Origin: Sphaerisporangium album
GTDB taxonomy: Bacteria; Actinomycetota; Actinomycetes; Streptosporangiales; Streptosporangiaceae
Reading direction: 5' to 3'
NCBI RefSeq assembly: GCF_003323745.1
Contig: NZ_QOIL01000004.1
Coordinates: 124,001 to 188,000 of the forward strand
Length of the DNA: 64,000 nt
The position numbers and the translations under genes were made by a program. Below, in pieces: positions 1 to 64,000 of this stretch. Below the pieces are notes generated by a model. The model saw only the letters and a program-made list of their open reading frames with translations. It was not told the DNA's origin and searched no databases. Within the stretch, counting starts at the first letter, position 1. Every line of letters begins with the position of its first letter.

Positions 1-1599
1 CCGGACGCCCGCGCCGAAGGTGAACCTGGTGTCGACGGTCGCGAACGAGACGTCCAGGTCGTGGACGACGAGCCCGCTGATCGGCGCGGGCGGCGGCATC
101 GCGCCGAATCGGGTGGCCAGCGAGTCGACGAGCTCCCCGACCGGGACCTCCTGGTCGGGGAAGCTCCGGCCCGAGAAGAACCATCCCTGCCCGGTCGTGT
201 AGGAGGCCATCACGCCGAGGCGGATTGCGAAGACCGCGAGCTCGGCGGAGGTGAGGAACTTCACGTCGGGGCCGTCGACGTTCAGCGAGAACAGCACGGC
301 CTGCAGGTCCACACCGTCGGCGACGGCCCAAGAGCCGGTCAGCTCCAGCAGGCCCGCCGCCGTCACCGGCCCGGTGCTCGGCTTGTCGATCGTGACCTGG
401 AACTTGTGGACGGCGAGGTCCGGCAGGTGGCCCGCCGCGTCGGAGCCGGTGAAGTCGCCGTAGATCTCGCGCAGCGTGGGGAAGGGGTCGCCCTCGCGCA
501 GCGCGCCCGAGAACGAGACGCCGTCGCCGAACTCGGCCGTCACCTCCAGCGTGCCGCGCGCGCCGATCGCGACCAGCCCGGTCACCATGACGTCGACCTG
601 CGGGCTCGCGGTCAGCGGGCCGTCGACCCGGAACACGACGTCCACGGCCTGCAGACGCAGCACGCCGGCGTCCCACTCCTGGGTGGTCTCCAGCGTGACG
701 GACAGGTACGGGATCAGGGTGGGCCCGCCGGGGTTCAGCGCGATCAGGACCTCGCTGAGCACCACTGGGGCGGTGATCTGGAAGTCGTCGCCGGGGATGG
801 CGAGGCCCGGCAGTCTCAGGAAGGCGGCGATGTCCGCGAACGCCGCCCGGCCCGCCTCGCGGAAGTCGCCGAGCAACAGGATCGGGTCGCGCCACGCGCC
901 GATCCGGGCGCTGATCAGGACGTCGTTGCGCTTGCCGTACGCGGTGAACGGCACGGCGCCGGTCACCGTCACCGAGCCGCGCACCGTGAGGTCGGCGCGG
1001 ATCGGGTCCATCTCCGGCTCGCCGAGGATCTCGTAGCGCAGGCCGTCGAGGGTGAACAGGCCGAGATCCAGGCTGTGTCCCGCCGGGCCGAACAGGACGA
1101 TCATCGGCACGGGGGTGACCTCGAAGCCCAGCGCCGGGATCTCGGCGATCATCGTGATCGTGCCGGTGACGTCGTGTTCGACCCCCGCGAACAGCAGATC
1201 CAAGGGGGCCAGCACGGTGGTGATGACGAGCTTGCCGGTGAAGGTCAGGTTGCCGGAGGGCGGCCGGCGGAGCACCGGGTCCTGGAAGGAGAGCGTCTCG
1301 AACATCCCCCGCGCGAGCATCGGGAACGCCTTCACGAACGTCCAGCCGCGCTCGCCCGTGCCGGTGATGTCGGTGCCGTCGGCGGCGAAGCGTGCGGTGA
1401 CCGCCATCCCGTCGAACGGCCCGCCGACCCCGACGCCCTCGACGGTGACCGCGTCGGCCGTCTCGCTGCGGTGGGCCCTGTCGAGGACGAACCTCGCGCC
1501 GAGGTCCCGCACCAGCGCGGGGTCCCCCAGATCGGCGGTGACGAGGTCGAGGCGCTCGCCGGTGAGGACGACGACGCCTCTGATCTGCTCGATGGTCAC
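1..1599 (-). CDS. N-terminal part of a large beta-rich uncharacterised protein (DUF6603-like), cut by the window edge
   Basis: The frame is open from a GTG at 1599 to the left edge, giving 533 residues without a stop. It has no signal peptide, membrane segment or Cys-rich region. The sequence alternates hydrophobic and polar residues with many short Gly turns and repeated phrases of the type VTGxVxFTxxG, as in long beta-solenoid or beta-sandwich proteins. The segment near residues 495-530 (SFPDQEVPVGELVDSLA, then PPPAPISGLVVHDLDVSF) recalls the giant DUF6603 proteins; that is memory, not a search. The GTG overlaps the stop of the upstream metallo-beta-lactamase gene in a GTGA, which fixes the start and shows translational coupling. 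It is the last visible gene of the five-gene unit. Function unknown; a structural or scaffold role is inference. Confidence 0.8.
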   Translation of the reverse strand, partial: MTIEQIRGVVVLTGERLDLVTADLGDPALVRDLGARFVLDRAHRSETADAVTVEGVGVGGPFDGMAVTARFAADGTDITGTGERGWTFVKAFPMLARGMFETLSFQDPVLRRPPSGNLTFTGKLVITTVLAPLDLLFAGVEHDVTGTITMIAEIPALGFEVTPVPMIVLFGPAGHSLDLGLFTLDGLRYEILGEPEMDPIRADLTVRGSVTVTGAVPFTAYGKRNDVLISARIGAWRDPILLLGDFREAGRAAFADIAAFLRLPGLAIPGDDFQITAPVVLSEVLIALNPGGPTLIPYLSVTLETTQEWDAGVLRLQAVDVVFRVDGPLTASPQVDVMVTGLVAIGARGTLEVTAEFGDGVSFSGALREGDPFPTLREIYGDFTGSDAAGHLPDLAVHKFQVTIDKPSTGPVTAAGLLELTGSWAVADGVDLQAVLFSLNVDGPDVKFLTSAELAVFAIRLGVMASYTTGQGWFFSGRSFPDQEVPVGELVDSLATRFGAMPPPAPISGLVVHDLDVSFATVDTRFTFGAGVR

Positions 1600-2837
1600 G
1601 AGTCCTCCGAGTCATCGCCCGAGCCGTCGTCGGCCGGGGCGCCGCGCGGGGGGTCGATGAAGTAGTCGAAGCGGCCGGTTCCGGTGCTCTGCAGCGGGAC
1701 CGTCATGTTGAGGTGCTCGTAGGCGAATCCGCTGCGCGAGGTGTGCTTGCGCCAGAAGTACACATCATGGGCGTCCACCTCGGCGATGTCCGCGCGGGCG
1801 TCCAGGTGGTCGTGGTAGCGCCACACCACCTCGCCGCGGGGCAGGTGGTTGGTCTCGACCGCCCGGCCCGCGCAGATGATCGCCATCTTCGGCTGGGTCA
1901 GGTCGATGAACGACTGCAGTGAGGAGGTGCAGGCGCTGCCGTGGTGCCCGACCTGGAGCAGGTCCAGGTTCCTGATGCGATCCCTGTGCCGGTCCATGAG
2001 GAAGGTCTCGGTGCTGTAGGTCGCGTCGCCGACGATGAGGATCTTCTCGTTGTAGACCTCGATCAGGGTGACGACGGAGCCCGCGTTGATGGCGTCCAGC
2101 CCGATCTCGTCGGCGTGGGTCTTGGGGACCTCCGCCGCGAGGATCGTCATCTTGCAGTCGGGTTCGTCGAGGATGCGGATCCCGCCGTCGACCAGGACGT
2201 CGATCTGGCCGTCCGCCGTGCGGGCCGGTACGTCCACCTTGGCCAGTTGCCGGCCGCTCCGATTGTTGCGGACGCGCCGGATGTCGTTCCTGGACGCGAC
2301 GTGCCGCTTCAGGAACTTGCGGGTCTTCGCGAAGCTGTATTCGCCGAGGGAGTCGCTGTGGTAGACCTTCCCGAACGTCACGTTGTCCGGGGTGAGCTGT
2401 TCGACCCAGCTGTAGTGGTCCCGGTCCGGATGGGTGAGGATCAGGATGTCGATCCTGCTGCCGCCGCCCAGGTAGATGTCCTTCTTGAGGATCGCCTGGC
2501 CGTCGCCCCTGGCCGACTCGCTCTCGCCGTCGGTGGAGACCGTCCCGCAGTCGATCATCACGGTCTTCCCCCGCGGGGTGGACATGATCGCGCCGTCGCC
2601 CTGGCCCATCTGCAGGAACGTCAGGTAGAAGACGCCGTCGCCGCGCCTGCCCTCGTCCAGCGGCACGTCCTCCTCGACGCGGCGCTTCTTGAGCCTGTCC
2701 TTGTCGGCAACGGCCTTCTCGATCTTCTTGGTCGTCCTGGCCCTGACGGCGTCCTCGACGTCGCCCCGGCCGACCGATTCGGTGTCGGACTCGGAGTCGG
2801 AGTAGCGATCGCGCTTGTCCCTGCGTAGGTTCTTCAC
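1596..2837 (-). CDS. Soluble ComEC/Rec2-like metallo-beta-lactamase-fold hydrolase
   Basis: 413 aa from a GTG start. Residues 1-65 are charged and disordered-looking (Ser/Asp runs, then a Lys/Arg stretch). The MBL domain follows: a GDG near 80-82, the metal motif THPDRDH (H136, D138, D140, H141), the bridging Asp in GDATYSTE (D271), and HHGS at 298-301. The GQGDG opening and the HHGS ending are typical of ComEC/Rec2-type domains, but there are no membrane segments, so this is a free-standing cytoplasmic version. The tail is acidic (DDGSGDDSEDS). It lies 6 nt downstream of the LamG gene and overlaps the next gene by 4 nt. Substrate unknown; nuclease or phosphodiesterase activity is plausible from the family. 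The complete metal ligand set suggests an active enzyme. Confidence 0.88.
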   Translation of the reverse strand: MKNLRRDKRDRYSDSESDTESVGRGDVEDAVRARTTKKIEKAVADKDRLKKRRVEEDVPLDEGRRGDGVFYLTFLQMGQGDGAIMSTPRGKTVMIDCGTVSTDGESESARGDGQAILKKDIYLGGGSRIDILILTHPDRDHYSWVEQLTPDNVTFGKVYHSDSLGEYSFAKTRKFLKRHVASRNDIRRVRNNRSGRQLAKVDVPARTADGQIDVLVDGGIRILDEPDCKMTILAAEVPKTHADEIGLDAINAGSVVTLIEVYNEKILIVGDATYSTETFLMDRHRDRIRNLDLLQVGHHGSACTSSLQSFIDLTQPKMAIICAGRAVETNHLPRGEVVWRYHDHLDARADIAEVDAHDVYFWRKHTSRSGFAYEHLNMTVPLQSTGTGRFDYFIDPPRGAPADDGSGDDSEDS

Positions 2838-2843
2838 CGCGCC

Positions 2844-5411
2844 TCACCCGGGAAAGTGGAGCTGCCAGCGGCCCTGGTTGACCCGTCCCTTCGGACGCCA
2901 GGTCCAGACGTACCTGCGGTCGTTGTCGAAGGGGTTGTAGTCGGCCGCGTAGGCGTACTCACCCTGTTTGACGTTGTAGAGGTCGAACTCCAGCTGCCCC
3001 GCCGCCAGGCGCTGCAGGATCCGCAGCTCGTTCTCTCCGATCGTCACGCCGCCGATGCGCAGGCTCGACACCACGGCCGTCACCCCGTTCAGTCCCCTGG
3101 CATAGATGTCGACCAGGTCGTCGGAGGGGAGGTAGCCGGTCTTGAACTGGAAGCCCTCCGGCCTTCCCTCGATCCGGTGCCAGAACTTGTTGCCGTGATG
3201 GAAGCGGATGCTGGGGTAGGTCACCGCGTCCCCCACGCTGGTGTCCTGGAAGAGCTCCAGGTAGAGGACCTTGCCGCCCCCGCCCGCCCCGGCCTCGCGG
3301 CGCAGTTGCAGGTGGCTTCCCGTGGTGCTGATCGTCAGCTTGCCGTCGTTCGCGGCGGTCGTGCCGATCCCCACGTTGCCCGCCACCGGTTGCAGCGCCA
3401 GCGGCTTCGCCCAGGACGACTGGAGCCAGATGTAATCGTTGTCGTGGCCGAACTGGAACTGCGAGGCCCGGTCCGCCGTCCCTCCGATGATCACCGCGGC
3501 GGTTCCGGAGGGAGCCGAGTTCGGGGCCGCGACGTGCAGTTTCGCCGCCGGGATAGGGGTGCCGATCGAGACGTTGCCCGTGCTCTGCGGGTTGAGCGCG
3601 AGATGGTTGCCCGGCGGCGAGTTGAGCCACGAGTAGCTCACGGCCTGGCCGATGTGCAGCGGGTTCTTCGCCGGGCCGATCGCCAGCGCGCCCGTGGGCG
3701 GGTCCTGCGGGGCGCTGAGGATGTGCAGCCTGGTCTGGGGGAGGGTGTTGCTCCCGCCGAGGCCGGCGTTCCCCGTGCCGGAGAACAGCAGCGGGGCGCG
3801 TTCGACCGAGACGGTCATGGCGCCGTCGGCGTAACCGGGGATGTTGCGGTACTCGACGACGATCGGCGCGTGGCCCGGCGGCTGCATCGCGAAGATCTCG
3901 CGGAGCCAGAGTTCGAGGAATTCGTCGGGCTTGAGAACGGTATCGGCGACGGGCGTGACCGTCCACTGCACCCGCTGGCCCCGGGAGGCCGCCGACACCG
4001 CCCAGCGGCCCCTGTCGGTGGCCTCCAGCTTGGCGTTGCCCGCCTCGCCCGACGAGGTCAGCGCCCACGGACGGCTCTCCTTGGGCTGCTGCACGTCGAA
4101 CGAAACCGTGAACGCCGATGCCGGGGCGCTCGCCCGCAGCGCGATTCCGGCGCCGTCGCGGAGCAGGTTCGTCAGGTGGATCCGCAGCTCGCTGGCGGTC
4201 CGGGGATCGTTCAGGACCCGGTCCCCGCCGACGAGCCGCAGGTCGATCGGCAGATCGCGGCGGCCCCGGTGGTTGACCACGTCCATGAACTGGAGCCGCG
4301 TTCCGGACAGCTCGTCCTTCTCGCCCCGGTAACGCAGTCTCCGGTAGTCCAGCTCGACCCGGGTGCCCCGGGTCCCGGCAGCGCCGTCGGCGTTCATGCC
4401 GGTGAACCGGACGCTCACCGACGTGCCCGGCGCGATCGGCTGGGGCGCCTTCCACAGCAGGTACAACGCGGTGCCGTCCGGGGCCGCCTGGAGCGCCCAG
4501 TCGGGCGTGGCGAGCGCGACCGGGAGGTTCTGCGGCAGGGTGCCCTTGCGGAAGCGCAACGCGAAGTGGAAGGACGTCGGCGACAGCTCCGTGACCGGCA
4601 CGACCTCCAGGTCGTAGCGGGAGGCGTTGGTGAGCGTGAGCGTCATCGGCTGGCCGCCGGATGCCTCGTCGATGTAGAGGACCGGCTGGGAGTCGGCGTT
4701 GACCAGCGCGAACTCGACCGGGTGGGTGCGGACGAACGACTCCAGCGCCGCCTCGTCGTCCGCCATGTCGTGCTTGATCTGGAGCTCGGTCAGCGCGTCG
4801 TCGTAGACCCGGACGTGCGCGGCCAGACCCGCGAAGTTCGGGTTCAAGCCGCTCAGCGCAAGCGGCGCGGGCTGCGGGACGGGATCGCCGCGCAGGGCCG
4901 CCTGGACGGCGAGCGCGGCGGGCAGGCGTGTCAGGTCCCGGTAGTTCAGCTGGGCCACCTGGACGCCGTTGAGGAAGATCCGCGAGAACTGCGCGTCCTT
5001 GGTGACCGCGAGGTGCGTCCACGTCCCGGCCGGGACGCCGCCCGCCGGGCCGGCATGCCCTTCGTCCGGACTGACCGCCGAGGCGAACCGATGGGCCGGC
5101 GAGCCGTCGGGATTCAGGACCAGCCGGACGCCGCCGTTCAGCGTGGCGAGCACCGTCACCGGGCCCCTGCGGACGGCGTCGGCCGGGTTGATCCAGGCCG
5201 CGATCGTGTAGGCGCGCAACGGCGGCAGGGGCGGCGAGAGCACCGCGTCGTCGAGCCCGTCGAACTTCAGGCAGCTCCCGAACCTTCGGTCGGGCAGGTT
5301 CGCCGGGTCGCCCTTGACCGCGCCGTTGAGGTGAAGATCCGAGGCGTCCAGGGCGCGGCTCTCCGGCGTGACGGCGTCCAGCGGCCAGTGCAGAAGCAGC
5401 CTGGCGCTCAT
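2844..5411 (-). CDS. LamG-domain protein with tail-fibre-like C-terminal repeats
   Basis: 855 aa with no signal peptide or TM segment. Residues about 5-215 form a LamG/concanavalin-like domain (LLLHWPLD, FDGLDDAV, YTIAAWINP, WTHLAVTKD, IFLNGVQVAQL). A long beta-rich middle follows. At about 550-690 there are two related units containing (R/K)LH(I/V)..AP, IGGT or IGPA, a W-L-(N/Q)-S phrase, LAL.P and then GNVSIGT or GNVGIGTT (the second at about 678). Such GNVGIGTT repeats are common in tail-fibre and S74-type proteins. The last 150 residues are aromatic-rich and resemble a receptor-binding tip. ATG start overlaps the upstream stop as ATGA. A carbohydrate-binding adhesin or fibre is the best guess; how it would leave the cell is not evident here. 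Confidence 0.85.
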   Translation of the reverse strand: MSARLLLHWPLDAVTPESRALDASDLHLNGAVKGDPANLPDRRFGSCLKFDGLDDAVLSPPLPPLRAYTIAAWINPADAVRRGPVTVLATLNGGVRLVLNPDGSPAHRFASAVSPDEGHAGPAGGVPAGTWTHLAVTKDAQFSRIFLNGVQVAQLNYRDLTRLPAALAVQAALRGDPVPQPAPLALSGLNPNFAGLAAHVRVYDDALTELQIKHDMADDEAALESFVRTHPVEFALVNADSQPVLYIDEASGGQPMTLTLTNASRYDLEVVPVTELSPTSFHFALRFRKGTLPQNLPVALATPDWALQAAPDGTALYLLWKAPQPIAPGTSVSVRFTGMNADGAAGTRGTRVELDYRRLRYRGEKDELSGTRLQFMDVVNHRGRRDLPIDLRLVGGDRVLNDPRTASELRIHLTNLLRDGAGIALRASAPASAFTVSFDVQQPKESRPWALTSSGEAGNAKLEATDRGRWAVSAASRGQRVQWTVTPVADTVLKPDEFLELWLREIFAMQPPGHAPIVVEYRNIPGYADGAMTVSVERAPLLFSGTGNAGLGGSNTLPQTRLHILSAPQDPPTGALAIGPAKNPLHIGQAVSYSWLNSPPGNHLALNPQSTGNVSIGTPIPAAKLHVAAPNSAPSGTAAVIIGGTADRASQFQFGHDNDYIWLQSSWAKPLALQPVAGNVGIGTTAANDGKLTISTTGSHLQLRREAGAGGGGKVLYLELFQDTSVGDAVTYPSIRFHHGNKFWHRIEGRPEGFQFKTGYLPSDDLVDIYARGLNGVTAVVSSLRIGGVTIGENELRILQRLAAGQLEFDLYNVKQGEYAYAADYNPFDNDRRYVWTWRPKGRVNQGRWQLHFPG

Positions 5412-5593
5412 GCGGGCTCCCCGGGGGCCTCGACCGGGCTCAGGCCGATCTGCGCCTGGGCCTGCTGCTGGATCGTTCCGATCAGCTCGTAGACCTGGGC
5501 GTACGGGAGCTGGCCCAGCGCGTCGAGGACGAGGTTGATCTCCGGGATCGACAGGGTCAGGGTCAGCCGCTGCTGCTGCATGCGCTCTCTCAT
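5408..5593 (-). CDS. 61-aa helical protein embedded in the unknown operon
   Basis: ATG at 5593 overlaps the stop of the 1185-aa gene (ATGA), and its own stop overlaps the ATG of the LamG gene (ATGA), so it is coupled on both sides and very probably translated. The sequence begins with basic and Gln residues, then LTLTLSIPEINLVLDALGQL, then PYAQVYELIGTIQQQAQAQI, and a short acidic, Pro-containing tail. The pattern L-x-L-x3-E-x-N-x-V-L...P-Y-x2-V-x2-LI-x2-I-x2-QA is one I associate with small proteins next to phage-type tail fibres (memory only). It predicts a beta strand followed by two amphipathic helices. An oligomerisation or adaptor subunit for its large neighbours is inference. Confidence 0.8.
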   Translation of the reverse strand: MRERMQQQRLTLTLSIPEINLVLDALGQLPYAQVYELIGTIQQQAQAQIGLSPVEAPGEPA

Positions 5594-8500
5594 TCTGGTT
5601 CCGGGGCTGCGCTGGGGGCCGGGGTGGGGGCCGGGTCGAGGGTCAGCCAGCCCTCGCGGAGGGTCGGCCGGGCGGGGAAGGCGGAGTCGGGGCGCGCCTC
5701 GGTCACCGGGACGGCCGTCCAGCCCGCCGGGGTGAGCTGCCGCCACGTCCAGGACCTGCCGGGCTCGGCCGGGACGGGCAGCGCGCCGGGACGGTCGGCG
5801 TCGGTGAGCATCGGGGCGGCGAAGAACGACGGGCGCAGGTCGGCCAGGACCGCGCGGTAGTGGTCGGGCGGGATCCGCAGCGCCTTGCATGGCAGGATCC
5901 CGCTGGTCAGATGGACGGGGGCGCGCGGGTCGACCAGCATCGTCAGGCGCCGGGGCGGCAGGTCCAGGGCCAGCTCGAGCTGCGGATCGCCGGAGACCAG
6001 ACGCAGCTCCGAGCCGTCCTCGGCGTCGTCCTTGGCGCCGCCTGCCGTGCCGTCCAACGCGCCGTCCGGCGTGCCGTCCTCCGCGCCGTCCTCCGTCCAG
6101 AAGCCGATCAGGCCGTCGTTCAGGCGCAGCCGATCGCCGATCCGGACGGGGAAGCGGACCAGCGGGAAGTCGTTGGACTCGCGGCTGGACCTGCGCATGT
6201 CCTGCCGGAACACGTTCCAGTCCTGGTGGATCGCCGGCAGGCCCATGAGCTGGAGGTCGATCTCGGCCCGGACGACGGCCAGCGCGACGCCGAACAGCGG
6301 TCCCTGCTCGTAGTCCTCGGGTTCGACGCCCGCCAGCAGGCCGTCGAGATCGGACAGGAGGGTCGCGAGCCGGTCGGGGCCCATCCGCGCCAGCCTCCGC
6401 GCGACATCACGCAGATGGTCGTTGCCGATCTGCCCGATCGTGCCGGTGGTGCCGCCCGGGGCGGGCCGCCAGCGGGCGAGCGCCGGGTCCGCCGGGTCCG
6501 GTACGGCGGCCAGCACGCCGAGGGCACGGCCCTCGGCGTCGTGCACGGCCAGGCCGTCGTCCAGGTCGTCCGGAACGATCCAGCCGCAGATCGGCGACGT
6601 CACCGGGACGTCGTTCATCTCCCGCAGGTCGTGGTCGGAGTCGAGCCAGCGGAACGCGAGCCGGGCCGGCTGGGACAACCGCGGGGGCATCGCGACCCAG
6701 TCGGGGTGGCCGCGGACGCGGAGCTGGGTCGTCGTGCTGATCCGCTCGACGTCCACGTCGAAGGGGATGCCGAAGCTGCCCACGATCCGCAGCCGCAGGA
6801 CGCGCAGCGCGCCCGCCCGGATCGGATTGAAGTCGCTCAGCGGGAACGGCGCGTGCCGGGTGTCGTCGCCGACCGCCTTCGCGACCCGGGACGCGAACGC
6901 CTGGTAGTCGGGGAAGCCCAGCGGGTCGGCGATCGGAAGCTGGCGGGTCAGGCGCCGCATGAGCAGCGCGTCGTTGAAGCCGCCCAGCACCTGGGACAGG
7001 TTGGCGTCCTCGTTCGCGCTCAGATGCCGGTAGATCGCGACGAGCGTCCTCAGCCGCCGGTCGTCGCCGTGCGCCTCGTACCAGGCCAGAACGGTCTCGG
7101 GTTCCCGCAGGAACTCCTCGGGTTCGACGGCCGTCCCCGTGGTGGCCTTGGTGTACGGCACGACGATCGTGCCCGCCAGGTAACGCAGCACCCGCGCGGA
7201 CAGAACGGGGCGGGCGCTCGCCGACAGCACCGTGGAGCCGGTGTAGACGTTGGCCGCCTTGCCAGGCACGTCGCGCAGCGGCTTGAGTTCCGGCTCGTCG
7301 CCCTGGAAGGCGTAGTTCCCGGTGATGTAGGTCCGGTCGTAGTTACGGTCGGCCGTGTCCAGGTTGTCGCCGAGACCGGCGGGGAAGAACTCGACCTCCC
7401 ACTGCAGCAGGACCGGATGCCAGGGCTGGCGCGTCCAGGTGTCCGCGCCGAGGCCCGTCCCCGACGCCCGTGCCCGCAGCTCGGTGAGGTCGGCCGGATC
7501 GGCCACCGGGACGGTCGCGCAGGGCAGCAGACCGCCGGGGTGGCCCTCGCCGTCCCGGCCGTAGCGGTCGCCGGGGGTGGCGGCCCGGCCGGTGAGCAGC
7601 ACGACGGGCTCGGACGGCAGGTAGTACTGCGGCGCCCCCACCCGGTCGGCGACGAAGGCCGCCTTGACCGGCGCGGCCTTCTTCGCGTTGAAGTCGTCGA
7701 GCGCTCCTTTCAGAGCGGTTTCGGCGGATTCGAGGGTCCACGCGAGGGTGTCCGGGGCCCCGCCCGGGTACGTGCCCGTGCGGGCGGTCAGGTCGGCGAG
7801 GTTCTCCATCCGGCGTTCGAGGAAGTGACGGACCTCGTCGGGGTCGGGGTAGGTGTCACGGCTCGTCTCGTAGGGGTAGACGCAGAGCTGGTACTTGTAC
7901 CAGTCCGCGAACAGTTGCTCGCGGGCCGACAGGAGCCGCTGCTGCTCCCGGTCGTACGCCTCCTGCGCCGTGTTCAGGGCGTTGAGGAGGTCGCCGATGC
8001 CGTGATCGAGCCTGAGCGCCTCCCGGAGCTGGCGCTGCTCGGCGGTGGCCTCGCCGTCGTCGCGGCGGATCGTCCACAGGACCCCGGACGGGACGCCCCG
8101 GAAGGTGCCCGCGTGCCGCGCCTCGGCCAGTCGCGCACCCACGTCCAGCGGCTTGGACTCCAGTTCGTCGGCGAAGGACAGGGCTTCGAGCAGGTTCTCC
8201 ACCTCGTCGGGGCCCTGGTCGGCGGCCAATCCGGGCAGGCTCGCGCCCAGGTGCCCGGCGAGCGCCTCGGTCGCGGTGGTGCCGACCCAGACTCCGGACT
8301 CGGCGTCGGGACTCAGCGGGGACACGGGGCCGGGGGCCGGCTGGAAGACGATCCGGGCATAACAGACCATGCGCTCAGGCTTGGGCCCGTCCTCTGCCGT
8401 GCCCTGTGCTACGGGCGCGGTCTGAGGCGCGGTCTTGGTTGCGGCCTTGGGCGCTGCCCATCCGAGGTCGGCGCCGAGCTTCTCCCGCCACTTCGCGTCC

Positions 8501-9147
8501 TCCATACCGGTCAGAGGATCCTGGTCGGCGTACCAGCCGAGGACCTCGTACGCCACGCCGGCGGGCGGCGGTCCGTCGAAGGCCGGATCATGGAAGCCGA
8601 ACACGCTGTGACAGTTCGGATAGAACGCCGCGAACGTCGGCTCCCCGTAGCCGACAGCCGAGAGCAGGGGGAGATGTTCCCCTGGCAGGTCCGCCCGCCA
8701 GGCGCCACGGGGGAGCGTCCGCCCAAGCCGCCGGAACGGCACCGGGCGATCCACCGGGTACGTGACACCCTTTCCTTGCTCGTCGAGGAAGTCGCTCTCG
8801 ACGACCCACTCCGCCTCGACCCTCCCCGCCCGGCTCCGCGTCACCAGCCAGCGGTTGGGCACGGCCCGTACCTGGGTCTTCCCGTCCTTGTCCTGGACGA
8901 GACGGGTCAGCCCGTCCGGCAGGGCCCAGTGCAAATGGACGCCGGGCTTCAACCGGAAATTCGTATCCTGAAACGGCGTAGACAGTATTTGCTCGGATAA
9001 ATACGGCGAATCGGACTGGCAGTCGTTCCCCGAAACCGGATCAACATACGGCAACCGACTGAAGTCCGCCGTCGCCTCCACCGCGTCCACCTGCGCACTC
9101 AGACAGAGCGCATCCACCTTGACCGGTACAACCAGAACCTGGACCAC
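5590..9147 (-). CDS. Very large uncharacterised protein (1185 aa), first gene of the unknown operon
   Basis: GTG start at 9147, with a GGGGGAG about 11 nt upstream. No signal peptide, TM segment, ATPase or protease motif. Near the N terminus it has the phrase LKPGVHLHWALPDGLTR and then WLVTR, both ordered and hydrophobic. Residues about 380-416 are predicted coiled coil (AQEAYDREQQRLLSAREQL). A 25-30 residue Asp/Gly/Ala linker lies near 1015-1045 and is made of repeats of the type DGxxDGAxDG. The rest looks like mixed alpha/beta or beta sandwich. I recognise no family of known function. Its first position, its size and the ATGA coupling to the 61-aa gene suggest the core component of the system. 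Upstream DNA at 9207-9245 is AT-rich for this genome and probably holds the promoter, but I see no clear boxes. Confidence 0.85.
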   Translation of the reverse strand: MVQVLVVPVKVDALCLSAQVDAVEATADFSRLPYVDPVSGNDCQSDSPYLSEQILSTPFQDTNFRLKPGVHLHWALPDGLTRLVQDKDGKTQVRAVPNRWLVTRSRAGRVEAEWVVESDFLDEQGKGVTYPVDRPVPFRRLGRTLPRGAWRADLPGEHLPLLSAVGYGEPTFAAFYPNCHSVFGFHDPAFDGPPPAGVAYEVLGWYADQDPLTGMEDAKWREKLGADLGWAAPKAATKTAPQTAPVAQGTAEDGPKPERMVCYARIVFQPAPGPVSPLSPDAESGVWVGTTATEALAGHLGASLPGLAADQGPDEVENLLEALSFADELESKPLDVGARLAEARHAGTFRGVPSGVLWTIRRDDGEATAEQRQLREALRLDHGIGDLLNALNTAQEAYDREQQRLLSAREQLFADWYKYQLCVYPYETSRDTYPDPDEVRHFLERRMENLADLTARTGTYPGGAPDTLAWTLESAETALKGALDDFNAKKAAPVKAAFVADRVGAPQYYLPSEPVVLLTGRAATPGDRYGRDGEGHPGGLLPCATVPVADPADLTELRARASGTGLGADTWTRQPWHPVLLQWEVEFFPAGLGDNLDTADRNYDRTYITGNYAFQGDEPELKPLRDVPGKAANVYTGSTVLSASARPVLSARVLRYLAGTIVVPYTKATTGTAVEPEEFLREPETVLAWYEAHGDDRRLRTLVAIYRHLSANEDANLSQVLGGFNDALLMRRLTRQLPIADPLGFPDYQAFASRVAKAVGDDTRHAPFPLSDFNPIRAGALRVLRLRIVGSFGIPFDVDVERISTTTQLRVRGHPDWVAMPPRLSQPARLAFRWLDSDHDLREMNDVPVTSPICGWIVPDDLDDGLAVHDAEGRALGVLAAVPDPADPALARWRPAPGGTTGTIGQIGNDHLRDVARRLARMGPDRLATLLSDLDGLLAGVEPEDYEQGPLFGVALAVVRAEIDLQLMGLPAIHQDWNVFRQDMRRSSRESNDFPLVRFPVRIGDRLRLNDGLIGFWTEDGAEDGTPDGALDGTAGGAKDDAEDGSELRLVSGDPQLELALDLPPRRLTMLVDPRAPVHLTSGILPCKALRIPPDHYRAVLADLRPSFFAAPMLTDADRPGALPVPAEPGRSWTWRQLTPAGWTAVPVTEARPDSAFPARPTLREGWLTLDPAPTPAPSAAPEPE

Positions 9148-9363
9148 GAATCACCGCACTCCCCCCATTCCACCGCCCCCGCGAGGATAGCCCTCCGCCG
9201 GCCACTCGCCTAGCAAACATCAACAAACCGAATAAATCCCCACTGACCTAATGTGGGCAAAGAATCCCCTCCCAGCCCCCTTGCGCACAGTGGGCCCCGG
9301 TGCGCGGGGGAGACGGAACGCGGTGAATTCGGCGAGGCAGCGCATTCGGCCTTACCGCCGAAG

Positions 9364-9393
9364 GCAGCGGCACCGGGATCCCGATGCCGCTGC
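9364..9393 (-). terminator. GC-rich hairpin downstream of the secreted-protein gene
   Basis: Arms GCAGCGGCA (9364-9372) and TGCCGCTGC (9385-9393) pair perfectly around a 12-nt centre that is itself nearly palindromic. On the minus strand it starts about 40 nt after the stop at 9433. There is no T-run, as usual for actinomycete terminators. Confidence 0.55.
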
Positions 9394-9432
9394 GCGAGCC
9401 GGCGCCGCAGCGGCGCGGCGCGGCCGGCCCGG

Positions 9433-9921
9433 TCAGGGCTGGCCGACGAAGTTGACCGTTACCGTGGCCGGGTGGGCGGTGGGGCTTGAGGGCGTGGGCA
9501 GGAATTCCACCACGCCGCTGCCGTAACAGGGCAGGGTGAGCGTGGTGGGGATCTCGGCGGCCACCCCGTAGTAGCGCAGGACGATCGGCGGCGTGGCGCT
9601 GGACGCGTTCCTGAACGCGACGCCGATCGCCGTGGCCGCGCTGCCGGTGTACCCGACGCCGCTGGTCGAACTCGAGGGTGCGGGGCGGACTCCGGCCGTC
9701 TGCCCGGCCATGGGATGCCCGGTCTGGCCGGGGCGGACGGGGCCGAAACAGGCCATCCTGATGATCGCACTGGTCGACTGCCCGTTCACCAGGCCGGAGA
9801 AGTACTGGTTCGGGCCGATCGGCGCGGGGTCGACCACGTCGGCGAAGGCGGGCGCCGACGCGCCGGCCAGCACGACGGCAGCCGCCAGGGGGAGGAGCCG
9901 GGCTGAAAGCTTCCAGGACAC
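9433..9921 (-). CDS. Small secreted protein, family unknown
   Basis: 162 aa. The GTG at 9921 is chosen because a GGAGG lies 4 nt upstream and the protein then begins with a classic Sec signal peptide (SWKLSARLLPLAAAVVLAG, cleavage after PAFA). An upstream in-frame ATG at 9996 would bury the signal. The mature part has two Cys (in ACFGP and LPCYG) that could form one disulfide, and it is rich in Thr, Pro and beta strands, ending in VNFVGQP. This layout is common among small secreted Streptosporangiales proteins of unknown role. Promoter and terminator are both visible, so it is probably monocistronic. Confidence 0.78.
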   Translation of the reverse strand: MSWKLSARLLPLAAAVVLAGASAPAFADVVDPAPIGPNQYFSGLVNGQSTSAIIRMACFGPVRPGQTGHPMAGQTAGVRPAPSSSTSGVGYTGSAATAIGVAFRNASSATPPIVLRYYGVAAEIPTTLTLPCYGSGVVEFLPTPSSPTAHPATVTVNFVGQP

Positions 9922-9977
9922 AATGCCTCCGTTGGGGGGGACGGAAGGGGCGGACGCGACAGGACATCGCACATCGG

Positions 9978-10006
9978 ACGATAAATTTCCCGACACACCC
10001 GGTCAA
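9978..10006 (-). promoter_or_regulatory. Housekeeping-type promoter for the secreted-protein gene
   Basis: On the minus strand TTGACC (10006-10001) and TATCGT (9983-9978) are separated by exactly 17 nt. The start codon is about 57 nt further on. This is one of the clearest sigma-70-like promoters in the window. Confidence 0.6.
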
Positions 10007-10087
10007 CGCTCGTCTGGTACAGCCGCCCTCGCTTGGAATGTCCGAAACGGAAGTCCGGGTCGCCACCAGTCCCCGCGCACGCATGTA

Positions 10088-10105
10088 CGAAGCCCTCCGG
10101 CTTCG
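10088..10105. other. Short hairpin in the 377-nt divergent gap
   Basis: CGAAGCC and GGCTTCG pair around a 4-nt loop. The gap 9922-10298 otherwise holds the minus-strand promoter above and no convincing gene. An 78-codon frame at 10038-10274 has no recognisable features. I see no clear boxes for the desaturase gene. Confidence 0.4.
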
Positions 10106-10298
10106 CCAGAGACTCGTTCCCTTGAGAGGATCGAGTCAGGGCAGCGAAGTCCCCCTATCCGGCTGTCGTCGCGCGGACCAAGCTCTGGCTGTGCGGTGCG
10201 TTCATGTGCTGACCCACCACGGTTCGTCGGACAGGGCAGTGCCGTACGCTCCGGAGGGCTACAGTCTGCCGTAACCGCTGCGGAGCAAAGGTGGCGTT

Positions 10299-11270
10299 AT
10301 GGCCGATGTTGTTGCCCAGCCAATGTCGACAGAGGGGACCGCGCCCGGTCCGAAACCTTTCGTCGACGGCAAGCGTCCGCTCCCGGCACACATGGCGGTC
10401 TACGCCTTCGTCGTGGTGCCGCTGCTGGCAGTACTGGCGGCCGTGCCGGTCGCCTGGGGGTGGGGACTCGGCTGGGTCGACGTCGTCCTCGCCGCGTTCT
10501 TCTACACGGTGACGTGCCTTGGCGTGACGGTCGGCTTCCACCGCTACTTCACCCATGGCGCCTTCAAGTCCCGCCGCGGCCTGCGGGTCGCGCTGGCGGT
10601 GGTCGGCAGCATGGCGGTGCAGGGCCCGATCCTGCACTGGGTCGCCGACCACCGCCGCCACCACGCCTTCGCCGACAAGGAGGGTGACCCGCACTCACCA
10701 TGGCTGTTCGGCACCTCCCCGGCGGCGTTGGCCCGTGGCTTCTGGCACGCCCACCTGGGCTGGGTACTCGACCGTGACCTGACCAACCAGCAGCGGTTCA
10801 TCCCCGACCTGCTGAGCGATCGGGACATTCGCCTGGTCCACCGGCTGTTCGGTCCGTTGACCATCGCCACGATGCTCCTGCCGGCCCTCCTCGGTGGCCT
10901 GATCACCTGGACGTGGTGGGGGGCGGTGACCGCCTGCTTCTGGGCCGGTTTGGTGAGAATCGCCTTGCTGCACCACGTCACCTGGTCGGTCAACTCGATC
11001 TGCCACATGATCGGCGACCGGCCGTTCACCACGCGTGACAAGTCGGCGAACTTCTGGCCACTGGCGATCCTGAGTATGGGCGAGTCCTGGCACAACCTGC
11101 ACCACGCCGACCCGACGTGCGCCCGGCATGGTGTACGGCCCGGCCAGATCGACATTTCGGCCCGGCTCATCAGGATCTTCGAGAAGCTCGGTCTCGTCCA
11201 CGACGTGCGGTGGCCGACGCCGGCCCGGCTCGCCCGCCTCGCGCGCGTCGAGCGAGCGCCAGGTTCGTAA
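10299..11270 (+). CDS. Membrane fatty-acid (acyl-CoA/acyl-lipid) delta-9 desaturase
   Basis: 323 aa; di-iron integral-membrane desaturase introducing a cis double bond into C16/C18 acyl chains. Three histidine boxes are intact: HRYFTH (81-86), HRRHH (118-122) and HNLHH (265-269). Hydrophobic stretches at about 33-58, 62-80, 185-205 and 207-228 give the usual four-helix fold. The length fits the bacterial DesC/DesA3 group. ATG start after AAAGGTGG. It appears to stand alone, with no ferredoxin reductase gene beside it, so electrons must come from elsewhere. Role: membrane-fluidity adjustment (family knowledge). Whether the substrate is CoA-, ACP- or lipid-bound cannot be seen. Confidence 0.93.
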   Translation: MADVVAQPMSTEGTAPGPKPFVDGKRPLPAHMAVYAFVVVPLLAVLAAVPVAWGWGLGWVDVVLAAFFYTVTCLGVTVGFHRYFTHGAFKSRRGLRVALAVVGSMAVQGPILHWVADHRRHHAFADKEGDPHSPWLFGTSPAALARGFWHAHLGWVLDRDLTNQQRFIPDLLSDRDIRLVHRLFGPLTIATMLLPALLGGLITWTWWGAVTACFWAGLVRIALLHHVTWSVNSICHMIGDRPFTTRDKSANFWPLAILSMGESWHNLHHADPTCARHGVRPGQIDISARLIRIFEKLGLVHDVRWPTPARLARLARVERAPGS

Positions 11271-11416
11271 CCAGATATCGATCCTCAGGGCCGGCCGGCC
11301 TCAGGCGGCGGTGACGAAGCCACAGTGGTGTTCCTGGCCGTCAACGATGCGCTCGGCGACGTCGGCCCGAAGGCGGCGAAATCCGTGACGAGCGGCGGAC
11401 CCGGTCAAGTGCTCGT

Positions 11417-11446
11417 TCAGGGGAGACGGGGACGCCGTCCCCCTGA
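11417..11446 (+). terminator. Hairpin before the His-containing membrane-protein gene
   Basis: TCAGGGG (11417-11423) pairs with CCCCTGA (11440-11446), and an inner ACGG/CCGT extends the stem. It may terminate the desaturase transcript or sit in the leader of the next gene. The flanking 11271-11416 shows no gene. Confidence 0.4.
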
Positions 11447-11466
11447 GACGTTCGGGCACCTTGAGG

Positions 11467-12072
11467 ATGGACGAGTTGTGGGCGTTCTGGGACGATTGCG
11501 CCGTGTATGTCGGCCAGTCGTCATTGCGTGCTTTGCGTGCTGCGGTGTTCGCGGCAGCATGCGTGCTGGTCTCGGCCGCTCTACACGTGCTGGCGGGAGG
11601 CGCCCTCCTGCGCGCGGAAGCCCTGGCCGCCGCGTTGATGCTGACCTGGCTGGGCGCGTTCCTGCTCGCCCGCCGTCAGCGTGGGATGGATGTCCTGCTG
11701 GGAGCCTGCTTCGCCGCGCAGTACGGCATGCACCATGTGTTCACCGCCGGCGCCGCGCCGGCCACGTCGTCACCGTGGACGCATGACCACGGCAGTGGGC
11801 TGGGAATGCTGCTGATCCATGCCGTGACAGGGGTCCTCTCCGCCTGGGCGCTGGAACGCGGCGAGTCGGCCCTGGCCCTGATCGTGCACCTCGCCGTCAC
11901 GCCGGTGCGCGGACTGCGGGCCATGTGGCGCATCCTCGTGGGTTCGCCGGTCGAGATCGTTCCTCCCGCTCCCGGCCCCATGGGGCACCGTCCCCTCCCG
12001 CCCCCTCGTCGCTCCGACTTCGTCGTGGTGGTCGCCCGGCGCGGTCCACCGGTAGTCGTCTCCGTTCTCTGA
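11467..12072 (+). CDS. Multi-pass membrane protein with a His-containing loop, unknown family
   Basis: 201 aa from the ATG at 11467; a GTG at 11503 is an alternative start (the protein would begin at the V of VYVGQSS), and neither has a strong ribosome site. Four hydrophobic segments occupy about residues 22-48, 52-70, 75-95 and 110-130. The loop between the third and fourth has HH (in GMHHVFTAG) and HDHG (in WTHDHGSG), which could bind metal. The C-terminal 45 residues are Pro/Arg-rich and probably cytoplasmic. It lies 153 nt upstream of a PepSY-TM gene on the same strand. Metal homeostasis is a guess from these histidines and the neighbour. Confidence 0.7.
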   Translation: MDELWAFWDDCAVYVGQSSLRALRAAVFAAACVLVSAALHVLAGGALLRAEALAAALMLTWLGAFLLARRQRGMDVLLGACFAAQYGMHHVFTAGAAPATSSPWTHDHGSGLGMLLIHAVTGVLSAWALERGESALALIVHLAVTPVRGLRAMWRILVGSPVEIVPPAPGPMGHRPLPPPRRSDFVVVVARRGPPVVVSVL

Positions 12073-12199
12073 TACGGGCGGTAGCCCGCTTGGGGCACCG
12101 GCTTGCCATGCCGTGCGCCCTGTTTCCGGCCTGAGCCGCGTGAGCGCGGTTCGCGGCCGAACCCCCTCGCCGACGTGACGCGTACCCGTTGGTGTGCGC

Positions 12200-12212
12200 G
12201 TTCACTGTGAAC
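12200..12212. promoter_or_regulatory. 13-nt perfect palindrome just upstream of the PepSY gene
   Basis: GTTCACTGTGAAC is a perfect dyad centred on T12206. It ends 13 nt before the ATG at 12226 and touches the Shine-Dalgarno GGAGAA, so a bound repressor would block initiation. The regulator is not identifiable. Confidence 0.5.
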
Positions 12213-12225
12213 GGAGAACCCCCCG

Positions 12226-13614
12226 ATGACCTCTACCGCTGACGTTCACCGTGCAGCCGACCCGGCCCCAGACCCCCACCCCAGACGCGCGACCTGGTCC
12301 GCGCTGCGCCCACTGGTGCTGCGCCTGCACTTCTACGCCGGAATCCTCATCGCCCCCTTCCTGCTCGTCGCCGCGACCACGGGCCTGCTGTACGCCGCGT
12401 CCTTCCAGATCGAGCGGATCGTCTACCAGCACGAACTGACCGCGTCCGTGGGCCAGACCCGCGTGCCCCTGAGCGAACAGGTCGCCGCGGCCCGCCAGGC
12501 ACATCCCGAAGGGACGATCACCGCCGTACGGCCCGGCGACGATCCCGGCCAGACCACCGCGGTGCTGCTCAATTTGCCGGGCCTGGCCGAGAGCACCCAG
12601 CTGGCCGTCTTCGTCGATCCCTACACGGGTAAGGTGCGCGGCGCGCTGGAAAGCTACGGCAGCTCTGGAGCGCTGCCCGTGCGCGCCTGGCTGTCCAGCC
12701 TGCACCGCACCCTGCACCTGGGCGAGCCGGGGCGGCTCTACAGCGAGCTGGCCGCCAGCTGGCTGTGGGTCGTCGCCCTCGGCGGGCTGGCGCTGTGGCT
12801 GAGCCGGCGCCGCCGCAACGGCCGCCGTCTGCGCGGCCTGCTCGCTCCCGACCGCGCCGCCGGAGGACTGCGCACCACGCTGTCCTGGCACGGCTCGGTG
12901 GGCCTGTGGGCGGTGCTGGGCCTGCTGTTCCTGTCCGCCACCGGCTTGACCTGGTCCAAGTACGCCGGTGCGAACGTCGACGAGCTGCGCTCCACTCTCG
13001 GCTGGACCACCCCGTCGATCAGCACCTCTGCCGGTGATCACTCCTCGCATGGCGCGACGGGCCATCAGGCCGGCGCCGCCTCGAATGTGGGGGTGGACCA
13101 GGTCGTGCAGGCGGCGGCCGGCAAGGGACTGTCCGGCCCGTTGGAGATCGTCTGGCCGGGCGAAGCCGGAAGCCCCTACCTCGTCAAGGAGATCGACAAG
13201 ACCGCGCCCACGCGCTTGGATCAGGTGGCGGTCGACCCGGCAACCGGGCAGGTGGTGGCCGAGTTGCGGTTCGCCGACCATCCACTGGCCGCCAAGCTCA
13301 CCCGGTGGGGCATCGACGGGCACATGGGCTTGCTGTTCGGCCTGGCGAACCAGATCGTCGTGGCCGCGCTGGCCGTGGCGGTCATCACGCTGATCGTCCT
13401 GGGCTACCGAATGTGGTGGCGCCGCCGCCCGACCCGCGGCTTCGGCAGGCCTTACCCCCGCGGCGCCTGGCGGGGGGTGCACTGGGGCCTCCTGGTGTCA
13501 CTGGCCTTCCTCGCCATCGCGGTGGGCTACTTCCTGCCTCTGATGGGGATCTCCCTGGCCGCGTTCCTGGTGATCGACTGCCTACTCGGGCTCCGCTCCA
13601 AGATGGCCGGCTAG
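12226..13614 (+). CDS. PepSY-TM family membrane protein
   Basis: 462 aa. After a 30-residue basic N terminus come a TM segment (about 37-62, FYAGILIAPFLLVAATTGLL), a PepSY-like extracytoplasmic domain, TM segments at about 180-198, 220-245, 370-395 and 425-455, and a second soluble part between about 250 and 365 containing GDHSSHGATGH, a His-rich loop. The motif W-(x)-LH-R-T-L-H-L-G (SSLHRTLHLGEPG) is typical of PepSY-TM proteins, which sit near iron-siderophore reductases and copper genes. GGAGAA precedes the ATG. Function inferred: metal or reductant handling at the membrane, working with the adjacent His-containing protein. Confidence 0.87.
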   Translation: MTSTADVHRAADPAPDPHPRRATWSALRPLVLRLHFYAGILIAPFLLVAATTGLLYAASFQIERIVYQHELTASVGQTRVPLSEQVAAARQAHPEGTITAVRPGDDPGQTTAVLLNLPGLAESTQLAVFVDPYTGKVRGALESYGSSGALPVRAWLSSLHRTLHLGEPGRLYSELAASWLWVVALGGLALWLSRRRRNGRRLRGLLAPDRAAGGLRTTLSWHGSVGLWAVLGLLFLSATGLTWSKYAGANVDELRSTLGWTTPSISTSAGDHSSHGATGHQAGAASNVGVDQVVQAAAGKGLSGPLEIVWPGEAGSPYLVKEIDKTAPTRLDQVAVDPATGQVVAELRFADHPLAAKLTRWGIDGHMGLLFGLANQIVVAALAVAVITLIVLGYRMWWRRRPTRGFGRPYPRGAWRGVHWGLLVSLAFLAIAVGYFLPLMGISLAAFLVIDCLLGLRSKMAG

Positions 13615-13633
13615 GCCCCGCCCCGGTCACGTA

Positions 13634-13676
13634 GTCGTCAGGCGGCCGGTCGATGAGCTGCCGGCCGCCTGACGAC
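13634..13676 (+). terminator. Strong 16-bp perfect hairpin after the PepSY gene
   Basis: GTCGTCAGGCGGCCGG (13634-13649) and its exact complement (13661-13676) flank an 11-nt loop, starting 20 nt after the stop codon. There is no T-run. The remainder of the gap up to 13925 holds no gene; its last 50 nt are AT-rich and probably carry the promoter of the next gene. Confidence 0.75.
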
Positions 13677-13925
13677 GACGCGGAGGTCGCGAACCACGGC
13701 GACGCGACGCGGGCCGCGGGCCGGGGGAGGGGTCGGGCTGCGGCTGGGTGTGGCCGGGACCGACGTGCGACGCATGCGCACGGCTTGGTGGACACGCATG
13801 AGAAGCGACTTGTTCGACCACTGTTCGCCTTCCCGCCGGAGACGCTTCGTCTCAGTAGTCCCGGGGGCCTCTAGCTTCTCATAAGCACCCATATTTGATC
13901 ATATGCAAATAAACAGGAGCAACAC

Positions 13926-15503
13926 GTGCCCTCTTCCCGAGTCCGCACCACCGTCGTGGGCGCTGCGGCGGTGATCGCCTCGCTGGCGACCTCCGGTGTC
14001 GCGGTCGCCGACCACGGCCACGGACCGAAGTCCGACGCGACGACCGGCCCCACCACGACCGTCCCCCCGTACGTTCTGCCCGTCGGGAAGGGCGTCACCA
14101 CCTCCTCGCTCTTCACCGTGGCGGACAAGCCCGCCGGCAACGGATACCAGATGGTCGGGATTCCGGACGGCCTCGGTGGCTACCGCAGCGGCCGTGACGT
14201 GGTCCTCTACATGAACCAGGAGCTGGGAGCCACCTCCGGGATCGTGCGCGCGCACGGGCAGAAGGGCGCCTTCGTCTCCAAGCTCGTGATCGACGGCAGG
14301 ACCGGCGCTGTCAAGAGCGGATCCGACCTCATCACGTCCGTGCGTTACTGGGATTACCCGGGCGGTAAGTGGGCGGACGCTCCCGTGGCGCCCGCCGGCG
14401 CGGCCGCGGGCACGCACGCGAGTGCCTTCACCCGCTTCTGCTCCGGATACCTCGCCCCGGCCGGTCTGTTCAGCAACCGGTCCAAGGGTTACGCCGGCCG
14501 TATCTACTTCGCCAACGAGGAGAGCGGCGACGAGGGCCGCGTGTTCGGCGTGACCGATGACGGCGTCGCCACGCAGCTTCCGCGTCTGGGCCTGTTTTCC
14601 TGGGAGAACGCCCTGGCGGCGGCCAACGAGAGCGACACGACCCTCGTCGTCTCCAACGAGGATGGCGGCTCGGGCCAGCTTCGCGTCTACGCCGGGCGCA
14701 AGCAGTCCACCGGTTCCCCCGTCGAGAAGGCCGGCCTGACCAACGGCACGGTCGGCGCGGTCGACGTGGCCGGCCACGCGGTCGCCACCGACGCGGAGTT
14801 CCGCGCCGCGTACGGCAAGAACAAGCCGGTCAAGGTGACCTTCAACTCGCTCGACTGGACCGTGAACGGCGCGCAGCAGAACGCCGCGGCGGCCAAGACC
14901 GGCCTGTCCCTCAACCGGATCGAGGACGGGGCCTTCGACCCGCGCCGTCCGAGCGACTACTACTTCGTGACCACCTCGGGTGGGAACACCACGCCCTCGC
15001 CTGCCGAGCCGAGCGTTACCCGGGATGGTGGCGGGCTGTGGCGGCTGCGGTTCGCCGACATCGATCGCCCCGAGAAGGGTGGCACGCTGACCCTGCTGCT
15101 CGACGGCAGCGAGGCGCCGTACCTCAACATGCCCGACAACGTCACGATCGACGACCGCGGCAACCTGCTCATCCAGGAGGACACGGGCAACAACGCGCAC
15201 CTGGGCCGCATTCTGGCCTATCGGATCTCCGACGGTGCGCGTGGCGTGCTCGCGCAGTTCGATGCCAAGCTGTTCAGCCCGACCGCTGACCCTGCCTCCT
15301 TCCTGACGCAGGATGAGGAGTCCAGCGGCATCATCCCGGACCCGTCGGGTAAGCCGAACTCCTACCTGTTCGACGCCCAGATCCACACCGCCAAGGGCCT
15401 GCCTGCCGGCACAGGCGCGGGCACGGTCGGGGAGTACGTCGAGCGTGGCCAGCTGCTGTCGCTGACCGTGCGGTCGTGGTCCAAGGTCTACACCGAGAAG
15501 TAA
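13926..15503 (+). CDS. Secreted PhoX-like phosphatase (DUF839 family)
   Basis: 525 aa from a GTG preceded by AGGAG. Residues 1-28 are a Sec signal (VVGAAAVIASLATSGVAVA) ending before a His/Lys-rich start of the mature chain. The body has beta-propeller character: repeated Asp/Gly-rich blades such as SWENALAAANES, SNEDGGSGQL and LLIQEDTGNN with conserved Glu and Asp that in PhoX bind Ca and Fe. This group is usually annotated as alkaline phosphatase PhoX or DUF839. It lacks a twin-Arg motif in the signal, unlike classical PhoX. No PHO box is recognisable upstream, so phosphate control is not shown. It probably works at the cell surface on organophosphates (family inference). Confidence 0.8.
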   Translation: MPSSRVRTTVVGAAAVIASLATSGVAVADHGHGPKSDATTGPTTTVPPYVLPVGKGVTTSSLFTVADKPAGNGYQMVGIPDGLGGYRSGRDVVLYMNQELGATSGIVRAHGQKGAFVSKLVIDGRTGAVKSGSDLITSVRYWDYPGGKWADAPVAPAGAAAGTHASAFTRFCSGYLAPAGLFSNRSKGYAGRIYFANEESGDEGRVFGVTDDGVATQLPRLGLFSWENALAAANESDTTLVVSNEDGGSGQLRVYAGRKQSTGSPVEKAGLTNGTVGAVDVAGHAVATDAEFRAAYGKNKPVKVTFNSLDWTVNGAQQNAAAAKTGLSLNRIEDGAFDPRRPSDYYFVTTSGGNTTPSPAEPSVTRDGGGLWRLRFADIDRPEKGGTLTLLLDGSEAPYLNMPDNVTIDDRGNLLIQEDTGNNAHLGRILAYRISDGARGVLAQFDAKLFSPTADPASFLTQDEESSGIIPDPSGKPNSYLFDAQIHTAKGLPAGTGAGTVGEYVERGQLLSLTVRSWSKVYTEK

Positions 15504-15516
15504 AGATTGATCCGCG

Positions 15517-15548
15517 CGGCCCTTCCCGGCATCGCCCGGGGAGGGCCG
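15517..15548 (+). terminator. Terminator hairpin after the PhoX-like gene
   Basis: CGGCCCTTCCCGG (15517-15529) pairs along its whole length with CCGGGGAGGGCCG (15536-15548), counting one G-U pair, around a 6-nt loop, 14 nt after the stop. TT follows. Confidence 0.75.
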
Positions 15549-15706
15549 TTCCATGTGCGCCGACGCGCAGGGAAGGCCCTTGACAGGTGCCATGGGCCCT
15601 TCCTTGTCGAGGGAGAGCCCAGCCGTAGCAGCAGACGAACGAGCTCGTTGCCGAGGCCCGTCCCACTGGGTCCGCGCGTTGAGAATGGAGAGCAATATTC
15701 AAGCGT

Positions 15707-15774
15707 GAGAGCAGTGCTCTTGACTGTGAGCGGTTTTCTCGCCATGCTGGTTCTCAACTGAGAGCAGTGCTCTC
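15707..15774 (+). promoter_or_regulatory. Promoter between two identical palindromic operators
   Basis: AGAGCAGTGCTCT occurs twice as a perfect dyad, centred at 15714 and 15767 (53 nt apart, about five helical turns). Between them lie TTGACT (15720-15725), a 17-nt spacer and CATGCT (15743-15748). The first operator abuts the -35 box and the second lies just downstream of the -10 box, about 27 nt before the gene at 15801. This is a textbook layout for repression by a dimeric TetR- or GntR-type protein. Confidence 0.7.
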
Positions 15775-15800
15775 TCAATCGAGCACCTGAGGAGCCGGCG

Positions 15801-16235
15801 ATGGCCCGCTACATCCAACCGAGCCGCATCGATCACCTGTTCAACCGGACGGTCGCGGGCCTCACCCGGCTCGGGATCAGCGTCTGGGGCTCCCGGATCC
15901 TGTACGTCCGCGGCCGGTCCAGCGGCGAATGGCGCACCACGCCGGTGAACGTGCTGACCCTGGACGGCTCCCGCTACCTGGTCGCACCTCGGGGCGTCAC
16001 CCACTGGGTGCGCAACCTGCGCGGCGCGGGAAACGGCGAGCTGCACGTGGGCCGCCGCGTCGAACCGTTCACCGCCACCGAGCTGTCCGACGGCGAGAAG
16101 CCGGCCATCCTCCGGGCGTACCTGAAGCGCTGGGGCTGGGAGGTCGGAAGGTTCTTCGAGGGTGTTGACGCGAAGGCTTCCGACGAACAGGTGCGGGCGA
16201 TCGCTCCGGGCTTTCCCGTCTTCAGGATCAACTAG
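15801..16235 (+). CDS. Deazaflavin (F420)-dependent nitroreductase family protein
   Basis: 144 aa, the usual length of Ddn/FDOR-A type proteins: split-barrel enzymes using F420H2 (or FMN) to reduce quinones and other substrates. Recognisable stretches are the N-terminal helix, LYVRGRSSGEWRTTPVNVL, the hallmark of the family, then YLVAPRG..HWVRNLRGAG and the C-terminal FPVFRI. ATG after TGAGGAG. It appears monocistronic and is likely under tight control by the paired palindromes described above, suggesting an inducible detoxification role. The regulator's gene is not adjacent. Confidence 0.9.
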   Translation: MARYIQPSRIDHLFNRTVAGLTRLGISVWGSRILYVRGRSSGEWRTTPVNVLTLDGSRYLVAPRGVTHWVRNLRGAGNGELHVGRRVEPFTATELSDGEKPAILRAYLKRWGWEVGRFFEGVDAKASDEQVRAIAPGFPVFRIN

Positions 16236-16459
16236 GGGGATCACCCGGGGATTACCGCTGTCAATGCGATCGCCTTTCGTAGTCACCGGCTTGTACGCGC
16301 TGGGCGGCTACCCATCGTTGTGGCTTCGCCATCACGCCGGGGCTGGGAGGGGCGCCTGGGAAGATTGCGATTTCAGGGGAGATGTGGAGTTTCCGGACAG
16401 GTTGCTGTCGGAGCTGCTAAGAAGTTGTGCGGCGAGACTCCAAAGCAGAGAGGTTCGGC

Positions 16460-17356
16460 ATGGACCGCGACGGCCCCCCGAGTTCCCACGACGAGGATCC
16501 TCTCAAGCAGGTCGGTCCTTCGGGGATCCCGTGGAGCGACGAACCCGAGCGCCCGGTCGGCGACGTGCTTTCCGACGGTTGGACGCCCGGGCACGAACCC
16601 GATCACGGTCAGAGTGACGACCCGTCGCACCTCACCCGGCCGGACCACGAGCCATCCGAGGACCTCGAGATTCCCCAGGTCTTCGAGTACCTCTACCGCC
16701 CCGAGGACGGCGAGGGGGCCGACGACCACGAGTGGGCCGAGGGTGAAACGCCGCCGGACGACGGGAAGTGGGACCCCGACGGGGAAGGGGAACGGGGCTA
16801 CCTCGGTCTGGGCTGGACCGCCGACAACGACCCCGAGGAGGAGAAGGGCGGCCAGAACAAGCGGCTCATCCTCGCCATGGTCGCGGTCGTCGTGCTCGCG
16901 GTCGCGGGCGGCTGGATCGTGTCGTCCTCGGTCGGCTCCACGCAGGAGGCGGCGTGCTCTCCTCCCGGCGACTGCGCCCCGGTGGGGCAGCAGGACCCCG
17001 CGCTGACCGCCGGCCCGTCCGCCGGCCCCAGCAGCACCGGCCCGTCCTCCGAACCCGGCGCCGAGCCTGACGAGACGACGACGGCGTCGCCGAGCGAGAC
17101 GCCCACACCCGTGCCGACGACCTCCAAGGTGCGGGAGACCTCGCAGCCCACGTCCCGGCCCACACCGACGCGCACCCGTACCCACTCGTCCGAGCCGTCG
17201 CCGAGGTCCAGTAGCCGCCCCGAGCAGCCGCAGAACCCTCGGGGCGAGGACGACCCCAAGCCGTCCCCGACGCCTCCGCCGACCACGCAGGCGCCCCCGC
17301 CGGCTCCGAGCCCGACGCAGACCCAGAACGGCGGCCTTCTCGACTGGCTGTTCTGA
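16460..17356 (+). CDS. Single-pass membrane protein with acidic cytoplasmic half and Pro/Ser/Thr-rich outer half
   Basis: 298 aa. The ATG at 16460 is preferred because AGAGAGG lies 6 nt upstream. Residues 1-130 are strongly acidic and disordered (many Asp, Glu, Pro). One TM helix at about 135-156 (LILAMVAVVVLAVAGGWIV) follows basic QNKR. Outside, two Cys (ACSPPGDCAP) probably form a small disulfide loop, then 120 residues rich in Pro, Ser and Thr run to the hydrophobic C terminus GLLDWLF. I know no specific function. The shape suggests a wall-spanning stalk, and the cytoplasmic half may bind a partner. Confidence 0.8.
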   Translation: MDRDGPPSSHDEDPLKQVGPSGIPWSDEPERPVGDVLSDGWTPGHEPDHGQSDDPSHLTRPDHEPSEDLEIPQVFEYLYRPEDGEGADDHEWAEGETPPDDGKWDPDGEGERGYLGLGWTADNDPEEEKGGQNKRLILAMVAVVVLAVAGGWIVSSSVGSTQEAACSPPGDCAPVGQQDPALTAGPSAGPSSTGPSSEPGAEPDETTTASPSETPTPVPTTSKVRETSQPTSRPTPTRTRTHSSEPSPRSSSRPEQPQNPRGEDDPKPSPTPPPTTQAPPPAPSPTQTQNGGLLDWLF

Positions 17357-17433
17357 GCGATCGGCCGGTCGGCCGCCGGGAGGCCGGCGGGCCACTCCGA
17401 TCCGAAGATCGCAGGTCCCGGACGCCGTCCGGG

Positions 17434-17476
17434 CGAGAGGCCCGTCACCGGCGAATGCGCGGTGACGGGCCTCTCG
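17434..17476. terminator. Bidirectional 17-bp perfect hairpin between convergent genes
   Basis: CGAGAGGCCCGTCACCG (17434-17450) and its exact complement (17460-17476) enclose 9 nt. It sits 78 nt after the plus-strand stop at 17356 and 39 nt after the minus-strand stop at 17515, so it can serve both genes. Confidence 0.8.
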
Positions 17477-17514
17477 ATTCGTGTCCCGGTCGTCCGGGGA
17501 CGTCGGAGTCGCTT

Positions 17515-18597
17515 TTACGGGGCGCAGCCGGCCAGGGCGGGGGAGGACGGGGTTCCGGTCGAGGGGCCGAAGAAGAGGTTCGCGCAGTTGATGAGGAAGC
17601 TCGGGTTCTCCTCGGGGATCCAGTGGCCGGCGTCGGGGGCGACGACCTGGCGGACGTCGTCGGCCACCTGGCGGAAGGAGTCGGCCACCGCGGGGCCGAA
17701 GACGTACTGCGAGCCCATCGCCATGACCGGCATCGTCAGCTTCTTGGAGGCGTTGGCCTTGTTGTCGGCGGCGTTCGCGGCGAAGGCGCGGTAATACTCG
17801 TACGCGGCGCTGCGGGTGGCCGGCCTGGAGTAGGCGCGGAAGTACTCCTCCTGGTCGATCGCGTCGGGGTGCTGGGCTCCGGCGAAGAGGCTGCCCAGGT
17901 AGGTCTCGACGTCGTCCTGGGTGCTGATGATGCGCTCGGCGAGCGGCTTCGGCGCGGCGTTGAAGAGGAAGTGCCAGCTCAGCCGGTATGCGTCCTCCAG
18001 GCCGTAGCCGTTGAGCGGCAGCTCCAGAACGGCGAGCCGGGACACCTCGGAGGGGTGGTCGCGCGCGTACGGATACGCGACCAGGGCGCCGTCGTCGTGG
18101 GCGAGGATCTTCACCTGCTGGAAGCCGAGCCGGTGGACGGCCTGGCGGATGCGGCGCGCGGTGGTCGCCGCGTCGAAGCCGCTGGGCGGCACGGTGGAGT
18201 CGCCCAGGCCCGGCAGATCGAACGCGATCACCGTGTGCGTGCGGGCGAGAGCGGGCATCACCTTGTGCCACTCCCACCAGGTCTGCGGCCAGCCGTGCAG
18301 CAGCACGAGCGGCGGCCCGGACCCGCCGCGCACGTAGTGCAGGATGCTCCCGTCCACCGGGACGAAGCCGTGGCGGAAGGACGTGTCGAAGCCCCGCCAC
18401 GCTTGCGGGGCGCTGGCGCCCGCCTTGCTTTGCGCGCCCACTCTTTCCGTGCCCGCTCCGGCACCGGCGGCCGTGCCGAACAACAACACGGTCGCCGCGG
18501 CCACGGCACTGAGGGCGTTCCGTCCCCACTTCGCGATGCGCGGCCTCGATCTCTGTACTCCTGCGGTGACGAACTCGGGCCCTCGGTCGGGCTGCAT
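17515..18597 (-). CDS. Secreted epoxide-hydrolase-like alpha/beta hydrolase
   Basis: 360 aa. The ATG at 18597 has GGAGGGAG just upstream, and the protein then shows a basic N region, a hydrophobic core (ALSAVAAATVLLFGTAAG) and a cleavage region, so it is probably exported. The oxyanion-hole motif HGWPQTWWEWH, the nucleophile elbow AHDDG (Asp nucleophile, where relatives have GHDxG) and the late GHWIPEE with the catalytic His identify the epoxide hydrolase/haloalkane or fluoroacetate dehalogenase group. Secretion of such an enzyme is less usual. The natural substrate is unknown. The upstream 376-nt gap has a long dyad. Confidence 0.88.
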   Translation of the reverse strand: MQPDRGPEFVTAGVQRSRPRIAKWGRNALSAVAAATVLLFGTAAGAGAGTERVGAQSKAGASAPQAWRGFDTSFRHGFVPVDGSILHYVRGGSGPPLVLLHGWPQTWWEWHKVMPALARTHTVIAFDLPGLGDSTVPPSGFDAATTARRIRQAVHRLGFQQVKILAHDDGALVAYPYARDHPSEVSRLAVLELPLNGYGLEDAYRLSWHFLFNAAPKPLAERIISTQDDVETYLGSLFAGAQHPDAIDQEEYFRAYSRPATRSAAYEYYRAFAANAADNKANASKKLTMPVMAMGSQYVFGPAVADSFRQVADDVRQVVAPDAGHWIPEENPSFLINCANLFFGPSTGTPSSPALAGCAP

Positions 18598-18718
18598 GCC
18601 GACTCCCTCCGAATATCCGGAATGACGAAACGATCCGGCTCCTCGCATGCGGGACCCCCGTTCTCCCCATGGCCGGCACCTACCGCCCGGACTTTGGGTC
18701 CGCACAGCGCGGGACGGC

Positions 18719-18751
18719 ATTCAGGAATGGCCTGATACGGCCGTCCTGAAT
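18719..18751. promoter_or_regulatory. 33-nt dyad in the divergent gap 18598-18973
   Basis: ATTCAGGA (18719-18726) and TCCTGAAT (18744-18751) pair perfectly, and inside them GGCC and GGCC pair as well, leaving a 6-nt centre and a one-base offset. It lies between the hydrolase gene (minus) and the membrane protein gene (plus). It could be an operator or a leader hairpin. The rest of the gap shows no gene. Confidence 0.45.
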
Positions 18752-18973
18752 AGCGTTCCAAATGTCGAGTGCCTGGCGGGGCCAACGATAACGAGCAGGT
18801 CATCACGTTGCCCTCGGGCGCTGGGGTGGCGGATTCCATCACTGGGGTGGATGGGGTCTGTGGGCCTATAGATCCTGGGGTGGCGTGGAGTGCCCAGGTG
18901 TGTCCGAGCGGCGGGGTCTGCCGTAGGCGCGGGTCTTTCGTTAGGCTTGATCCACTTGCGAGGAAGGACGGGG

Positions 18974-19531
18974 ATGTCGCGGAACGAGCCCTTGGTGATG
19001 GCGGAGGACGCCGCCCCGTACGAAGCTCGGCGCGGCAGGGGACGCACCAAGCTGATCGTGCTGCTGGCATCCCTGGTCGCCGTGGTCGCGGTCGCCTCGG
19101 CGTTCGCCGTATCGTCGCGGCCCGCCTTTCTGGACGCCGACACCACCACCGTCGCCGCGGAGAAGGCCGTCGCCACGGTCGACGGGGTGGAGGTGCAGTT
19201 TCTGCCGGAGTACGTCGGCAAGGCGGAGGCCGTGACGGCGAAGGCCGGCGATCTGCGGGGCAAGGGGCTTCGCTGGCGGGACAAGGAGGGGAGCCGGACG
19301 GTGCAGGTGTCCGTCTTCCATCCGCGCAAGGTCAACAACTCCAACGACATCCTCGCGCTGAACCTCATGAAGGCTCCCGTGGAGCCGAAGAAGGACGGCG
19401 ACCCTGTGGTCTCGCAGGACGGCACGGACATGCTCTGGATGCCCAAGAAGGGGGTGCTTGTCCGGGTGACCGTGTCCGAGCTCGCGGCCGACGACCTGGA
19501 GGCCATCGCCAAGGGCGTCCGCGTCAAGTAA
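18974..19531 (+). CDS. Membrane-anchored extracytoplasmic protein, unknown
   Basis: 185 aa. The ATG at 18974 follows AGGAAGGACGGGG; in-frame upstream codons have no ribosome site. A cytoplasmic tail of about 30 residues rich in Arg precedes one TM helix at about 30-52 (LIVLLASLVAVVAVASAFAV). The outer domain of about 130 residues has alternating beta strands (VDGVEVQFLPEYVGKAEAV, TVQVSVFHPRKV) and Lys-rich turns. No catalytic motif or Cys is visible. It is likely a small surface domain; I do not recognise the family. Confidence 0.75.
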   Translation: MSRNEPLVMAEDAAPYEARRGRGRTKLIVLLASLVAVVAVASAFAVSSRPAFLDADTTTVAAEKAVATVDGVEVQFLPEYVGKAEAVTAKAGDLRGKGLRWRDKEGSRTVQVSVFHPRKVNNSNDILALNLMKAPVEPKKDGDPVVSQDGTDMLWMPKKGVLVRVTVSELAADDLEAIAKGVRVK

Positions 19532-19660
19532 GAGCCGAACAAGAGCTGTTCGAGCGGCCGGCCGGGTGGTCGGCCCCGCCCGCTCTGCCTGCCCGGGTTC
19601 GCGTGGCCCGTTCATCGCCCGGCGGGCGGGCGTGCCACCGCCGGGCGACGGGCTTCGTCG

Positions 19661-20317
19661 TCAGGCGGCGGACGCGGCGCGTTCGGCGATGATGCGTCCG
19701 TTCTTCTCGGCCGACTCGTGGCCGGCGCGCAGTGACTCCGCGGCCAGGGGCCGGAGCGGAGCCATGGCCTCGTGGACCTCGGCCAGCGTCAGCTCGACCT
19801 CGCTGACGTGCAGGTCCATGCCCATGAGGTCGCCGAACATCCGCCGGTACCACGGGGTGGCGTGGTCCCAGCCGGCGCGAGGCGTCCCCTCGCCGTAGCC
19901 GCCACCGCGGGTGATCACTAGCGCGGCCGGGCGTCCTGCCGCGAGCGGGGGGTTTCCCGGGGCGAAGCGGGGGTCGGTGAACAGCAGGTCGAGCCACGTC
20001 TTCACGTGCTGCGAGACGCCGTAGTTGTACAGAGGGACGGCCAGCAGGTACGCGTCGGCCGCGGCCACCTCGTCGGCCAGTTCGGCCGCGAGCGCGACCG
20101 CGCGGCGCTGGGCGTCGGTGCGGCGTTCCTCGGGAACCGCGCCCGCCGACACCGCGAGCGCCCAGGCGTCGGCGGGGACGGGCGTCTGGAAGAGGTCCCG
20201 GTGGATCACCCGGCCGCCCGGCTCGGCTTGCTGCCAGGCGGCCTGGGCGGTGTCGGCCACCTTCCTGCTGACGGACATGCCCTCGCGGATGCTGGCGTCA
20301 AGACGAAACAAGATCAT
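19661..20317 (-). CDS. FMN-dependent NADH-azoreductase-like flavodoxin-fold enzyme
   Basis: 218 aa. It matches the AzoR/NQO-like group in length and motifs: the N-terminal LDASIRE phosphate loop (x-S-x-R-x2-S), the PLYNYG motif with VKTWLDLLF after it, and the ITRGGGYGEG FMN/substrate loop. It reduces quinones or azo compounds with NAD(P)H. ATG at 20317 after AAAGG. It is transcribed divergently from a MarR regulator across a 122-nt gap that has a good operator, the common arrangement for quinone-sensing MarR proteins. Confidence 0.9.
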   Translation of the reverse strand: MILFRLDASIREGMSVSRKVADTAQAAWQQAEPGGRVIHRDLFQTPVPADAWALAVSAGAVPEERRTDAQRRAVALAAELADEVAAADAYLLAVPLYNYGVSQHVKTWLDLLFTDPRFAPGNPPLAAGRPAALVITRGGGYGEGTPRAGWDHATPWYRRMFGDLMGMDLHVSEVELTLAEVHEAMAPLRPLAAESLRAGHESAEKNGRIIAERAASAA

Positions 20318-20336
20318 CGGATTGCCTTTCTCGGTG

Positions 20337-20371
20337 TGCTCTGCGCAGCAGATATTATGCTGTGCAGAACA
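20337..20371. promoter_or_regulatory. Imperfect inverted repeat between azoreductase and MarR genes
   Basis: CTGCGCAGCA (20341-20350) and TGCTGTGCAG (20358-20367) are complementary at 9 of 10 positions around 7 nt. Extending by 4 nt each side gives 12 of 14. Its central place in the divergent gap fits an operator controlling both genes. AT-rich TATTAT and ACATATGT sequences nearby could supply -10 boxes. Confidence 0.55.
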
Positions 20372-20439
20372 TATGTCAAACAGATGAGTGGAGTCACAGA
20401 CGAGTTGGGTAGCCGATCAAGAGGTCGGGCAGGTACCGT

Positions 20440-21024
20440 GTGTACGTGGGTCCCTCGCCGAATTCGCCGTCCGTGCCGGAGCAGAGCGCCGCTTCGGCGT
20501 CTCCGCGTCCGTCGGCCGACGCGCTGAACGGCGATCTCGGCTGGGCGCTGGGCGTGCTGCTGCGTACGTACCGCCGCGCCGCCGAGGAGGTCCTCAACGG
20601 CATTCCCGGAGGTCCGCGGGGTTACCAGGTGCTCGCGTCGGCCGTCCAGGAGCTCGCGGGCAACCAGGGCGTGATGGCCACACAGCTCGGCATCGACCGC
20701 ACGGTGCTCACCTATCTGCTGGACGACCTGGAGGCCGCCGGCCTGGTGCAGCGCCGGCCCGATCCCCTCGACCGGCGCAGCCGCCGGGTGGTCGCCACCG
20801 AGCGCGGCCGGGCGGTCTGGCGGGAACGAAGCGCTGAGCTGTGCCGGGTCGAGAACCACATCCTCTCCGGCCTCGGGGGGGACGGCGCCGTGTTCCGCGA
20901 TCTGTTGCAGCGGGCCGCCGCGCATGCAGACCGGCTGGATCCCTCGGTCAGCGCGTGCCAGGTCGTCGAAGAGATCGACGCGCAGGACGCCGCCGAGCTC
21001 CGCCGCCACCGCGTCCGCTCATGA
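20440..21024 (+). CDS. MarR-family transcriptional regulator (azoreductase-linked)
   Basis: 194 aa from a GTG at 20440 (another in-frame GTG is at 20446). After about 30 disordered residues comes the winged helix: VLASAVQELAGNQGVMATQL, IDRTVLTYLLDDLEAAGLVQRRPDPLDRRSR with the wing DPxDRRSR typical of MarR. Helical dimerisation segments flank it. One Cys in the C-terminal helices (ELCRVEN) and one in SACQVV could sense oxidants or quinones. The divergent orientation from the azoreductase suggests it represses that gene and itself. Confidence 0.9.
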   Translation: MYVGPSPNSPSVPEQSAASASPRPSADALNGDLGWALGVLLRTYRRAAEEVLNGIPGGPRGYQVLASAVQELAGNQGVMATQLGIDRTVLTYLLDDLEAAGLVQRRPDPLDRRSRRVVATERGRAVWRERSAELCRVENHILSGLGGDGAVFRDLLQRAAAHADRLDPSVSACQVVEEIDAQDAAELRRHRVRS

Positions 21025-21096
21025 CGCGGGGCCGCACCTGACGCCGCGCCGCACGTGAAGCTCGGGACTTCTTCGCGGGCCCGCTGAGGCGGACGC

Positions 21097-21675
21097 TCAG
21101 GTGTTGTCGTTCACGCGGGCGTGCAGGTGCATGTCGTGCCAGCCGTCGAGGTGGAGGAGCGCGCTGCGCAGGGTTCCCTCGACCGGATAGCCGGATTTCA
21201 GCGCCACCCGGCAGGACGCGGGGTTGGCCGTCGAGTGGCAGATCTCCAGGCGGTGCAGGCGCAGGTCGTCGAAGGCCCACCGGGTGAGCGCCACCACGGC
21301 GCCCGGGGCCACGCCGCGGCCGCGCGCCTCGGGCAGGATCCAGTAGGTGACCTGGGCCAGGCCCTCCGGCAGGTGGACGTCGCGCAGGGATATCCGCCCC
21401 AGCACTTCACCGGAGCGGGCCTGAACCACCCAGCCGGCGTCGGTCTCCGCCTGCCAGCCCCGGCTCCACTGCGCGATCCAGGACTCGGCCTCCTCGTAGA
21501 CCGCCATGCTGCGCCGGTGCCACTGCCGGATCGCGGGATCGGCGAAGGCCTTCAGGACGACCTCGGCGTCCTCGAGCGACCACGGCCGCAGGACCAGGTC
21601 ACCGGAGCGCAGCTCGGGTTGCTCGTTCTCACGCATGCGGCCCGGGGGAACCACGGGGATGAGATCGGAGGGCAT
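21097..21675 (-). CDS. GNAT acetyltransferase, RimJ/RimL type
   Basis: 192 aa from the ATG at 21675; the ATG at 21636 (MRENEQPEL) is an alternative, and neither has a good ribosome site. Motifs run in order: LRPW, AWIRxW-like WIAQWSRGW, GRISLRDV, then the acetyl-CoA loop YWILPEARGRGVAPGAVVAL, and NPASCRVALKSGYPVEGTLR, the signature of ribosomal-protein-Ala or amino-acid N-acetyltransferases. It transfers acetyl to an N-terminal or side-chain amine, with the target unknown. Immediately upstream on the same strand lies a broken second GNAT gene. Confidence 0.88.
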   Translation of the reverse strand: MPSDLIPVVPPGRMRENEQPELRSGDLVLRPWSLEDAEVVLKAFADPAIRQWHRRSMAVYEEAESWIAQWSRGWQAETDAGWVVQARSGEVLGRISLRDVHLPEGLAQVTYWILPEARGRGVAPGAVVALTRWAFDDLRLHRLEICHSTANPASCRVALKSGYPVEGTLRSALLHLDGWHDMHLHARVNDNT

Positions 21676-21789
21676 GAGATCAGGATGGACCAGTTCACCC
21701 GGCGGCCTCCGACCGGGGTGGCAGGACACCGCGGGACGGGTGGAGGAAGATCCGTTGCACCTCAACGTGGTCCGGTCCGTCGGGGACGT

Positions 21790-21935
21790 TCAGTGGGCGG
21801 GTTCGGCGATCATGGCCGTGCCGATCCGGCGGAAGCCCGTAGACGCGCGCCACGTCGTCGTCCCCCGCCGAGAGGAAGACCGTCTCGATGCCCCGCGCCC
21901 GCGCGTCGGCGACGAGGACCGCCGTGACACGTCGA
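21790..21935 (-). pseudogene. Frameshifted C-terminal remnant of a GNAT acetyltransferase
   Basis: The minus strand reads VTAVLVADARARGIETVFLS, then AGDDDVARVY, and then leaves frame. In the next frame it continues GFRRIGTAMIAEPAH and stops at 21790. In intact relatives three or four residues stand between VY and GFRR, so a small deletion of about 8 nt explains the break. Nothing recognisable of the N-terminal half remains upstream. Confidence is high that this is decayed coding DNA, moderate on the exact family. Confidence 0.7.
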
Positions 21936-22035
21936 GCATCCAAGCAGCACGTCGCCGTCCATGTCACCGGGTTTCGCCCCGGCCCGCGAGGGAGTCCGGA
22001 CACATCGGACAGTAATTGACATACCCCTCTGAAGG

Positions 22036-22071
22036 TTGCCTAGGGCAATGATATATATTTGCCTAAGGCAA
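22036..22071. promoter_or_regulatory. Two tandem TTGCCT/AGGCAA palindromes with an extended -10 box between them
   Basis: TTGCCTAGGGCAA (22036-22048, one mismatch) and TTGCCTAAGGCAA (22059-22071) are centred 23 nt apart. Between them TGATATATA (22049-22057) reads as an extended -10. The second site ends 16 nt before the MarR start at 22088. This is the usual autorepression layout of MarR exporter cassettes. Confidence 0.75.
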
Positions 22072-22087
22072 CTAGATGGAGGCGGTC

Positions 22088-22654
22088 ATGGCGTCAGAAG
22101 AAGGCTGCGGCGAACTGCTCGCCCGCCTGAGCGACATGGGCGCGGTGATCAAGGCGCTCAAGCGTGCCCTGCCGTTCACCGGCCCCCACGCCGGACTCGC
22201 GCTGCTCGCGACGCTGCATCGATGCGGCGAACAGCGCATCGGCGACCTCGCCGGCCTGTTCGAGGTCGACCTGTCCGTGATGAGCAGGCAGGTCGCGGAC
22301 CTCCGGGACCGCGGCTGGATCGAACGCGTCCCGAACCCCAACGACGGGCGCTCCTGGTACGTGCGGCTCACGCCGGACGGCACGCGCGTGGCCGAGGAGG
22401 CCCTCGGCAGCGTCCGCCGTCTGCTGGTCGACACCTTGGAGGACTGGACCGACGACGAGGTCGCCGAGCTCTCCGGCCTGATCGGCCGCCTCCGCTCAAG
22501 CCTCGACGCGCATCGGGCCCGTGCCGCGCGGCTCCCCCGAACGGCCCGGACCGGCACCGTTCAGGCCGGCACCGTTCAGGCCGGCACGGTTCAGAGCACC
22601 GCTCAGACCGGCACCGCCCAGACCCGCGCGGCACAGACAGTGAAAGGACATTGA
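22088..22654 (+). CDS. MarR-family repressor of the exporter operon
   Basis: 188 aa. The ATG at 22088 is chosen over the ATG at 22076 because GGAGG lies 5 nt upstream of it. The winged-helix motifs are RIGDLAGLFEVDLSVMSRQV, DLRDRGWIERVPNPNDGRSW and LTPDG. After the last helix (about residue 150) comes a 35-residue tail of Thr/Val/Gln/Ala made of the repeat AGTVQ or TAQTGTAQT, encoded by near-identical 15-nt units at about 22552-22600. Its stop overlaps the exporter ATG (TGATG), so the two are coupled. The two palindromes upstream are its likely sites. Confidence 0.9.
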   Translation: MASEEGCGELLARLSDMGAVIKALKRALPFTGPHAGLALLATLHRCGEQRIGDLAGLFEVDLSVMSRQVADLRDRGWIERVPNPNDGRSWYVRLTPDGTRVAEEALGSVRRLLVDTLEDWTDDEVAELSGLIGRLRSSLDAHRARAARLPRTARTGTVQAGTVQAGTVQSTAQTGTAQTRAAQTVKGH

Positions 22655-25170
22655 TGACAACCGCAGTACCGGCCGGGGTGCGGGAGGCGGCGCCCGAACC
22701 GGCCGCCCCCATGTCGCACCGCGAGATCCTGGAAGCGCTGTCGGGCCTGCTGCTCGGCATGTTCGTGGCGATCCTGTCGTCGACCGTCGTCTCCAACGCC
22801 CTCCCGACGATCATCGCCGACCTGCACGCCGACGAGACCACCTACACCTGGGTCATCACCTCGACGCTGCTCGCCACGACGATCTCCACCCCCATCTGGG
22901 GCAAGCTCGCCGACCTGACGAGCAAGAAAGTCCTGGTCCAGCTCGGACTGGTCATCTTCGTGATCGGCTCGGCCATCGCGGGCCTCTCCCAGAACCCGGG
23001 GATGCTCATCGGCGCCCGTGTCATCCAGGGGCTCGGCGCGGGCGGCCTCACCGCCCTCGCCCAGGTGATCATGGCGGCGATCATCTCGCCCCGTGAGCGT
23101 GGCCGGTACTCCGGCTACCTCGGCGCGGTGTTCGCGCTCGCCACCATCGGTGGCCCGCTGATCGGCGGTGTCATCGTGGACACCTCCTGGCTCGGCTGGC
23201 GCTGGTGCTTCTACGTGGGCGTGCCCTTCGCCGTGATCGCGCTGCTCGTCCTGCAGAAGACCCTGCACGTCCCGACGCTCAGGCGCGAGGTCAAGATCGA
23301 CTGGGCGGGCGCGTTCCTCATCACGGCGGCGGTGTCGCTGCTGCTGGTGTGGGTGTCGTTCGCGGGCCACAAGTACGACTGGCTGTCGTGGCAGACCGGC
23401 GCGATGGTCGGCGGCGCGGTCGTCCTCGGGCTGCTCTTCCTGCTGGCCGAGTCGCGGGCGAGCGAGCCGATCGTCCCGTTGCGGCTGTTCCGCAACAGCG
23501 CGATCAGCCTCGCCGTCGCGGCCAGCCTGTTCGTCGGCATCGCGATGTTCGGCGCGACGACGTTCCTCAGCCAGTACTTCCAGCTCGCGCGCGGCGAGTC
23601 GCCGACCATGGCGGGCGTCATGACGCTGCCGATGATCCTCGGCCTGGCCGTGTCGTCCACGGTCGCCGGGCAGATCATCACCCGGACGGGGCGCTGGAAG
23701 ATCTTCCTGGTCATCGGTGGCGTCTTCCTCACGGCCGGCTTCGGCCTGATGGGGACGCTGCGGTTCGACACCGAGTACTGGATCGTCGCCGTCTACATGT
23801 TCTGCGTGGGCGTGGGCGTCGGAATGACCATGCAGAACCTCGTCCTGTCGGTGCAGAACCAGGTCAGGCCGCAGGAACTGGGCGCGGCCAGCTCGGTCGT
23901 GGCGTTCTTCCGCACGCTCGGCGGCGCGATCGGCGTCTCGGCCCTCGGCGCCCTGCTCGGCAACCGGGTCGTCAACTATCTGGAGGAGGGCCTGGCCAAG
24001 CTCGGCGTCAAGGGCCCCGCGGGCGACGGCTCGGTGCCGGTGCTGTCGGCGCTGCCCGCCCCGGTCCGCACGGTGGTCGAGAGCGCGTACGGCCACGGCG
24101 TCGGCGACATCTTCCTGTACGCGGCGCCGTTCGCCCTGCTCGCCCTGCTCATCATGCTGTTCATCAAGGAGGTTCCCCTGCGCACGTCCAACGCCGAGCA
24201 GATCCCGGCCGGCGCGGACGAGTACGCCCCGGTGCGGAACGGTGCGACGCCGGGCCGGCACGCCCAGCGGGACACCCAGGAGCTGGTCTCCGTGGGCGCC
24301 GAGCCCGCGGCCAACGGCCTCGCCTCCAGGAACGGCAGCGCGCGGGAGGCGTACACCGCCGCGGCGCGGGTGCGCGACCCGTTCGACGGGGCGGCCGGCG
24401 CGGGGGACGCGGAGGGCGGCAGCGGGATCCGCGGGTTCATCAGGGGCGCCGACGGCGGGCCTGTGAGCCAGGCCACCCTCACGCTGATCGACGTGCGCGG
24501 GCACCAGCTCGGCCGCGCGGTCACGCGGCCGGACGGCGGGTACGACCTGTGGACGCCCGGCAGCGGCACCTACGTGCTCATCGCGTCCGCCGGCGACCAC
24601 GACCCGCAGGTGGCCACCCTCGTCGTCGGCGACCAGCCGCTGGACTTCGACCTGGTGCTGGCCGGCTCCGGCCGCCTGCTCGGCACCGTCCGCACCCCCG
24701 GCGGCCTGCCCGTCGCCGAGGCCATGGTCGTCGTCACCGACGTGCGCGGCGAGGTGGTCTCGACGGGCATGACCGACGCGGCGGGGGCCTTCGGCTTCGC
24801 CGGGATCGTCGCCGGCGCCTACACCCTCACGGTCAGCGCGGCGGGGCACCGTCCGGCGGCCGTGCCGGTCGAGGTCGGCACCGGCCAGACCAGGCAGGAC
24901 GTCGAGCTGCTGGCCGCGGCGCAGGTCAGGGGCACGGTCCGGGTCAAGGACGGCGGCCCGCTCGCCGACGCGCGCGTCACGCTGCTGGACGGCGCGGGGA
25001 ACGTGGTCGGCTCCTCGACCACCGGCCTGGACGGCGAGTACGCGTTCGCCGACCTCACCGGCGGCCAGTACACCGTGATCGCCAGCGGGTACCCGCCCGT
25101 GGCGAGCACGCTCAACCTCTCCGGGCAGGGCGACGAGGCGTACGACCTCGTGCTCGGCCACCCCGAATGA
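22654..25170 (+). CDS. DHA2-type 14-TM MFS exporter fused to three CnaB/carboxypeptidase-regulatory-like domains
   Basis: 838 aa. Residues about 25-510 are a complete EmrB/QacA-type drug:H+ antiporter: 14 hydrophobic segments, motif A GKLADLTSKK after TM2, and motif C-like GAVFALATIGGPLIGG. A linker of about 75 residues follows. Then come three repeats of about 82 residues (588-670, 671-752, 753-838), each with the pattern GxVR..GG.PVxxAxVTLxDxxGxxVxxxxTxxDGxYxFxxLxxGxYTVxASG, a beta-sandwich fold. Because both termini of a 14-TM exporter are cytoplasmic, these domains are predicted to be inside the cell, which is odd for a fold normally found outside. Coupled to the MarR gene by TGATG; the YceI gene follows. 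Confidence 0.93.
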   Translation: MTTAVPAGVREAAPEPAAPMSHREILEALSGLLLGMFVAILSSTVVSNALPTIIADLHADETTYTWVITSTLLATTISTPIWGKLADLTSKKVLVQLGLVIFVIGSAIAGLSQNPGMLIGARVIQGLGAGGLTALAQVIMAAIISPRERGRYSGYLGAVFALATIGGPLIGGVIVDTSWLGWRWCFYVGVPFAVIALLVLQKTLHVPTLRREVKIDWAGAFLITAAVSLLLVWVSFAGHKYDWLSWQTGAMVGGAVVLGLLFLLAESRASEPIVPLRLFRNSAISLAVAASLFVGIAMFGATTFLSQYFQLARGESPTMAGVMTLPMILGLAVSSTVAGQIITRTGRWKIFLVIGGVFLTAGFGLMGTLRFDTEYWIVAVYMFCVGVGVGMTMQNLVLSVQNQVRPQELGAASSVVAFFRTLGGAIGVSALGALLGNRVVNYLEEGLAKLGVKGPAGDGSVPVLSALPAPVRTVVESAYGHGVGDIFLYAAPFALLALLIMLFIKEVPLRTSNAEQIPAGADEYAPVRNGATPGRHAQRDTQELVSVGAEPAANGLASRNGSAREAYTAAARVRDPFDGAAGAGDAEGGSGIRGFIRGADGGPVSQATLTLIDVRGHQLGRAVTRPDGGYDLWTPGSGTYVLIASAGDHDPQVATLVVGDQPLDFDLVLAGSGRLLGTVRTPGGLPVAEAMVVVTDVRGEVVSTGMTDAAGAFGFAGIVAGAYTLTVSAAGHRPAAVPVEVGTGQTRQDVELLAAAQVRGTVRVKDGGPLADARVTLLDGAGNVVGSSTTGLDGEYAFADLTGGQYTVIASGYPPVASTLNLSGQGDEAYDLVLGHPE

Positions 25171-25217
25171 CCGCGGGCCGGGGAGCGGATCGGCAGGCGA
25201 GCGGAAGAGGGGACCCG

Positions 25218-26099
25218 ATGCAGACCACGAGGAACGCCTGGGACGCCGGCCCGCACCCCGCGGGCGGCGCCCCGGCGCCGGGGCGCGGGCTGCGCGCCCA
25301 GGTGCGGACGAAGGACGGCTGGGCGGTGCAGCACGCGGTCGTCACGGTGACGGACAGGTCCGGACACCAGGTGGCCAGGGCCGAGGCGGACACCGACGGC
25401 GCGGTCGCGACGCCGCCGCTGAGCCCCGGCGTCTACACGGTCGTGGTGACCGCGATCGGGTACGCCCCGGCCGCCTCCACGGCCATCGTGACCGCTTCGG
25501 GCGCCGCCGAGCTCGGCACTCTCGTGCTCGCGCGGCAGGGCGGGGTGGAACTCCCGCCGCCCGGCGTCTGGACGATCGATCCGGCCCACTCCAAGGTGGC
25601 CGCGACCGCCCAGCACCTGGGGCTGTCCAGCGTGCAGGGACGGTTCCACGAGTTCGCCGGGCGCATCCAGGTCGGCGCGAGCGCGGAGGAGTCCGCCGTG
25701 GTCGCCGAGATCGACGCCGCGTCGATCGACACCGGCAACCGGATGCGCGACGACCACCTGCGCTCGGCCGACTTCCTGGACGTGGGACCGTTCCCGGTGA
25801 TCTCCTACCGGAGCACCGGGCTGACCCCGGACGGGCGGGACCGGTGGACCGTCCACGGCCTGCTGACCATGGCCGGCATCACGCGTCCGGTGGACCTGGA
25901 GCTGGCCTATCTCGGGACGAGCCCCGATCCGTGGGGCGGCCTGCGCGCGGCGTTCCGCGCCACCACCGAGCTGCGCCGCGAGGACTTCGCGATGAACTAC
26001 AACCAGGTCGTGCAGGCCGGGATCACGCTCATCGGGGCCACGCTCAAGGTCGAGCTGGACGTCCAGGCCGTGCAGGGGGAACGCGTGCCCGAGTCCTGA
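25218..26099 (+). CDS. YceI-family lipocalin-like protein with an N-terminal CnaB-like domain
   Basis: 293 aa from the ATG at 25218, which has AAGAGGGG 5 nt upstream; an ATG at 25167 that overlaps the exporter stop (ATGA) would add 17 residues. Residues about 20-105 are a fourth copy of the repeat seen at the exporter C terminus (VVTVTDRSGHQVARAEAD, then SPGVYTVVVTAIGYAP). Residues about 115-290 are YceI: WTIDPAHSKV, the GRFHEFAGRI strand, SIDTGNRMRDDHLRSADFL and an isoprenoid-binding-like barrel. No signal peptide is visible, so it is probably cytoplasmic, consistent with the exporter's domains lying inside. Confidence 0.92.
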   Translation: MQTTRNAWDAGPHPAGGAPAPGRGLRAQVRTKDGWAVQHAVVTVTDRSGHQVARAEADTDGAVATPPLSPGVYTVVVTAIGYAPAASTAIVTASGAAELGTLVLARQGGVELPPPGVWTIDPAHSKVAATAQHLGLSSVQGRFHEFAGRIQVGASAEESAVVAEIDAASIDTGNRMRDDHLRSADFLDVGPFPVISYRSTGLTPDGRDRWTVHGLLTMAGITRPVDLELAYLGTSPDPWGGLRAAFRATTELRREDFAMNYNQVVQAGITLIGATLKVELDVQAVQGERVPES

Positions 26100-26169
26100 T
26101 CGTTGTCGAGGACGGGCGTCCCCGGGCGCGGGCGTTCGATACTGAGAACAGGAGAGAGGAGGCTGCACG

Positions 26170-26745
26170 ATGACCGAGACCCAGGCGGCGCCGTCCGCCG
26201 AGGCACCCGGGGCGATACCCGGTGATCAGTACGAGGCGTACTGCGCGGTCGAACGTCAACTGGGCGTCCTCTTCCGGCGCTCGCGCGCGATGTCCGCCGA
26301 GATGGGCCGCGAGGTGCACCGGGAACTGGAGCCGGGCGCGTACGGCATTCTGGTCCGCATCGACGAGGCCGCCCCGGCCCGGCCGAGCGACCTGGCCGCC
26401 TACTTCGGCGTGGGCAAGGGGACGATCAGCCGTCAGCTCAAGGTGCTGGACGAGCTGGGGCTCATCGGGCGCCAGCCTGACCCGCTCGACGGCCGCGCCC
26501 ATCTGCTCGACCTGACGCCCGAGGGACGGGCAAGGCTTCTGCGCGCCCGTACGGCCCGCCAGCGGCGTTTCTACGCGCTGCTGGGCACCTGGCCGCAGGA
26601 GGACGTCCGGCTGCTCGCGCGCATGCTGGAGCGCTTCAACGCCCTCGCCGAGAGCGCCGGCCAGACCGCGGGGCAGACGGAGAGCTCGGGGCAGACCGAG
26701 ACGGCGGGGCAGATGGAGAGCTCGGGGCAGACCGGCCGGGCGTGA
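26170..26745 (+). CDS. Second MarR-family regulator at the end of the exporter cluster
   Basis: 191 aa; ATG at 26170 with GGAGG 9 nt upstream. Winged-helix core: ARPSDLAAYFGVGKGTISRQ, LKVLDELGLIGRQPDPLDGR, LTPEGRARL. The C-terminal 25 residues are a degenerate Gly-Gln-Thr repeat (AGQTAGQTESSGQTETAGQ), again low complexity as in the first MarR of this cluster. It may be a second controller of the exporter/YceI genes or be independent; a 70-nt gap separates it from YceI. Confidence 0.9.
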   Translation: MTETQAAPSAEAPGAIPGDQYEAYCAVERQLGVLFRRSRAMSAEMGREVHRELEPGAYGILVRIDEAAPARPSDLAAYFGVGKGTISRQLKVLDELGLIGRQPDPLDGRAHLLDLTPEGRARLLRARTARQRRFYALLGTWPQEDVRLLARMLERFNALAESAGQTAGQTESSGQTETAGQMESSGQTGRA

Positions 26746-26907
26746 GCCGGGTGTCCCTGGCATGCTCCCTGCGCGGTCGGTGCGTGCTGTCTGCAGGCGC
26801 TCTCGTATGCGACCGTCGCTCCCGGCGCCGGCTCACTGTTCCTGTGTCGTGGGGCTGACGTGCTCTTTCTCGCTGGAGGGTCCTTTGGTGACCCAGGGAT
26901 GCGTGTC

Positions 26908-26939
26908 GTTTCCCGAAACTGACGGTGCTTGGGCATACT
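26908..26939 (+). promoter_or_regulatory. Palindrome and -10 box of a probably leaderless small gene
   Basis: GTTTCCCGAAAC (26908-26919) is a perfect dyad at the -35 position. CATACT (26934-26939) is a plausible -10 box. The ATG at 26950 would then coincide with the transcription start. Confidence 0.4.
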
Positions 26940-26949
26940 CTGACCGGCT

Positions 26950-27177
26950 ATGGAGACGCGCTGGGTCGGGCCTGACGGCTACGAGATAACGGCCGCGACG
27001 CGCGGTGACCGTCAGGTGCTCCGCCTTCGCCGGCACGGAGAGCTGGTCGCCGACTGCTTCTCGGTGGACGAGCTGCGCCGTTTCGTCGACCTCGCGGATC
27101 TGTGCGAAGTGGTCACCCTGCCCTTCGGCGAACGGTCGCCCAGGTCGACGCGGAGGCGCCGCGAGGCCGTCCGCTGA
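26950..27177 (+). CDS. 75-aa hypothetical protein
   Basis: ATG at 26950 with no Shine-Dalgarno sequence; the -10 box ends 11 nt before it, so translation may be leaderless. The sequence begins METRWVGPDGYEITAATRGD, gives three short beta strands and a helix, and ends in a basic Ser/Arg tail. Codon third positions are GC-rich like the neighbouring genes, which supports coding. I recognise no function. Confidence 0.65.
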   Translation: METRWVGPDGYEITAATRGDRQVLRLRRHGELVADCFSVDELRRFVDLADLCEVVTLPFGERSPRSTRRRREAVR

Positions 27178-27310
27178 CCCTCGCATGCCCCTCGCGGGCG
27201 GGGCGCCGGGACGGGTTCCCGATGGGCGTTCTGATTCGCATCGGCCGCGGGGTCCGTGTATGGTTACACCTGTCCACAGCGACGCGGGGACGCGGAACGC
27301 GGGTGGGCAG

Positions 27311-27383
27311 GCCCCTTTAGCTCAGTCGGCAGAGCGTCTCCATGGTAAGGAGAAGGTCTACGGTTCGATTCCGTAAAGGGGCT
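27311..27383 (+). tRNA. tRNA-Thr (anticodon GGT)
   Basis: GCCCCTT pairs with AAGGGGC in the acceptor stem. D arm GCTC/GAGC, anticodon stem TCTCC/GGAGA with loop ATGGTAA, T arm TACGG/CCGTA with TTCGATT. CCA is not encoded. Confidence 0.97.
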
Positions 27384-27396
27384 CGACAGCGCAAAC

Positions 27397-27427
27397 GCCC
27401 TCTCCCGGTTTCCGGGGTGGGGCTTTT
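27397..27427 (+). terminator. Terminator after tRNA-Thr
   Basis: GCCC...CCCGG / CCGGG...GGGC with a 3-nt loop and an internal loop, followed by TTTT at 27424-27427. A 12-nt perfect palindrome (GCACACGTGTGC, 27540-27551) lies in the remaining gap before tRNA-Met; its meaning is unclear. Confidence 0.65.
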
Positions 27428-27608
27428 CGCTTGGGTGGGTTATCTGACCGTGCTCAATAGTCCGCCTGCTGAATAAAGGGGAAGTGCAGGCGTCCAGCGA
27501 TCAGGCATACTGGGAGCACCCAGCCCAGACCGGGTACGGGCACACGTGTGCGCGATCGTCGTACAGGTCGGGTATCCTTTCCAAGCCGGTCGCGTTCGTC
27601 GACCCTGA

Positions 27609-27682
27609 GGCGGAGTAGCTCAGTCAGGCAGAGCAAGCGGCTCATAATCGCTGTGTCGCCGGTTCAAGTCCGGCCTCCGCTA
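27609..27682 (+). tRNA. tRNA-Met (elongator, anticodon CAT)
   Basis: GGCGGAG pairs with CTCCGCT (first pair G-U). Anticodon stem AGCGG/TCGCT with loop CTCATAA, T arm GCCGG/CCGGC with TTCAAGT. Its place before rpmG is the standard actinobacterial order. CCA is not encoded. Confidence 0.96.
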
Positions 27683-27759
27683 CTACCCTGCCGGGTTTCC
27701 TGTGAAGGTCACCTGGTTCGGGTTGTCCATGTGTCCCAAACGTAGAAAGGCACTCCCAC

Positions 27760-27924
27760 GTGGCTGCCACCGACGTTAGGCCGAAGATCACGCTGGCCTG
27801 CCAGGAGTGCAAGCACCGCAACTACATCACGCGGAAGAACCGGCGCAACGACCCGGACCGGCTTGAGCTGAAGAAGTACTGCCCCAACTGTAAGTGCCAC
27901 CGTCCCCACCGCGAGACGCGCTAG
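27760..27924 (+). CDS. rpmG: 50S ribosomal protein L33 (zinc-ribbon form)
   Basis: 54 aa from a GTG with AAAGG about 10 nt upstream. The sequence has [20 protein letters not shown] and ends [14 protein letters not shown]. The four cysteines C14, C17, C41 and C44 make this the zinc-binding (C+) paralogue. Actinobacteria often keep a second, Cys-free copy elsewhere under Zur control. Position after tRNA-Met and before the dehydratase pair is conserved in the phylum. A small hairpin (27939-27953, GCGCCC/GGGCGC) follows the stop. Confidence 0.96.
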
Positions 27925-28525
27925 GCGTACGCCGCCCCGCGCCCTGAGGGCGCCGGGAGGGGGTCGTGGACGGGCCTTTCGAGGTCCATCCGGTCCGCCG
28001 GGTTTCCGAGGTACGTGATCGCCGGCCGTCACGGTCTTCCGCCGATCCGTCCGGGGGTGGGTACGGGTCGGTCGTGTGTCGTCTTGCTCTGTGCGTACGC
28101 CGCTTGGGTGCGGCGTCGGGCAGGTGCGAAGGAACCTCGGGGTCGCTGGTACGGCGAACCGCTCGGGGAGCCTCGCCGGACGGGCCCGCCCGGGTGCCGT
28201 GACACGGTCACGGTGGTGGGTGTGGTGCCAGGCATCGGCTCGATCATCTGTGCATGACCGGCGCTCCATGACGGGGCGCCGGTTTTCCGCGTGTCCGGGG
28301 GTGTTCGCGGCGTGCCCCGGGGCTTGCGCGGCCTTCGTCCGCCGATGTGATCACCATGACAGGCCGTGTTCCGCCGGCCGGCGCAGGAAACGGGCTAGCG
28401 TTCTCCGTGACCGGCGGAATGACGCGAAGCCGCGGGTGGGAACGTTCTTCCGCCCGACGACGGCGGAAGGTTGCTCTGTTACCGTCGGGCAAACCAGCTT
28501 CACGTTCCGAAAGGGCACCGGCACG
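27925..28525. other. 600-nt stretch between rpmG and the dehydratase genes
   Basis: No convincing gene. A frame at 28015-28257 (80 codons) ends right at the hairpin at 28257, but its third-position GC is clearly lower than in neighbouring genes and the protein looks random. Other content: a small hairpin after rpmG, the terminator at 28257-28286, and a hairpin CTTCCGCC/GGCGGAAG near 28449-28471 in the dehydratase leader. Confidence 0.5.
28257..28286 (+). terminator. Hairpin with T-run inside the rpmG-dehydratase gap
   Basis: ACCGGCGC (28257-28264) and GCGCCGGT (28276-28283) pair perfectly, followed by TTT. It ends whatever transcript comes from the rpmG side, 330 nt after rpmG, so a long 3' UTR or a small RNA is possible. 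Confidence 0.6.
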
Positions 28526-28975
28526 ATGGCTTTGAACCGCGATTTCGTCGGGAGGACATACCCGGCGTCCACCTCTTACGAGGTGAGCCGCGTCAAGATC
28601 AAGGAGTTCGCGGCCGCCATCGGCGATCCCAACCCGATCTACCGCGACCCCGAGGCCGCCCGCGCCGCCGGTCACCCCGACGTCGTCGCCCCGCCGACGT
28701 TCCCCATCGTGTTCACCCTCACCGGCGCCGCGGAGGCGCTCGCCGACCCCGATCTGCGGCTCGACTTCGCCATGGTCGTGCACGGCGAGCAGCGGTTCGA
28801 GTACGTCCGTCCCATCCACGCCGGCGACGAGCTGCTCTGCGAGTCCACGATCTCCGAGATCCGCAGCATGGGCCGCAACGAGCTGCTGACCGTCACCAGC
28901 CAGGTGACGACCCTCCAGGGCGAGCCGGTCTGCACCACCTACAACACGCTGATCGAGCGCGGAGGGGCGAAGTAG
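28526..28975 (+). CDS. MaoC-like dehydratase, HadA-type (substrate-binding, non-catalytic) subunit
   Basis: 149 aa hotdog-fold protein, ATG after GAAAGG. It has YPASTSYEVSRVKIKEFAAA, then AIGDPNPIYRD: the hydratase-2 motif keeps D34 but has Tyr39 where the catalytic His should stand. This is the known pattern of HadA subunits, which bind the acyl chain while the partner does chemistry (family knowledge from mycobacterial HadAB). The partner lies 2 nt downstream. Role: dehydration of 3-hydroxyacyl-ACP in a type II fatty-acid or related pathway. Confidence 0.9.
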   Translation: MALNRDFVGRTYPASTSYEVSRVKIKEFAAAIGDPNPIYRDPEAARAAGHPDVVAPPTFPIVFTLTGAAEALADPDLRLDFAMVVHGEQRFEYVRPIHAGDELLCESTISEIRSMGRNELLTVTSQVTTLQGEPVCTTYNTLIERGGAK

Positions 28976-28977
28976 GC

Positions 28978-29406
28978 ATGGGCGCCACCGTCAAGTACGA
29001 CGAGGTCGAGATCGGCCTGCAGATTCCCGCCGTCGAGTACCCCGTCCACCGCGTCAACCTCGTCATGTACGCCGGGGCGTCGGGCGACTTCAACCCGATC
29101 CACTGGAACGAGCGGCACGCCAAGGCCGTCGGCCTGCCCGACGTGATCGCGCACGGCATGTTCACGATGTCCCAGGCCGGCCGGTTCGTCACCGACTGGG
29201 CGGGCGACCCGGGCGCGCTGGTCGACTACGGCGTGCGGTTCTCGTCCATGGTCGTCGTCCCGGACAACGACGAGGGCGCCGTGATCACGGTCAGCGGCGT
29301 CGTCGAGGACAAGCTGGACGACAACAAGGTGGTCCTCTCGCTGACGGCGAGATCCGGCGACTCACGGGTGCTGTCGAAGGCCCGCGCCACCGTACGCCTC
29401 GCCTGA
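28978..29406 (+). CDS. MaoC-like dehydratase, HadB-type catalytic subunit
   Basis: 142 aa; ATG 2 nt after the HadA-type stop, GGAGGGG 10 nt upstream inside the preceding gene. The hydratase-2 motif is complete: SGDFNPIHWN with D37 and H42 as catalytic pair, followed by GLPDVIAHGMFTMSQAGR that shapes the active-site tunnel. With the upstream subunit it should form a heterodimeric (3R)-hydroxyacyl-ACP dehydratase. Streptosporangiales are not known to make mycolic acids, so the substrate here is open. Confidence 0.93.
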   Translation: MGATVKYDEVEIGLQIPAVEYPVHRVNLVMYAGASGDFNPIHWNERHAKAVGLPDVIAHGMFTMSQAGRFVTDWAGDPGALVDYGVRFSSMVVVPDNDEGAVITVSGVVEDKLDDNKVVLSLTARSGDSRVLSKARATVRLA

Positions 29407-29514
29407 CCGGCCGCCCTTTCGCGAGTCCTCTCACGCCTTCGCGTGCCTTCTCACGCCGCCGGACTTGACCCGGACGCCGGAATGCTTCCGGGTGTGGTGG
29501 GTAATGGGGCCTGG

Positions 29515-30681
29515 GTGAACGAGGTATCCAAGCACGTGAACGGACTGGCGGGGCAGCGGGCCGAGGCCAGGGCGGAGGACGATCCGGCGACGGCGGAGGT
29601 GCGCCAGGAGGTCCGGGGCGGCAGCCGGCCGGTCGGCGACACCGAGGGCGGGCACACTCTGGAGTCCGAGCCGCCGTTCCACGTCTGGCCGACGATCGAG
29701 TCCATTCCGGTCGACTCGGGCGCGCGGGACGACCACGGCGCGGAGCACAGCGCGGGGGACAGGGCCGAGGCGGCCGGTGAGGCCGTGGTGGAACGTCACC
29801 CCGGAGGCCGTGAGCACGCTGCCGGGGGTGCGGCGAAGACGCCGAACGTGGACGACGGCACGCGGAACGAGGTCGGCACCGAGAGCATGGTCGCCTCGCA
29901 GGTGCTGTGGGACTCCACGCTGGCCGCCTCCCGCCTGCAGGAGGCGATCAGCGCCGCCCCGGCCACGGGCGAGCACGCGGAGGCGCCGTCCCCGGTCGTG
30001 ACGGTGGCCCTGCTCGTGGACGGCCACCCCGCCGACCTGCGCACCTGCGTCGACGCGCTGATCCACCACACCGACGCCAAGATCCTCGCCCTGGACCTGG
30101 GCGACGTCGACGGCGCGGGCGTCGTCCTGCACGAGCTGGCCGAGCGGCATCCCGAGCGGATCACGGCCTGGCACGTCGCCGAGACCCCGTACTGGCGGGG
30201 CGGCACGGCCGGGTGGGGCGCGGGCCGGGACAAGCTGCTGCGGCTGGACACCGAGGGCGTGCACGTCGTGATGGACACCGCCACCATCGTGGACGGCGAC
30301 GCGATCACCCCGCTGGCCAGGGCCGTCACCGGAGAGGTGGTGGCTGCGGGCTGGAAGGGCGTCGACCCCGGCGAGAGCGGCCACGATTGGCACGAGGCCG
30401 GTCCCGGCGAGGTCAGAGGGCTGCTGGGGTATCTGATGGCCGTCCGCCGGGACGCCGCGCTGGAGGCGGGGGGCTTCCCGGCCGAGGCACGGTACGACCG
30501 GCACGCCGACCTGGAGTTCTCGCTGCGCCTGCCGGGCAAGCTGGTCGTTCCGGAGGGACGCCTGCCCGTACGCCGCGAGCGGCGCCGGAGCGCTCCGGAC
30601 GTGGACACCGAGTACGGCGAGGCCGACTCCCGCCGTACGGACGACCGCATCGCCGGGCTGCTGCGTTCGGGCGACCGATAG
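29515..30681 (+). CDS. Glycosyltransferase-2-like protein with a degenerate catalytic region
   Basis: 388 aa from a GTG at 29515 (GGGG upstream); upstream in-frame codons are possible. Residues 1-160 are low complexity (Glu, Ala, Gly, Arg, His). A GT-A-like nucleotide-binding fold then begins: VTVALLVDGHPADLRTCVDAL, DAKILALDLGD, and a later GYLMAVRRDAALEAGGFPAEARYDRHADLEFSLRL similar to the GT2 acceptor region. The DxD motif is not clear (LGDVDGAG is the nearest). It sits between the dehydratases and murB; this GT2-like gene is often seen at this locus. Probably a pseudo-glycosyltransferase; function unknown. Confidence 0.65.
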   Translation: MNEVSKHVNGLAGQRAEARAEDDPATAEVRQEVRGGSRPVGDTEGGHTLESEPPFHVWPTIESIPVDSGARDDHGAEHSAGDRAEAAGEAVVERHPGGREHAAGGAAKTPNVDDGTRNEVGTESMVASQVLWDSTLAASRLQEAISAAPATGEHAEAPSPVVTVALLVDGHPADLRTCVDALIHHTDAKILALDLGDVDGAGVVLHELAERHPERITAWHVAETPYWRGGTAGWGAGRDKLLRLDTEGVHVVMDTATIVDGDAITPLARAVTGEVVAAGWKGVDPGESGHDWHEAGPGEVRGLLGYLMAVRRDAALEAGGFPAEARYDRHADLEFSLRLPGKLVVPEGRLPVRRERRRSAPDVDTEYGEADSRRTDDRIAGLLRSGDR

Positions 30682-30801
30682 GTCTCGGTCTGGCGGCGCG
30701 CTTCGGCCTGTGGAGAGAGAGCCCGGCGGGCCGGTCTAGGCTTGAGGGCCGATGCGCGGTGTCCCCGCGCCGCGGACGCTTCGGGGTGCTGGGAAGGGTG
30801 C

Positions 30802-32040
30802 ATGGCTGACCGTGTGGCAGGTGTACGGCTCGCCCCGTACACCACGTTGAGGGTGGGCGGGGCGGCCCGCGCCTTCGTGGAGGCGCGTTCCGGGGACGAA
30901 CTGGTCGCGCTCGTGGCCGAGGCCGACCGCGCCGGGGAGCCGGTGCTCCTTCTCGGAGGCGGCAGCAACCTGGTCGTCTCCGACGAGGGGTTCGACGGGC
31001 TCGTGATCAAGGTGTCCTCGCGCGGGGTCGACGTGCGCGACGGCGGCGACGGCGCGGTTTCGGTCACCGTGCAGGCGGGGGAGGACTGGGACGCGCTCGT
31101 CGCCCGTGCGGTCGCGCAGGGGTGGTCGGGGGTCGAGTGCCTGTCCGGCGTCCCGGGGTCGGTCGGCTCGACGCCCATCCAGAACGTCGGCGCCTACGGG
31201 CAGGATGTCTCGCAGACGATCACCGGGGTGCGGGTGTACGACCGGCGGGCGGGGGAGCTGCTCGATCTGGACGCTTCGCAGTGCGGGTTCGCCTATCGGC
31301 ACAGCGCGTTCAAGGATGATCTCACGCGTTATGTGGTCGTCTCGGTCACGTACCTGCTGCATAAGTCGGATAAATCCGGACCGGTCGCGTACAAGGAACT
31401 GGCCGCGCGGCTCGGCGTGGAGCTCGGCGAACGGGTCGCCCTCCACGAGGCGCGCACGGCCGTCCTCGGGCTGCGGCGTGGCAAGGGCATGGTGCTGGAC
31501 GCCGCCGACCCGGACACCTGCAGCGCGGGGTCCTTCTTCACCAATCCGATCCTGAGCGCGGCCGACGCCGCCGAGCTGGAGCGACGCGCGCCCGGCTTCC
31601 CCCGGTGGGACGTGCCCGGAGGGGCCGTGAAGGTGCCGGCCGCGTGGCTGATCGAGCACGCCGGGTTCCCCAAGGGGTACGCGCGCGGCCCGGCGCGCAT
31701 CTCGACCAAGCACACCCTCGCCCTGACCAACCCCGGCGGTCTCCGCGTCACCGGCTTCCCCACCGACCCCGAAGCCCTGGACCCCGCCGTCCCCACCGAC
31801 CCCCAAAACCGTGCCGTCCTCACCGGCCCCGAAGCCTTGGACCGCGCCGCCTTCCCCTCCGACCCGGGGCCCCGGGAGACCGCGGCATCGCCCGGGGCCT
31901 CCTCGCCCGTCTTCTCCACGGACGGCGCGGCGACCGCCGCCGACATCCTGGCCCTGGCCCGCGAGGTCAAGGACGGCGTCGAAGCCAAGTTCGGCATAAC
32001 CCTCGTCAACGAACCCGTTTTCATCGGCCTGACCCTCTGA
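30802..32040 (+). CDS. murB: UDP-N-acetylenolpyruvoylglucosamine reductase, with a 60-residue insertion
   Basis: 412 aa, longer than the usual 340-360. ATG after GGGAAGG. It reduces UDP-GlcNAc-enolpyruvate with NADPH to UDP-MurNAc in peptidoglycan synthesis. FAD-binding parts: TTLRVGGAARAF, LLGGGSNLVVSD, GVPGSVGSTPIQNVGAYGQ. The proton-donating Ser is in CSAGSFFTNP and the late Glu in NEPVFIG. Between residues about 314 and 374, just after STKHTLALTNPGG and before ATAADILALAREV, there is a Pro/Asp/Ala-rich segment with the repeat TDPEALD/TGPEALD that relatives lack. It falls in a surface loop near the C terminus, so activity is probably kept. Confidence 0.95.
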   Translation: MADRVAGVRLAPYTTLRVGGAARAFVEARSGDELVALVAEADRAGEPVLLLGGGSNLVVSDEGFDGLVIKVSSRGVDVRDGGDGAVSVTVQAGEDWDALVARAVAQGWSGVECLSGVPGSVGSTPIQNVGAYGQDVSQTITGVRVYDRRAGELLDLDASQCGFAYRHSAFKDDLTRYVVVSVTYLLHKSDKSGPVAYKELAARLGVELGERVALHEARTAVLGLRRGKGMVLDAADPDTCSAGSFFTNPILSAADAAELERRAPGFPRWDVPGGAVKVPAAWLIEHAGFPKGYARGPARISTKHTLALTNPGGLRVTGFPTDPEALDPAVPTDPQNRAVLTGPEALDRAAFPSDPGPRETAASPGASSPVFSTDGAATAADILALAREVKDGVEAKFGITLVNEPVFIGLTL

Positions 32041-32183
32041 CCCGCACACCCTGGCCCGGCCGCTCGACGTACGGGGCGCCGGCATCGCCGTCGTCCCTCC
32101 CCGCCGACGCGGCGCCGGAAGTGTGCCCGGATGCGGACGGAACATGGGTTCCCGTCGGCTGGGGAGGGTGGGGTGGGCGGGGG

Positions 32184-32750
32184 TCAGAGGAGGGCTTCGA
32201 GGATCAGGGCTGCGCCGAAGAGGGCGAAGGCCGCGGCGGCGGCGTAGCGGATGACCTTTTCGGGCAGGTGTTTGCCGAGCATGCGGCCGACGACGATGGC
32301 CAGGGCGTCGGCGGCGACCATGCCGACCGTGGAGCCGATCCACGTGCCGAACCACCCGTGCTGGGTGGCGAGCGTGATCGTCGCGAGCATGGTCTTGTCG
32401 CCCAGTTCGCTGAGGAAGAACGCCACGGTCACCGCGATGAGGGCGTGGCGGGTCGTGCGCTGGGCCTTCTGGGATTCCTCTTCGCTGAGTTCGTCGCCGC
32501 GCAGCGTCCACAGGGCGAAGCCGAGGAACGCGATGCCCGCCACGATGGCGATGGCGGTCTGGGGCAGCGCGTCGCCGATGAGCCCTCCGAGGCCGACGCT
32601 GAACAGGTGGACCACCGCCGTGGCGATGGTGATGCCGGCGAGGACCGGCCACGGCTTGAATCGGGTGGCGAACGTCATGGCCATGAGCTGGCTCTTGTCG
32701 CCCAGTTCGGCCACGAAGATGACGCCGAGACTGATCCAGAACGCTTCCAC
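32184..32750 (-). CDS. GDT1/TMEM165-family manganese exporter
   Basis: 188 aa with six TM helices in two inverted halves. Each half carries the family signature E-x-G-D-(K)-(S/T): AELGDKSQLMAM near residue 15 and SELGDKTMLATI near 114. Such proteins export Mn2+ (or Ca2+/Mn2+) from the cytosol. GTG at 32750. A yybP-ykoY-type Mn riboswitch lies about 100 nt upstream, which independently supports manganese as substrate. Convergent with murB. Confidence 0.93.
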   Translation of the reverse strand: MEAFWISLGVIFVAELGDKSQLMAMTFATRFKPWPVLAGITIATAVVHLFSVGLGGLIGDALPQTAIAIVAGIAFLGFALWTLRGDELSEEESQKAQRTTRHALIAVTVAFFLSELGDKTMLATITLATQHGWFGTWIGSTVGMVAADALAIVVGRMLGKHLPEKVIRYAAAAAFALFGAALILEALL

Positions 32751-32852
32751 GGGGGGTCGCCCTTCTATGTCGCGCGACCGGGCCGGGAGCGTGCACCGCA
32801 GGGAGTCTCAGGGCGCGCGACCTCGGCCCGATGGCGTACGTGCATTGCCACA

Positions 32853-32947
32853 GGGCCGAAGGTCTCGTCCGCCCCGTCGAAACGAGGCCCGCGCGACCGG
32901 GCTTGCGCCAGTGTGTCGATCACGCGATTGGGACTACTCCCCTTCGG
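32853..32947 (-). promoter_or_regulatory. yybP-ykoY manganese riboswitch upstream of the GDT1 gene
   Basis: Read on the minus strand: CCGAAGG GGAGTAG begins the element at 32947, and GACGAGACCTTCGG closes it at about 32856. CCGAAGG and CCTTCGG form a perfect 7-bp basal stem, and the GGGGAGTAG and GAGACC strings are the conserved marks of this class. A TATGGT -10 candidate lies about 20 nt upstream (near 32965). The rest of the gap 32948-33206 holds no gene. Confidence 0.85.
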
Positions 32948-33206
32948 TGTTTCCACCCCACCATAACCGATCCCCGGCGAGGGGTCGTTCCCCAAGCGCC
33001 GCTCATGAGCGTGCCGTCGAGGTCTCCGTACGAGATCCCCTGGCCCATAGGGCGACCGCGTCCGGGTAAAGATTCCGGCGCGGGGCAGGCCACGCAGGGA
33101 GTGGTGTGCCGCGGAGAGGCCGGCCGAGGAGGTTCAGGCGGTGTGCGGCGGGGCTTCGTCAGGGGAGGGCGGCCGGATGGGAGCGCTGGTACCCGCGCGG
33201 GGGAGG

Positions 33207-36113
33207 TCAGGCGAGGAGGCTTTGGCGGTGTGCGGCGGCGGCGGCTTCGAGGCGGGTGGAGACGCCCAGTTTGGCGAGGATGTTGGAGACGTGCACGCTG
33301 ACCGTCTTGGCCGAGATGAACAGCTCGGCCGCGATGTCCCGGTTCGACCGCCCCGCCGCGACCAGCCGCAGCACCTCGGTCTCCCGGGGCGTGAGGTCGG
33401 TGGTCGTGCCGGACGCGTCGCCGGGCTCGGCGGGGACTGATTCGGCGAACGTCGTCCCGACGCGGCGGCCCAGAGCCTCGATCTCGGTCACCATCGGCCG
33501 CGCGCCGAGCGCGGACGCGATCACGTGCGCCTCGGCCAGCCGCGCGGACGCCGTCTCGCGGTCACCGGCCTTGGCCGCGGCCGCCGCGATGTCCGTCATC
33601 GCCCTCGCCCGGGGGTACGGACGGCCGAGGTGTCTCCAGGCGGCCTCCGCCGCCTCGAAGTCGCCGGAGAAGGACAGCCGGAACGCCTCGGTCACCGGCC
33701 CGTGGGAGTCGAGGCTCGCGGCGAGCGCCATCGCGGTCGCGCGCACGTCCCGCGCCGCGCCGGGAGAGGTCACGGCGGCGGCCTCGCAGACGCGCCGGCT
33801 CAGCGCCAGGATGCGCCAGCCGAGCATGGGCTTGCTGGAGTGCTGCGTCCCGCCGGACTCCGACAGCAACGCCTCGGTCACCTTGAGGGCCTGGAGCGGG
33901 TCCCCGCGCAGGAGGTGCAGCTCGATGAGCAGCCGCGCGTCGGTCATCCACTCCTGGGCGAACTCGGCGGGCTCACCCTGCATGGCCCCGATCTCGGCGA
34001 GGATGCGTTCGAGAAGGTCGGTCTCACCGCGGGCCGCCGCGATGTCGGCGCGTCCCCGGATCAGATGGCCGCGCGTCCGCGGGATCGGGTCCATCGCCAG
34101 GGCCTGCTCGATGACCTCGACGGCCTCGTCCCAGCGTCCGAGCGAGTCCAGCGCCTCGGCGCGGTTGTTGGCGATGAACGTCCCGTTGACCCGGTACCGG
34201 CCGTACTGCCGGGCCAATGCCTCGCCTTCGAGGGCGAGCTCGACGGCCTGCTCCGAGCGGCCGAGGTTGTCGAGGCTGTCGACGTTGTTGGCCAGGGCGC
34301 GCAGCACGATGCGCGCGGTCCGCAGCCCCCGGCCGATCTCGGCGGCGCGCTCGTTGGTGCGGTAGGCGGCCTCCAGGTCGCCGGTGAGCGACTGGCCGAG
34401 CGCGAGGTTGGTGAGCAGCTCGGCTTCCAGACACTCGTCGCCGATGTCGCGGGCGATGGCCAGCGCCTCGTTGGTGAGCGCGGAGCCCTCCGCCGTCTGG
34501 TTGGTGAACATCAGGAACGAGCCGAGCTTGGTGAGGACGTGGGCGCGCGTGTACCCGGGCCAGGGCACCAGCCGCTCGGCGTAGCGCAGGTCCTCCAGGC
34601 CGCCGCGCCTGCCCTTGTCGGTCTTGAGCTGGGAGCGGCGGACGAGCAGGTGGGCGACGCGCTCGGGTTCGACGGTCTCGTCCAGCTCGGCGAGCGCGCC
34701 CTTCACGAACTTCAGCCCGCGGTCGGTCTCGCCGCTGATGACCGCGGCCTCCGACGCCATCTCCAGGATCGTGGTCTGGTCGACGTTGATGCGCTCGGCG
34801 GCGTCGGGCACCCGGTCCCAGAGGGCGAGGACGCGTTCGAGGAGCTGGATCTGCTCGGTGTAGGCGAACGCGTTGGCGGCCTTCCCCGAGGCCTCCCAGG
34901 CGGAGATGAGCGCCCACAGGTGGTCGCGGGCCGAGTACCAGTGGTGGGCGATCTCGATCGCGGCGCGTCCCGGCGGCACGAGCTTGCGGTCGCGGTCGAT
35001 CTCCTCGGCGAACCGGGCGTGGATGCGGTTGTGCTCGCCGGGCAGCATCTCCTCGTGCACGGCCTCGCGGATCAGCGCGTGCCGGAAGACGTACGTGCCG
35101 CCGTCGGCCACCTGGATGACGTTGCGGGCGATGGCGGGCCGCAGGGCGTTCTCCAGGTCGACGTCGGACAGGTCGGTGACCGCCCGCAGGAGCCGGTGGC
35201 CGACGCGGTTGCCCCCGGCGGCGGCGACGCGCAGCACGCGCTGGGTCTCCTCGGGCAGCCGCTCCACCGAGCCGATGATGAGGTCGTGGAGCGACTCGGG
35301 GACGTTGCAGTCGTCCTCGCGCTCCATGAGCGCCTCGACGAACAGGGGGATGCCCTCGCTGCGCTGGTAGACCTGCTCGACGAGCGCGAACTCCGGGGTG
35401 TCGCCGAGGATCCCGGCGATCTGCGCGGCGACCTCGGGCTTGCTGAGCCGGGGCAGGTCGAGCCGCACCACGCCGTCGACCCTGCCCAGCTCGGCGAGCA
35501 CGGGACGCAGGGGGTGCTGGCGGTGCAGCTCGTCGGACCGGTAGGTGAGGATCATCAGGACGGGCGAGGTCCTGAGGTTGCGGCTCAGGAAGGCGATCAG
35601 GTCGCGGCTGGACCGGTCGGCCCAGTGGATGTCCTCGATGACGAGGATGACCGCGCGCCGCTCGGCGAGGCGGATCAGCAGGGTGAGGAACTGCTCGAAG
35701 AGACGCGCGCGTCCGGTCTCGGGGTCGCCGCTGGGCTCGCCGAACTCCGGCAGGAGCCGGGCGAGGTCGCGCGCGGCGCCGTCGGGCAGCAGGGCCGCGA
35801 CCTCGGTGGCGCCCATCTCCTTGACGAGCTGGCGCAGGGCCGCGGTGAAGGGCGCGTAGGCCAGGCCCTCGGTGGACAGCTCGACGCAGCCTCCGGCGAG
35901 GACGTGCGCGCCGGCGCAGGCGGCCTCGTCGGCGAAGCGCGTGACCAGGCGCGTCTTGCCGCCGCCCGCCTCACCGCCGAGGAGGACGGCGGAGGCGGCC
36001 TCCTTGCGGGCCTGCTCGAAGGCCTCCGACAGTGTGCGCAGTTCGTCCTCGCGTCCCACGAAGACGGGACTCACCATCCGGCCCAGCATGTCAGCAAGCA
36101 TGTCACGACCCAT
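33207..36113 (-). CDS. Large ATP-binding LuxR (LAL/MalT-like) transcriptional regulator
   Basis: 968 aa. N-terminal AAA/STAND ATPase: FVGREDELRTL, Walker A GGEAGGGKTR (about 46-55), Walker B VILVIEDIHWADRSS. A long TPR-like helical middle (residues 420-880) follows, and a LuxR helix-turn-helix at about 905-960 (LTPRETEVLRLVAAGRSNRD, then IAAELFISAKTVSVHVSNIL). ATG at 36113; further in-frame ATGs at 36101, 36089 and 36074 leave the exact start uncertain, as no strong ribosome site is seen. Acts as an inducer- and ATP-gated activator; its target is unknown and no pathway gene lies next to it. Confidence 0.92.
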   Translation of the reverse strand: MGRDMLADMLGRMVSPVFVGREDELRTLSEAFEQARKEAASAVLLGGEAGGGKTRLVTRFADEAACAGAHVLAGGCVELSTEGLAYAPFTAALRQLVKEMGATEVAALLPDGAARDLARLLPEFGEPSGDPETGRARLFEQFLTLLIRLAERRAVILVIEDIHWADRSSRDLIAFLSRNLRTSPVLMILTYRSDELHRQHPLRPVLAELGRVDGVVRLDLPRLSKPEVAAQIAGILGDTPEFALVEQVYQRSEGIPLFVEALMEREDDCNVPESLHDLIIGSVERLPEETQRVLRVAAAGGNRVGHRLLRAVTDLSDVDLENALRPAIARNVIQVADGGTYVFRHALIREAVHEEMLPGEHNRIHARFAEEIDRDRKLVPPGRAAIEIAHHWYSARDHLWALISAWEASGKAANAFAYTEQIQLLERVLALWDRVPDAAERINVDQTTILEMASEAAVISGETDRGLKFVKGALAELDETVEPERVAHLLVRRSQLKTDKGRRGGLEDLRYAERLVPWPGYTRAHVLTKLGSFLMFTNQTAEGSALTNEALAIARDIGDECLEAELLTNLALGQSLTGDLEAAYRTNERAAEIGRGLRTARIVLRALANNVDSLDNLGRSEQAVELALEGEALARQYGRYRVNGTFIANNRAEALDSLGRWDEAVEVIEQALAMDPIPRTRGHLIRGRADIAAARGETDLLERILAEIGAMQGEPAEFAQEWMTDARLLIELHLLRGDPLQALKVTEALLSESGGTQHSSKPMLGWRILALSRRVCEAAAVTSPGAARDVRATAMALAASLDSHGPVTEAFRLSFSGDFEAAEAAWRHLGRPYPRARAMTDIAAAAAKAGDRETASARLAEAHVIASALGARPMVTEIEALGRRVGTTFAESVPAEPGDASGTTTDLTPRETEVLRLVAAGRSNRDIAAELFISAKTVSVHVSNILAKLGVSTRLEAAAAAHRQSLLA

Positions 36114-36205
36114 GTGATGTTCTGCACCTGGTTTTCATGCATTGATACCTGCGACGGAAAATGGCGGTGACCCGGCCGGATCCCTGGTCACCGCCCCCGT
36201 CACTC

Positions 36206-36274
36206 CCCCCGTACACCGGCCGTGCCGGTCACGGGGGTTGTGATGCCCGGCCGGGAGGGAGGCTCCGGCCGGGC
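36206..36274 (-). terminator. Two tandem hairpins between the 55-aa gene and the LAL gene
   Basis: CCCCCGT..ACCGG / CCGGT.ACGGGGG (36206-36237) and GCCCGGCCGG / CCGGCCGGGC (36245-36254 with 36265-36274). Both can stop transcripts of the small gene before they enter the LAL gene. Confidence 0.6.
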
Positions 36275-36377
36275 TTCGTGGTGCCGCGTTTCCCGCGCCC
36301 CTCGGCGTGGGAGATCCCGGTGGTCGCCCGTGCGGCCGCGCCCCTGCGGTGGCCGGTACGGGCGTCGTGCCGGGCGT

Positions 36378-36545
36378 TCACGAGGTGCGGAGCTTGCCGA
36401 AGGTCGCGCGGACGCGCTTCGGGGAGCCGCTCTCGCGGGCCTTCCTGCCGGCGACCGCCTCGCTGGCGCGGCGGTGGTCGCGGGCCTCCTGGTGGAGCTC
36501 GGCCACTCGGTTGACGATGAGCTGGTAGTGGATCTCGGGAGCCAT
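36378..36545 (-). CDS. 55-aa basic helical protein, unknown
   Basis: ATG at 36545 is preferred (GGAGAA 6 nt upstream) over the upstream in-frame codon at 36578. Sequence: APEIHYQLIVNRVAELHQEA, RDHRRASEAVAGRKARES, ending in a basic KRVRATFGKLRTS. It looks like one long amphipathic helix with a basic tail. Similar short proteins are frequent in Streptosporangiales but have no assigned role. DNA upstream includes a 12-nt perfect palindrome GGTCCTAGGACC (36644-36655). Confidence 0.65.
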   Translation of the reverse strand: MAPEIHYQLIVNRVAELHQEARDHRRASEAVAGRKARESGSPKRVRATFGKLRTS

Positions 36546-36793
36546 GCCGGTTCTCCTTGGTGTCTCTTTTCCTGACACCTCTAGACTCCGGCTAAGGCCC
36601 CCCTCCGCACATCGGACGGATGCCTTATCTCCCGCCCCGCCCTGGTCCTAGGACCGCCTAGGCATACCCGCGGGTGCCTTAGACGGGCTTACCCGGACGG
36701 CGTCGTCGCAGGTCAGGACGCATCCGGGCCTGTACCTAGGGGCGTGCCCACGGCCCGACGGGAGGCTCGGGCGAGATCGTCCGTCCCGGGTGC

Positions 36794-36819
36794 GGGCGAC
36801 ATTTGCTGAAATGTCGCCC
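36794..36819. promoter_or_regulatory. 11-bp perfect dyad upstream of deoC
   Basis: GGGCGACATTT (36794-36804) and AAATGTCGCCC (36809-36819) enclose only GCTG. It is about 58 nt before the deoC start. The core ACATTT-N4-AAATGT resembles LacI/DeoR-type operators. The gap 36546-36876 holds no gene. Confidence 0.55.
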
Positions 36820-36876
36820 GATGTCTTGCTGCGGCTCTGGTTTGGAACAATCAGGCCGGTCGGCGATGCTGGGGTG

Positions 36877-37839
36877 GTGTCAACACTGACGACTCCGCTC
36901 GCCGAGGTCGCGGCGACGAACGCGACCCTGAGGGCATTCCTGCACGGCCTGCCCGGCGTCGATCGCGTGGGCGCCGACCAGCGAACGGCCATGCTGGGAA
37001 CCCGCTCGATCAAGACCACCGCCAAGGCGCAGGCCATCGACCTGGCCATATCCATGGTCGACCTCACCACCCTCGAAGGCGCGGACACTCTGGGCAAGGT
37101 GCGCGCGATGTGCGCCAAGGCCGTCCGCCCCGACCCCGCCGACCCCTCCGTCCCCAAGGTCGCCGCCGTCTGCGTGTACCCCGACCTGGTCGCGCCGGCC
37201 GTCGAGGCGCTCGGGCGGTCCGGCGTGCGGGTGGCCAGCGTGGCGACGGGCTTCCCGAGCGGCCGCACCTCGCTGGAGGTCAAGGTACGCGACACCGAGC
37301 TCGCGGTGGCGGCCGGCGCGCACGAGATCGACATGGTGATCGACCGCGGCGCGTTCCTGTCCGGCGACTACCGCAAGGTCTTCGACGAGATCGCCGCGGT
37401 GCGGTCCGCCTGCGCCCGTGACGGGGGTGACGACGCCCATCTGAAGGTGATCCTGGAGACCGGCGAGCTCGCCACCTACGACAACGTGCGCCGCGCGTCC
37501 TGGCTGGCCATGCTGGCGGGCGCGGACTTCATCAAGACCTCGACCGGCAAGGTCGCCCCCGCCGCGACGCTCCCGGTCACGCTGGTGATGCTGGAGGCCG
37601 TGCGCGACTTCCGCTCCCAGACCGGCCGCATGATCGGCGTCAAGCCCGCGGGCGGCATCCGCACCACCAAGGACGCGATCAAGTACCTCGTCCTGGTCAA
37701 CGAGACGACCGGCCCCGACTGGCTGACCCCCGAGTGGTTCCGCCTGGGCGCCTCCAGCCTGCTCAACGACCTGCTGATGCAGCGCCAGAAGCTGACCACC
37801 GGCCGCTACGCCGGCCCCGACTACTTCACCCTGGACTGA
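36877..37839 (+). CDS. deoC: Deoxyribose-phosphate aldolase
   Basis: 320 aa from a GTG at 36877; the frame is open upstream to 36790, but that would run through the operator hairpin. Class I aldolase splitting 2-deoxyribose-5-phosphate into glyceraldehyde-3-phosphate and acetaldehyde. Motifs: VAAVCVYPDLV, VATGFPSGRTSLEVKV, the Asp in HEIDMVIDRGAF, and the Schiff-base Lys in ADFIKTSTGK; KPAGGIRTTKDA forms the phosphate site. Aldehyde-dehydrogenase genes follow 11 nt downstream, fit to oxidise the acetaldehyde. Operon deoC-ALDH-ALDH-like. Confidence 0.95.
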   Translation: MSTLTTPLAEVAATNATLRAFLHGLPGVDRVGADQRTAMLGTRSIKTTAKAQAIDLAISMVDLTTLEGADTLGKVRAMCAKAVRPDPADPSVPKVAAVCVYPDLVAPAVEALGRSGVRVASVATGFPSGRTSLEVKVRDTELAVAAGAHEIDMVIDRGAFLSGDYRKVFDEIAAVRSACARDGGDDAHLKVILETGELATYDNVRRASWLAMLAGADFIKTSTGKVAPAATLPVTLVMLEAVRDFRSQTGRMIGVKPAGGIRTTKDAIKYLVLVNETTGPDWLTPEWFRLGASSLLNDLLMQRQKLTTGRYAGPDYFTLD

Positions 37840-37850
37840 GGCGGCCTCAC

Positions 37851-39290
37851 GTGTTCGAATACGCACCGGCGCCCGAGTCGCGCGACGTCGTCGACATCCG
37901 GCCGTCCTACGGGCTCTTCATCAACGGCGAGTGGGCCGACGCGCTCGGCGACGCGCGGGAGAAGACCATCAACCCGGCGAGCGAAGAGGTGCTCGCCGAG
38001 TTCGCCGTCGCCAGCGAGGCGGACGTCGACCGCGCCGTCTCGGCCGCGCGCAAGGCGTACGACGCGGTGTGGGGGCAGATGCCCGGCCGCGAGCGCGCCA
38101 AGTACCTGTTCAGGATCGCCCGCATCATCCAGGAACGGGCCCGTGAGCTGGCCGTGCTGGAGTCGCTGGACAACGGCAAGCCGATCCGCGAGTCGCGCGA
38201 CGTCGACCTGCCCCTGGTCGCCGCGCACTTCTTCTACTACGCCGGCTGGGCCGACAAGCTGGGGTACGCGGGCCTCGGCGCCGACCCCAGGCCCCTCGGC
38301 GTGGCCGCGCAGGTCATCCCGTGGAACTTCCCCCTGCTCATGCTCGCGTGGAAGATCGCGCCCGCGCTGGCCTGCGGCAACACCGTCGTGCTCAAACCGG
38401 CCGAGACGACGCCGCTGACCGCTCTGGCGTTCGCCGAGATCTGCCGCCAGGCGGATTTGCCGCCGGGCGTCGTCAACATCGTCACCGGCGCGGGTGAGAC
38501 GGGCCAGGCCCTGGTGAACCACCCGGACGTGAACAAGGTCGCGTTCACCGGCTCCACCGAGGTCGGGCGGCTGATCGCCCGCTCGGTGGCGGGGTCGGGC
38601 AAGAAGCTCACGCTGGAGCTGGGCGGCAAGGCGGCGAACATCGTGTTCGACGACGCCGCGCTCGACCAGGCCGTCGAGGGCATCGTGAACGGCATCTTCT
38701 TCAACCAGGGCCACGTCTGCTGCGCGGGCTCCCGGCTGCTGGTCCAGGAGTCGATCGAGGGCGAGCTGCTGGACGCACTCAAGCGGCGCCTGTCCACGCT
38801 GCGCATGGGCGACCCGCTGGACAAGAACACCGACATCGGCGCGATCAACTCCTCCGCCCAGCTCGCGAAGATCAAGGAGCTGAGCGACGCGGGCGAGAGC
38901 GAGGGCGCCGCCCGCTGGTCCGCGTCCTGCCCGATCCCGGAGAAGGGGTTCTGGTTCCCGCCCACACTGTTCACCGGCGTGGCCCAGTCGCACAGGATCG
39001 CCCGCGAGGAGATCTTCGGCCCGGTGTTGTCGGTCCTGACCTTCCGTACGCCCGCCGAGGCCGTCGAGAAGGCGAACAACAGTCCCTACGGCCTGTCCGC
39101 CGGGGTGTGGACCGAGAAGGGCTCGCGCATCCTGTGGATGGCCGACAAGCTGCGCGCCGGCGTGGTCTGGGCCAACACCTTCAACAAGTTCGACCCGACG
39201 TCGCCGTTCGGGGGTTACAAGGAGTCCGGATACGGCCGCGAGGGCGGCAGGCACGGATTGGAGGCGTATCTCGATGTCCGACCCATGTGA
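37851..39290 (+). CDS. Aldehyde dehydrogenase
   Basis: 479 aa, full-length ALDH from a GTG with GAGGCGG upstream. Complete NAD(P)-dependent catalytic set: IPWNFPLLMLAWKIAPALA, KPAETTPL, FTGSTEVGR, the base Glu in LELGGKAANIV and the nucleophile in NQGHVCCAGSR (two adjacent Cys; the second aligns with the catalytic one), then EEIFGPVLSV and NTFNKFDPTSPFGGYKESG. Placed after deoC, the likely in vivo substrate is acetaldehyde from deoxyribose breakdown. Confidence 0.93.
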   Translation: MFEYAPAPESRDVVDIRPSYGLFINGEWADALGDAREKTINPASEEVLAEFAVASEADVDRAVSAARKAYDAVWGQMPGRERAKYLFRIARIIQERARELAVLESLDNGKPIRESRDVDLPLVAAHFFYYAGWADKLGYAGLGADPRPLGVAAQVIPWNFPLLMLAWKIAPALACGNTVVLKPAETTPLTALAFAEICRQADLPPGVVNIVTGAGETGQALVNHPDVNKVAFTGSTEVGRLIARSVAGSGKKLTLELGGKAANIVFDDAALDQAVEGIVNGIFFNQGHVCCAGSRLLVQESIEGELLDALKRRLSTLRMGDPLDKNTDIGAINSSAQLAKIKELSDAGESEGAARWSASCPIPEKGFWFPPTLFTGVAQSHRIAREEIFGPVLSVLTFRTPAEAVEKANNSPYGLSAGVWTEKGSRILWMADKLRAGVVWANTFNKFDPTSPFGGYKESGYGREGGRHGLEAYLDVRPM

Positions 39291-39483
39291 GCACCGCAGG
39301 AGGCCCCGCCGGTCCCGCCGCGCGCAGGCCACCGGGGGACGCGCCTACGCCCGTGCGGGACGCACCACCGCGACCGTCCGTCAGGGATGGTTCGCCCACC
39401 GCTGCGGGGTGAGCCGCTGCCGCCAGGTCTTCGTGCCCGCACGGCTCTCGCCGGAAGAGATGACCTGGAGAGGCGATGACTGA
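39274..39483 (+). CDS. Possible 69-aa Arg/Cys-containing protein bridging two ALDH genes
   Basis: ATG at 39274 lies inside the end of the ALDH gene (17-nt overlap) and the frame stops at 39483, 8 nt inside the next gene, so it fills the 185-nt gap exactly. Sequence has CEH near the start and HRCGVSRC later, a possible metal site, with a very Arg-rich middle. No family known. It may be real or merely an open frame in GC-rich DNA. Confidence 0.3.
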   Translation: MSDPCEHRRRPRRSRRAQATGGRAYARAGRTTATVRQGWFAHRCGVSRCRQVFVPARLSPEEMTWRGDD

Positions 39484-40348
39484 GCCGGGCAGGCTGGCCG
39501 TTCGCAAGACGTACAAGCTGTACATCGGCGGGGCGTTCCCGCGGTCGGAGAGCGGAAGGTCCTATGCCGTGACCTCCTCCAAGGGGCAGTTCCTGGCCAA
39601 CGCCTCGCGGGCCTCGCGCAAGGACGCCCGCGACGCGGTGACGGCCGCGCGCAAGGCGTTCCCGGGCTGGTCGGGCGCGACCGCCTACAACCGGGGGCAG
39701 ATCCTCTACCGCGTCGCCGAGATGCTGGAGGGGCGCCGCGCCCAGTTCGCCGCCGAGCTGATCGACGCGGACGGCGTGTCGGCGCGCAAGGCGGGCGAGC
39801 TCGTCGACGCCGCAGTGGACCGCCTGGTCTGGTACGCGGGCTGGTCGGACAAGATCGGGGCGCTGCGCGGCGCGGCCAACCCGGTCGCGGGGCCGTACTT
39901 CAACCTCTCGACGCCGGAGCCGACGGGCGTGGTGGCCGTGGTGGCGCCGCCGATGGGTCCGCTGCTCGGCCTGATCTCGGTCATCGCGCCGGTGATCGTG
40001 TCGGGCAACACCTGCGTGGTCGTGGCCTCCGAGCGGGCGCCGCTGCCGGCGATCACGCTCGGCGAGGTGCTGGCGACGTCCGACCTGCCGGGCGGGGTGG
40101 TCAACCTGCTGACGGGCAGGGTCGCCGAGCTGGCGCCCTGGCTGGCCTCCCACATGGACGTCAACGCGATCGACCTGACCGGCTGCCCCGAGGAGCTCGC
40201 GGTGGCCTGCGAGCGGGACGCCGCCGAGAACCTCAAGCGCGTGCTGCGCCCCGCCACCGGGAAGGTCGACTGGCTCGCCGACCCGGGCGTGGAGCGCATG
40301 ACGGCCTTCCTGGAGACCAAGACCGTCTGGCACCCGATCGGGGTCTGA
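39476..40348 (+). CDS. Truncated ALDH-like protein lacking the catalytic domain
   Basis: 290 aa, about 60 percent of normal ALDH length. It carries the NAD-binding domain features (YKLYIGGAFPRSESG, VVAVVAPPMGPLLGLISVIA, SGNTCVVVASERAPLPAI, DLPGGVVNLLTG) but ends soon after the point where the glutamate base and the nucleophilic Cys region would begin (SLASHMDVNAIDLTG then a divergent tail). The reading frame is clean and ends at a terminator. A short ALDH partner after deoC-ALDH is, to my recollection, kept in Streptomyces as well, so this is a conserved pseudo-enzyme rather than decay. Confidence 0.85.
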   Translation: MTEPGRLAVRKTYKLYIGGAFPRSESGRSYAVTSSKGQFLANASRASRKDARDAVTAARKAFPGWSGATAYNRGQILYRVAEMLEGRRAQFAAELIDADGVSARKAGELVDAAVDRLVWYAGWSDKIGALRGAANPVAGPYFNLSTPEPTGVVAVVAPPMGPLLGLISVIAPVIVSGNTCVVVASERAPLPAITLGEVLATSDLPGGVVNLLTGRVAELAPWLASHMDVNAIDLTGCPEELAVACERDAAENLKRVLRPATGKVDWLADPGVERMTAFLETKTVWHPIGV

Positions 40349-40366
40349 CCGCCCCGAGCATCGTCG

Positions 40367-40395
40367 AAGGGCGTCGGCCACGTGCCGGCGCCCTT
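40367..40395. terminator. Bidirectional terminator after the deoC operon
   Basis: AAGGGCGTCGGC (40367-40378) pairs fully with GCCGGCGCCCTT (40384-40395), counting one G-U, around a 5-nt loop. T at 40396 follows. It lies between the ALDH-like stop and the convergent TetR gene. Confidence 0.75.
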
Positions 40396-40470
40396 TCGCG
40401 GTACGCCCGGCATGGGCGATCGCTTGGGGTGGAAGCCTCCTGGAGGAAGAGGTGGCGCGCGCGGGCGGCG

Positions 40471-41082
40471 TCAGGTGAGCGTGAGGTCGCCGGTGAGGTA
40501 GCGCTGGACGGTGGGGCCGACGGCGCGGACGATCGTCTCGGCGGGCACGCCGGCGATGGCGTCCACCTTGAGGATGTACCGCATCAGGGCCAGGCCGATG
40601 AGCTGCGAACCGGCGAGGGTCGCGCGGGTCTCGGCGTGGTCGATGCCGAGCCGCTTGGCGATCGGGACCAGGATCTCCTCGGTCATGAAGTGTCTCAGCA
40701 GCTCGGCGGCGGCCTCCGAGGTCGCGGCCGCCTTCAGGATGGCGTACAGCAGGGGGGCCGCCTCCGGGTCCTCCCAGATGGACAGGTAGCGGCGGACCAG
40801 GCGCTCCCCGAGCAGGCCGGGGTCGCCCTCGACGGCCTCGGACAGGCCGCGCAGCGGGATGTCCCGGATGCGGACGGCGGCGTCGAACAGGCCGTCCTTG
40901 GTGCCGAAGAAGTGGATCACGAGGGCGGGGTCGACCCCCGCGGCGCGGGCCACGCCCCGGACGGTCGTCGCGGAGTATCCCTGCGCGGTGAAGGACTCCA
41001 TCGCGGCCTCCAGGATCGCGTCCCTCGTCAGGGTCTCACCGGGTCGTCGTCCCCCCGCTGACCTGGGTCTTCCGCCGGTCAT
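40471..41082 (-). CDS. TetR-family transcriptional regulator
   Basis: 203 aa; ATG at 41082 with GAGGAG 6 nt upstream. N-terminal helix-turn-helix: TRDAILEAAMESFTAQGYSA, TTVRGVARAAGVDPALVIHF, FGTKDGLF. The C-terminal ligand-binding part begins after residue 70 and has GLLGERLVRRYLSIWEDPE, typical of the TetR_C_17 class. It is divergent from an ABC-2-like membrane protein with a palindrome between the genes, so it probably represses that gene. Confidence 0.92.
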   Translation of the reverse strand: MTGGRPRSAGGRRPGETLTRDAILEAAMESFTAQGYSATTVRGVARAAGVDPALVIHFFGTKDGLFDAAVRIRDIPLRGLSEAVEGDPGLLGERLVRRYLSIWEDPEAAPLLYAILKAAATSEAAAELLRHFMTEEILVPIAKRLGIDHAETRATLAGSQLIGLALMRYILKVDAIAGVPAETIVRAVGPTVQRYLTGDLTLT

Positions 41083-41105
41083 CCGGACTCCTCTCGATCG
41101 GCCCT

Positions 41106-41122
41106 ATTCAACCATGTTGAAT
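41106..41122. promoter_or_regulatory. 17-nt palindrome between TetR and ABC-2-like genes
   Basis: ATTCAAC-CAT-GTTGAAT has perfect 7-nt arms. It is 24 nt from the TetR start and 45 nt from the membrane-protein start. Two further GTTGA/TCAAC half-sites occur at 41138-41158. Confidence 0.6.
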
Positions 41123-41167
41123 TCATCTATCGTGAACTCAACACTGATGAAGTCAACAGGTGGTGAA

Positions 41168-42142
41168 ATGGGAAAGATCATCGGAGCGCTCGTCGCGGTG
41201 ACCTTCGTGGGCATGCTGTTCGCCGGGTCGTTCCTCGGTGCGCTCCACAAGCCCGAGCCGCACGGCGTCCCCGTCGCCGTCGTCGGCCCGGCCCAGGTCG
41301 TGGGGCAGGTCGAGGCGGCGGTCGCGCGCGCGAAGCCCGGGGCCTTCGAGGTCTCCGGGTACGCCTCCGAGCAGGCGGCCCGCACGGCGCTGCTGGACCG
41401 CGAGGTCGACGGGGTGCTCGTCCCCCAGAGCGGCAGGCTGATCGTCGCGAGCGCGGCGGGACGGACGGCCGCGACGGCGCTGACCGGCGCCTTCGAGGCG
41501 GCGGCCAAGGCCCAGGGCCGCGCGCTGACGGTGGAGGACGCGGTGCCGCTGCCGCCGGGCGACCCCGGAGGCATCTCGGGCATGTTCTACGCGCTCGCTC
41601 TCATCGTGCCGGGCCTCGCCCTGGCCGTGGCGATCGGGCGGGTGGCCCCTGGCATCGGCCCGGCGGGGCGGCTCGGGGCGCTCGCGCTCGGGGCCCTGTT
41701 CGTCGGCCTCGGCGAGGCGTTTCTGGCCGACGTGGCGTTCGGCGCGCTGCCGGGGAATTACGCCGGGCTGGTGGCTGTTTCGTCGGGCATCGTGCTGACG
41801 ATCGGGGTGGTCGTGTCGGGGCTGCTGCGGGCCGCCGGATTCGCCGGCGTGGGTCTCGGGGCGCTTCTGTTCATCCCGATCGGGCTGCCCGCCAGTGGGG
41901 GGCCGCTTGGTGCCCGCTTTGTCCCGGAATGGTATGCCTGGATCGGCAAGTTCCTCCCTGTGGGACCGGGGGCGGAAGCGGTGCGGAACGTCGTCTACTT
42001 CGGTGGCGCCGCGCTCGCCGCGCCGCTCGCGGTCCTGGCCGGCTGGGCCCTGCTCGGCCTTGTCCTTCTCGTCCTACCGGCGCGGCGTCCCTCCGCCGAG
42101 CCGGTTCCCCCTCGCCACCCGGTGACCGCCTCCGGAATCTGA
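41168..42142 (+). CDS. ABC-2/YhgE-like membrane protein
   Basis: 324 aa; ATG after AGGTGGTGAA. One N-terminal TM (about 3-24), an extracytoplasmic domain of about 110 residues (VPVAVVGPAQVVGQVEAAVA, ALLDREVDGVLVPQSGRLIV), then about five TM helices from residue 140 to 310. This order is that of half-size ABC-2 permeases and YhgE/Pip-like (DUF3533) proteins. No ATPase gene is adjacent. Under TetR control; a role in export of lipid or lipophilic toxic compounds is a guess. Confidence 0.82.
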   Translation: MGKIIGALVAVTFVGMLFAGSFLGALHKPEPHGVPVAVVGPAQVVGQVEAAVARAKPGAFEVSGYASEQAARTALLDREVDGVLVPQSGRLIVASAAGRTAATALTGAFEAAAKAQGRALTVEDAVPLPPGDPGGISGMFYALALIVPGLALAVAIGRVAPGIGPAGRLGALALGALFVGLGEAFLADVAFGALPGNYAGLVAVSSGIVLTIGVVVSGLLRAAGFAGVGLGALLFIPIGLPASGGPLGARFVPEWYAWIGKFLPVGPGAEAVRNVVYFGGAALAAPLAVLAGWALLGLVLLVLPARRPSAEPVPPRHPVTASGI

Positions 42143-42282
42143 GGGCTCTGTCAAAAGCGGTAACCAGCTGTTCACTGCACGCCCGGACGTTTCGGGAAAC
42201 CGGAAACATCGGGCCGGGCAACTGTCGGAATCCAGCACTCGCCCGGCCCGCCCACGGACGTCATGATCCTCACGAGGAGGCG

Positions 42283-43320
42283 ATGGTGGGAACGGTGGCC
42301 CCAGAGAGGGCCGGTGAGATGGGCGGCGCCGAGGCGCCCGCCGGCCGACCACCCCGGTCCCGGACCCGGCTGGCCGGGCGGTTGTTCATGATCGCCTGCG
42401 TGGTGGTCGTGGTGGTGACCTTCCGCGACCGCCTGCCGGATCCGGGCGAGATCTGGGCGCTGATGACCGGCGCCCACCCCGGCTGGCTCATCGTCGCCGT
42501 CACGCTGGAGGCGTCCTCCATGCGCGCGTACGCCCGGCTGATCCGGCACCTGCTCACGGCGGGCGGCGCCCAGCTCACGCTGCCGCGCGCCGTGGCCGTC
42601 ACCTACGCGCGCACGGCCGTCTCGAACTCCCTGCCCGGCGGCCAGGTGCTCAGCGTCGCCTACACCACGCGGCAACTGCGCGTGCTCGGCGCCACGACCC
42701 CGCTCATCGCGGCCACGCTGGTGCTGACCGCGGTGTTCTCCACGATGACCTTCCTCGCCCTCGGCGTGGCCGCCCTGCTGGCCGAGCCTTCGACGCGCGC
42801 CCCGGCCGCGTGGGTTCTGGCGGCGCTGTCCCTCACCGTCGCCCTGGCGGTCAGGTTCCGTCCCCGCGGCTTCGCCGGGTGGCTCGCCCGGCGCGGCGGG
42901 CGCCTGCGCGCCATGGTGGACGGACTACGCGACGCGCGCGCGGCGATCTCGCTCACGCGGCGCGACGCGTTCGTCCTGCCCGGCCTGGCGCTGACCAACT
43001 GGCTGCTCGACGTGGGCTGCCTCGTGGCCGTGTGCCTGGCCACCGGGGTCTCCGTCGGCCCGAACACGGTGCTGCTCGGTTACGTGGCCGCGAAGGCCGC
43101 CGGCGTGATGGCGCTCGTGCCGGGCGGCCTCGGCATCAGCGAGATCGGCATGGCCGCGACCTTCGCCGGGGCGGGGATGACGGGCGCGGCCGCCGCGGCG
43201 GTGGTGGCGATCTACCGGCTCATCTCGTACTGGGGCGTGCTCATCGTCGGATGGGGCGCCTGGCTGACGCTGAACGTCATCGCGACTGGAGAGCGTCCAG
43301 AGCGACGGCCATCGCGATGA
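42283..43320 (+). CDS. YbhN/UPF0104-type integral membrane protein (lysyl-PG synthase TM-domain family)
   Basis: 345 aa; ATG preceded by GAGGAGG. About eight TM helices in the flippase-like layout of the MprF N-terminal domain. Family marks: ARLIRHLL near the start, YARTAVSNSLPGGQVLSVAY, then LGYVAAKAAGVMALVPGGLG followed by ISEIGMAATFAGAG, which is the signature region. It likely moves or senses a lipid (family inference); no synthetase domain is attached. Its 3' end overlaps the convergent LURP-one gene by 44 nt. Confidence 0.88.
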   Translation: MVGTVAPERAGEMGGAEAPAGRPPRSRTRLAGRLFMIACVVVVVVTFRDRLPDPGEIWALMTGAHPGWLIVAVTLEASSMRAYARLIRHLLTAGGAQLTLPRAVAVTYARTAVSNSLPGGQVLSVAYTTRQLRVLGATTPLIAATLVLTAVFSTMTFLALGVAALLAEPSTRAPAAWVLAALSLTVALAVRFRPRGFAGWLARRGGRLRAMVDGLRDARAAISLTRRDAFVLPGLALTNWLLDVGCLVAVCLATGVSVGPNTVLLGYVAAKAAGVMALVPGGLGISEIGMAATFAGAGMTGAAAAAVVAIYRLISYWGVLIVGWGAWLTLNVIATGERPERRPSR

Positions 43321-43867
43321 TCAGGCGCCGGTCGAGCCGCGGGTCGTGGATCTCGACCGCGTAGCGGTCGCGCAGGCCCCACTTGCGGTCCACCGAGAAC
43401 GCGATCTGGGCGCCCACCCCGAAGTCGAAGTGGTACGGCAGCCACGACAGCGAGTCGGCGAACCGGCGCAGCAGGCTCACCAGCAGGCTGCGTTCCTGGC
43501 CGGTGAAGGTCGGCATGCCCGGCTGCTGGAAGTGCCACGTCGAGCGGAGCAGCGACGCGGCGAAGTCCTTCTTGAAGAAGCCGATCGGCTGCCCGCTGTG
43601 GTCCACGACGTCGTAGCCGCTGCCGAGGTCGATCACCTTGCGGGCCTTGAACCCGGCGAGCACGTACTGCCGGGAGTCGTCGGTGTAGAGCGTCACCTGC
43701 TCCTTGAAGGCCATCCGCTTCTGCTCGGCGAAGGCGACCATCGGGCCCTCCGACCCGTCGGGCTGCTCAAGATGGACCACATAGCGGTTCACCATCATGG
43801 TGATCTTCTGGCGCACCAGAAGCCGGCGCTGTGATTGCAAGGTCGCGAAGTCCACGTCGCTCTCCAT
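43277..43867 (-). CDS. LURP-one-related (phospholipid-scramblase-like) protein
   Basis: 196 aa, beta-barrel plus central helix as in tubby/scramblase-like LURP-one proteins. Features: LVRQKITMMVNRYVVHLEQ, MAFKEQVTLYTDD, a GSGYDVVDHSGQPIGFFKKDF strand pair and IHDPRLDRRLIIAMAVALDA at the end. No signal peptide. ATG at 43867. The last 44 nt are shared antisense with the YbhN gene, so the two may affect each other's expression; both may act on membrane lipids. Confidence 0.85.
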   Translation of the reverse strand: MESDVDFATLQSQRRLLVRQKITMMVNRYVVHLEQPDGSEGPMVAFAEQKRMAFKEQVTLYTDDSRQYVLAGFKARKVIDLGSGYDVVDHSGQPIGFFKKDFAASLLRSTWHFQQPGMPTFTGQERSLLVSLLRRFADSLSWLPYHFDFGVGAQIAFSVDRKWGLRDRYAVEIHDPRLDRRLIIAMAVALDALQSR

Positions 43868-44052
43868 GGTCGGGGGATTGCCACTGTAGGGGTTCTGCCC
43901 TGTGGTGCGGTGCCATGGCCTCCGCCCCCCGGGACGACCCTGACCTCACCTCCGGGACGACCCTGAATTCCCCCGAGCGACTGATGTCGCCGGAACGGGG
44001 CAGGGGTCTCCTTCGTTGGACGGACTGAATGAAGATCCGGGGGAGGAGAGAA

Positions 44053-44250
44053 ATGCACCGGTCTCGAGAACACAAGATGATCGCGGGCGTCTGCGGCGGT
44101 CTCGCCGAGAGCTGGGGATGGCGTCCGTCGATGGTGCGCCTGCTGTTCGTGGTCTCCTGCGTCCTGCCTGGGCCGCAGTTCCTCATCTACCTGCTCATGT
44201 GGCTGTTCATCCCCAAGGCGCCGCACCGCGCGTCGGCCGGGCGCTGGTGA
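44053..44250 (+). CDS. PspC-domain small membrane protein
   Basis: 65 aa from the ATG at 44053, which has GGAGGAGAGAA directly upstream (the ATG at 44029 has none). The PspC domain is complete: HKMIAGVCGGLAESWGWRPS, VRLLFVVSC, then one TM helix FLIYLLMWLFIP and a short basic tail. Such proteins take part in envelope-stress sensing. It stands alone. Confidence 0.92.
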   Translation: MHRSREHKMIAGVCGGLAESWGWRPSMVRLLFVVSCVLPGPQFLIYLLMWLFIPKAPHRASAGRW

Positions 44251-44308
44251 GTCCCGGCGAACGGGGCGCCGCGCGACGGCGGCGCCCGAATCGTCCATTC
44301 ATGGGACG

Positions 44309-44314
44309 TATGCT
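44309..44314 (+). promoter_or_regulatory. -10 box placing the lipB start at the transcription start
   Basis: TATGCT ends 6 nt before the GTG at 44321, with no Shine-Dalgarno between. No good -35 is seen. Suggests leaderless lipB mRNA. Confidence 0.3.
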
Positions 44315-44320
44315 CGGACT

Positions 44321-44980
44321 GTGAGCGAACGAATCGTAAGCGGGCGGCCGCTGGTCCTGGTCGAGGACGACCTGGTCGACTACGAGAAGGCCATGGAGCG
44401 CATGGCCGAGCTGGTCGCCGCGCGCCAGAATGACGAGCGGCCGGACACGTTGTGGCTGCTCAGCCACCCCCAGGTGTTCACCGTCGGGAAGCGCACGCTG
44501 CCCGAGCACCTGCCCGACCCCGCCCGGGGCATCCCCGTCGTCTCGACCGGACGCGGGGGCCAGCTCACCTACCACGGCCCCGGCCAGCTCGTCGGCTACC
44601 TGATCGTCAAGCTCCGGCCGGACGAGGGCGTCGTCGACTATGTCCGCGAGGTCGAGCTGCGGCTGGTCGAGGCCCTCGGCGAGCTGGGCCTTCCCGCCGA
44701 GCGGCGTGACACCCCGCCGGGATCGGAGCTGCTCACGGGCGTCTGGACGCGCGACACCGGCCGGAAGATCGTCTCGATCGGCATGCGCGCCGGGCGCGGC
44801 GTCACGAGCCACGGCTTCGCCCTCAACGTGGACGGCGACCTGGACCCGTGGCACTACGCCGTGCCGTGCGGCATGCCGGAGGTCGAGATGACCTCCCTGG
44901 CCAACGAGTTCCGGGCCGCCCCGGATGCCGAGCGCGTCCGCCGGGTGGTGGCCTCGGCCTTCGAGGCGTCCGCCCTCTGA
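44321..44980 (+). CDS. lipB: Octanoyltransferase (lipoyl-ACP transferase)
   Basis: 219 aa from a GTG. It moves octanoyl from ACP to lipoyl domains of the 2-oxoacid dehydrogenases and GcvH. Motifs: RPDTLWLLSHPQVFTVGKR, then RGGQLTYHGPGQLVGYLIV with the conserved His; the Lys in GRKIVSIGMR; and the nucleophilic Cys (C183) in VPCGMPEVEMTSL. LipA is not in this window. A glycine-cleavage-related enzyme lies nearby but not in the operon. Confidence 0.96.
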   Translation: MSERIVSGRPLVLVEDDLVDYEKAMERMAELVAARQNDERPDTLWLLSHPQVFTVGKRTLPEHLPDPARGIPVVSTGRGGQLTYHGPGQLVGYLIVKLRPDEGVVDYVREVELRLVEALGELGLPAERRDTPPGSELLTGVWTRDTGRKIVSIGMRAGRGVTSHGFALNVDGDLDPWHYAVPCGMPEVEMTSLANEFRAAPDAERVRRVVASAFEASAL

Positions 44981-44995
44981 CCACCGCCGCCGGCC

Positions 44996-45015
44996 CGCGC
45001 CCTCGTGAGGGCGCG
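44996..45015. terminator. Bidirectional hairpin between lipB and the permease gene
   Basis: CGCGCCCTC and GAGGGCGCG pair perfectly with a 2-nt loop (in practice 4 nt). It is 15 nt after lipB and 17 nt after the permease stop on the other strand. Confidence 0.7.
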
Positions 45016-45032
45016 AGCCGGAGCGCGCGGGC

Positions 45033-46592
45033 TCAGCCGACCGGTTCGGCGTCCGCCGCGGGCAGTTCCTCGATGTTGCGGCGCGGGCCGGTGAACCAGT
45101 GGCGCGCCGAGGCGTACCACCAGACGGCGATGGCGAGCACCACCGCCCCGACGGCGATCGGCGCGTAGTTGACGGCGGTCCAGGCGAAGTCGTCCGCACC
45201 CGGCACCCCGGCGGGGCTGATGGGCAGGACGAAGTAGATCGAGATGACGATGATCTCGACCACCGCGATCCAGCCGAACGCCTTGTACTTGCTCCCGAGC
45301 GTCCACGGCCCCGGACGGAACGCGGCGCCCATGCGCAGCCGCAGCCAGATCGGGATGAGGAACGCCAGGTAGAGCCCGATGACGGCGATCGACACGACGG
45401 CGAGGAACGCCACCGGCGTCGTGGAGCCCTCCGGCGCGTACAGGGCGGGGATCGTGATGAGCAGCGCCACGACGCAGCCGGCGATGATCGCGTTGACCGG
45501 CGTCCGGTTCTTGTCGATGCGCGACCACAGCCGCCAGCCGGGGACGGCGCCGTCACGGGAGAACGCGTAGGTCATGCGGGACATCGAGGTCACGCAGCTC
45601 ATCCCGCAGAAGAACTGGCCGATCGTCGAGATGAGGAAGACGGCCTTCACCAGGCCCTCCGACAGCGAGGACGTGAAGATCGCGCCGACGAAGCCGCCCG
45701 CCTCGTTGACGGCGTCGACGTCGGTGGCGGCGAACAGGAAGGACAGCAGCAGCACCCAGCCCCCGATGGCCGAGTAGAAGATCGACTTCCACAGGCCCTT
45801 GGCCGCGCTCATCGCCGCGCCGTGCGTCTCCTCCGACACGTGCGCGCAGGCGTCGAAGCCGGTGATCGTGTACTGCGTGAGCAGGAAGCCGAGCGGCAGC
45901 ACGTAGAGCCAGAACGCCGGTCCGGAGGAGCCGTCGCCGAAGCCCGAGTTGTTGAACCGCTCGAACAGGAAGCCCACGCTCTGGTGCTCGGACGGGCCGA
46001 AGACCAGGATCAGGACGACCACGGCCGCGCCGGCGACGTGCCACCACACCGAGATGTTCTGCAGGATCGAGATCAGCCGGTGGCTGTAGATGTTGATCAG
46101 CGCGTGCAGCACCAGGATGACCGCGAACAGCAGGAACGTCTGCTTCAGCGCGTCACCCGTCGCCCAGCCCTCGTCGAACAGGCCGATCGTGATGTTCAGG
46201 AACGTCGCGCAGCCGTAGTCCACGGAGGCGGTGACCGCGATCAGCCCGATCAGGTTCAGCCAGCCGGTGAACCATCCGTGGACGGGCCTGCCCAGCTTGG
46301 CGGCCCACCAGTAGATGCCGCCCGCCGTCGGGTAGGCGGAGACCAGCTCGGACATGCAGAAGCCGATGATCAGGATGAACGCCGAGATCACCGGCCAGCC
46401 GACGGAGATGGCGAGCGGCCCGCCGTTGTTCCACGCCTGGGCGAAGGTGGTGAAGCACCCCGCCAGGATCGAGATGATCGAGAAGGAGATCGCGAAGTTG
46501 GAGAAGCCGCTCCACGTTCGCGCGAGCTCCTGCTTGTATCCGAGCTGGGCCAGGCGTTCGGCGTCGTCGTCGAGATAGGACTGCTGGGCCAT
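45033..46592 (-). CDS. APC-superfamily amino acid permease
   Basis: 519 aa, twelve TM helices; ATG at 46592 with AAGGAGG 7 nt upstream. N-terminal SYLDDDAERLAQLGYKQEL, then RTWSGFSNFAISFSIISILA, GWPVISAFILIIGFCMSELV and SAYPTAGGIYWWAA match the GABA/choline-type (ACT/BAT1) branch of APC. DACAHVSEETHGAA is the helix-8 signature. It imports an amino acid or amine by H+ symport. Downstream of the choline-kinase-like gene and divergent from the methylamine dehydrogenase, its likely cargo is a betaine, choline or related amine (inference). Confidence 0.93.
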   Translation of the reverse strand: MAQQSYLDDDAERLAQLGYKQELARTWSGFSNFAISFSIISILAGCFTTFAQAWNNGGPLAISVGWPVISAFILIIGFCMSELVSAYPTAGGIYWWAAKLGRPVHGWFTGWLNLIGLIAVTASVDYGCATFLNITIGLFDEGWATGDALKQTFLLFAVILVLHALINIYSHRLISILQNISVWWHVAGAAVVVLILVFGPSEHQSVGFLFERFNNSGFGDGSSGPAFWLYVLPLGFLLTQYTITGFDACAHVSEETHGAAMSAAKGLWKSIFYSAIGGWVLLLSFLFAATDVDAVNEAGGFVGAIFTSSLSEGLVKAVFLISTIGQFFCGMSCVTSMSRMTYAFSRDGAVPGWRLWSRIDKNRTPVNAIIAGCVVALLITIPALYAPEGSTTPVAFLAVVSIAVIGLYLAFLIPIWLRLRMGAAFRPGPWTLGSKYKAFGWIAVVEIIVISIYFVLPISPAGVPGADDFAWTAVNYAPIAVGAVVLAIAVWWYASARHWFTGPRRNIEELPAADAEPVG

Positions 46593-46647
46593 CGGGCCTC
46601 CTTGCGTGCGCGGTGGTGCGGTGCTGCCGCGGGGGGTGCGCGTCGAG

Positions 46648-46730
46648 CCGGTGGAGCGGGTGGTCGGGGCGGAGCGGGCCGGGCGCTCCACCGGAGTGGG
46701 TGGAGCCGGACGCTCTACCGGGGTGGGTGG
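46648..46730. repeat. Inverted and direct repeats around the kinase 3' end
   Basis: CCGGTGGAGCG (46648-46658) and CGCTCCACCGG (46684-46694) are exact inverted repeats. The right arm begins a 20-nt direct repeat, CGCTCCACCGGAGTGGGTGG (46684-46703), repeated with two changes at 46711-46730, where it covers the kinase stop codon (46715). May act as terminator. Confidence 0.6.
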
Positions 46731-47686
46731 ACGGGAGGGGGAGGCGGCGGCGTACGGGAGCGAGAGGGACGTCGCCCCCGGGCGCCGTCGATGAGCAGGC
46801 CGAACCCGGGATCGTCCAGGTCGCGCGCGGCCTGCGCGAACTTGTCGGCGGCTTCGGCGTCGTAGTCGAAGTCGGCCGCGGCGGCCTGTTCGGCGAGCAG
46901 GCCGTGGTGGACGCTGAACCACAGGGTCCAGGTGAAGTTGGACATGATCAGAAAAAGCTGAACTCTTGCCGCGGGATCCTCGTCCCCGAAGTACGCATAC
47001 GTCAACCTTTGAACCATTTCTTGGTCGTAGTCCGCCTCCGCCGCGATGTCGCCCAGCTCGAACGCCGGGTCGTAGTTGCCGGAGAGCTGGTAGTCGACGA
47101 TGCGGACCGCCGTGCCGTCGAAGATGAAGTTCTCCGGCAGCAGGTCGTTGTGGCAGGGGACGTCAGGCGGGCGGCGCGCCTCCAGGGCCGCCTCGATCTC
47201 GGCCACCGCCGGAAGCCGGTCCTCGAAGCCCCGCGGGATCTTCAGCCCGTGCGCGTGGCACAGGGCCAGCAGCTCCTCCAGCTTGCGGAAGATCGAGAAG
47301 TCGGTGGCGAAGCGCGGGCCGGCGTGCAGGCGGCGGCAGGCGTCCGCGATGCGCCGGGTCATCGCCGGGTCCCGTACGGCCGCCGCGTCGAGGGTGACGC
47401 CGTCGATGTACTCCAGCAGCACCGCGCCGGGGAGGCGCAGCAGCACCTTCGCGCCGACCCCCGCGTCCGCCGCGCACACCGTGTTGGCGATCTCCAGGTC
47501 GAGGGGGATGCCGAGCCCGGCGGCGGACACGCGCGGGTCCAGGACGCGCAGCAGCCAGCGGTCGCCCTCGGCGGTCTCGACCCGGACGATCCGGTGGCTC
47601 AGGCCGCCCTTGATCTGGGTATGGGTGACCGGGCGGCCGGCCCAGGCCGTGACGAGTTCGAGTGCCGAGGTGAGGACATCTGGCAC
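46715..47686 (-). CDS. Choline/ethanolamine-kinase-like phosphotransferase
   Basis: 323 aa; GTG at 47686 with GGAGG 5 nt upstream. APH/ChoK fold: GGLSHRIVRVETAEGDRWLLRV-type nucleotide loop (ends in LLRVLDPR), Brenner motif CHNDLLPENF (His, Asp, Asn) and metal-binding IVDYQLSG, as in choline kinases rather than antibiotic kinases. The end is a Pro-rich tail (PPPPPPVHPPR) reaching into repeats. It shares a 71-nt divergent gap with the dimethylglycine dehydrogenase-like gene, so choline or an analogue is a likely substrate. Confidence 0.88.
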   Translation of the reverse strand: MPDVLTSALELVTAWAGRPVTHTQIKGGLSHRIVRVETAEGDRWLLRVLDPRVSAAGLGIPLDLEIANTVCAADAGVGAKVLLRLPGAVLLEYIDGVTLDAAAVRDPAMTRRIADACRRLHAGPRFATDFSIFRKLEELLALCHAHGLKIPRGFEDRLPAVAEIEAALEARRPPDVPCHNDLLPENFIFDGTAVRIVDYQLSGNYDPAFELGDIAAEADYDQEMVQRLTYAYFGDEDPAARVQLFLIMSNFTWTLWFSVHHGLLAEQAAAADFDYDAEAADKFAQAARDLDDPGFGLLIDGARGRRPSRSRTPPPPPPVHPPR

Positions 47687-47698
47687 GCGAGCCTCCTT

Positions 47699-47716
47699 TG
47701 GTCTACCTTCAGACCA
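47699..47716. promoter_or_regulatory. TGGTCT/AGACCA inverted repeat between divergent genes
   Basis: TGGTCT-N6-AGACCA in the 71-nt gap. The TGGTC/GACCA half-sites are typical of FadR/GntR-type operators. It lies 12 nt upstream of the kinase start and 42 nt upstream of the dehydrogenase start. Confidence 0.5.
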
Positions 47717-47757
47717 TTGATCCGATTCTGCGGGCTGGTTGTTACACGGGGGTACCA

Positions 47758-50157
47758 ATGGTGCAACTTCCCACCGAGGCCCAGGCCGTGGTCGTCGGTG
47801 GAGGCGTCGCCGGATGCAGCGTCGCCTACCACCTGGCGCGACTCGGCTGGACGGACGTCATCCTCCTCGAACGGCACGAGCTGACGGAAGGGACGACCTG
47901 GCATTCGGCGGGATTCGTCGGTCAGCTCAGGTCCACGGTCACCCAGACCCGCATGATCATGTACTCGGCCGGGTTGTACCCAGAACTGGCGGAGCTCACC
48001 GGCCTCGACCCCGGCTGGAACGGCGTCGGCGGGCTGCGGCTGGCCACCACGCCCGAGCGGCACGACGAACTGCTCCGCCAGGCCGGCGCCGCCGAGACGT
48101 ACGGGCTCGACATGGAGCTCCTTTCCCCGGGCGCGACACGGGACATGCTGCCGCTGATGGAGGTCGCCGACGTGCGGGCCGCCCTGTGGCTGCCCGGCGA
48201 CGGCTGGCTCGACCCCGCGAGCCTCGCTCGGGCCCTCGCGGCGGGTGCGGAGAAGCTCGGCGTGCGCATCGTGACCGGCGCCGAGGTGACCGGGCTGGAC
48301 GTGCGGGACGGGCGGGTGCGCGGGGTGCGGGTCGGCGAGCAGGTCATCGCGACCGAGACCGTGGTGAACGCGGCGGGCGCGGCGGCCGGGACGATCGGGC
48401 GGCTGGCGGGGGTGGACGTGCCGATCGTGCCGATCAAGCACCAGTACGTCGTGACGCGGCCGTCCGGGGTGCCGGCGAGCACGCCGACCGTGCGGGACCC
48501 GGACAACATCGTGTACTTCCGGGAGGAGGGCGGCGGCATCCTGGTGGGCGGGTACATCCGCGAGCCCCAGGTCTGGGACACGGCCGCGCCGCTGGCCGAG
48601 CCGCGCACGCTCTTCGACCCCGATATGCCGAAATTTCAGGAATCGTGGGACTCGGCGCGCCACCGCCTGCCGCACCTCCGCGACCTCGACGGCGCCGACC
48701 CCGCCGCGTTCGCCAAGGTCGTGCACGGCCCCGAGGCCTTCACCCCCGACGGCGAGTTCCTGCTGGGCGAGACCGCCGTCGCCGGGCTGTGGGTCGCCGC
48801 CGGCTTCTGCGTCCACGGCCTGGCCGCCGCGGGCGGGGTCGGCAAGGTCATGGCCGAGTGGATCGTCGACGGCTCGCCCGAGTACGACGTCTTCGGCATG
48901 GACGTCCGCCGGTTCGGCTCCCACGCGCGCGGCTCCCGCTGGTCCCGGGCCAAGGCGCTGGACTCCTACAGCAAGTACTACGACATCGTGTACCCCGGCG
49001 AGGAGCGCACGGCCGCCCGCCCGCTGCGCCGCTCCCCGGCCTGGCCCCGCCACGCAGCCCTCGGCGCCGCATTCGGCGAGAAGGCCGGCTGGGAGCGGGT
49101 CAACTGGTTCGATCAGGATCCCGAGGACGGGGGAGAGGAGTTCCGCCCGGCCGGGTGGGCCGGCCGCGTCTGGTCCCCCGCGATCCGCGCTGAATGTCTC
49201 GCCACGCGGGACGCCGCCGGCCTGTTCGACCAGACCTCCTTCGCCAAGCTGGAGATCACCGGCCTGTCCGGCCTCCAGCGGCTGTGCGCGGGGGACCTCG
49301 ACCGTCCCGTCGGCTCGGTCGTCTACACGCAGATGCTCAACGAGCGCGGCGGCATCGAGGCGGACGTCACCGTCACCCGGCTCGCCGAGGACCGCTTCCG
49401 CATGGTCACCGGCACGGCCTTCGGCGTACACGACGCGGCCTGGCTGCGCCGCCACGGCCTCGACGTCCGGGACGTCACCTCGGCGTACGCCTGCTACTGC
49501 CTGTGGGGACCGAAGGCGCTGGACATCCTCGGCGAGCTGACCGATGACGACCTGACCTTCGGCTACATGCGGGCCCGGGAGATCAGCGTCGGGTACGTGC
49601 CCGTGCTGGCCCAGCGGGTCACCTTCGCCGGGGAGTTCGGCTGGGAGCTGTACTGCCCCGCCGAGTACGGCCTGACGCTGTGGGACACGCTCGTGGAGGC
49701 CGGCCTGCCGCACGGCATGCGCCCGGCCGGGTACCGCGCCCTGGACTGCCTGCGCCTGGAGAAGGGCTACCGCGTCTGGGGCCTGGACATCACGCCCGAG
49801 ACCACACCGATCGAGGCGGGCCTCGGGTTCGCCGTCCACCGGGACAAGGACTTCCTCGGCCGCGACGCCCTCGGCGCCCCGGCCCGGACGCTGCGGTGCC
49901 TCGTGCTCGCCGACCCCCGGCAGGTGTGCCTCGGCGGGGAGCCCGTTCGCGTCGGCGGCGTCCCCGCCTCCCGGGTGACCAGCGGAGGGTACGGCCACCG
50001 CGTCGACCGCTCGATCGCCTACGCCTACCTGCCCGGCGGGGACGAACCCGGGGAGATCGAGGTCGGCGTGAACGGCTCCTGGGTGGCCGCCGAGATCGCC
50101 GCCGAGCCGCTCTACGACCCGGGAAACAAGCGCGTCCGCGGCCTGCCGGGCGCGTAG
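47758..50157 (+). CDS. FAD- and folate-dependent dimethylglycine/sarcosine dehydrogenase
   Basis: 799 aa; ATG at 47758 with GGGGG upstream. Residues 1-385 are an FAD oxidoreductase: VVVGGGVAGCSVAYHLARLG, LLERHELTEGTTWHSAGF. His49 in TWHSAG matches the His that covalently holds FAD in dimethylglycine dehydrogenase. Residues about 430-799 are a GcvT-like tetrahydrofolate domain (FDQTSFAKLEITG, GEFGWELYCPAEYGL, GYRALDCLRLEKGY). It removes a methyl group as methylene-THF. With the kinase and permease next door it suggests betaine/choline-derived methylamine breakdown. Confidence 0.93.
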   Translation: MVQLPTEAQAVVVGGGVAGCSVAYHLARLGWTDVILLERHELTEGTTWHSAGFVGQLRSTVTQTRMIMYSAGLYPELAELTGLDPGWNGVGGLRLATTPERHDELLRQAGAAETYGLDMELLSPGATRDMLPLMEVADVRAALWLPGDGWLDPASLARALAAGAEKLGVRIVTGAEVTGLDVRDGRVRGVRVGEQVIATETVVNAAGAAAGTIGRLAGVDVPIVPIKHQYVVTRPSGVPASTPTVRDPDNIVYFREEGGGILVGGYIREPQVWDTAAPLAEPRTLFDPDMPKFQESWDSARHRLPHLRDLDGADPAAFAKVVHGPEAFTPDGEFLLGETAVAGLWVAAGFCVHGLAAAGGVGKVMAEWIVDGSPEYDVFGMDVRRFGSHARGSRWSRAKALDSYSKYYDIVYPGEERTAARPLRRSPAWPRHAALGAAFGEKAGWERVNWFDQDPEDGGEEFRPAGWAGRVWSPAIRAECLATRDAAGLFDQTSFAKLEITGLSGLQRLCAGDLDRPVGSVVYTQMLNERGGIEADVTVTRLAEDRFRMVTGTAFGVHDAAWLRRHGLDVRDVTSAYACYCLWGPKALDILGELTDDDLTFGYMRAREISVGYVPVLAQRVTFAGEFGWELYCPAEYGLTLWDTLVEAGLPHGMRPAGYRALDCLRLEKGYRVWGLDITPETTPIEAGLGFAVHRDKDFLGRDALGAPARTLRCLVLADPRQVCLGGEPVRVGGVPASRVTSGGYGHRVDRSIAYAYLPGGDEPGEIEVGVNGSWVAAEIAAEPLYDPGNKRVRGLPGA

Positions 50158-50307
50158 CCGACCCGACCGCTCGCATCGGAGGGGGTTGAGGCGTGCCTGT
50201 GGCGTGAATAGAACTACGGGTCCTCGTGACTCGGCGCTCCTCCCCCCCGCGGCGGGCCGCCGAGCCGGAACGAGGCGAACTGCCAGGCGAAACCTAGGAG
50301 GGCGAGC

Positions 50308-51585
50308 ATGGGTACTACCGCCGACGACGGCGCCGGCCCTGACCCCGGCATGGTCAACCTCATGGATCCCGACCTGATGGCGGACCCCTTCGGCGGCTAC
50401 GGACGCCTGCGGGAGCGGGCGCCGCTGCTCCGCGGCACGTTCTTCGGCCGTGGCGCGCCGATGTGGCTGGCCACCCGGTACGAGGACGTCAAGATGGTGC
50501 TCGGCGACCACCGGTTCGTGAACAACCCGGCCAACGTGCCGGGGCTGGACGTCCAGAACATCCGCGAGCGGGAGGTCGAGGCCCGCGGCGTCCCCGCCGA
50601 CCTGGCCGAGTACGTCCTGGACGGCATCCTGGACGCCGACGGCGCCGACCACATACGCCTGCGCAGGCTCGTCTCGCGCGCCTTCACGGCCCGCCGGGTG
50701 TCCGAGCTGCGCCCCCGCGTGGAGCAGATCACCGAGGACCTGCTCGACCGGCTGCCGGCCACGGCCGAGGACGGCGTCGCCGAGCTGATCGAGCACTTCG
50801 CCTACCCGCTGCCCATCACCGTCATCTGCGAGCTGGTGGGCATTCCCGAGGAGGACCGCCCGCGGTGGCGGGCGTGGGGCAAGGCGCTGGTCACGCTGGA
50901 GGCCGGCGGCATGGGGGCGGCCCTGCGCGAGATGGTGGCGCACATCCACGAGCTGATCGGCCGCCGCCGCGCCGCCCCGACCGGCGACCTGCTGACCGGG
51001 CTGATCCGCGCCCACGACGAGGACGGCGACCGCCTCGGCGACACCGAGATGGTCACGCTCGTGCTCGCGCTGGTGCTGGCCGGGCACGAGACGACCGCCC
51101 ACCTGATCGGAAACGGCACCGCCGCGCTGCTCACCCACCCCGACCAGCTCGCCCTGCTCAGAAGCGACCCGGCGCTGATGCCGCGCGCCGTGCACGAGCT
51201 GATGCGCTGGTGCGGCCCGGTGCAGGCCACCCGCATGCGGTACGCGGCCGAGGACGTCATGGTCGGCGGCATGCCGGTGGGCAAGGGCGAGGCCGTGATG
51301 GCCGTCCTGGTGAGCGCCAACCACGATCCGCGCGCGTTCGACGACCCTGAACGCCTGGACATCACCCGCGAGCCGGAGGCGGGGCGCAAGGAGACCCATG
51401 TCGGCTTCGGGCACGGGCTGCACTACTGCCTCGGCGCGGCGCTGGCGCGCCAGGAGGCGGAGGTCGCGTTCGGGGCCCTGTTGCGGCGCTTCCCCGACCT
51501 GTCCCTCGCCGTCGCCCCGGAGGGCCTGGAGCGCGAGCTGATGCCCGGTTCCTGGAGGCTCGCCCGCCTGCCGGTGAAGCTCTGA
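50308..51585 (+). CDS. Cytochrome P450
   Basis: 425 aa soluble bacterial P450; ATG after GAGGGCGAGC. I-helix LAGHETTAHL, K-helix ELMRW (E-x-x-R), heme ligand loop FGHGLHYCLGAALARQE. The N terminus lacks a membrane anchor, so it needs ferredoxin partners, which are not beside it. It stands alone 150 nt after the dehydrogenase; a GC hairpin occupies part of that gap. The reaction is unknown; such CYPs oxidise steroids, macrolides or xenobiotics. Confidence 0.94.
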   Translation: MGTTADDGAGPDPGMVNLMDPDLMADPFGGYGRLRERAPLLRGTFFGRGAPMWLATRYEDVKMVLGDHRFVNNPANVPGLDVQNIREREVEARGVPADLAEYVLDGILDADGADHIRLRRLVSRAFTARRVSELRPRVEQITEDLLDRLPATAEDGVAELIEHFAYPLPITVICELVGIPEEDRPRWRAWGKALVTLEAGGMGAALREMVAHIHELIGRRRAAPTGDLLTGLIRAHDEDGDRLGDTEMVTLVLALVLAGHETTAHLIGNGTAALLTHPDQLALLRSDPALMPRAVHELMRWCGPVQATRMRYAAEDVMVGGMPVGKGEAVMAVLVSANHDPRAFDDPERLDITREPEAGRKETHVGFGHGLHYCLGAALARQEAEVAFGALLRRFPDLSLAVAPEGLERELMPGSWRLARLPVKL

Positions 51586-51683
51586 CTCTCTGGCTCGCGG
51601 TCCAGGGGCCGCCCCCCATGCGGGGATGACGCCCGGGAGGAGGGCGAGCGAGAAGAACGGCCGTCCCCGGGCGGCAGAGGGCC

Positions 51684-52571
51684 TCAGAAGGTGAGCGGCG
51701 GGAGCTCCGACCTGGTCGGGAGGCCCTGCCAGGGGCTGGCGCTGGTGATCGTGAACGCGGCCAGCGCCGAGCCCCGGCGCAGGCGGTCGGTGGGGTGAAG
51801 CTCCTCCAGCAGCGCACTGAGGTACCCCGCCGCGAACGCGCCCCCCGCGCCCAGCGGGTCCACGACCGTGACCGGCGCGGCCTGGGCGTCGTACCGCATG
51901 CCGTTGACCGTGGAGCTGGCGCCCTTGCCGCCCCGGGTGACGACCAGCTCGCGGACCGTCCCCATGACCGGCTCGATCAGCTGGAGCTCGTCCTGGTTCA
52001 CGAACAGCACGTCCGCGCCGGTGGCCAGCTCGGTGAGGGCCTCGACGGCCTCCTGGCGGTCGGACCACAGCTGCGGCCGGTGGTTCACGTCCACCGACAC
52101 CAGGACGCCGGCGTCCCTGGCGAGCTTGACGGCGTGGTGGGCGGCGCTCCAGGCGGTGCCGCTCAGCGCCGGGGTGATGCCCGTGACGTGCAGGACCTTG
52201 GCCGACTGCAGGGCGCGGGCCGGGATGTCGCCGGGGCCGAGCCGGGACCCGGCGGACCCGCCCCGGTAGTGGACGACATGGCCGACCCGGCCGATGCGCC
52301 GCTGCCGGACCACCAGGCCGGTCGGCGCGGCGGGGTCGGAGAGCGCGTACGACACGTCCACACCCTCGCCGCGCAGCACCGTGAGCACGCGGGCGCCGAG
52401 CTCGTCGGCGCCGACCCGGCCGAGCCACGTCACCGCGTGGCCCAGGCGGGCCAGGCCGACGGCCAGCGTGAACTCGGCGCCGCCGACCTCGAGGCGGACG
52501 TCGGTGTCGTGGCGCAGGCGGTCGGCGGAGACGACTCCCAGTGCCTCCCCGAGCGTGAAGACCTCGGTCAT
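51684..52571 (-). CDS. PfkB-family sugar kinase-like protein lacking the catalytic Asp
   Basis: 295 aa, length and order of KDG/ribokinase-type PfkB enzymes: VFTLGEALGVV, a sugar-binding GGAEFTLAVGLARLG, VSVDVNHRPQLW, and the ATP anion-hole motif VDPLGAGGAF. In active kinases this reads GAGD; here codon 244 is GGC (Gly) where the base Asp should be. The first signature also has F-T for the usual S-N. ATG at 52571 after GAAGAGA. Either a non-kinase sugar-binding protein or a diverged enzyme. Convergent with the P450. Confidence 0.85.
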   Translation of the reverse strand: MTEVFTLGEALGVVSADRLRHDTDVRLEVGGAEFTLAVGLARLGHAVTWLGRVGADELGARVLTVLRGEGVDVSYALSDPAAPTGLVVRQRRIGRVGHVVHYRGGSAGSRLGPGDIPARALQSAKVLHVTGITPALSGTAWSAAHHAVKLARDAGVLVSVDVNHRPQLWSDRQEAVEALTELATGADVLFVNQDELQLIEPVMGTVRELVVTRGGKGASSTVNGMRYDAQAAPVTVVDPLGAGGAFAAGYLSALLEELHPTDRLRRGSALAAFTITSASPWQGLPTRSELPPLTF

Positions 52572-52752
52572 ATGCTGATCTCTTCCGCCATGCCGTTCGC
52601 GGCCTGCCCGCTGATGGCGCAAAGCATCTCAGAGACCGATGGCGCTCACAACGGGATGTGCGCGACCCGGTCTCGCCGGTTGCCGGTCACGTCCGTAGAT
52701 GTCCGGGAACGTCCCGCCGTCCGCGTTCCGCCCGTCCCGCACCGGACGACCG

Positions 52753-52893
52753 TCAGCCGCCGAACGCGTCGACGGCGGCCTGACAGAAGGCCTTGAGGTC
52801 GTCGGGCTTGCGGCTGGTGATCAGGGTGTTCGGGCCGTTGGTGCAGACGATGACATCCTGGTCGGCCCACGCCGCGCCCGCCCGCCGGTGGAG
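52753..52893 (-). pseudogene. C-terminal remnant of a DJ-1/PfpI glyoxalase-type protein
   Basis: The minus strand reads GAAWADQDVIVCTNGPNTLI then TSRKPDDLKAFCQAAVDAFG and stops at 52753. WVDQ-V...LITSRKPDDL.AFC is the conserved end of PfpI/DJ-1 proteases and glyoxalases. No start or N-terminal 140 residues exist: coding character stops at about 52893, where an AT-richer segment leading to the haloperoxidase gene begins. So this is a truncated gene at a junction. Confidence 0.75.
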
Positions 52894-52927
52894 CGCTCAT
52901 TTCCGGTTACGTCACTATTAACTTTTC

Positions 52928-52939
52928 GACCGTTCGGTC
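52928..52939. promoter_or_regulatory. GACCG-TT-CGGTC palindrome upstream of the haloperoxidase
   Basis: A 12-nt perfect dyad of the ACCGnnCGGT type bound by many TetR/QacR-like repressors. It is 38 nt before the start at 52977. TATTAA at 52916-52921 is a candidate -10. No TetR gene is adjacent. Confidence 0.5.
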
Positions 52940-52976
52940 ACTGTAGCGGCTGTGGCCGGCATAGTAATTTGCTTCC

Positions 52977-54281
52977 ATGCTCAAATCATGTGATATGGGA
53001 TGGGCGGCTGTCCTACGGCGCAAGGCCGTCTGGTTAGCCGTCGGCGGAGTCATCGCTGCCGGGTCCCCGGTCGTACTCAACTCGTCATTCGCGTACGCAT
53101 CGGATTCGCGCACATCCGCCAATGCCGTCATTGTCTGGGACCGCAACGCCCAGACGGCGATCTGGGACGTTGCCGGTCAGCAGCCGCAGGTCCAGGCGCG
53201 CAGCTTCGCCATGGTGCACGGAGCCGTTTACGACGCGGTGAACGCGATCGCCGGCACTCCCTACCAGCCGTACCTGATCGCACCGGCCGCCAATGGAACC
53301 GAGTCGACGAACGCGGCCGTCGCGACCGCGGGGTTTCGTGTGCTGAGCGCGCTGTTCCCGGATCAGCAGGTGAGGTTGAAGACGCAGTACGACGAGTCGC
53401 TGGCGGCGATTCCCGACGGTACCGCGAAGCAGCGCGGGATCATCGTGGGCGATCAGGCGGCCGATGCGATGATCGCCGCGCGGCAGAACGACGGGGCATT
53501 CGGAAGTCAGACCTGGACCGTCGGCACCCGGCCCGGTCAGTGGCGACCGGCGCCGCCCACTTTCGCCTCTGACGGGGCGTGGGTCGGTCACCTCAAACCG
53601 TTCCTCATCCCCAGCGCGTCCATGTTCCGCACATCCGGCCCGCCATCGCTCACCAGCTCCCGCTACGCCCGGGACTTCAACGAGGTCAAGGCGATCGGCT
53701 CGGCGACCAGCGCGGTCAGGACGGCCGACCAGACGCAAGCCGCGATCTGGTGGCATGACCGGCATCTGGCCGAATGGGAGATCAAGCGCCAGCTCGCGAC
53801 GACACAACGACTGAACACGCTCCAGACGGCGCGGATGTTCGCGATGGTCGATCTGACCGAAGCCGATGCCACGATCGCCTGCTACAACGAGAAGGCGGCG
53901 TGGAGCTTCTGGCGGCCGGTCACCGCGATCCGGCTCGCCGACACCGACGGCAACCCGGAGACGGTGGCCGACCCCGACTGGATGCCGTTGCTCGTCACGC
54001 CGCCGCATCCCGACTTCACGTCCGGCCACACCTGTTTCACCGCGGCGAGCATGTCGGCGTTGGCATACTTCTTCGGCCGGGACGACATCTCTTTCAGCGG
54101 GTCCAGCGCCGACTCGGGTACCACCAGGTACTTCCGCGGCTTTTCGCAGGCGCTCGCCGAGGTCATCAACGCCCGCGTCTGGGGCGGCATCCATACCCGC
54201 ACGGCCGACGTGCAGGGCGCGAAGATCGGCGGACGGGTCACCGCCTACATGGTCGCGCACTATTTCAGGCCGAAGAGGTAA
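52977..54281 (+). CDS. Secreted vanadium-dependent haloperoxidase / PAP2-fold enzyme
   Basis: 434 aa with signal-like N terminus (AVWLAVGGVIAAGSPVVLNS, then SFAYA). Vanadate-binding residues are complete: K306-x6-R313-P314 in KAAWSFWRP, S349-G350-H351 in FTSGHT, and R400-x5-H406 in NARVWGGIHTRTAD. It oxidises halides with peroxide or acts as a phosphatase. Start uncertain (ATG 52977 or 52995, no clear ribosome site). Third-position GC looks lower than in its neighbours, it follows a truncated gene, and no biosynthetic cluster surrounds it, which suggests acquisition by transfer. Confidence 0.9.
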   Translation: MLKSCDMGWAAVLRRKAVWLAVGGVIAAGSPVVLNSSFAYASDSRTSANAVIVWDRNAQTAIWDVAGQQPQVQARSFAMVHGAVYDAVNAIAGTPYQPYLIAPAANGTESTNAAVATAGFRVLSALFPDQQVRLKTQYDESLAAIPDGTAKQRGIIVGDQAADAMIAARQNDGAFGSQTWTVGTRPGQWRPAPPTFASDGAWVGHLKPFLIPSASMFRTSGPPSLTSSRYARDFNEVKAIGSATSAVRTADQTQAAIWWHDRHLAEWEIKRQLATTQRLNTLQTARMFAMVDLTEADATIACYNEKAAWSFWRPVTAIRLADTDGNPETVADPDWMPLLVTPPHPDFTSGHTCFTAASMSALAYFFGRDDISFSGSSADSGTTRYFRGFSQALAEVINARVWGGIHTRTADVQGAKIGGRVTAYMVAHYFRPKR

Positions 54282-54319
54282 GTGACCGCGCGGGCAGCGG
54301 GGCCACCAGCTGGATCGCC

Positions 54320-55228
54320 CTAGATCTCCTCGCGCAGGGCGGTGAGGAAGCGCCGCGACTCCGAGGCCGTGGCGGCCTCGACGCACAGCCGGTCCATCAC
54401 CCGCATGTACGGGTCGGTCTCCTCGCGCTTGTCGAGGTACAGCGCGCTGGTGAGCTGCTCCATGTAGACGACGTCGGGCAGCTCGGGCTCGGCGAAGCGC
54501 AGGATCGTGAACGGCCCGCCCGCCGCGGCGTGCCCGCCGTGGCCGAAAGGGATCACCTGGACGGTGACGGTGGGGATCTCGATCAGCTCCAGGAGCCGGT
54601 CGACCTGGGCGCGCATGATCGCGCGGCCGCCGAGAGGCCGGCGCAGCGCGGCCTCGTCCACCAGGGCCCACAGCCGCGGCCCGTCCGGCCCGGTCATGCG
54701 CTTCTGCCGGGTCATGCGCAGCGCGATACGGCGGTCGATCTCCTGGGCGTCGGCGTTCGCGTGGCTGAGCTTGAGGATCTCCCGGGCGTAGTCCTCGGTC
54801 TGGACGAGGGCCGGGAGGAACTGGATCTCGTAGGTGCGGATCATGGAGGCGGCCTCCTCCAGTCCGACGTACAGCTCGAACCAGGTGGGGAGCAGGTCGC
54901 TGAACTTGTGCCACCAGCCGGGGGCGTTGGCCTGGTCGGCGAGGGCGACGAACGTGCCCCGCTCGCCCGGGTCGGTCACGCCGTAGAGGGTGAGCAGGTC
55001 GGCGACGTCGCGGGCCTTGAACCCGACCCTGCCGAGCTCCAGGCGGCTGATCTTGGCGTGCGAGGCGCGGATGGCGTGTCCCGCCTCCTCGCGGCTGATG
55101 CCGCGGGCGATGCGCAGACGGCGGAGCTGGGCGCCGAGGAGGATCCGGAGAACGGTGGGACCGCCCCGTGAATAGGCGAGGACATCGTTGTCCTCCGGCC
55201 GCTGTTCGGGACCGAGCGCCGACGTCAT
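54320..55228 (-). CDS. XRE-family regulator with DUF5753 domain (WhiJ-like)
   Basis: 302 aa; ATG at 55228 after GGAG. Helix-turn-helix: LGAQLRRLRIARGISREEAG, HAIRASHAKISRLELGRVG, FKARDVADLLTLYGV. The DUF5753 part follows from residue 100 (WWHKFSDLLPTWFELYVGLE, IRTYEIQFLPALVQTEDYA, WALVDEAALRRPLG). In Streptomyces such WhiJ-type proteins work with a DUF397 protein and an AbaA-type ATPase in development control. The ATPase gene is divergent here; no DUF397 gene is present between 52.9 and 58.5 kb. Confidence 0.93.
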   Translation of the reverse strand: MTSALGPEQRPEDNDVLAYSRGGPTVLRILLGAQLRRLRIARGISREEAGHAIRASHAKISRLELGRVGFKARDVADLLTLYGVTDPGERGTFVALADQANAPGWWHKFSDLLPTWFELYVGLEEAASMIRTYEIQFLPALVQTEDYAREILKLSHANADAQEIDRRIALRMTRQKRMTGPDGPRLWALVDEAALRRPLGGRAIMRAQVDRLLELIEIPTVTVQVIPFGHGGHAAAGGPFTILRFAEPELPDVVYMEQLTSALYLDKREETDPYMRVMDRLCVEAATASESRRFLTALREEI

Positions 55229-55256
55229 GGGAGCTCCCTGAGAGCCGCGGATCTGT

Positions 55257-55266
55257 TGACGCGTCA
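55257..55266. promoter_or_regulatory. TGACGCGTCA palindrome near the XRE start
   Basis: A perfect 10-nt dyad 29 nt upstream of the XRE ATG, in the 258-nt divergent gap (55229-55486). It could be the XRE autoregulatory site. The rest of that gap is without a gene. Confidence 0.35.
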
Positions 55267-55486
55267 GTGTCTCATTCTCCGTCCGGGCCGTACACAGGCG
55301 GTTATCGCGGCATATCTCACACCGACGGCGTTTCACGCACGTGAGCGGGTCCAAGTCCGGATTTTGGGAGGAAAAATTCGATCTGCACGTGCATCCGTTC
55401 TTGCATCCGTACGCCCAGTGAACAAAGATTGACTTCCCACGTCCTGCCCCCGACCGCGCCAACGGCCCAACGTAGCGAGGATCCCG

Positions 55487-55984
55487 ATGACCGCACACCT
55501 GGTACGCCGGCAGAACGTGGTACGGGGTGAGGCTCCCTGGTGGCTCCTGCCGGCGATGGAGGACAACCTGTGGGAGCCGGTGGGCGCGGACCTCTCCGGG
55601 CTGGGCCGCACCGGCACGTCGATCAAGACCGCGCGCGATTTCACCGTCACCACGCTGCGTAACTGGGGTCTCGGCGAGCTCTGCTACGACGCCCGCGTGG
55701 TGATCTCCGAGCTGGTCACCAACGCGGTCCGGCACGCGGGCGAGCCGACCCGCGTCCGCCTGCTCCACCACGCCTCTCATCTGGTGTGCGCGGTCGCCGA
55801 CCCCACCGACCATCCGCCCGTGGTCACGGACGCCGACCACTTCGCCGAGACCGGACGCGGGCTGCGCCTGGTCGAGAGCCTGAGCTGCTCCTGGGGCTGG
55901 CGCCTGTTCGGCGGCCGGGGCAAGCTCGTCTGGGCCGCCTTCACCACCCCCGCCACCCTGCACCAGCGCCGCGCCTCCGCGTAA
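55487..55984 (+). CDS. ATP-binding (anti-sigma/GHKL-type) protein of the AbaA class
   Basis: 165 aa; ATG after GAGG. HATPase_c_2 fold: N box in ARVVISELVTNAVRHAG, a G1-like region LVCAVADPTDHPP, and G2 ETGRGLRLVESLSCSWGW. Single-domain kinases of this kind act as anti-sigma factors or as partners of WhiJ-type regulators. The divergent XRE/DUF5753 gene is its expected partner. Confidence 0.92.
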   Translation: MTAHLVRRQNVVRGEAPWWLLPAMEDNLWEPVGADLSGLGRTGTSIKTARDFTVTTLRNWGLGELCYDARVVISELVTNAVRHAGEPTRVRLLHHASHLVCAVADPTDHPPVVTDADHFAETGRGLRLVESLSCSWGWRLFGGRGKLVWAAFTTPATLHQRRASA

Positions 55985-56008
55985 CCCCGGATCCGCGCGG
56001 CCGCACCC

Positions 56009-58342
56009 CTAACGTTCGAGGGTGTGCCCCTCTTCCAGGGCCAGACGGGTCAGCTCGACCCGGGAGCCGACGCCGAGCTTGCGGAAGATCTGGCGCAGGT
56101 GGAACGCCACCGTGTGCACGCTGATGAACATCTGGTCGGCCACCTGCCGGTTCGTCCACCCCTCGGTGACCAGCAGCGCGACCGCGCACTCGGTGCCGGT
56201 CAGGCTGCCCCAGCCGGACACCGGCCGGTCGGCGGTCGCCCAGTGCCGGTGGCGCACCCCCATCTCGCGCAGCGTGCGGCGCACCCGGGCCGCGTCTCTG
56301 ACCGCCCCGGCCTCCTCGTAGCGGTCGAGCGCCCGCTCCAGCCCGCGCACTGCCCCCGGACGGTCGTCCCGGTCGGCGAGCACCACCCCGAGGTCCTCGG
56401 CCGCGGACGCCCGCGCCCACGGGTCGCCGCCCTCCTCGCAGGCGGCCCGCAGCGCCTCCGCGTCGTCGTCCAGCAGCCCGCGGGCGTGCAGGGCCGCGGC
56501 GCGGCTGGCGGTGAACCCCGGGTTGCGGGCCGCCAGGGTCTCGGACGCGGCCACCACCGCCTCGGCGGCCGCGCGGTCCCCGGCGGCGAGGGCCCGCCTC
56601 ACCAGCCAGGACGCGGCGTCCGGCTCGCCGGCCAGCACCCTGCGCGCCTCCCGCGGACCGGAGTAGACGTGCGTGACGAGCTTGACGGCCTCGGCCGGGC
56701 CGTCCCGGGCTTCGACGGCCTGCGCGGCGACGATCGAGCACCACGCGGGCGTGACCGTCCCGGCGCCCGGCGGCTCCCGGGACGCCTCGACGTGCCGGCA
56801 GGCCCCGCTCACGTCGCCCCGGCGCAGCGCCACCGCCGCGAGCACCGACTCCGCGAGCGGGCCGAACAGGCGGGTCCCGAGGCCGTCGGCCAGATCGAGG
56901 GCGGCCCGTGCCTGCGCGGCGGCCTCGTCCAACCGGCCCGCGACCAGCTCCACGCGCGCCAGGGACGCCGCCGGTCCCGCCGCCCACGCGGCCTGCCCCA
57001 GCGCCTCGACCTCCCGGCCGGCCTCCTCGATCAGCGCCCGAGCCTCGTCCGGCCGCCGGGCGTCGGCCAGCATCGCGGCCAGCGCCAGGCGCGGATGCGT
57101 CCGGCGCACCGAAACCGGCCCGTCGCCCGCCCGCCGCACGGCCTCGCGGGCCAGTCGCAGCCCCTCGGCGAGGCGGCCGGACTCCCATCGGGTCATGGCC
57201 AGCACCACCATGGCCCCGGCGACCACGTCCTCGCCCCGCCCGTCCCCGGCCGCCCACACCGCCGGGCCGCCCCGGTCGAGCAGGATCCGCCCGGCCTGGT
57301 GGCGCAGCGCGTTGCGCACGGGCGCGGGCAGGCCGGCGGCGACGGCCCGCCACACCAGCTCGTGCCGGAACTCCAGCTCGTCGCCGGCGGCGGTGAGGAT
57401 GCCGGCGTCCAGGGCCTCCTCGAACGCGGGCAGCAGCGTCGCCGCGTCCGTCCCCGCCAGCTCGGCCGCGTCCTCGGCGGAGAAGGTGTGGCCGAGGACG
57501 GCCGCCGCCTCGACCAGCAGCCGGGTCTCGCGGCCGAGACCGTCCAGCATCGCGCGCGCGACGGCGTGCACGCGCTCGGGCGGGTGGTCGGACAGCAGCC
57601 GGGCGCGCCCGCCCGCGACCTCGACCGCGCCCTCCTCGCGCAGGCCCGTCAGCAGCTCGGTGAGCAGGTGAGGGTTGCCCCCGGCGCTCGCGGCGAACGC
57701 GAGCACGTCCGGGTCCGGCGCCGCGCCGAGCAGGTCGGACGCAAGCGCGGCCACCGCCTCCTCGTCCAGCGGCCCCAGCGCGGCCCGCGTCGCCCCGTCC
57801 CTTTCCAGCACGTCGAACAGGCGCCGCGCGTCGTCGTCCGGCGTCCCCGCCGGGTGCGGGCCGGGCGTCTCGGAGAAGCCCGTGCGCCGGGCCAGCAGCC
57901 ACACCACCGGCGTGTGCGCCAGCTCCCAGTGCAGCGTCCGCAGCGCCGCGAGCGTGTCGTGCCCGGCCCACTGCAGGTCGTCCAGGCAGACCAGCACCGG
58001 ACGGGTGGACGCGGACTTCTCCAGCCGTGTCCGGAGCCGTTCCAGCAGGTGGAGCCGAGGGTCACGCCAGTCGCCCGGCGCCTCGTCGTCGAGGAACTCG
58101 CGGACCGGCGGCTCGTCCAGGGCCATGAACAGCGGCGCCAGCGGGACGAACTCGCCCAGCCGCTCGGCCCCGCCGCTGATCGGCAGGAAACCCTCCTCGG
58201 ACGCCCGCGCGGCCGCCTCGGCGAGCAGCAGGCTCTTGCCCGTTCCCGGCCCACCTTCGATCAGTAGCGTCCCGCCCTCGCCCGTCCGGGCCGCCTTCAG
58301 CAGCCGGGTGACGGTGTGCCATTCGGGGTCGCGTCCGCGCAT
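56009..58342 (-). CDS. Second large ATP-binding LuxR (LAL) regulator
   Basis: 777 aa; ATG at 58342 directly after a GGGGGGAGGC ribosome site. N-terminal [13 protein letters not shown], Walker [10 protein letters not shown] (about 29-37), Walker [13 protein letters not shown] (about 115-126), helical repeats rich in Ala/Arg (residues 380-700), LuxR HTH at about 712-770 ([20 protein letters not shown], then [18 protein letters not shown]). Smaller than the regulator at 33-36 kb and not a close copy. It is divergent from the dnaK operon with a 222-nt gap, and its target is unknown. Confidence 0.93.
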
Positions 58343-58564
58343 GCCTCCCCCCGATCACGGGGTCGTCCGTCCCTCCCACCGTACACATGGCCTGAACTGG
58401 GCTTTCCTACCAGGTTGAAGGATGTGCCCGGCCGTTTCGCCGTCCAATGTCGAATGTGTGGGCGTACGTGGTGTCACGCCCGCTTCGGGGCGCCCACGCC
58501 GCGTCAGCGTGCACGCGACCGGCGGGTCACGGGAGCGGGAAGCCGCGGAGCCAGGGAGGACGCA

Positions 58565-60463
58565 ATGGCCAAGGCAGTCGGAATCGATCTCGGCACGACC
58601 AACTCCGTCATCGCGACGACGGAGGAGGGGCAGCCGGTCGTCATACCCAACGCGGAGGGCCAGCGGACCACGCCGTCGGTGGTGGCCTTCACCGAAACCG
58701 GCGAGCGCCTGGTAGGCCAGCTCGCCCGCCGCCAGGCCATCCTCAACCCCAAGGGCACGATCTACTCGGTCAAACGCTTCATCGGACGCCGCTACGACGA
58801 GGTGCAGAGCGAGATCCACGCCGTGTCGTTCGACGTCGTGCCCGGCCCGGACGGGGCCGTGCGGTTCAAGGTCAGGGACAAGCTGTACGCGCCGGAGGAG
58901 ATCTCGGCGCTGATCCTGCGCAAGCTCGTCCAGGACGCCTCCAAGTTCCTCGGCGAGAAGATCAACGAGGCCGTCATCACCGTCCCCGCCTACTTCAACG
59001 ACGCCCAGCGGCACGCCACCCGCGACGCGGGGAAGATCGCGGGCCTGGAGGTCATGCGGATCATCAACGAGCCGACGGCGGCGGCGCTCGCGTACGGCCT
59101 GGACAAGAAGGGCAGCGAGACCGTCCTGGTCTTCGACCTCGGCGGCGGCACGTTCGACGTCAGCGTCCTCGACATCGGGGAGGGCGTGATCGAGGTACGG
59201 GCCACCGCGGGCGACACCCACCTCGGCGGCGACGACTTCGACCGGCGCCTCGTGGACTACCTCGCCGACGAGTTCCAGCGGCAGGAGGGCATCGACCTGC
59301 GCCAGGACCCGCAGGCGCTCCAGCGGTTGTTCGAGGCGGCCGAGAAGGCCAAGGTGGAGCTATCCTCGGTCACCCAGACGACGGTCAGCCTGCCGTTCAT
59401 CACCGCGGACGCGAACGGGCCGAAGCACCTCAACACCACCCTGATGCGCTCGACGTTCGAGGAGATCACCCGGGATCTGGTCGAGCGGACCATGGGCCCG
59501 GTGAAGCAGGCCATGGAGGACGCCAAGCTGACGGCCGACGACCTCGACGAGGTCATCCTGGTCGGCGGCTCCACCCGCATCCCGGCCGTGCAGAGCATCG
59601 TGCGCCGCCTCACCGGCGGCAAGGAACCGAACATGACCGTCAACCCGGACGAGGTCGTGGCGGACGGCGCCGCGATCCAGGCCGGGGTCCTCAAGGGCGA
59701 GGTCAAGGACGTCCTGCTGCTCGACGTCACGCCCCTGTCGCTCGGCATCGAGACGCTCGGCGGCGTGATGACCAAGGTCCTGGAGCGCAACACCACCATC
59801 CCGGCCCGCCGCACCGAGACCTTCAGCACTGCGGAGGACAACCAGAACGCCGTGGACGTGGTCGTCCTGCAGGGCGAGCGCGAGCGGGCGGCCGACAACC
59901 GGGCGCTCGGGCGGTTCCGGCTGGAGAACATCCGGCCCGCGCCCCGGGGCGTGCCGCAGGTCGAGGTCACCTTCGACGTGGACGCCAACGGCATCCTCAA
60001 CGTCGCCGCCAAGGACAAGGACACCGGTGGCGAGCAGCGGATCACCATCAGCGAGAGCTCCAACCTGGACAAGAGCGAGATCGACCGCATGGTCCGCGAC
60101 GCCGAGGAGCACCGCGGCGAGGACCAGCGGCACCGCGAGGCGATCGACGCGCGCAACGAGCTGGACTCGGTGGCCTACCAGGTGGAGCGCAGGCTCACAG
60201 AGCTCGGGGACGCGGTGCCCGTGCACGAGAAGGCCCGCGCCGAGCAGCTCGTCGCGGACGCGCGGCAGGCGGTCAAGGAGGAGGCCCCGACCGAGCGGCT
60301 GCGCGACCTGACCTCCGAGCTGCAGCAGATCTACCACTCGCTGAGCGCCGTGTCGGCGCCGCGGGGCGAGCCCGCGGGCGCGGGCGCGGGGGCCCAGCAG
60401 CAGGGCGGGACCGGCGGCGGTCAGGACGACGTCATCGACGCGGAGTTCACGACATCCGATTGA
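58565..60463 (+). CDS. dnaK: Chaperone DnaK (Hsp70)
   Basis: 632 aa; ATG at 58565 after GGGAGGA. Complete Hsp70: phosphate loops [26 protein letters not shown], adenosine motif [13 protein letters not shown]; substrate domain from about residue 385 ([20 protein letters not shown]); C-terminal helical lid and a Gly/Gln-rich linker before the acidic end [12 protein letters not shown]. First gene of dnaK-grpE-cbpA-cbpM-clpB. Because the J-protein here lacks zinc fingers and HspR is absent, this may be a second DnaK of the cell (inference). The leader 58343-58564 shows no clear CIRCE or perfect HAIR element. Confidence 0.96.
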
Positions 60464-60565
60464 GGCGCCATCGAACGGACATAGGGGTTATATCAGCAAA
60501 TATCGGGCGTGCGTCGGCGGAGGCCGCGCCGCCGGCACGCATCGACTGGACGGGCGTGGGCTGAC

Positions 60566-61168
60566 ATGGCTGATCAACACGACGAGGCGCCGAGGGGAAC
60601 ACGGGCCGGGCCCGCCGGGCCCGCCACGCCCCCGGAGCCGCCGGAGCTCACCCGATCCGCCGAGACCTCCGAGACCGGGCCCCCGGAGACCGCCGAGAAC
60701 TTCGTGGGGTCCCCGGTCGAGGACATGGAGGCGAGGATCGCCGAGCTGGAGGACCGCTGGCTGAGGTCCGCCGCCGAGCTGGACAACTTCCGCAAGCGCA
60801 TCGCCAGGGACGCCGAGCGCATCCGCACCGACGAGCGCGACCGCGTGATCCGGGACTGGCTCCCGATCATCGACAACCTCGACCTCGCCCTGCGGCACGC
60901 CGGCGCGGTCAGCACGGCCGAGAACGCCGTCATCGAGGGCGTGCGCGCGGTGCGGGACCAGGCCGTCGGCCTGCTCGCCCGGCTCGGGTTCCGGCGTCAC
61001 GACGAGGTCGGGGTGCCGTTCGACCCGGCCTTCCACGAGGCCATGGGCACGGTCCAGAACGAGGAGCTGCCCGCCGGGACGGTCATGGAGACCGTGCGCC
61101 CCGGCTACGGGGAGGGCGAGCGGCAACTGCGCCCGGCGTCGGTGATCGTCTCGACCGCGCCGGACTGA
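60566..61168 (+). CDS. grpE: Nucleotide exchange factor GrpE
   Basis: 200 aa from the ATG at 60566 (weak ribosome site). A Pro/Glu-rich disordered N terminus of about 55 residues leads to a long helix ([20 protein letters not shown]) and the head: [27 protein letters not shown] and the beta-wing [12 protein letters not shown]...[17 protein letters not shown], all diagnostic. It releases ADP from DnaK. The 102-nt gap after dnaK has an AT-rich patch (TTATATC near 60486) that might hold an extra promoter. Confidence 0.95.
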
Positions 61169-61178
61169 GGCGGGGACG

Positions 61179-62168
61179 ATGGCCGCGCGCGACTACTACG
61201 AGGCCCTGGGAGTGCCGAGGGCGGCCGACCAGGACGAGATCCAGCGCGCGTACCGCAAGCTCGCCCGCACCTACCACCCCGACGTGAACAAGGATCCGGG
61301 GGCCGAGGAGAAGTTCAAGGACGTCTCCGAGGCGTACGACGTGCTCTCCGACCCCGACAAGCGGCGCCGCTACGACGCGTTCGGCCCCGACTGGCGGTCG
61401 GTGCCCGAGGGCGTCGACCCCCGCGCCTGGTCCCGGGCGCGCGCCGGAGCCGGAGCCGGAGCCGGAGCGGGCTGGGGCGGCGGGCCGTGGGGCCGCGCCG
61501 GGCGCGCGTCGGCGGGGCAGGGCCAGGGCTTCCGGTTCAGCTCCGGCGAGGGCGTGGACATCGACCTGGAGGACCTCCTCGGCGGCATGTTCGGCGGCGG
61601 CACGGGACGGGGCGGCCGCTGGGGACCCACCCCGGGAGCCGACCAGGAGGTCGAGCTGCCCCTGACCGTGGACGAGGCGTACCACGGGGGCCGCCGCGCG
61701 CTGACGATCCAGGGGCCGGGCGGCCCGAGGACGATCCAGGTCACGATCCCCGCGGGGGTCACCGACGGCCAGCGGATCCGGCTGGCCGGCCAGGGCGGCA
61801 GCGGTTCGGACGGCGGCCGGGCGGGGGACCTGTATCTGGTCGTCCGCATCGCAGACCCCCGCTACCGCGTCGAGGGCCGCGACATCCACGTCCCGCTGCC
61901 GCTGGCCCCGTGGGAGGGGGCGCTCGGCGCGACCGTCGCCATCGACACCCCCGGCGGCGAGGCCAAGGTCAAGGTGCCGCCGGGCACCTCGACCGGCCGC
62001 CGCCTGCGCCTGCGCGGCCGCGGCCTCCCCAACCCGAAGGGCGCCCCCGGCGACCTGTACGCCGAGGCCCGGATCATGGTCCCGCCCCGCCTCACCGACG
62101 AGGAGCGGGAGCTGTTCGACCGGCTGGCGCGGGTCTCCGGCTTCAACCCGAGGAGGGGGACGTCATGA
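61179..62168 (+). CDS. J-domain co-chaperone of the CbpA type (no zinc finger)
   Basis: 329 aa, 10 nt after grpE. J domain 1-70 with the HPD motif in [17 protein letters not shown] Gly/Ala-rich linker (alternating GAGAG near residue 90, then GGG/GFRFSSG) leads to two C-terminal substrate-binding domains ([56 protein letters not shown]). The CxxCxGxG zinc repeats of DnaJ are missing, so it is a CbpA-like J-protein. Next gene encodes its probable modulator. Confidence 0.93.
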
Positions 62169-62228
62169 CCGGCGCGCCCGCTCTCCCCGGACGGCCGGGC
62201 CCGGTGAGGGCCGAGTGAGGAGGGGAAC

Positions 62229-62530
62229 ATGGCGACGTCACTCGTCCGGGTGCCCGGGATCGGCCTGGAGGCGTTCGCGCGGGCCGGCGGCCTTCACCCC
62301 GAGCAGGTGAGGCGGCTGGTCCGGCTGGGGCTGCTCGATCCCGTGGCCGTATCCGGGAACGACATCAGATTCCCGCCCTCCCAGCTCGTCCTGCTCGGCA
62401 GGATCGAACGCCTGCACGCGGGTCTCGCGCTCAACTACGCGTCGCTCGGCGTCGTCATCGACCTGCTCGACCGCATCGAGCGGCTCGAAGACGCCCTGCG
62501 GCACCGCTCACGACCCACGGGAGTCACATC

Positions 62531-62549
<19 letters not shown>
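62229..62549 (+). CDS. CbpM/MerR-like chaperone modulator
   Basis: 106 aa; ATG after GAGGAGGGG. One winged-helix-like MerR/HspR unit: [69 protein letters not shown]. The order and the last helix fit CbpM, which binds the J domain of CbpA, better than HspR, which is longer and binds HAIR sites; HspR-like DNA binding is not excluded. The stop lies 19 nt inside the clpB gene. Confidence 0.85.

Positions 62550-64000
<1,451 letters not shown>

Follow-up and report, generated by a model that had tools for sequence, protein, structure and literature searches.

A conserved six-gene cassette in Sphaerisporangium album that combines a DUF6603 protein, a LamG fibre protein and a soluble ComEC-type hydrolase

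The analysed stretch of DNA, referred to as the window, comprises 64,000 nucleotides of contig NZ_QOIL01000004.1 of Sphaerisporangium album, whose genome has a size of 9.3 Mb and is 99% complete. Its left end is occupied by the minus-strand unit listed in Table 1. The first-pass annotation had described this unit as a coupled operon of five genes. The minus-strand unit is real, but the number of genes has to be corrected to six: following the left-hand gene beyond the window, as had been advised, revealed a G5 protein of 1429 aa and, overlapping its gene by 8 nt, the sixth gene G6. The distances at the junctions G1/G2, G2/G3, G3/G4, G4/G5 and G5/G6 are -4, -4, +6, -4 and -8 nt. Overlaps had been assumed at all four junctions within the window; those of 4 nt are indeed present at three of them, whereas G3 and G4 are separated by a gap of 6 nt. 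The start codon of G1 is GTG, which agrees with the starts of its orthologues. The gene past G6 has the convergent orientation. In line with the earlier annotation, neither signal peptides nor TM-like segments were found in the cassette proteins by simple hydropathy (maximum KD19 1.65).

Table 1. Genes and features of the cassette. Plain numbers are positions in the window; numbers following L014 are positions in that locus.
Feature	Position	Strand	Description
G1, first gene	5590-9147	-	1185 aa; without known family
G2	5408-5593	-	61 aa; homologous to phage fibre/lysis-module protein
G3	2844-5411	-	855 aa; LamG, conserved middle domain, variable fibre shaft, conserved C-terminal domain
LamG (concanavalin A-like) domain of G3, residues 62-212	4776-5228	-	PF13385, 5.7e-18
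G3 fibre shaft	3312-3767	-	GNVSIGT and GNVGIGT repeats at residues 612 and 678; limits approximate
G4	1596-2837	-	413 aa; soluble ComEC-type metallo-beta-lactamase (MBL)-fold hydrolase
G4 motif THPDRDHY	2412-2435	-	predicted metal ligands
G4 charged N-terminal tail, basic cluster	2652-2837	-	K/R cluster in orthologues
G5, part in window	1-1599	-	first 533 of 1429 aa; DUF6603 protein
G5, whole gene	L014:4310-8599	-	1429 aa; ends 2690 bases (2.7 kb) left of window
G6, sixth gene	L014:2491-4317		608 aa; without known family; left of window

Three of the six products are large proteins. G1 and G6 have no match in Pfam, NCBIfam, PHROG or PADLOC, and profile searches of the PDB with G1, G2, G5 and G6 gave no credible relatives, the only hits of G1 being chance coiled-coil matches. 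The description of the 1185-aa product as a protein of unknown kind is therefore upheld. G5 had been labelled a huge beta-rich protein; its size is confirmed, and the label is corrected to DUF6603 protein (PF20248; E 3.7e-141 over residues 745-1212, 471.6 bits against a cut-off of 27). It is thus a full member of a Pfam family without function, with the difference that it belongs here to a fixed cassette. A search of a collection of open-access papers retrieved none on DUF6603 or PF20248, although a description elsewhere is possible. AlphaFold2 gave unusable models both for G1, run together with two relatives (pLDDT 30), and for a DUF6603 domain, run together with one (pLDDT 36).

The assignment of G3 as a LamG protein with fibre repeats is borne out by the PF13385 match, by LamG relatives in the PDB at 1e-17 and by the repeated GNVGIGT-type shaft, the modules of which differ in number between orthologues. 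G2 is without match in Pfam, NCBIfam, PHROGs and PADLOC. Homologues of G2 are present on 18 IMG/VR contigs (58-62 bits, falling to 20-23 bits once the motif that served as search seed is masked), in the neighbourhood of tail-fibre-like, holin and endolysin genes. A direct search of phage records gave no match for G1, G2 or G5, covering 50,697 records for G1 and G5, and no relative of G6 was found in IMG/VR. The phage matches of the cassette proteins are limited to G2 and to weak ones of the G3 shaft.

The order G1-G2-G3-[G4]-G5-G6 also occurs in 12 other actinobacterial loci (L036-L046 and L016 from Micromonospora rosaria), as expected if the orthologues stay together. A thirteenth locus, L015 from Actinophytocola oryzae, has the order G1-G2-G3-x-G5-G6. 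In these type A loci the G1 orthologues are 49-62% identical, and each of the 13 other loci with sequence has G2 placed between G1 and G3. The overlap of 4 nt between G2 and G3 is kept in 12 of the 12 relatives scored, that of 4 nt between G4 and G5 in 8 of 10, and that of 8 nt between G5 and G6 in 10 of 12. Position 4 holds a recognisable G4 in 10 of 12 loci. In L042 it is occupied by an MBL-like protein without Pfam match that, as read by eye, has lost the HPDxDH motif, in L015 by another MBL, in which THFDKDH can be read by eye, and L043 has no recognisable intact frame at this position.

Among 151 genomes of the same family, G1 is present in 25, G6 in 24 and DUF6603 in 39, and all three in 22. 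G1 and G6 occur together in these 22 genomes against 4.0 expected (p ~4e-21, uncorrected for phylogeny). The distribution is patchy, about one sixth of the genomes of the family carrying the cassette, and plasmid-borne as well as decayed copies exist. Divergence is correlated among G1, G3, G5 and G6 (r 0.82-0.95; 0.82-0.87 for G5/G6 and similar pairs), which is expected from common inheritance; G4 is the most divergent and least correlated gene (r 0.57-0.82). Apart from two isolated pairs, the 83 flanking ORFs are not shared between loci, so the boundaries of the cassette are the ends of the six genes. No shared promoter motif was obvious by eye. The gene order in 12 other loci, the kept overlaps and the co-occurrence of G1 and G6 demonstrate a gene coupling far beyond chance, and it is well established that the six genes form one conserved unit and travel together. 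A second, decayed copy of G6 has left its 3' end in the same genome (L091, 10269-10588); this remnant covers residues 503-606 in two frames and is not accompanied by any other gene of the cassette.

In a second layout the core genes are ordered G5-G6-G1; an MBL gene often precedes G5, and G1 is often followed by a fibre-like gene, X. Other genomes of the family carry this layout, as do plasmids of Streptomyces clavuligerus (pSCL4), Streptomyces sp. NBC_01276 and Embleya. Plasmids of Paenibacillus polymyxa and P. sonchi carry G5-G6-G1 without X; the Paenibacillus G1 is recovered by profile with an E-value of 5e-170. In both layouts the MBL gene stands directly before G5. Two plasmids carry X genes in tandem, whose N-terminal parts are 66% and 79% identical and whose C-terminal tips differ, a pattern of interchangeable receptor-binding tips. 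Homology between the middle domain of G3 and the X proteins could not be established (hhalign 3%). In L047 the protein after G1 contains the middle domain of G3 (5.5e-13). The C-terminal half of that protein (7783-10251 of L047, reverse complement) appears beta-propeller-like by eye and takes the place of LamG and shaft.

The MBL domain of G4 matches PF00753 (1.2e-10) and the structures of ComEC MBL domains (2e-17). The protein combines the MBL fold with the HxxxDH motif, a later Asp and the HHGS motif of ComEC-type MBLs, and H136, D140, H141, D271, H298 and H299 are invariant in 11 aligned orthologues. With these complete metal motifs and no TM-like segment, the earlier designation as a soluble ComEC-type MBL enzyme holds. 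A K/R cluster is found within the first 30 residues in 10 of 11 orthologues as called, and in all 11 if an upstream ATG is used in L037; 10% of 248 background ORFs contain such a cluster. The tail of type A cassettes shows a KRKR-like basic cluster and in this respect resembles tails for nuclear localisation or nucleic-acid binding. A role as ComEC DNA transporter was rejected, since G4 reaches 61.7 bits with TIGR00361 against a cut-off of 190 and has no TM segment. The models of defence MBLs match G4 below their cut-offs (LmuA 2.9e-14, 6A-MBL 1.2e-10, RTasMBL 2.9e-10, Avs1a 4e-8); the scores are 41 bits against 220 for 6A-MBL and 32 against 420 for Avs1a. A further MBL relative is the phosphorylcholine esterase CbpE (3.5e-8). 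ComEC carries an MBL domain with Mn2+-dependent nuclease activity (PMC8579336), and several defence systems use MBL nucleases as gated effectors (PMC12799240). Because of its kinship with both, G4 is probably a DNA-cutting enzyme. Catalysis may nevertheless be dispensable, because the MBL-like protein of L042 has lost HPDxDH and G4 is the most divergent member of the cassette.

Profile searches did not assign the unit to any described cassette. The trypsin-MBL modules of Avs1, Lamassu, Hachiman and DRT (PMC12799240) resemble it by a stand-alone ComEC-like MBL upstream of a large partner, but the cassette is without trypsin-like protease, NTPase, helicase and RT, and G4 remains far below the cut-offs. 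Membership in an MBL defence family (Avs1, Lamassu, 6A-MBL, DRT) was rejected on these curated cut-offs, and neither a trypsin-like protease nor an NTPase sensor domain was detected by profile in the six proteins. With the C-terminal MBL domain of ComEC (PMC8579336) G4 shares the fold and the metal motifs; unlike ComEC, it is soluble, has no membrane domain, bears a charged tail and is encoded in a different operon. Extracellular contractile injection systems and phage tail fibres resemble the cassette by a modular fibre, exchangeable tips, the absence of signal peptides and a small protein like those of phage fibre modules. In contrast to such injection systems, no sheath is encoded in the genome and no baseplate or tube family is represented among the six proteins. 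The suggestion of the first-pass annotation that a contractile injection system might be encoded at another place in the genome is not supported: the sheath family PF04984 has no match in the 99%-complete genome and does match in the controls E. coli, B. subtilis and Synechococcus. Membership in this class was rejected on the sheath test. The inner tube family PF06841 has no match in the genome, and the control genomes are likewise without match. These comparisons make the cassette a type of its own, with a weakly defined mechanism.

As a tentative reading, we suggest that the self-contained, mobile six-gene cassette encodes a fibre-bearing soluble complex with a nuclease-type effector, most likely for conflict with cells or phages. 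G5, G6 and G1 would form the conserved scaffold of one soluble multi-protein complex. G3, or X in the second layout, would be an exchangeable recognition fibre that carries LamG on a repeated shaft, and the small phage-like G2 may handle this fibre as an accessory. As effector, G4 would act as a ComEC-type metal-dependent phosphodiesterase or nuclease, which the complex would bring to bear on a target once the fibre has recognised it. The setting would be biological conflict with other cells or phages. Both the assembly of a complex and the role in conflict are suggested by the operon coupling, the modular tips, the patchy and mobile distribution and the decayed copies. Against this reading stands that the proteins are without signal peptide, TM segment and known export path by which a fibre could reach a target outside the cell.

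An intracellular antiviral defence, in which the large proteins sense an infection and trigger G4 as MBL effector nuclease, is rather unlikely. The sub-threshold matches of G4 to defence MBLs, with LmuA as the best one, would fit such a function, as would the missing signal peptides and a patchy, mobile and plasmid-borne cassette; however, ComEC is nearer to G4 than any curated defence family, and NTPase, STAND, helicase and reverse transcriptase are absent, as is the trypsin-like protease with which MBL nucleases are paired in Avs, Lamassu, Hachiman and DRT (PMC12799240). Nor do the flanks of the loci have genes in common.

LamG domains usually bind glycans or proteins. This property, together with the relationship of G4 to CbpE and with carriers that are by genome type largely filamentous soil bacteria, would also suit a housekeeping or niche role. 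A large cytoplasmic or lysis-released complex would then serve surface, spore or polysaccharide, with LamG binding glycans and G4 cleaving a phosphodiester of a metabolite or wall polymer. We consider this unlikely, as the presence in only about one sixth of the family's genomes and the decayed copies are unlike a housekeeping function, and a secretion signal is missing. A domesticated phage tail or prophage remnant forming a tailocin-like particle is very unlikely: the phage kin of G2 and the fibre-like G3 would fit, but the genome has no sheath, the core proteins G1, G5 and G6 are without PHROG match, and the phage searches described above recovered no relatives of them, so a prophage or phage tail was rejected.

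The fibre-and-effector reading can be extended to a novel non-contractile protein machine that is built on DUF6603, G6 and G1, uses swappable phage-like fibres and a nuclease, and occurs in Actinomycetota and Bacillota with distant sister cassettes; this wider proposal is doubtful. If true, bacteria would possess a fibre-and-effector machine unlike the known injection systems and defence islands. The unit in any case places DUF6603, G1 and G6, three large families without function, in a shared context in which they can be tested together. Plasmid pSCL4 of Streptomyces clavuligerus ATCC 27064 carries a complete core copy, which makes the question accessible to experiments in a laboratory strain.

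In the distant cassettes L081, L082, L087 and L088 a DUF6603 gene is followed by a homologue of G6 (hhalign 96.5%, 8e-10) and a third protein of 1.2-1.6 kaa, for which no homology to G1 was detected. L087 and L088 also encode a protein with the motif DPLWxLxRQWQxGEFxGEDA. A DUF6603-like stretch is present in a haloarchaeon, on a plasmid of Natrinema gelatinilyticum (L083; profile E 2.4e-11). On p-YT9A of Paenibacillus polymyxa (L077, 213-3311) genes for DUF4280 and a VgrG-like baseplate V protein are situated upstream of the DUF6603 cassette at a distance of about 9-15 kb, which may be a coincidence.
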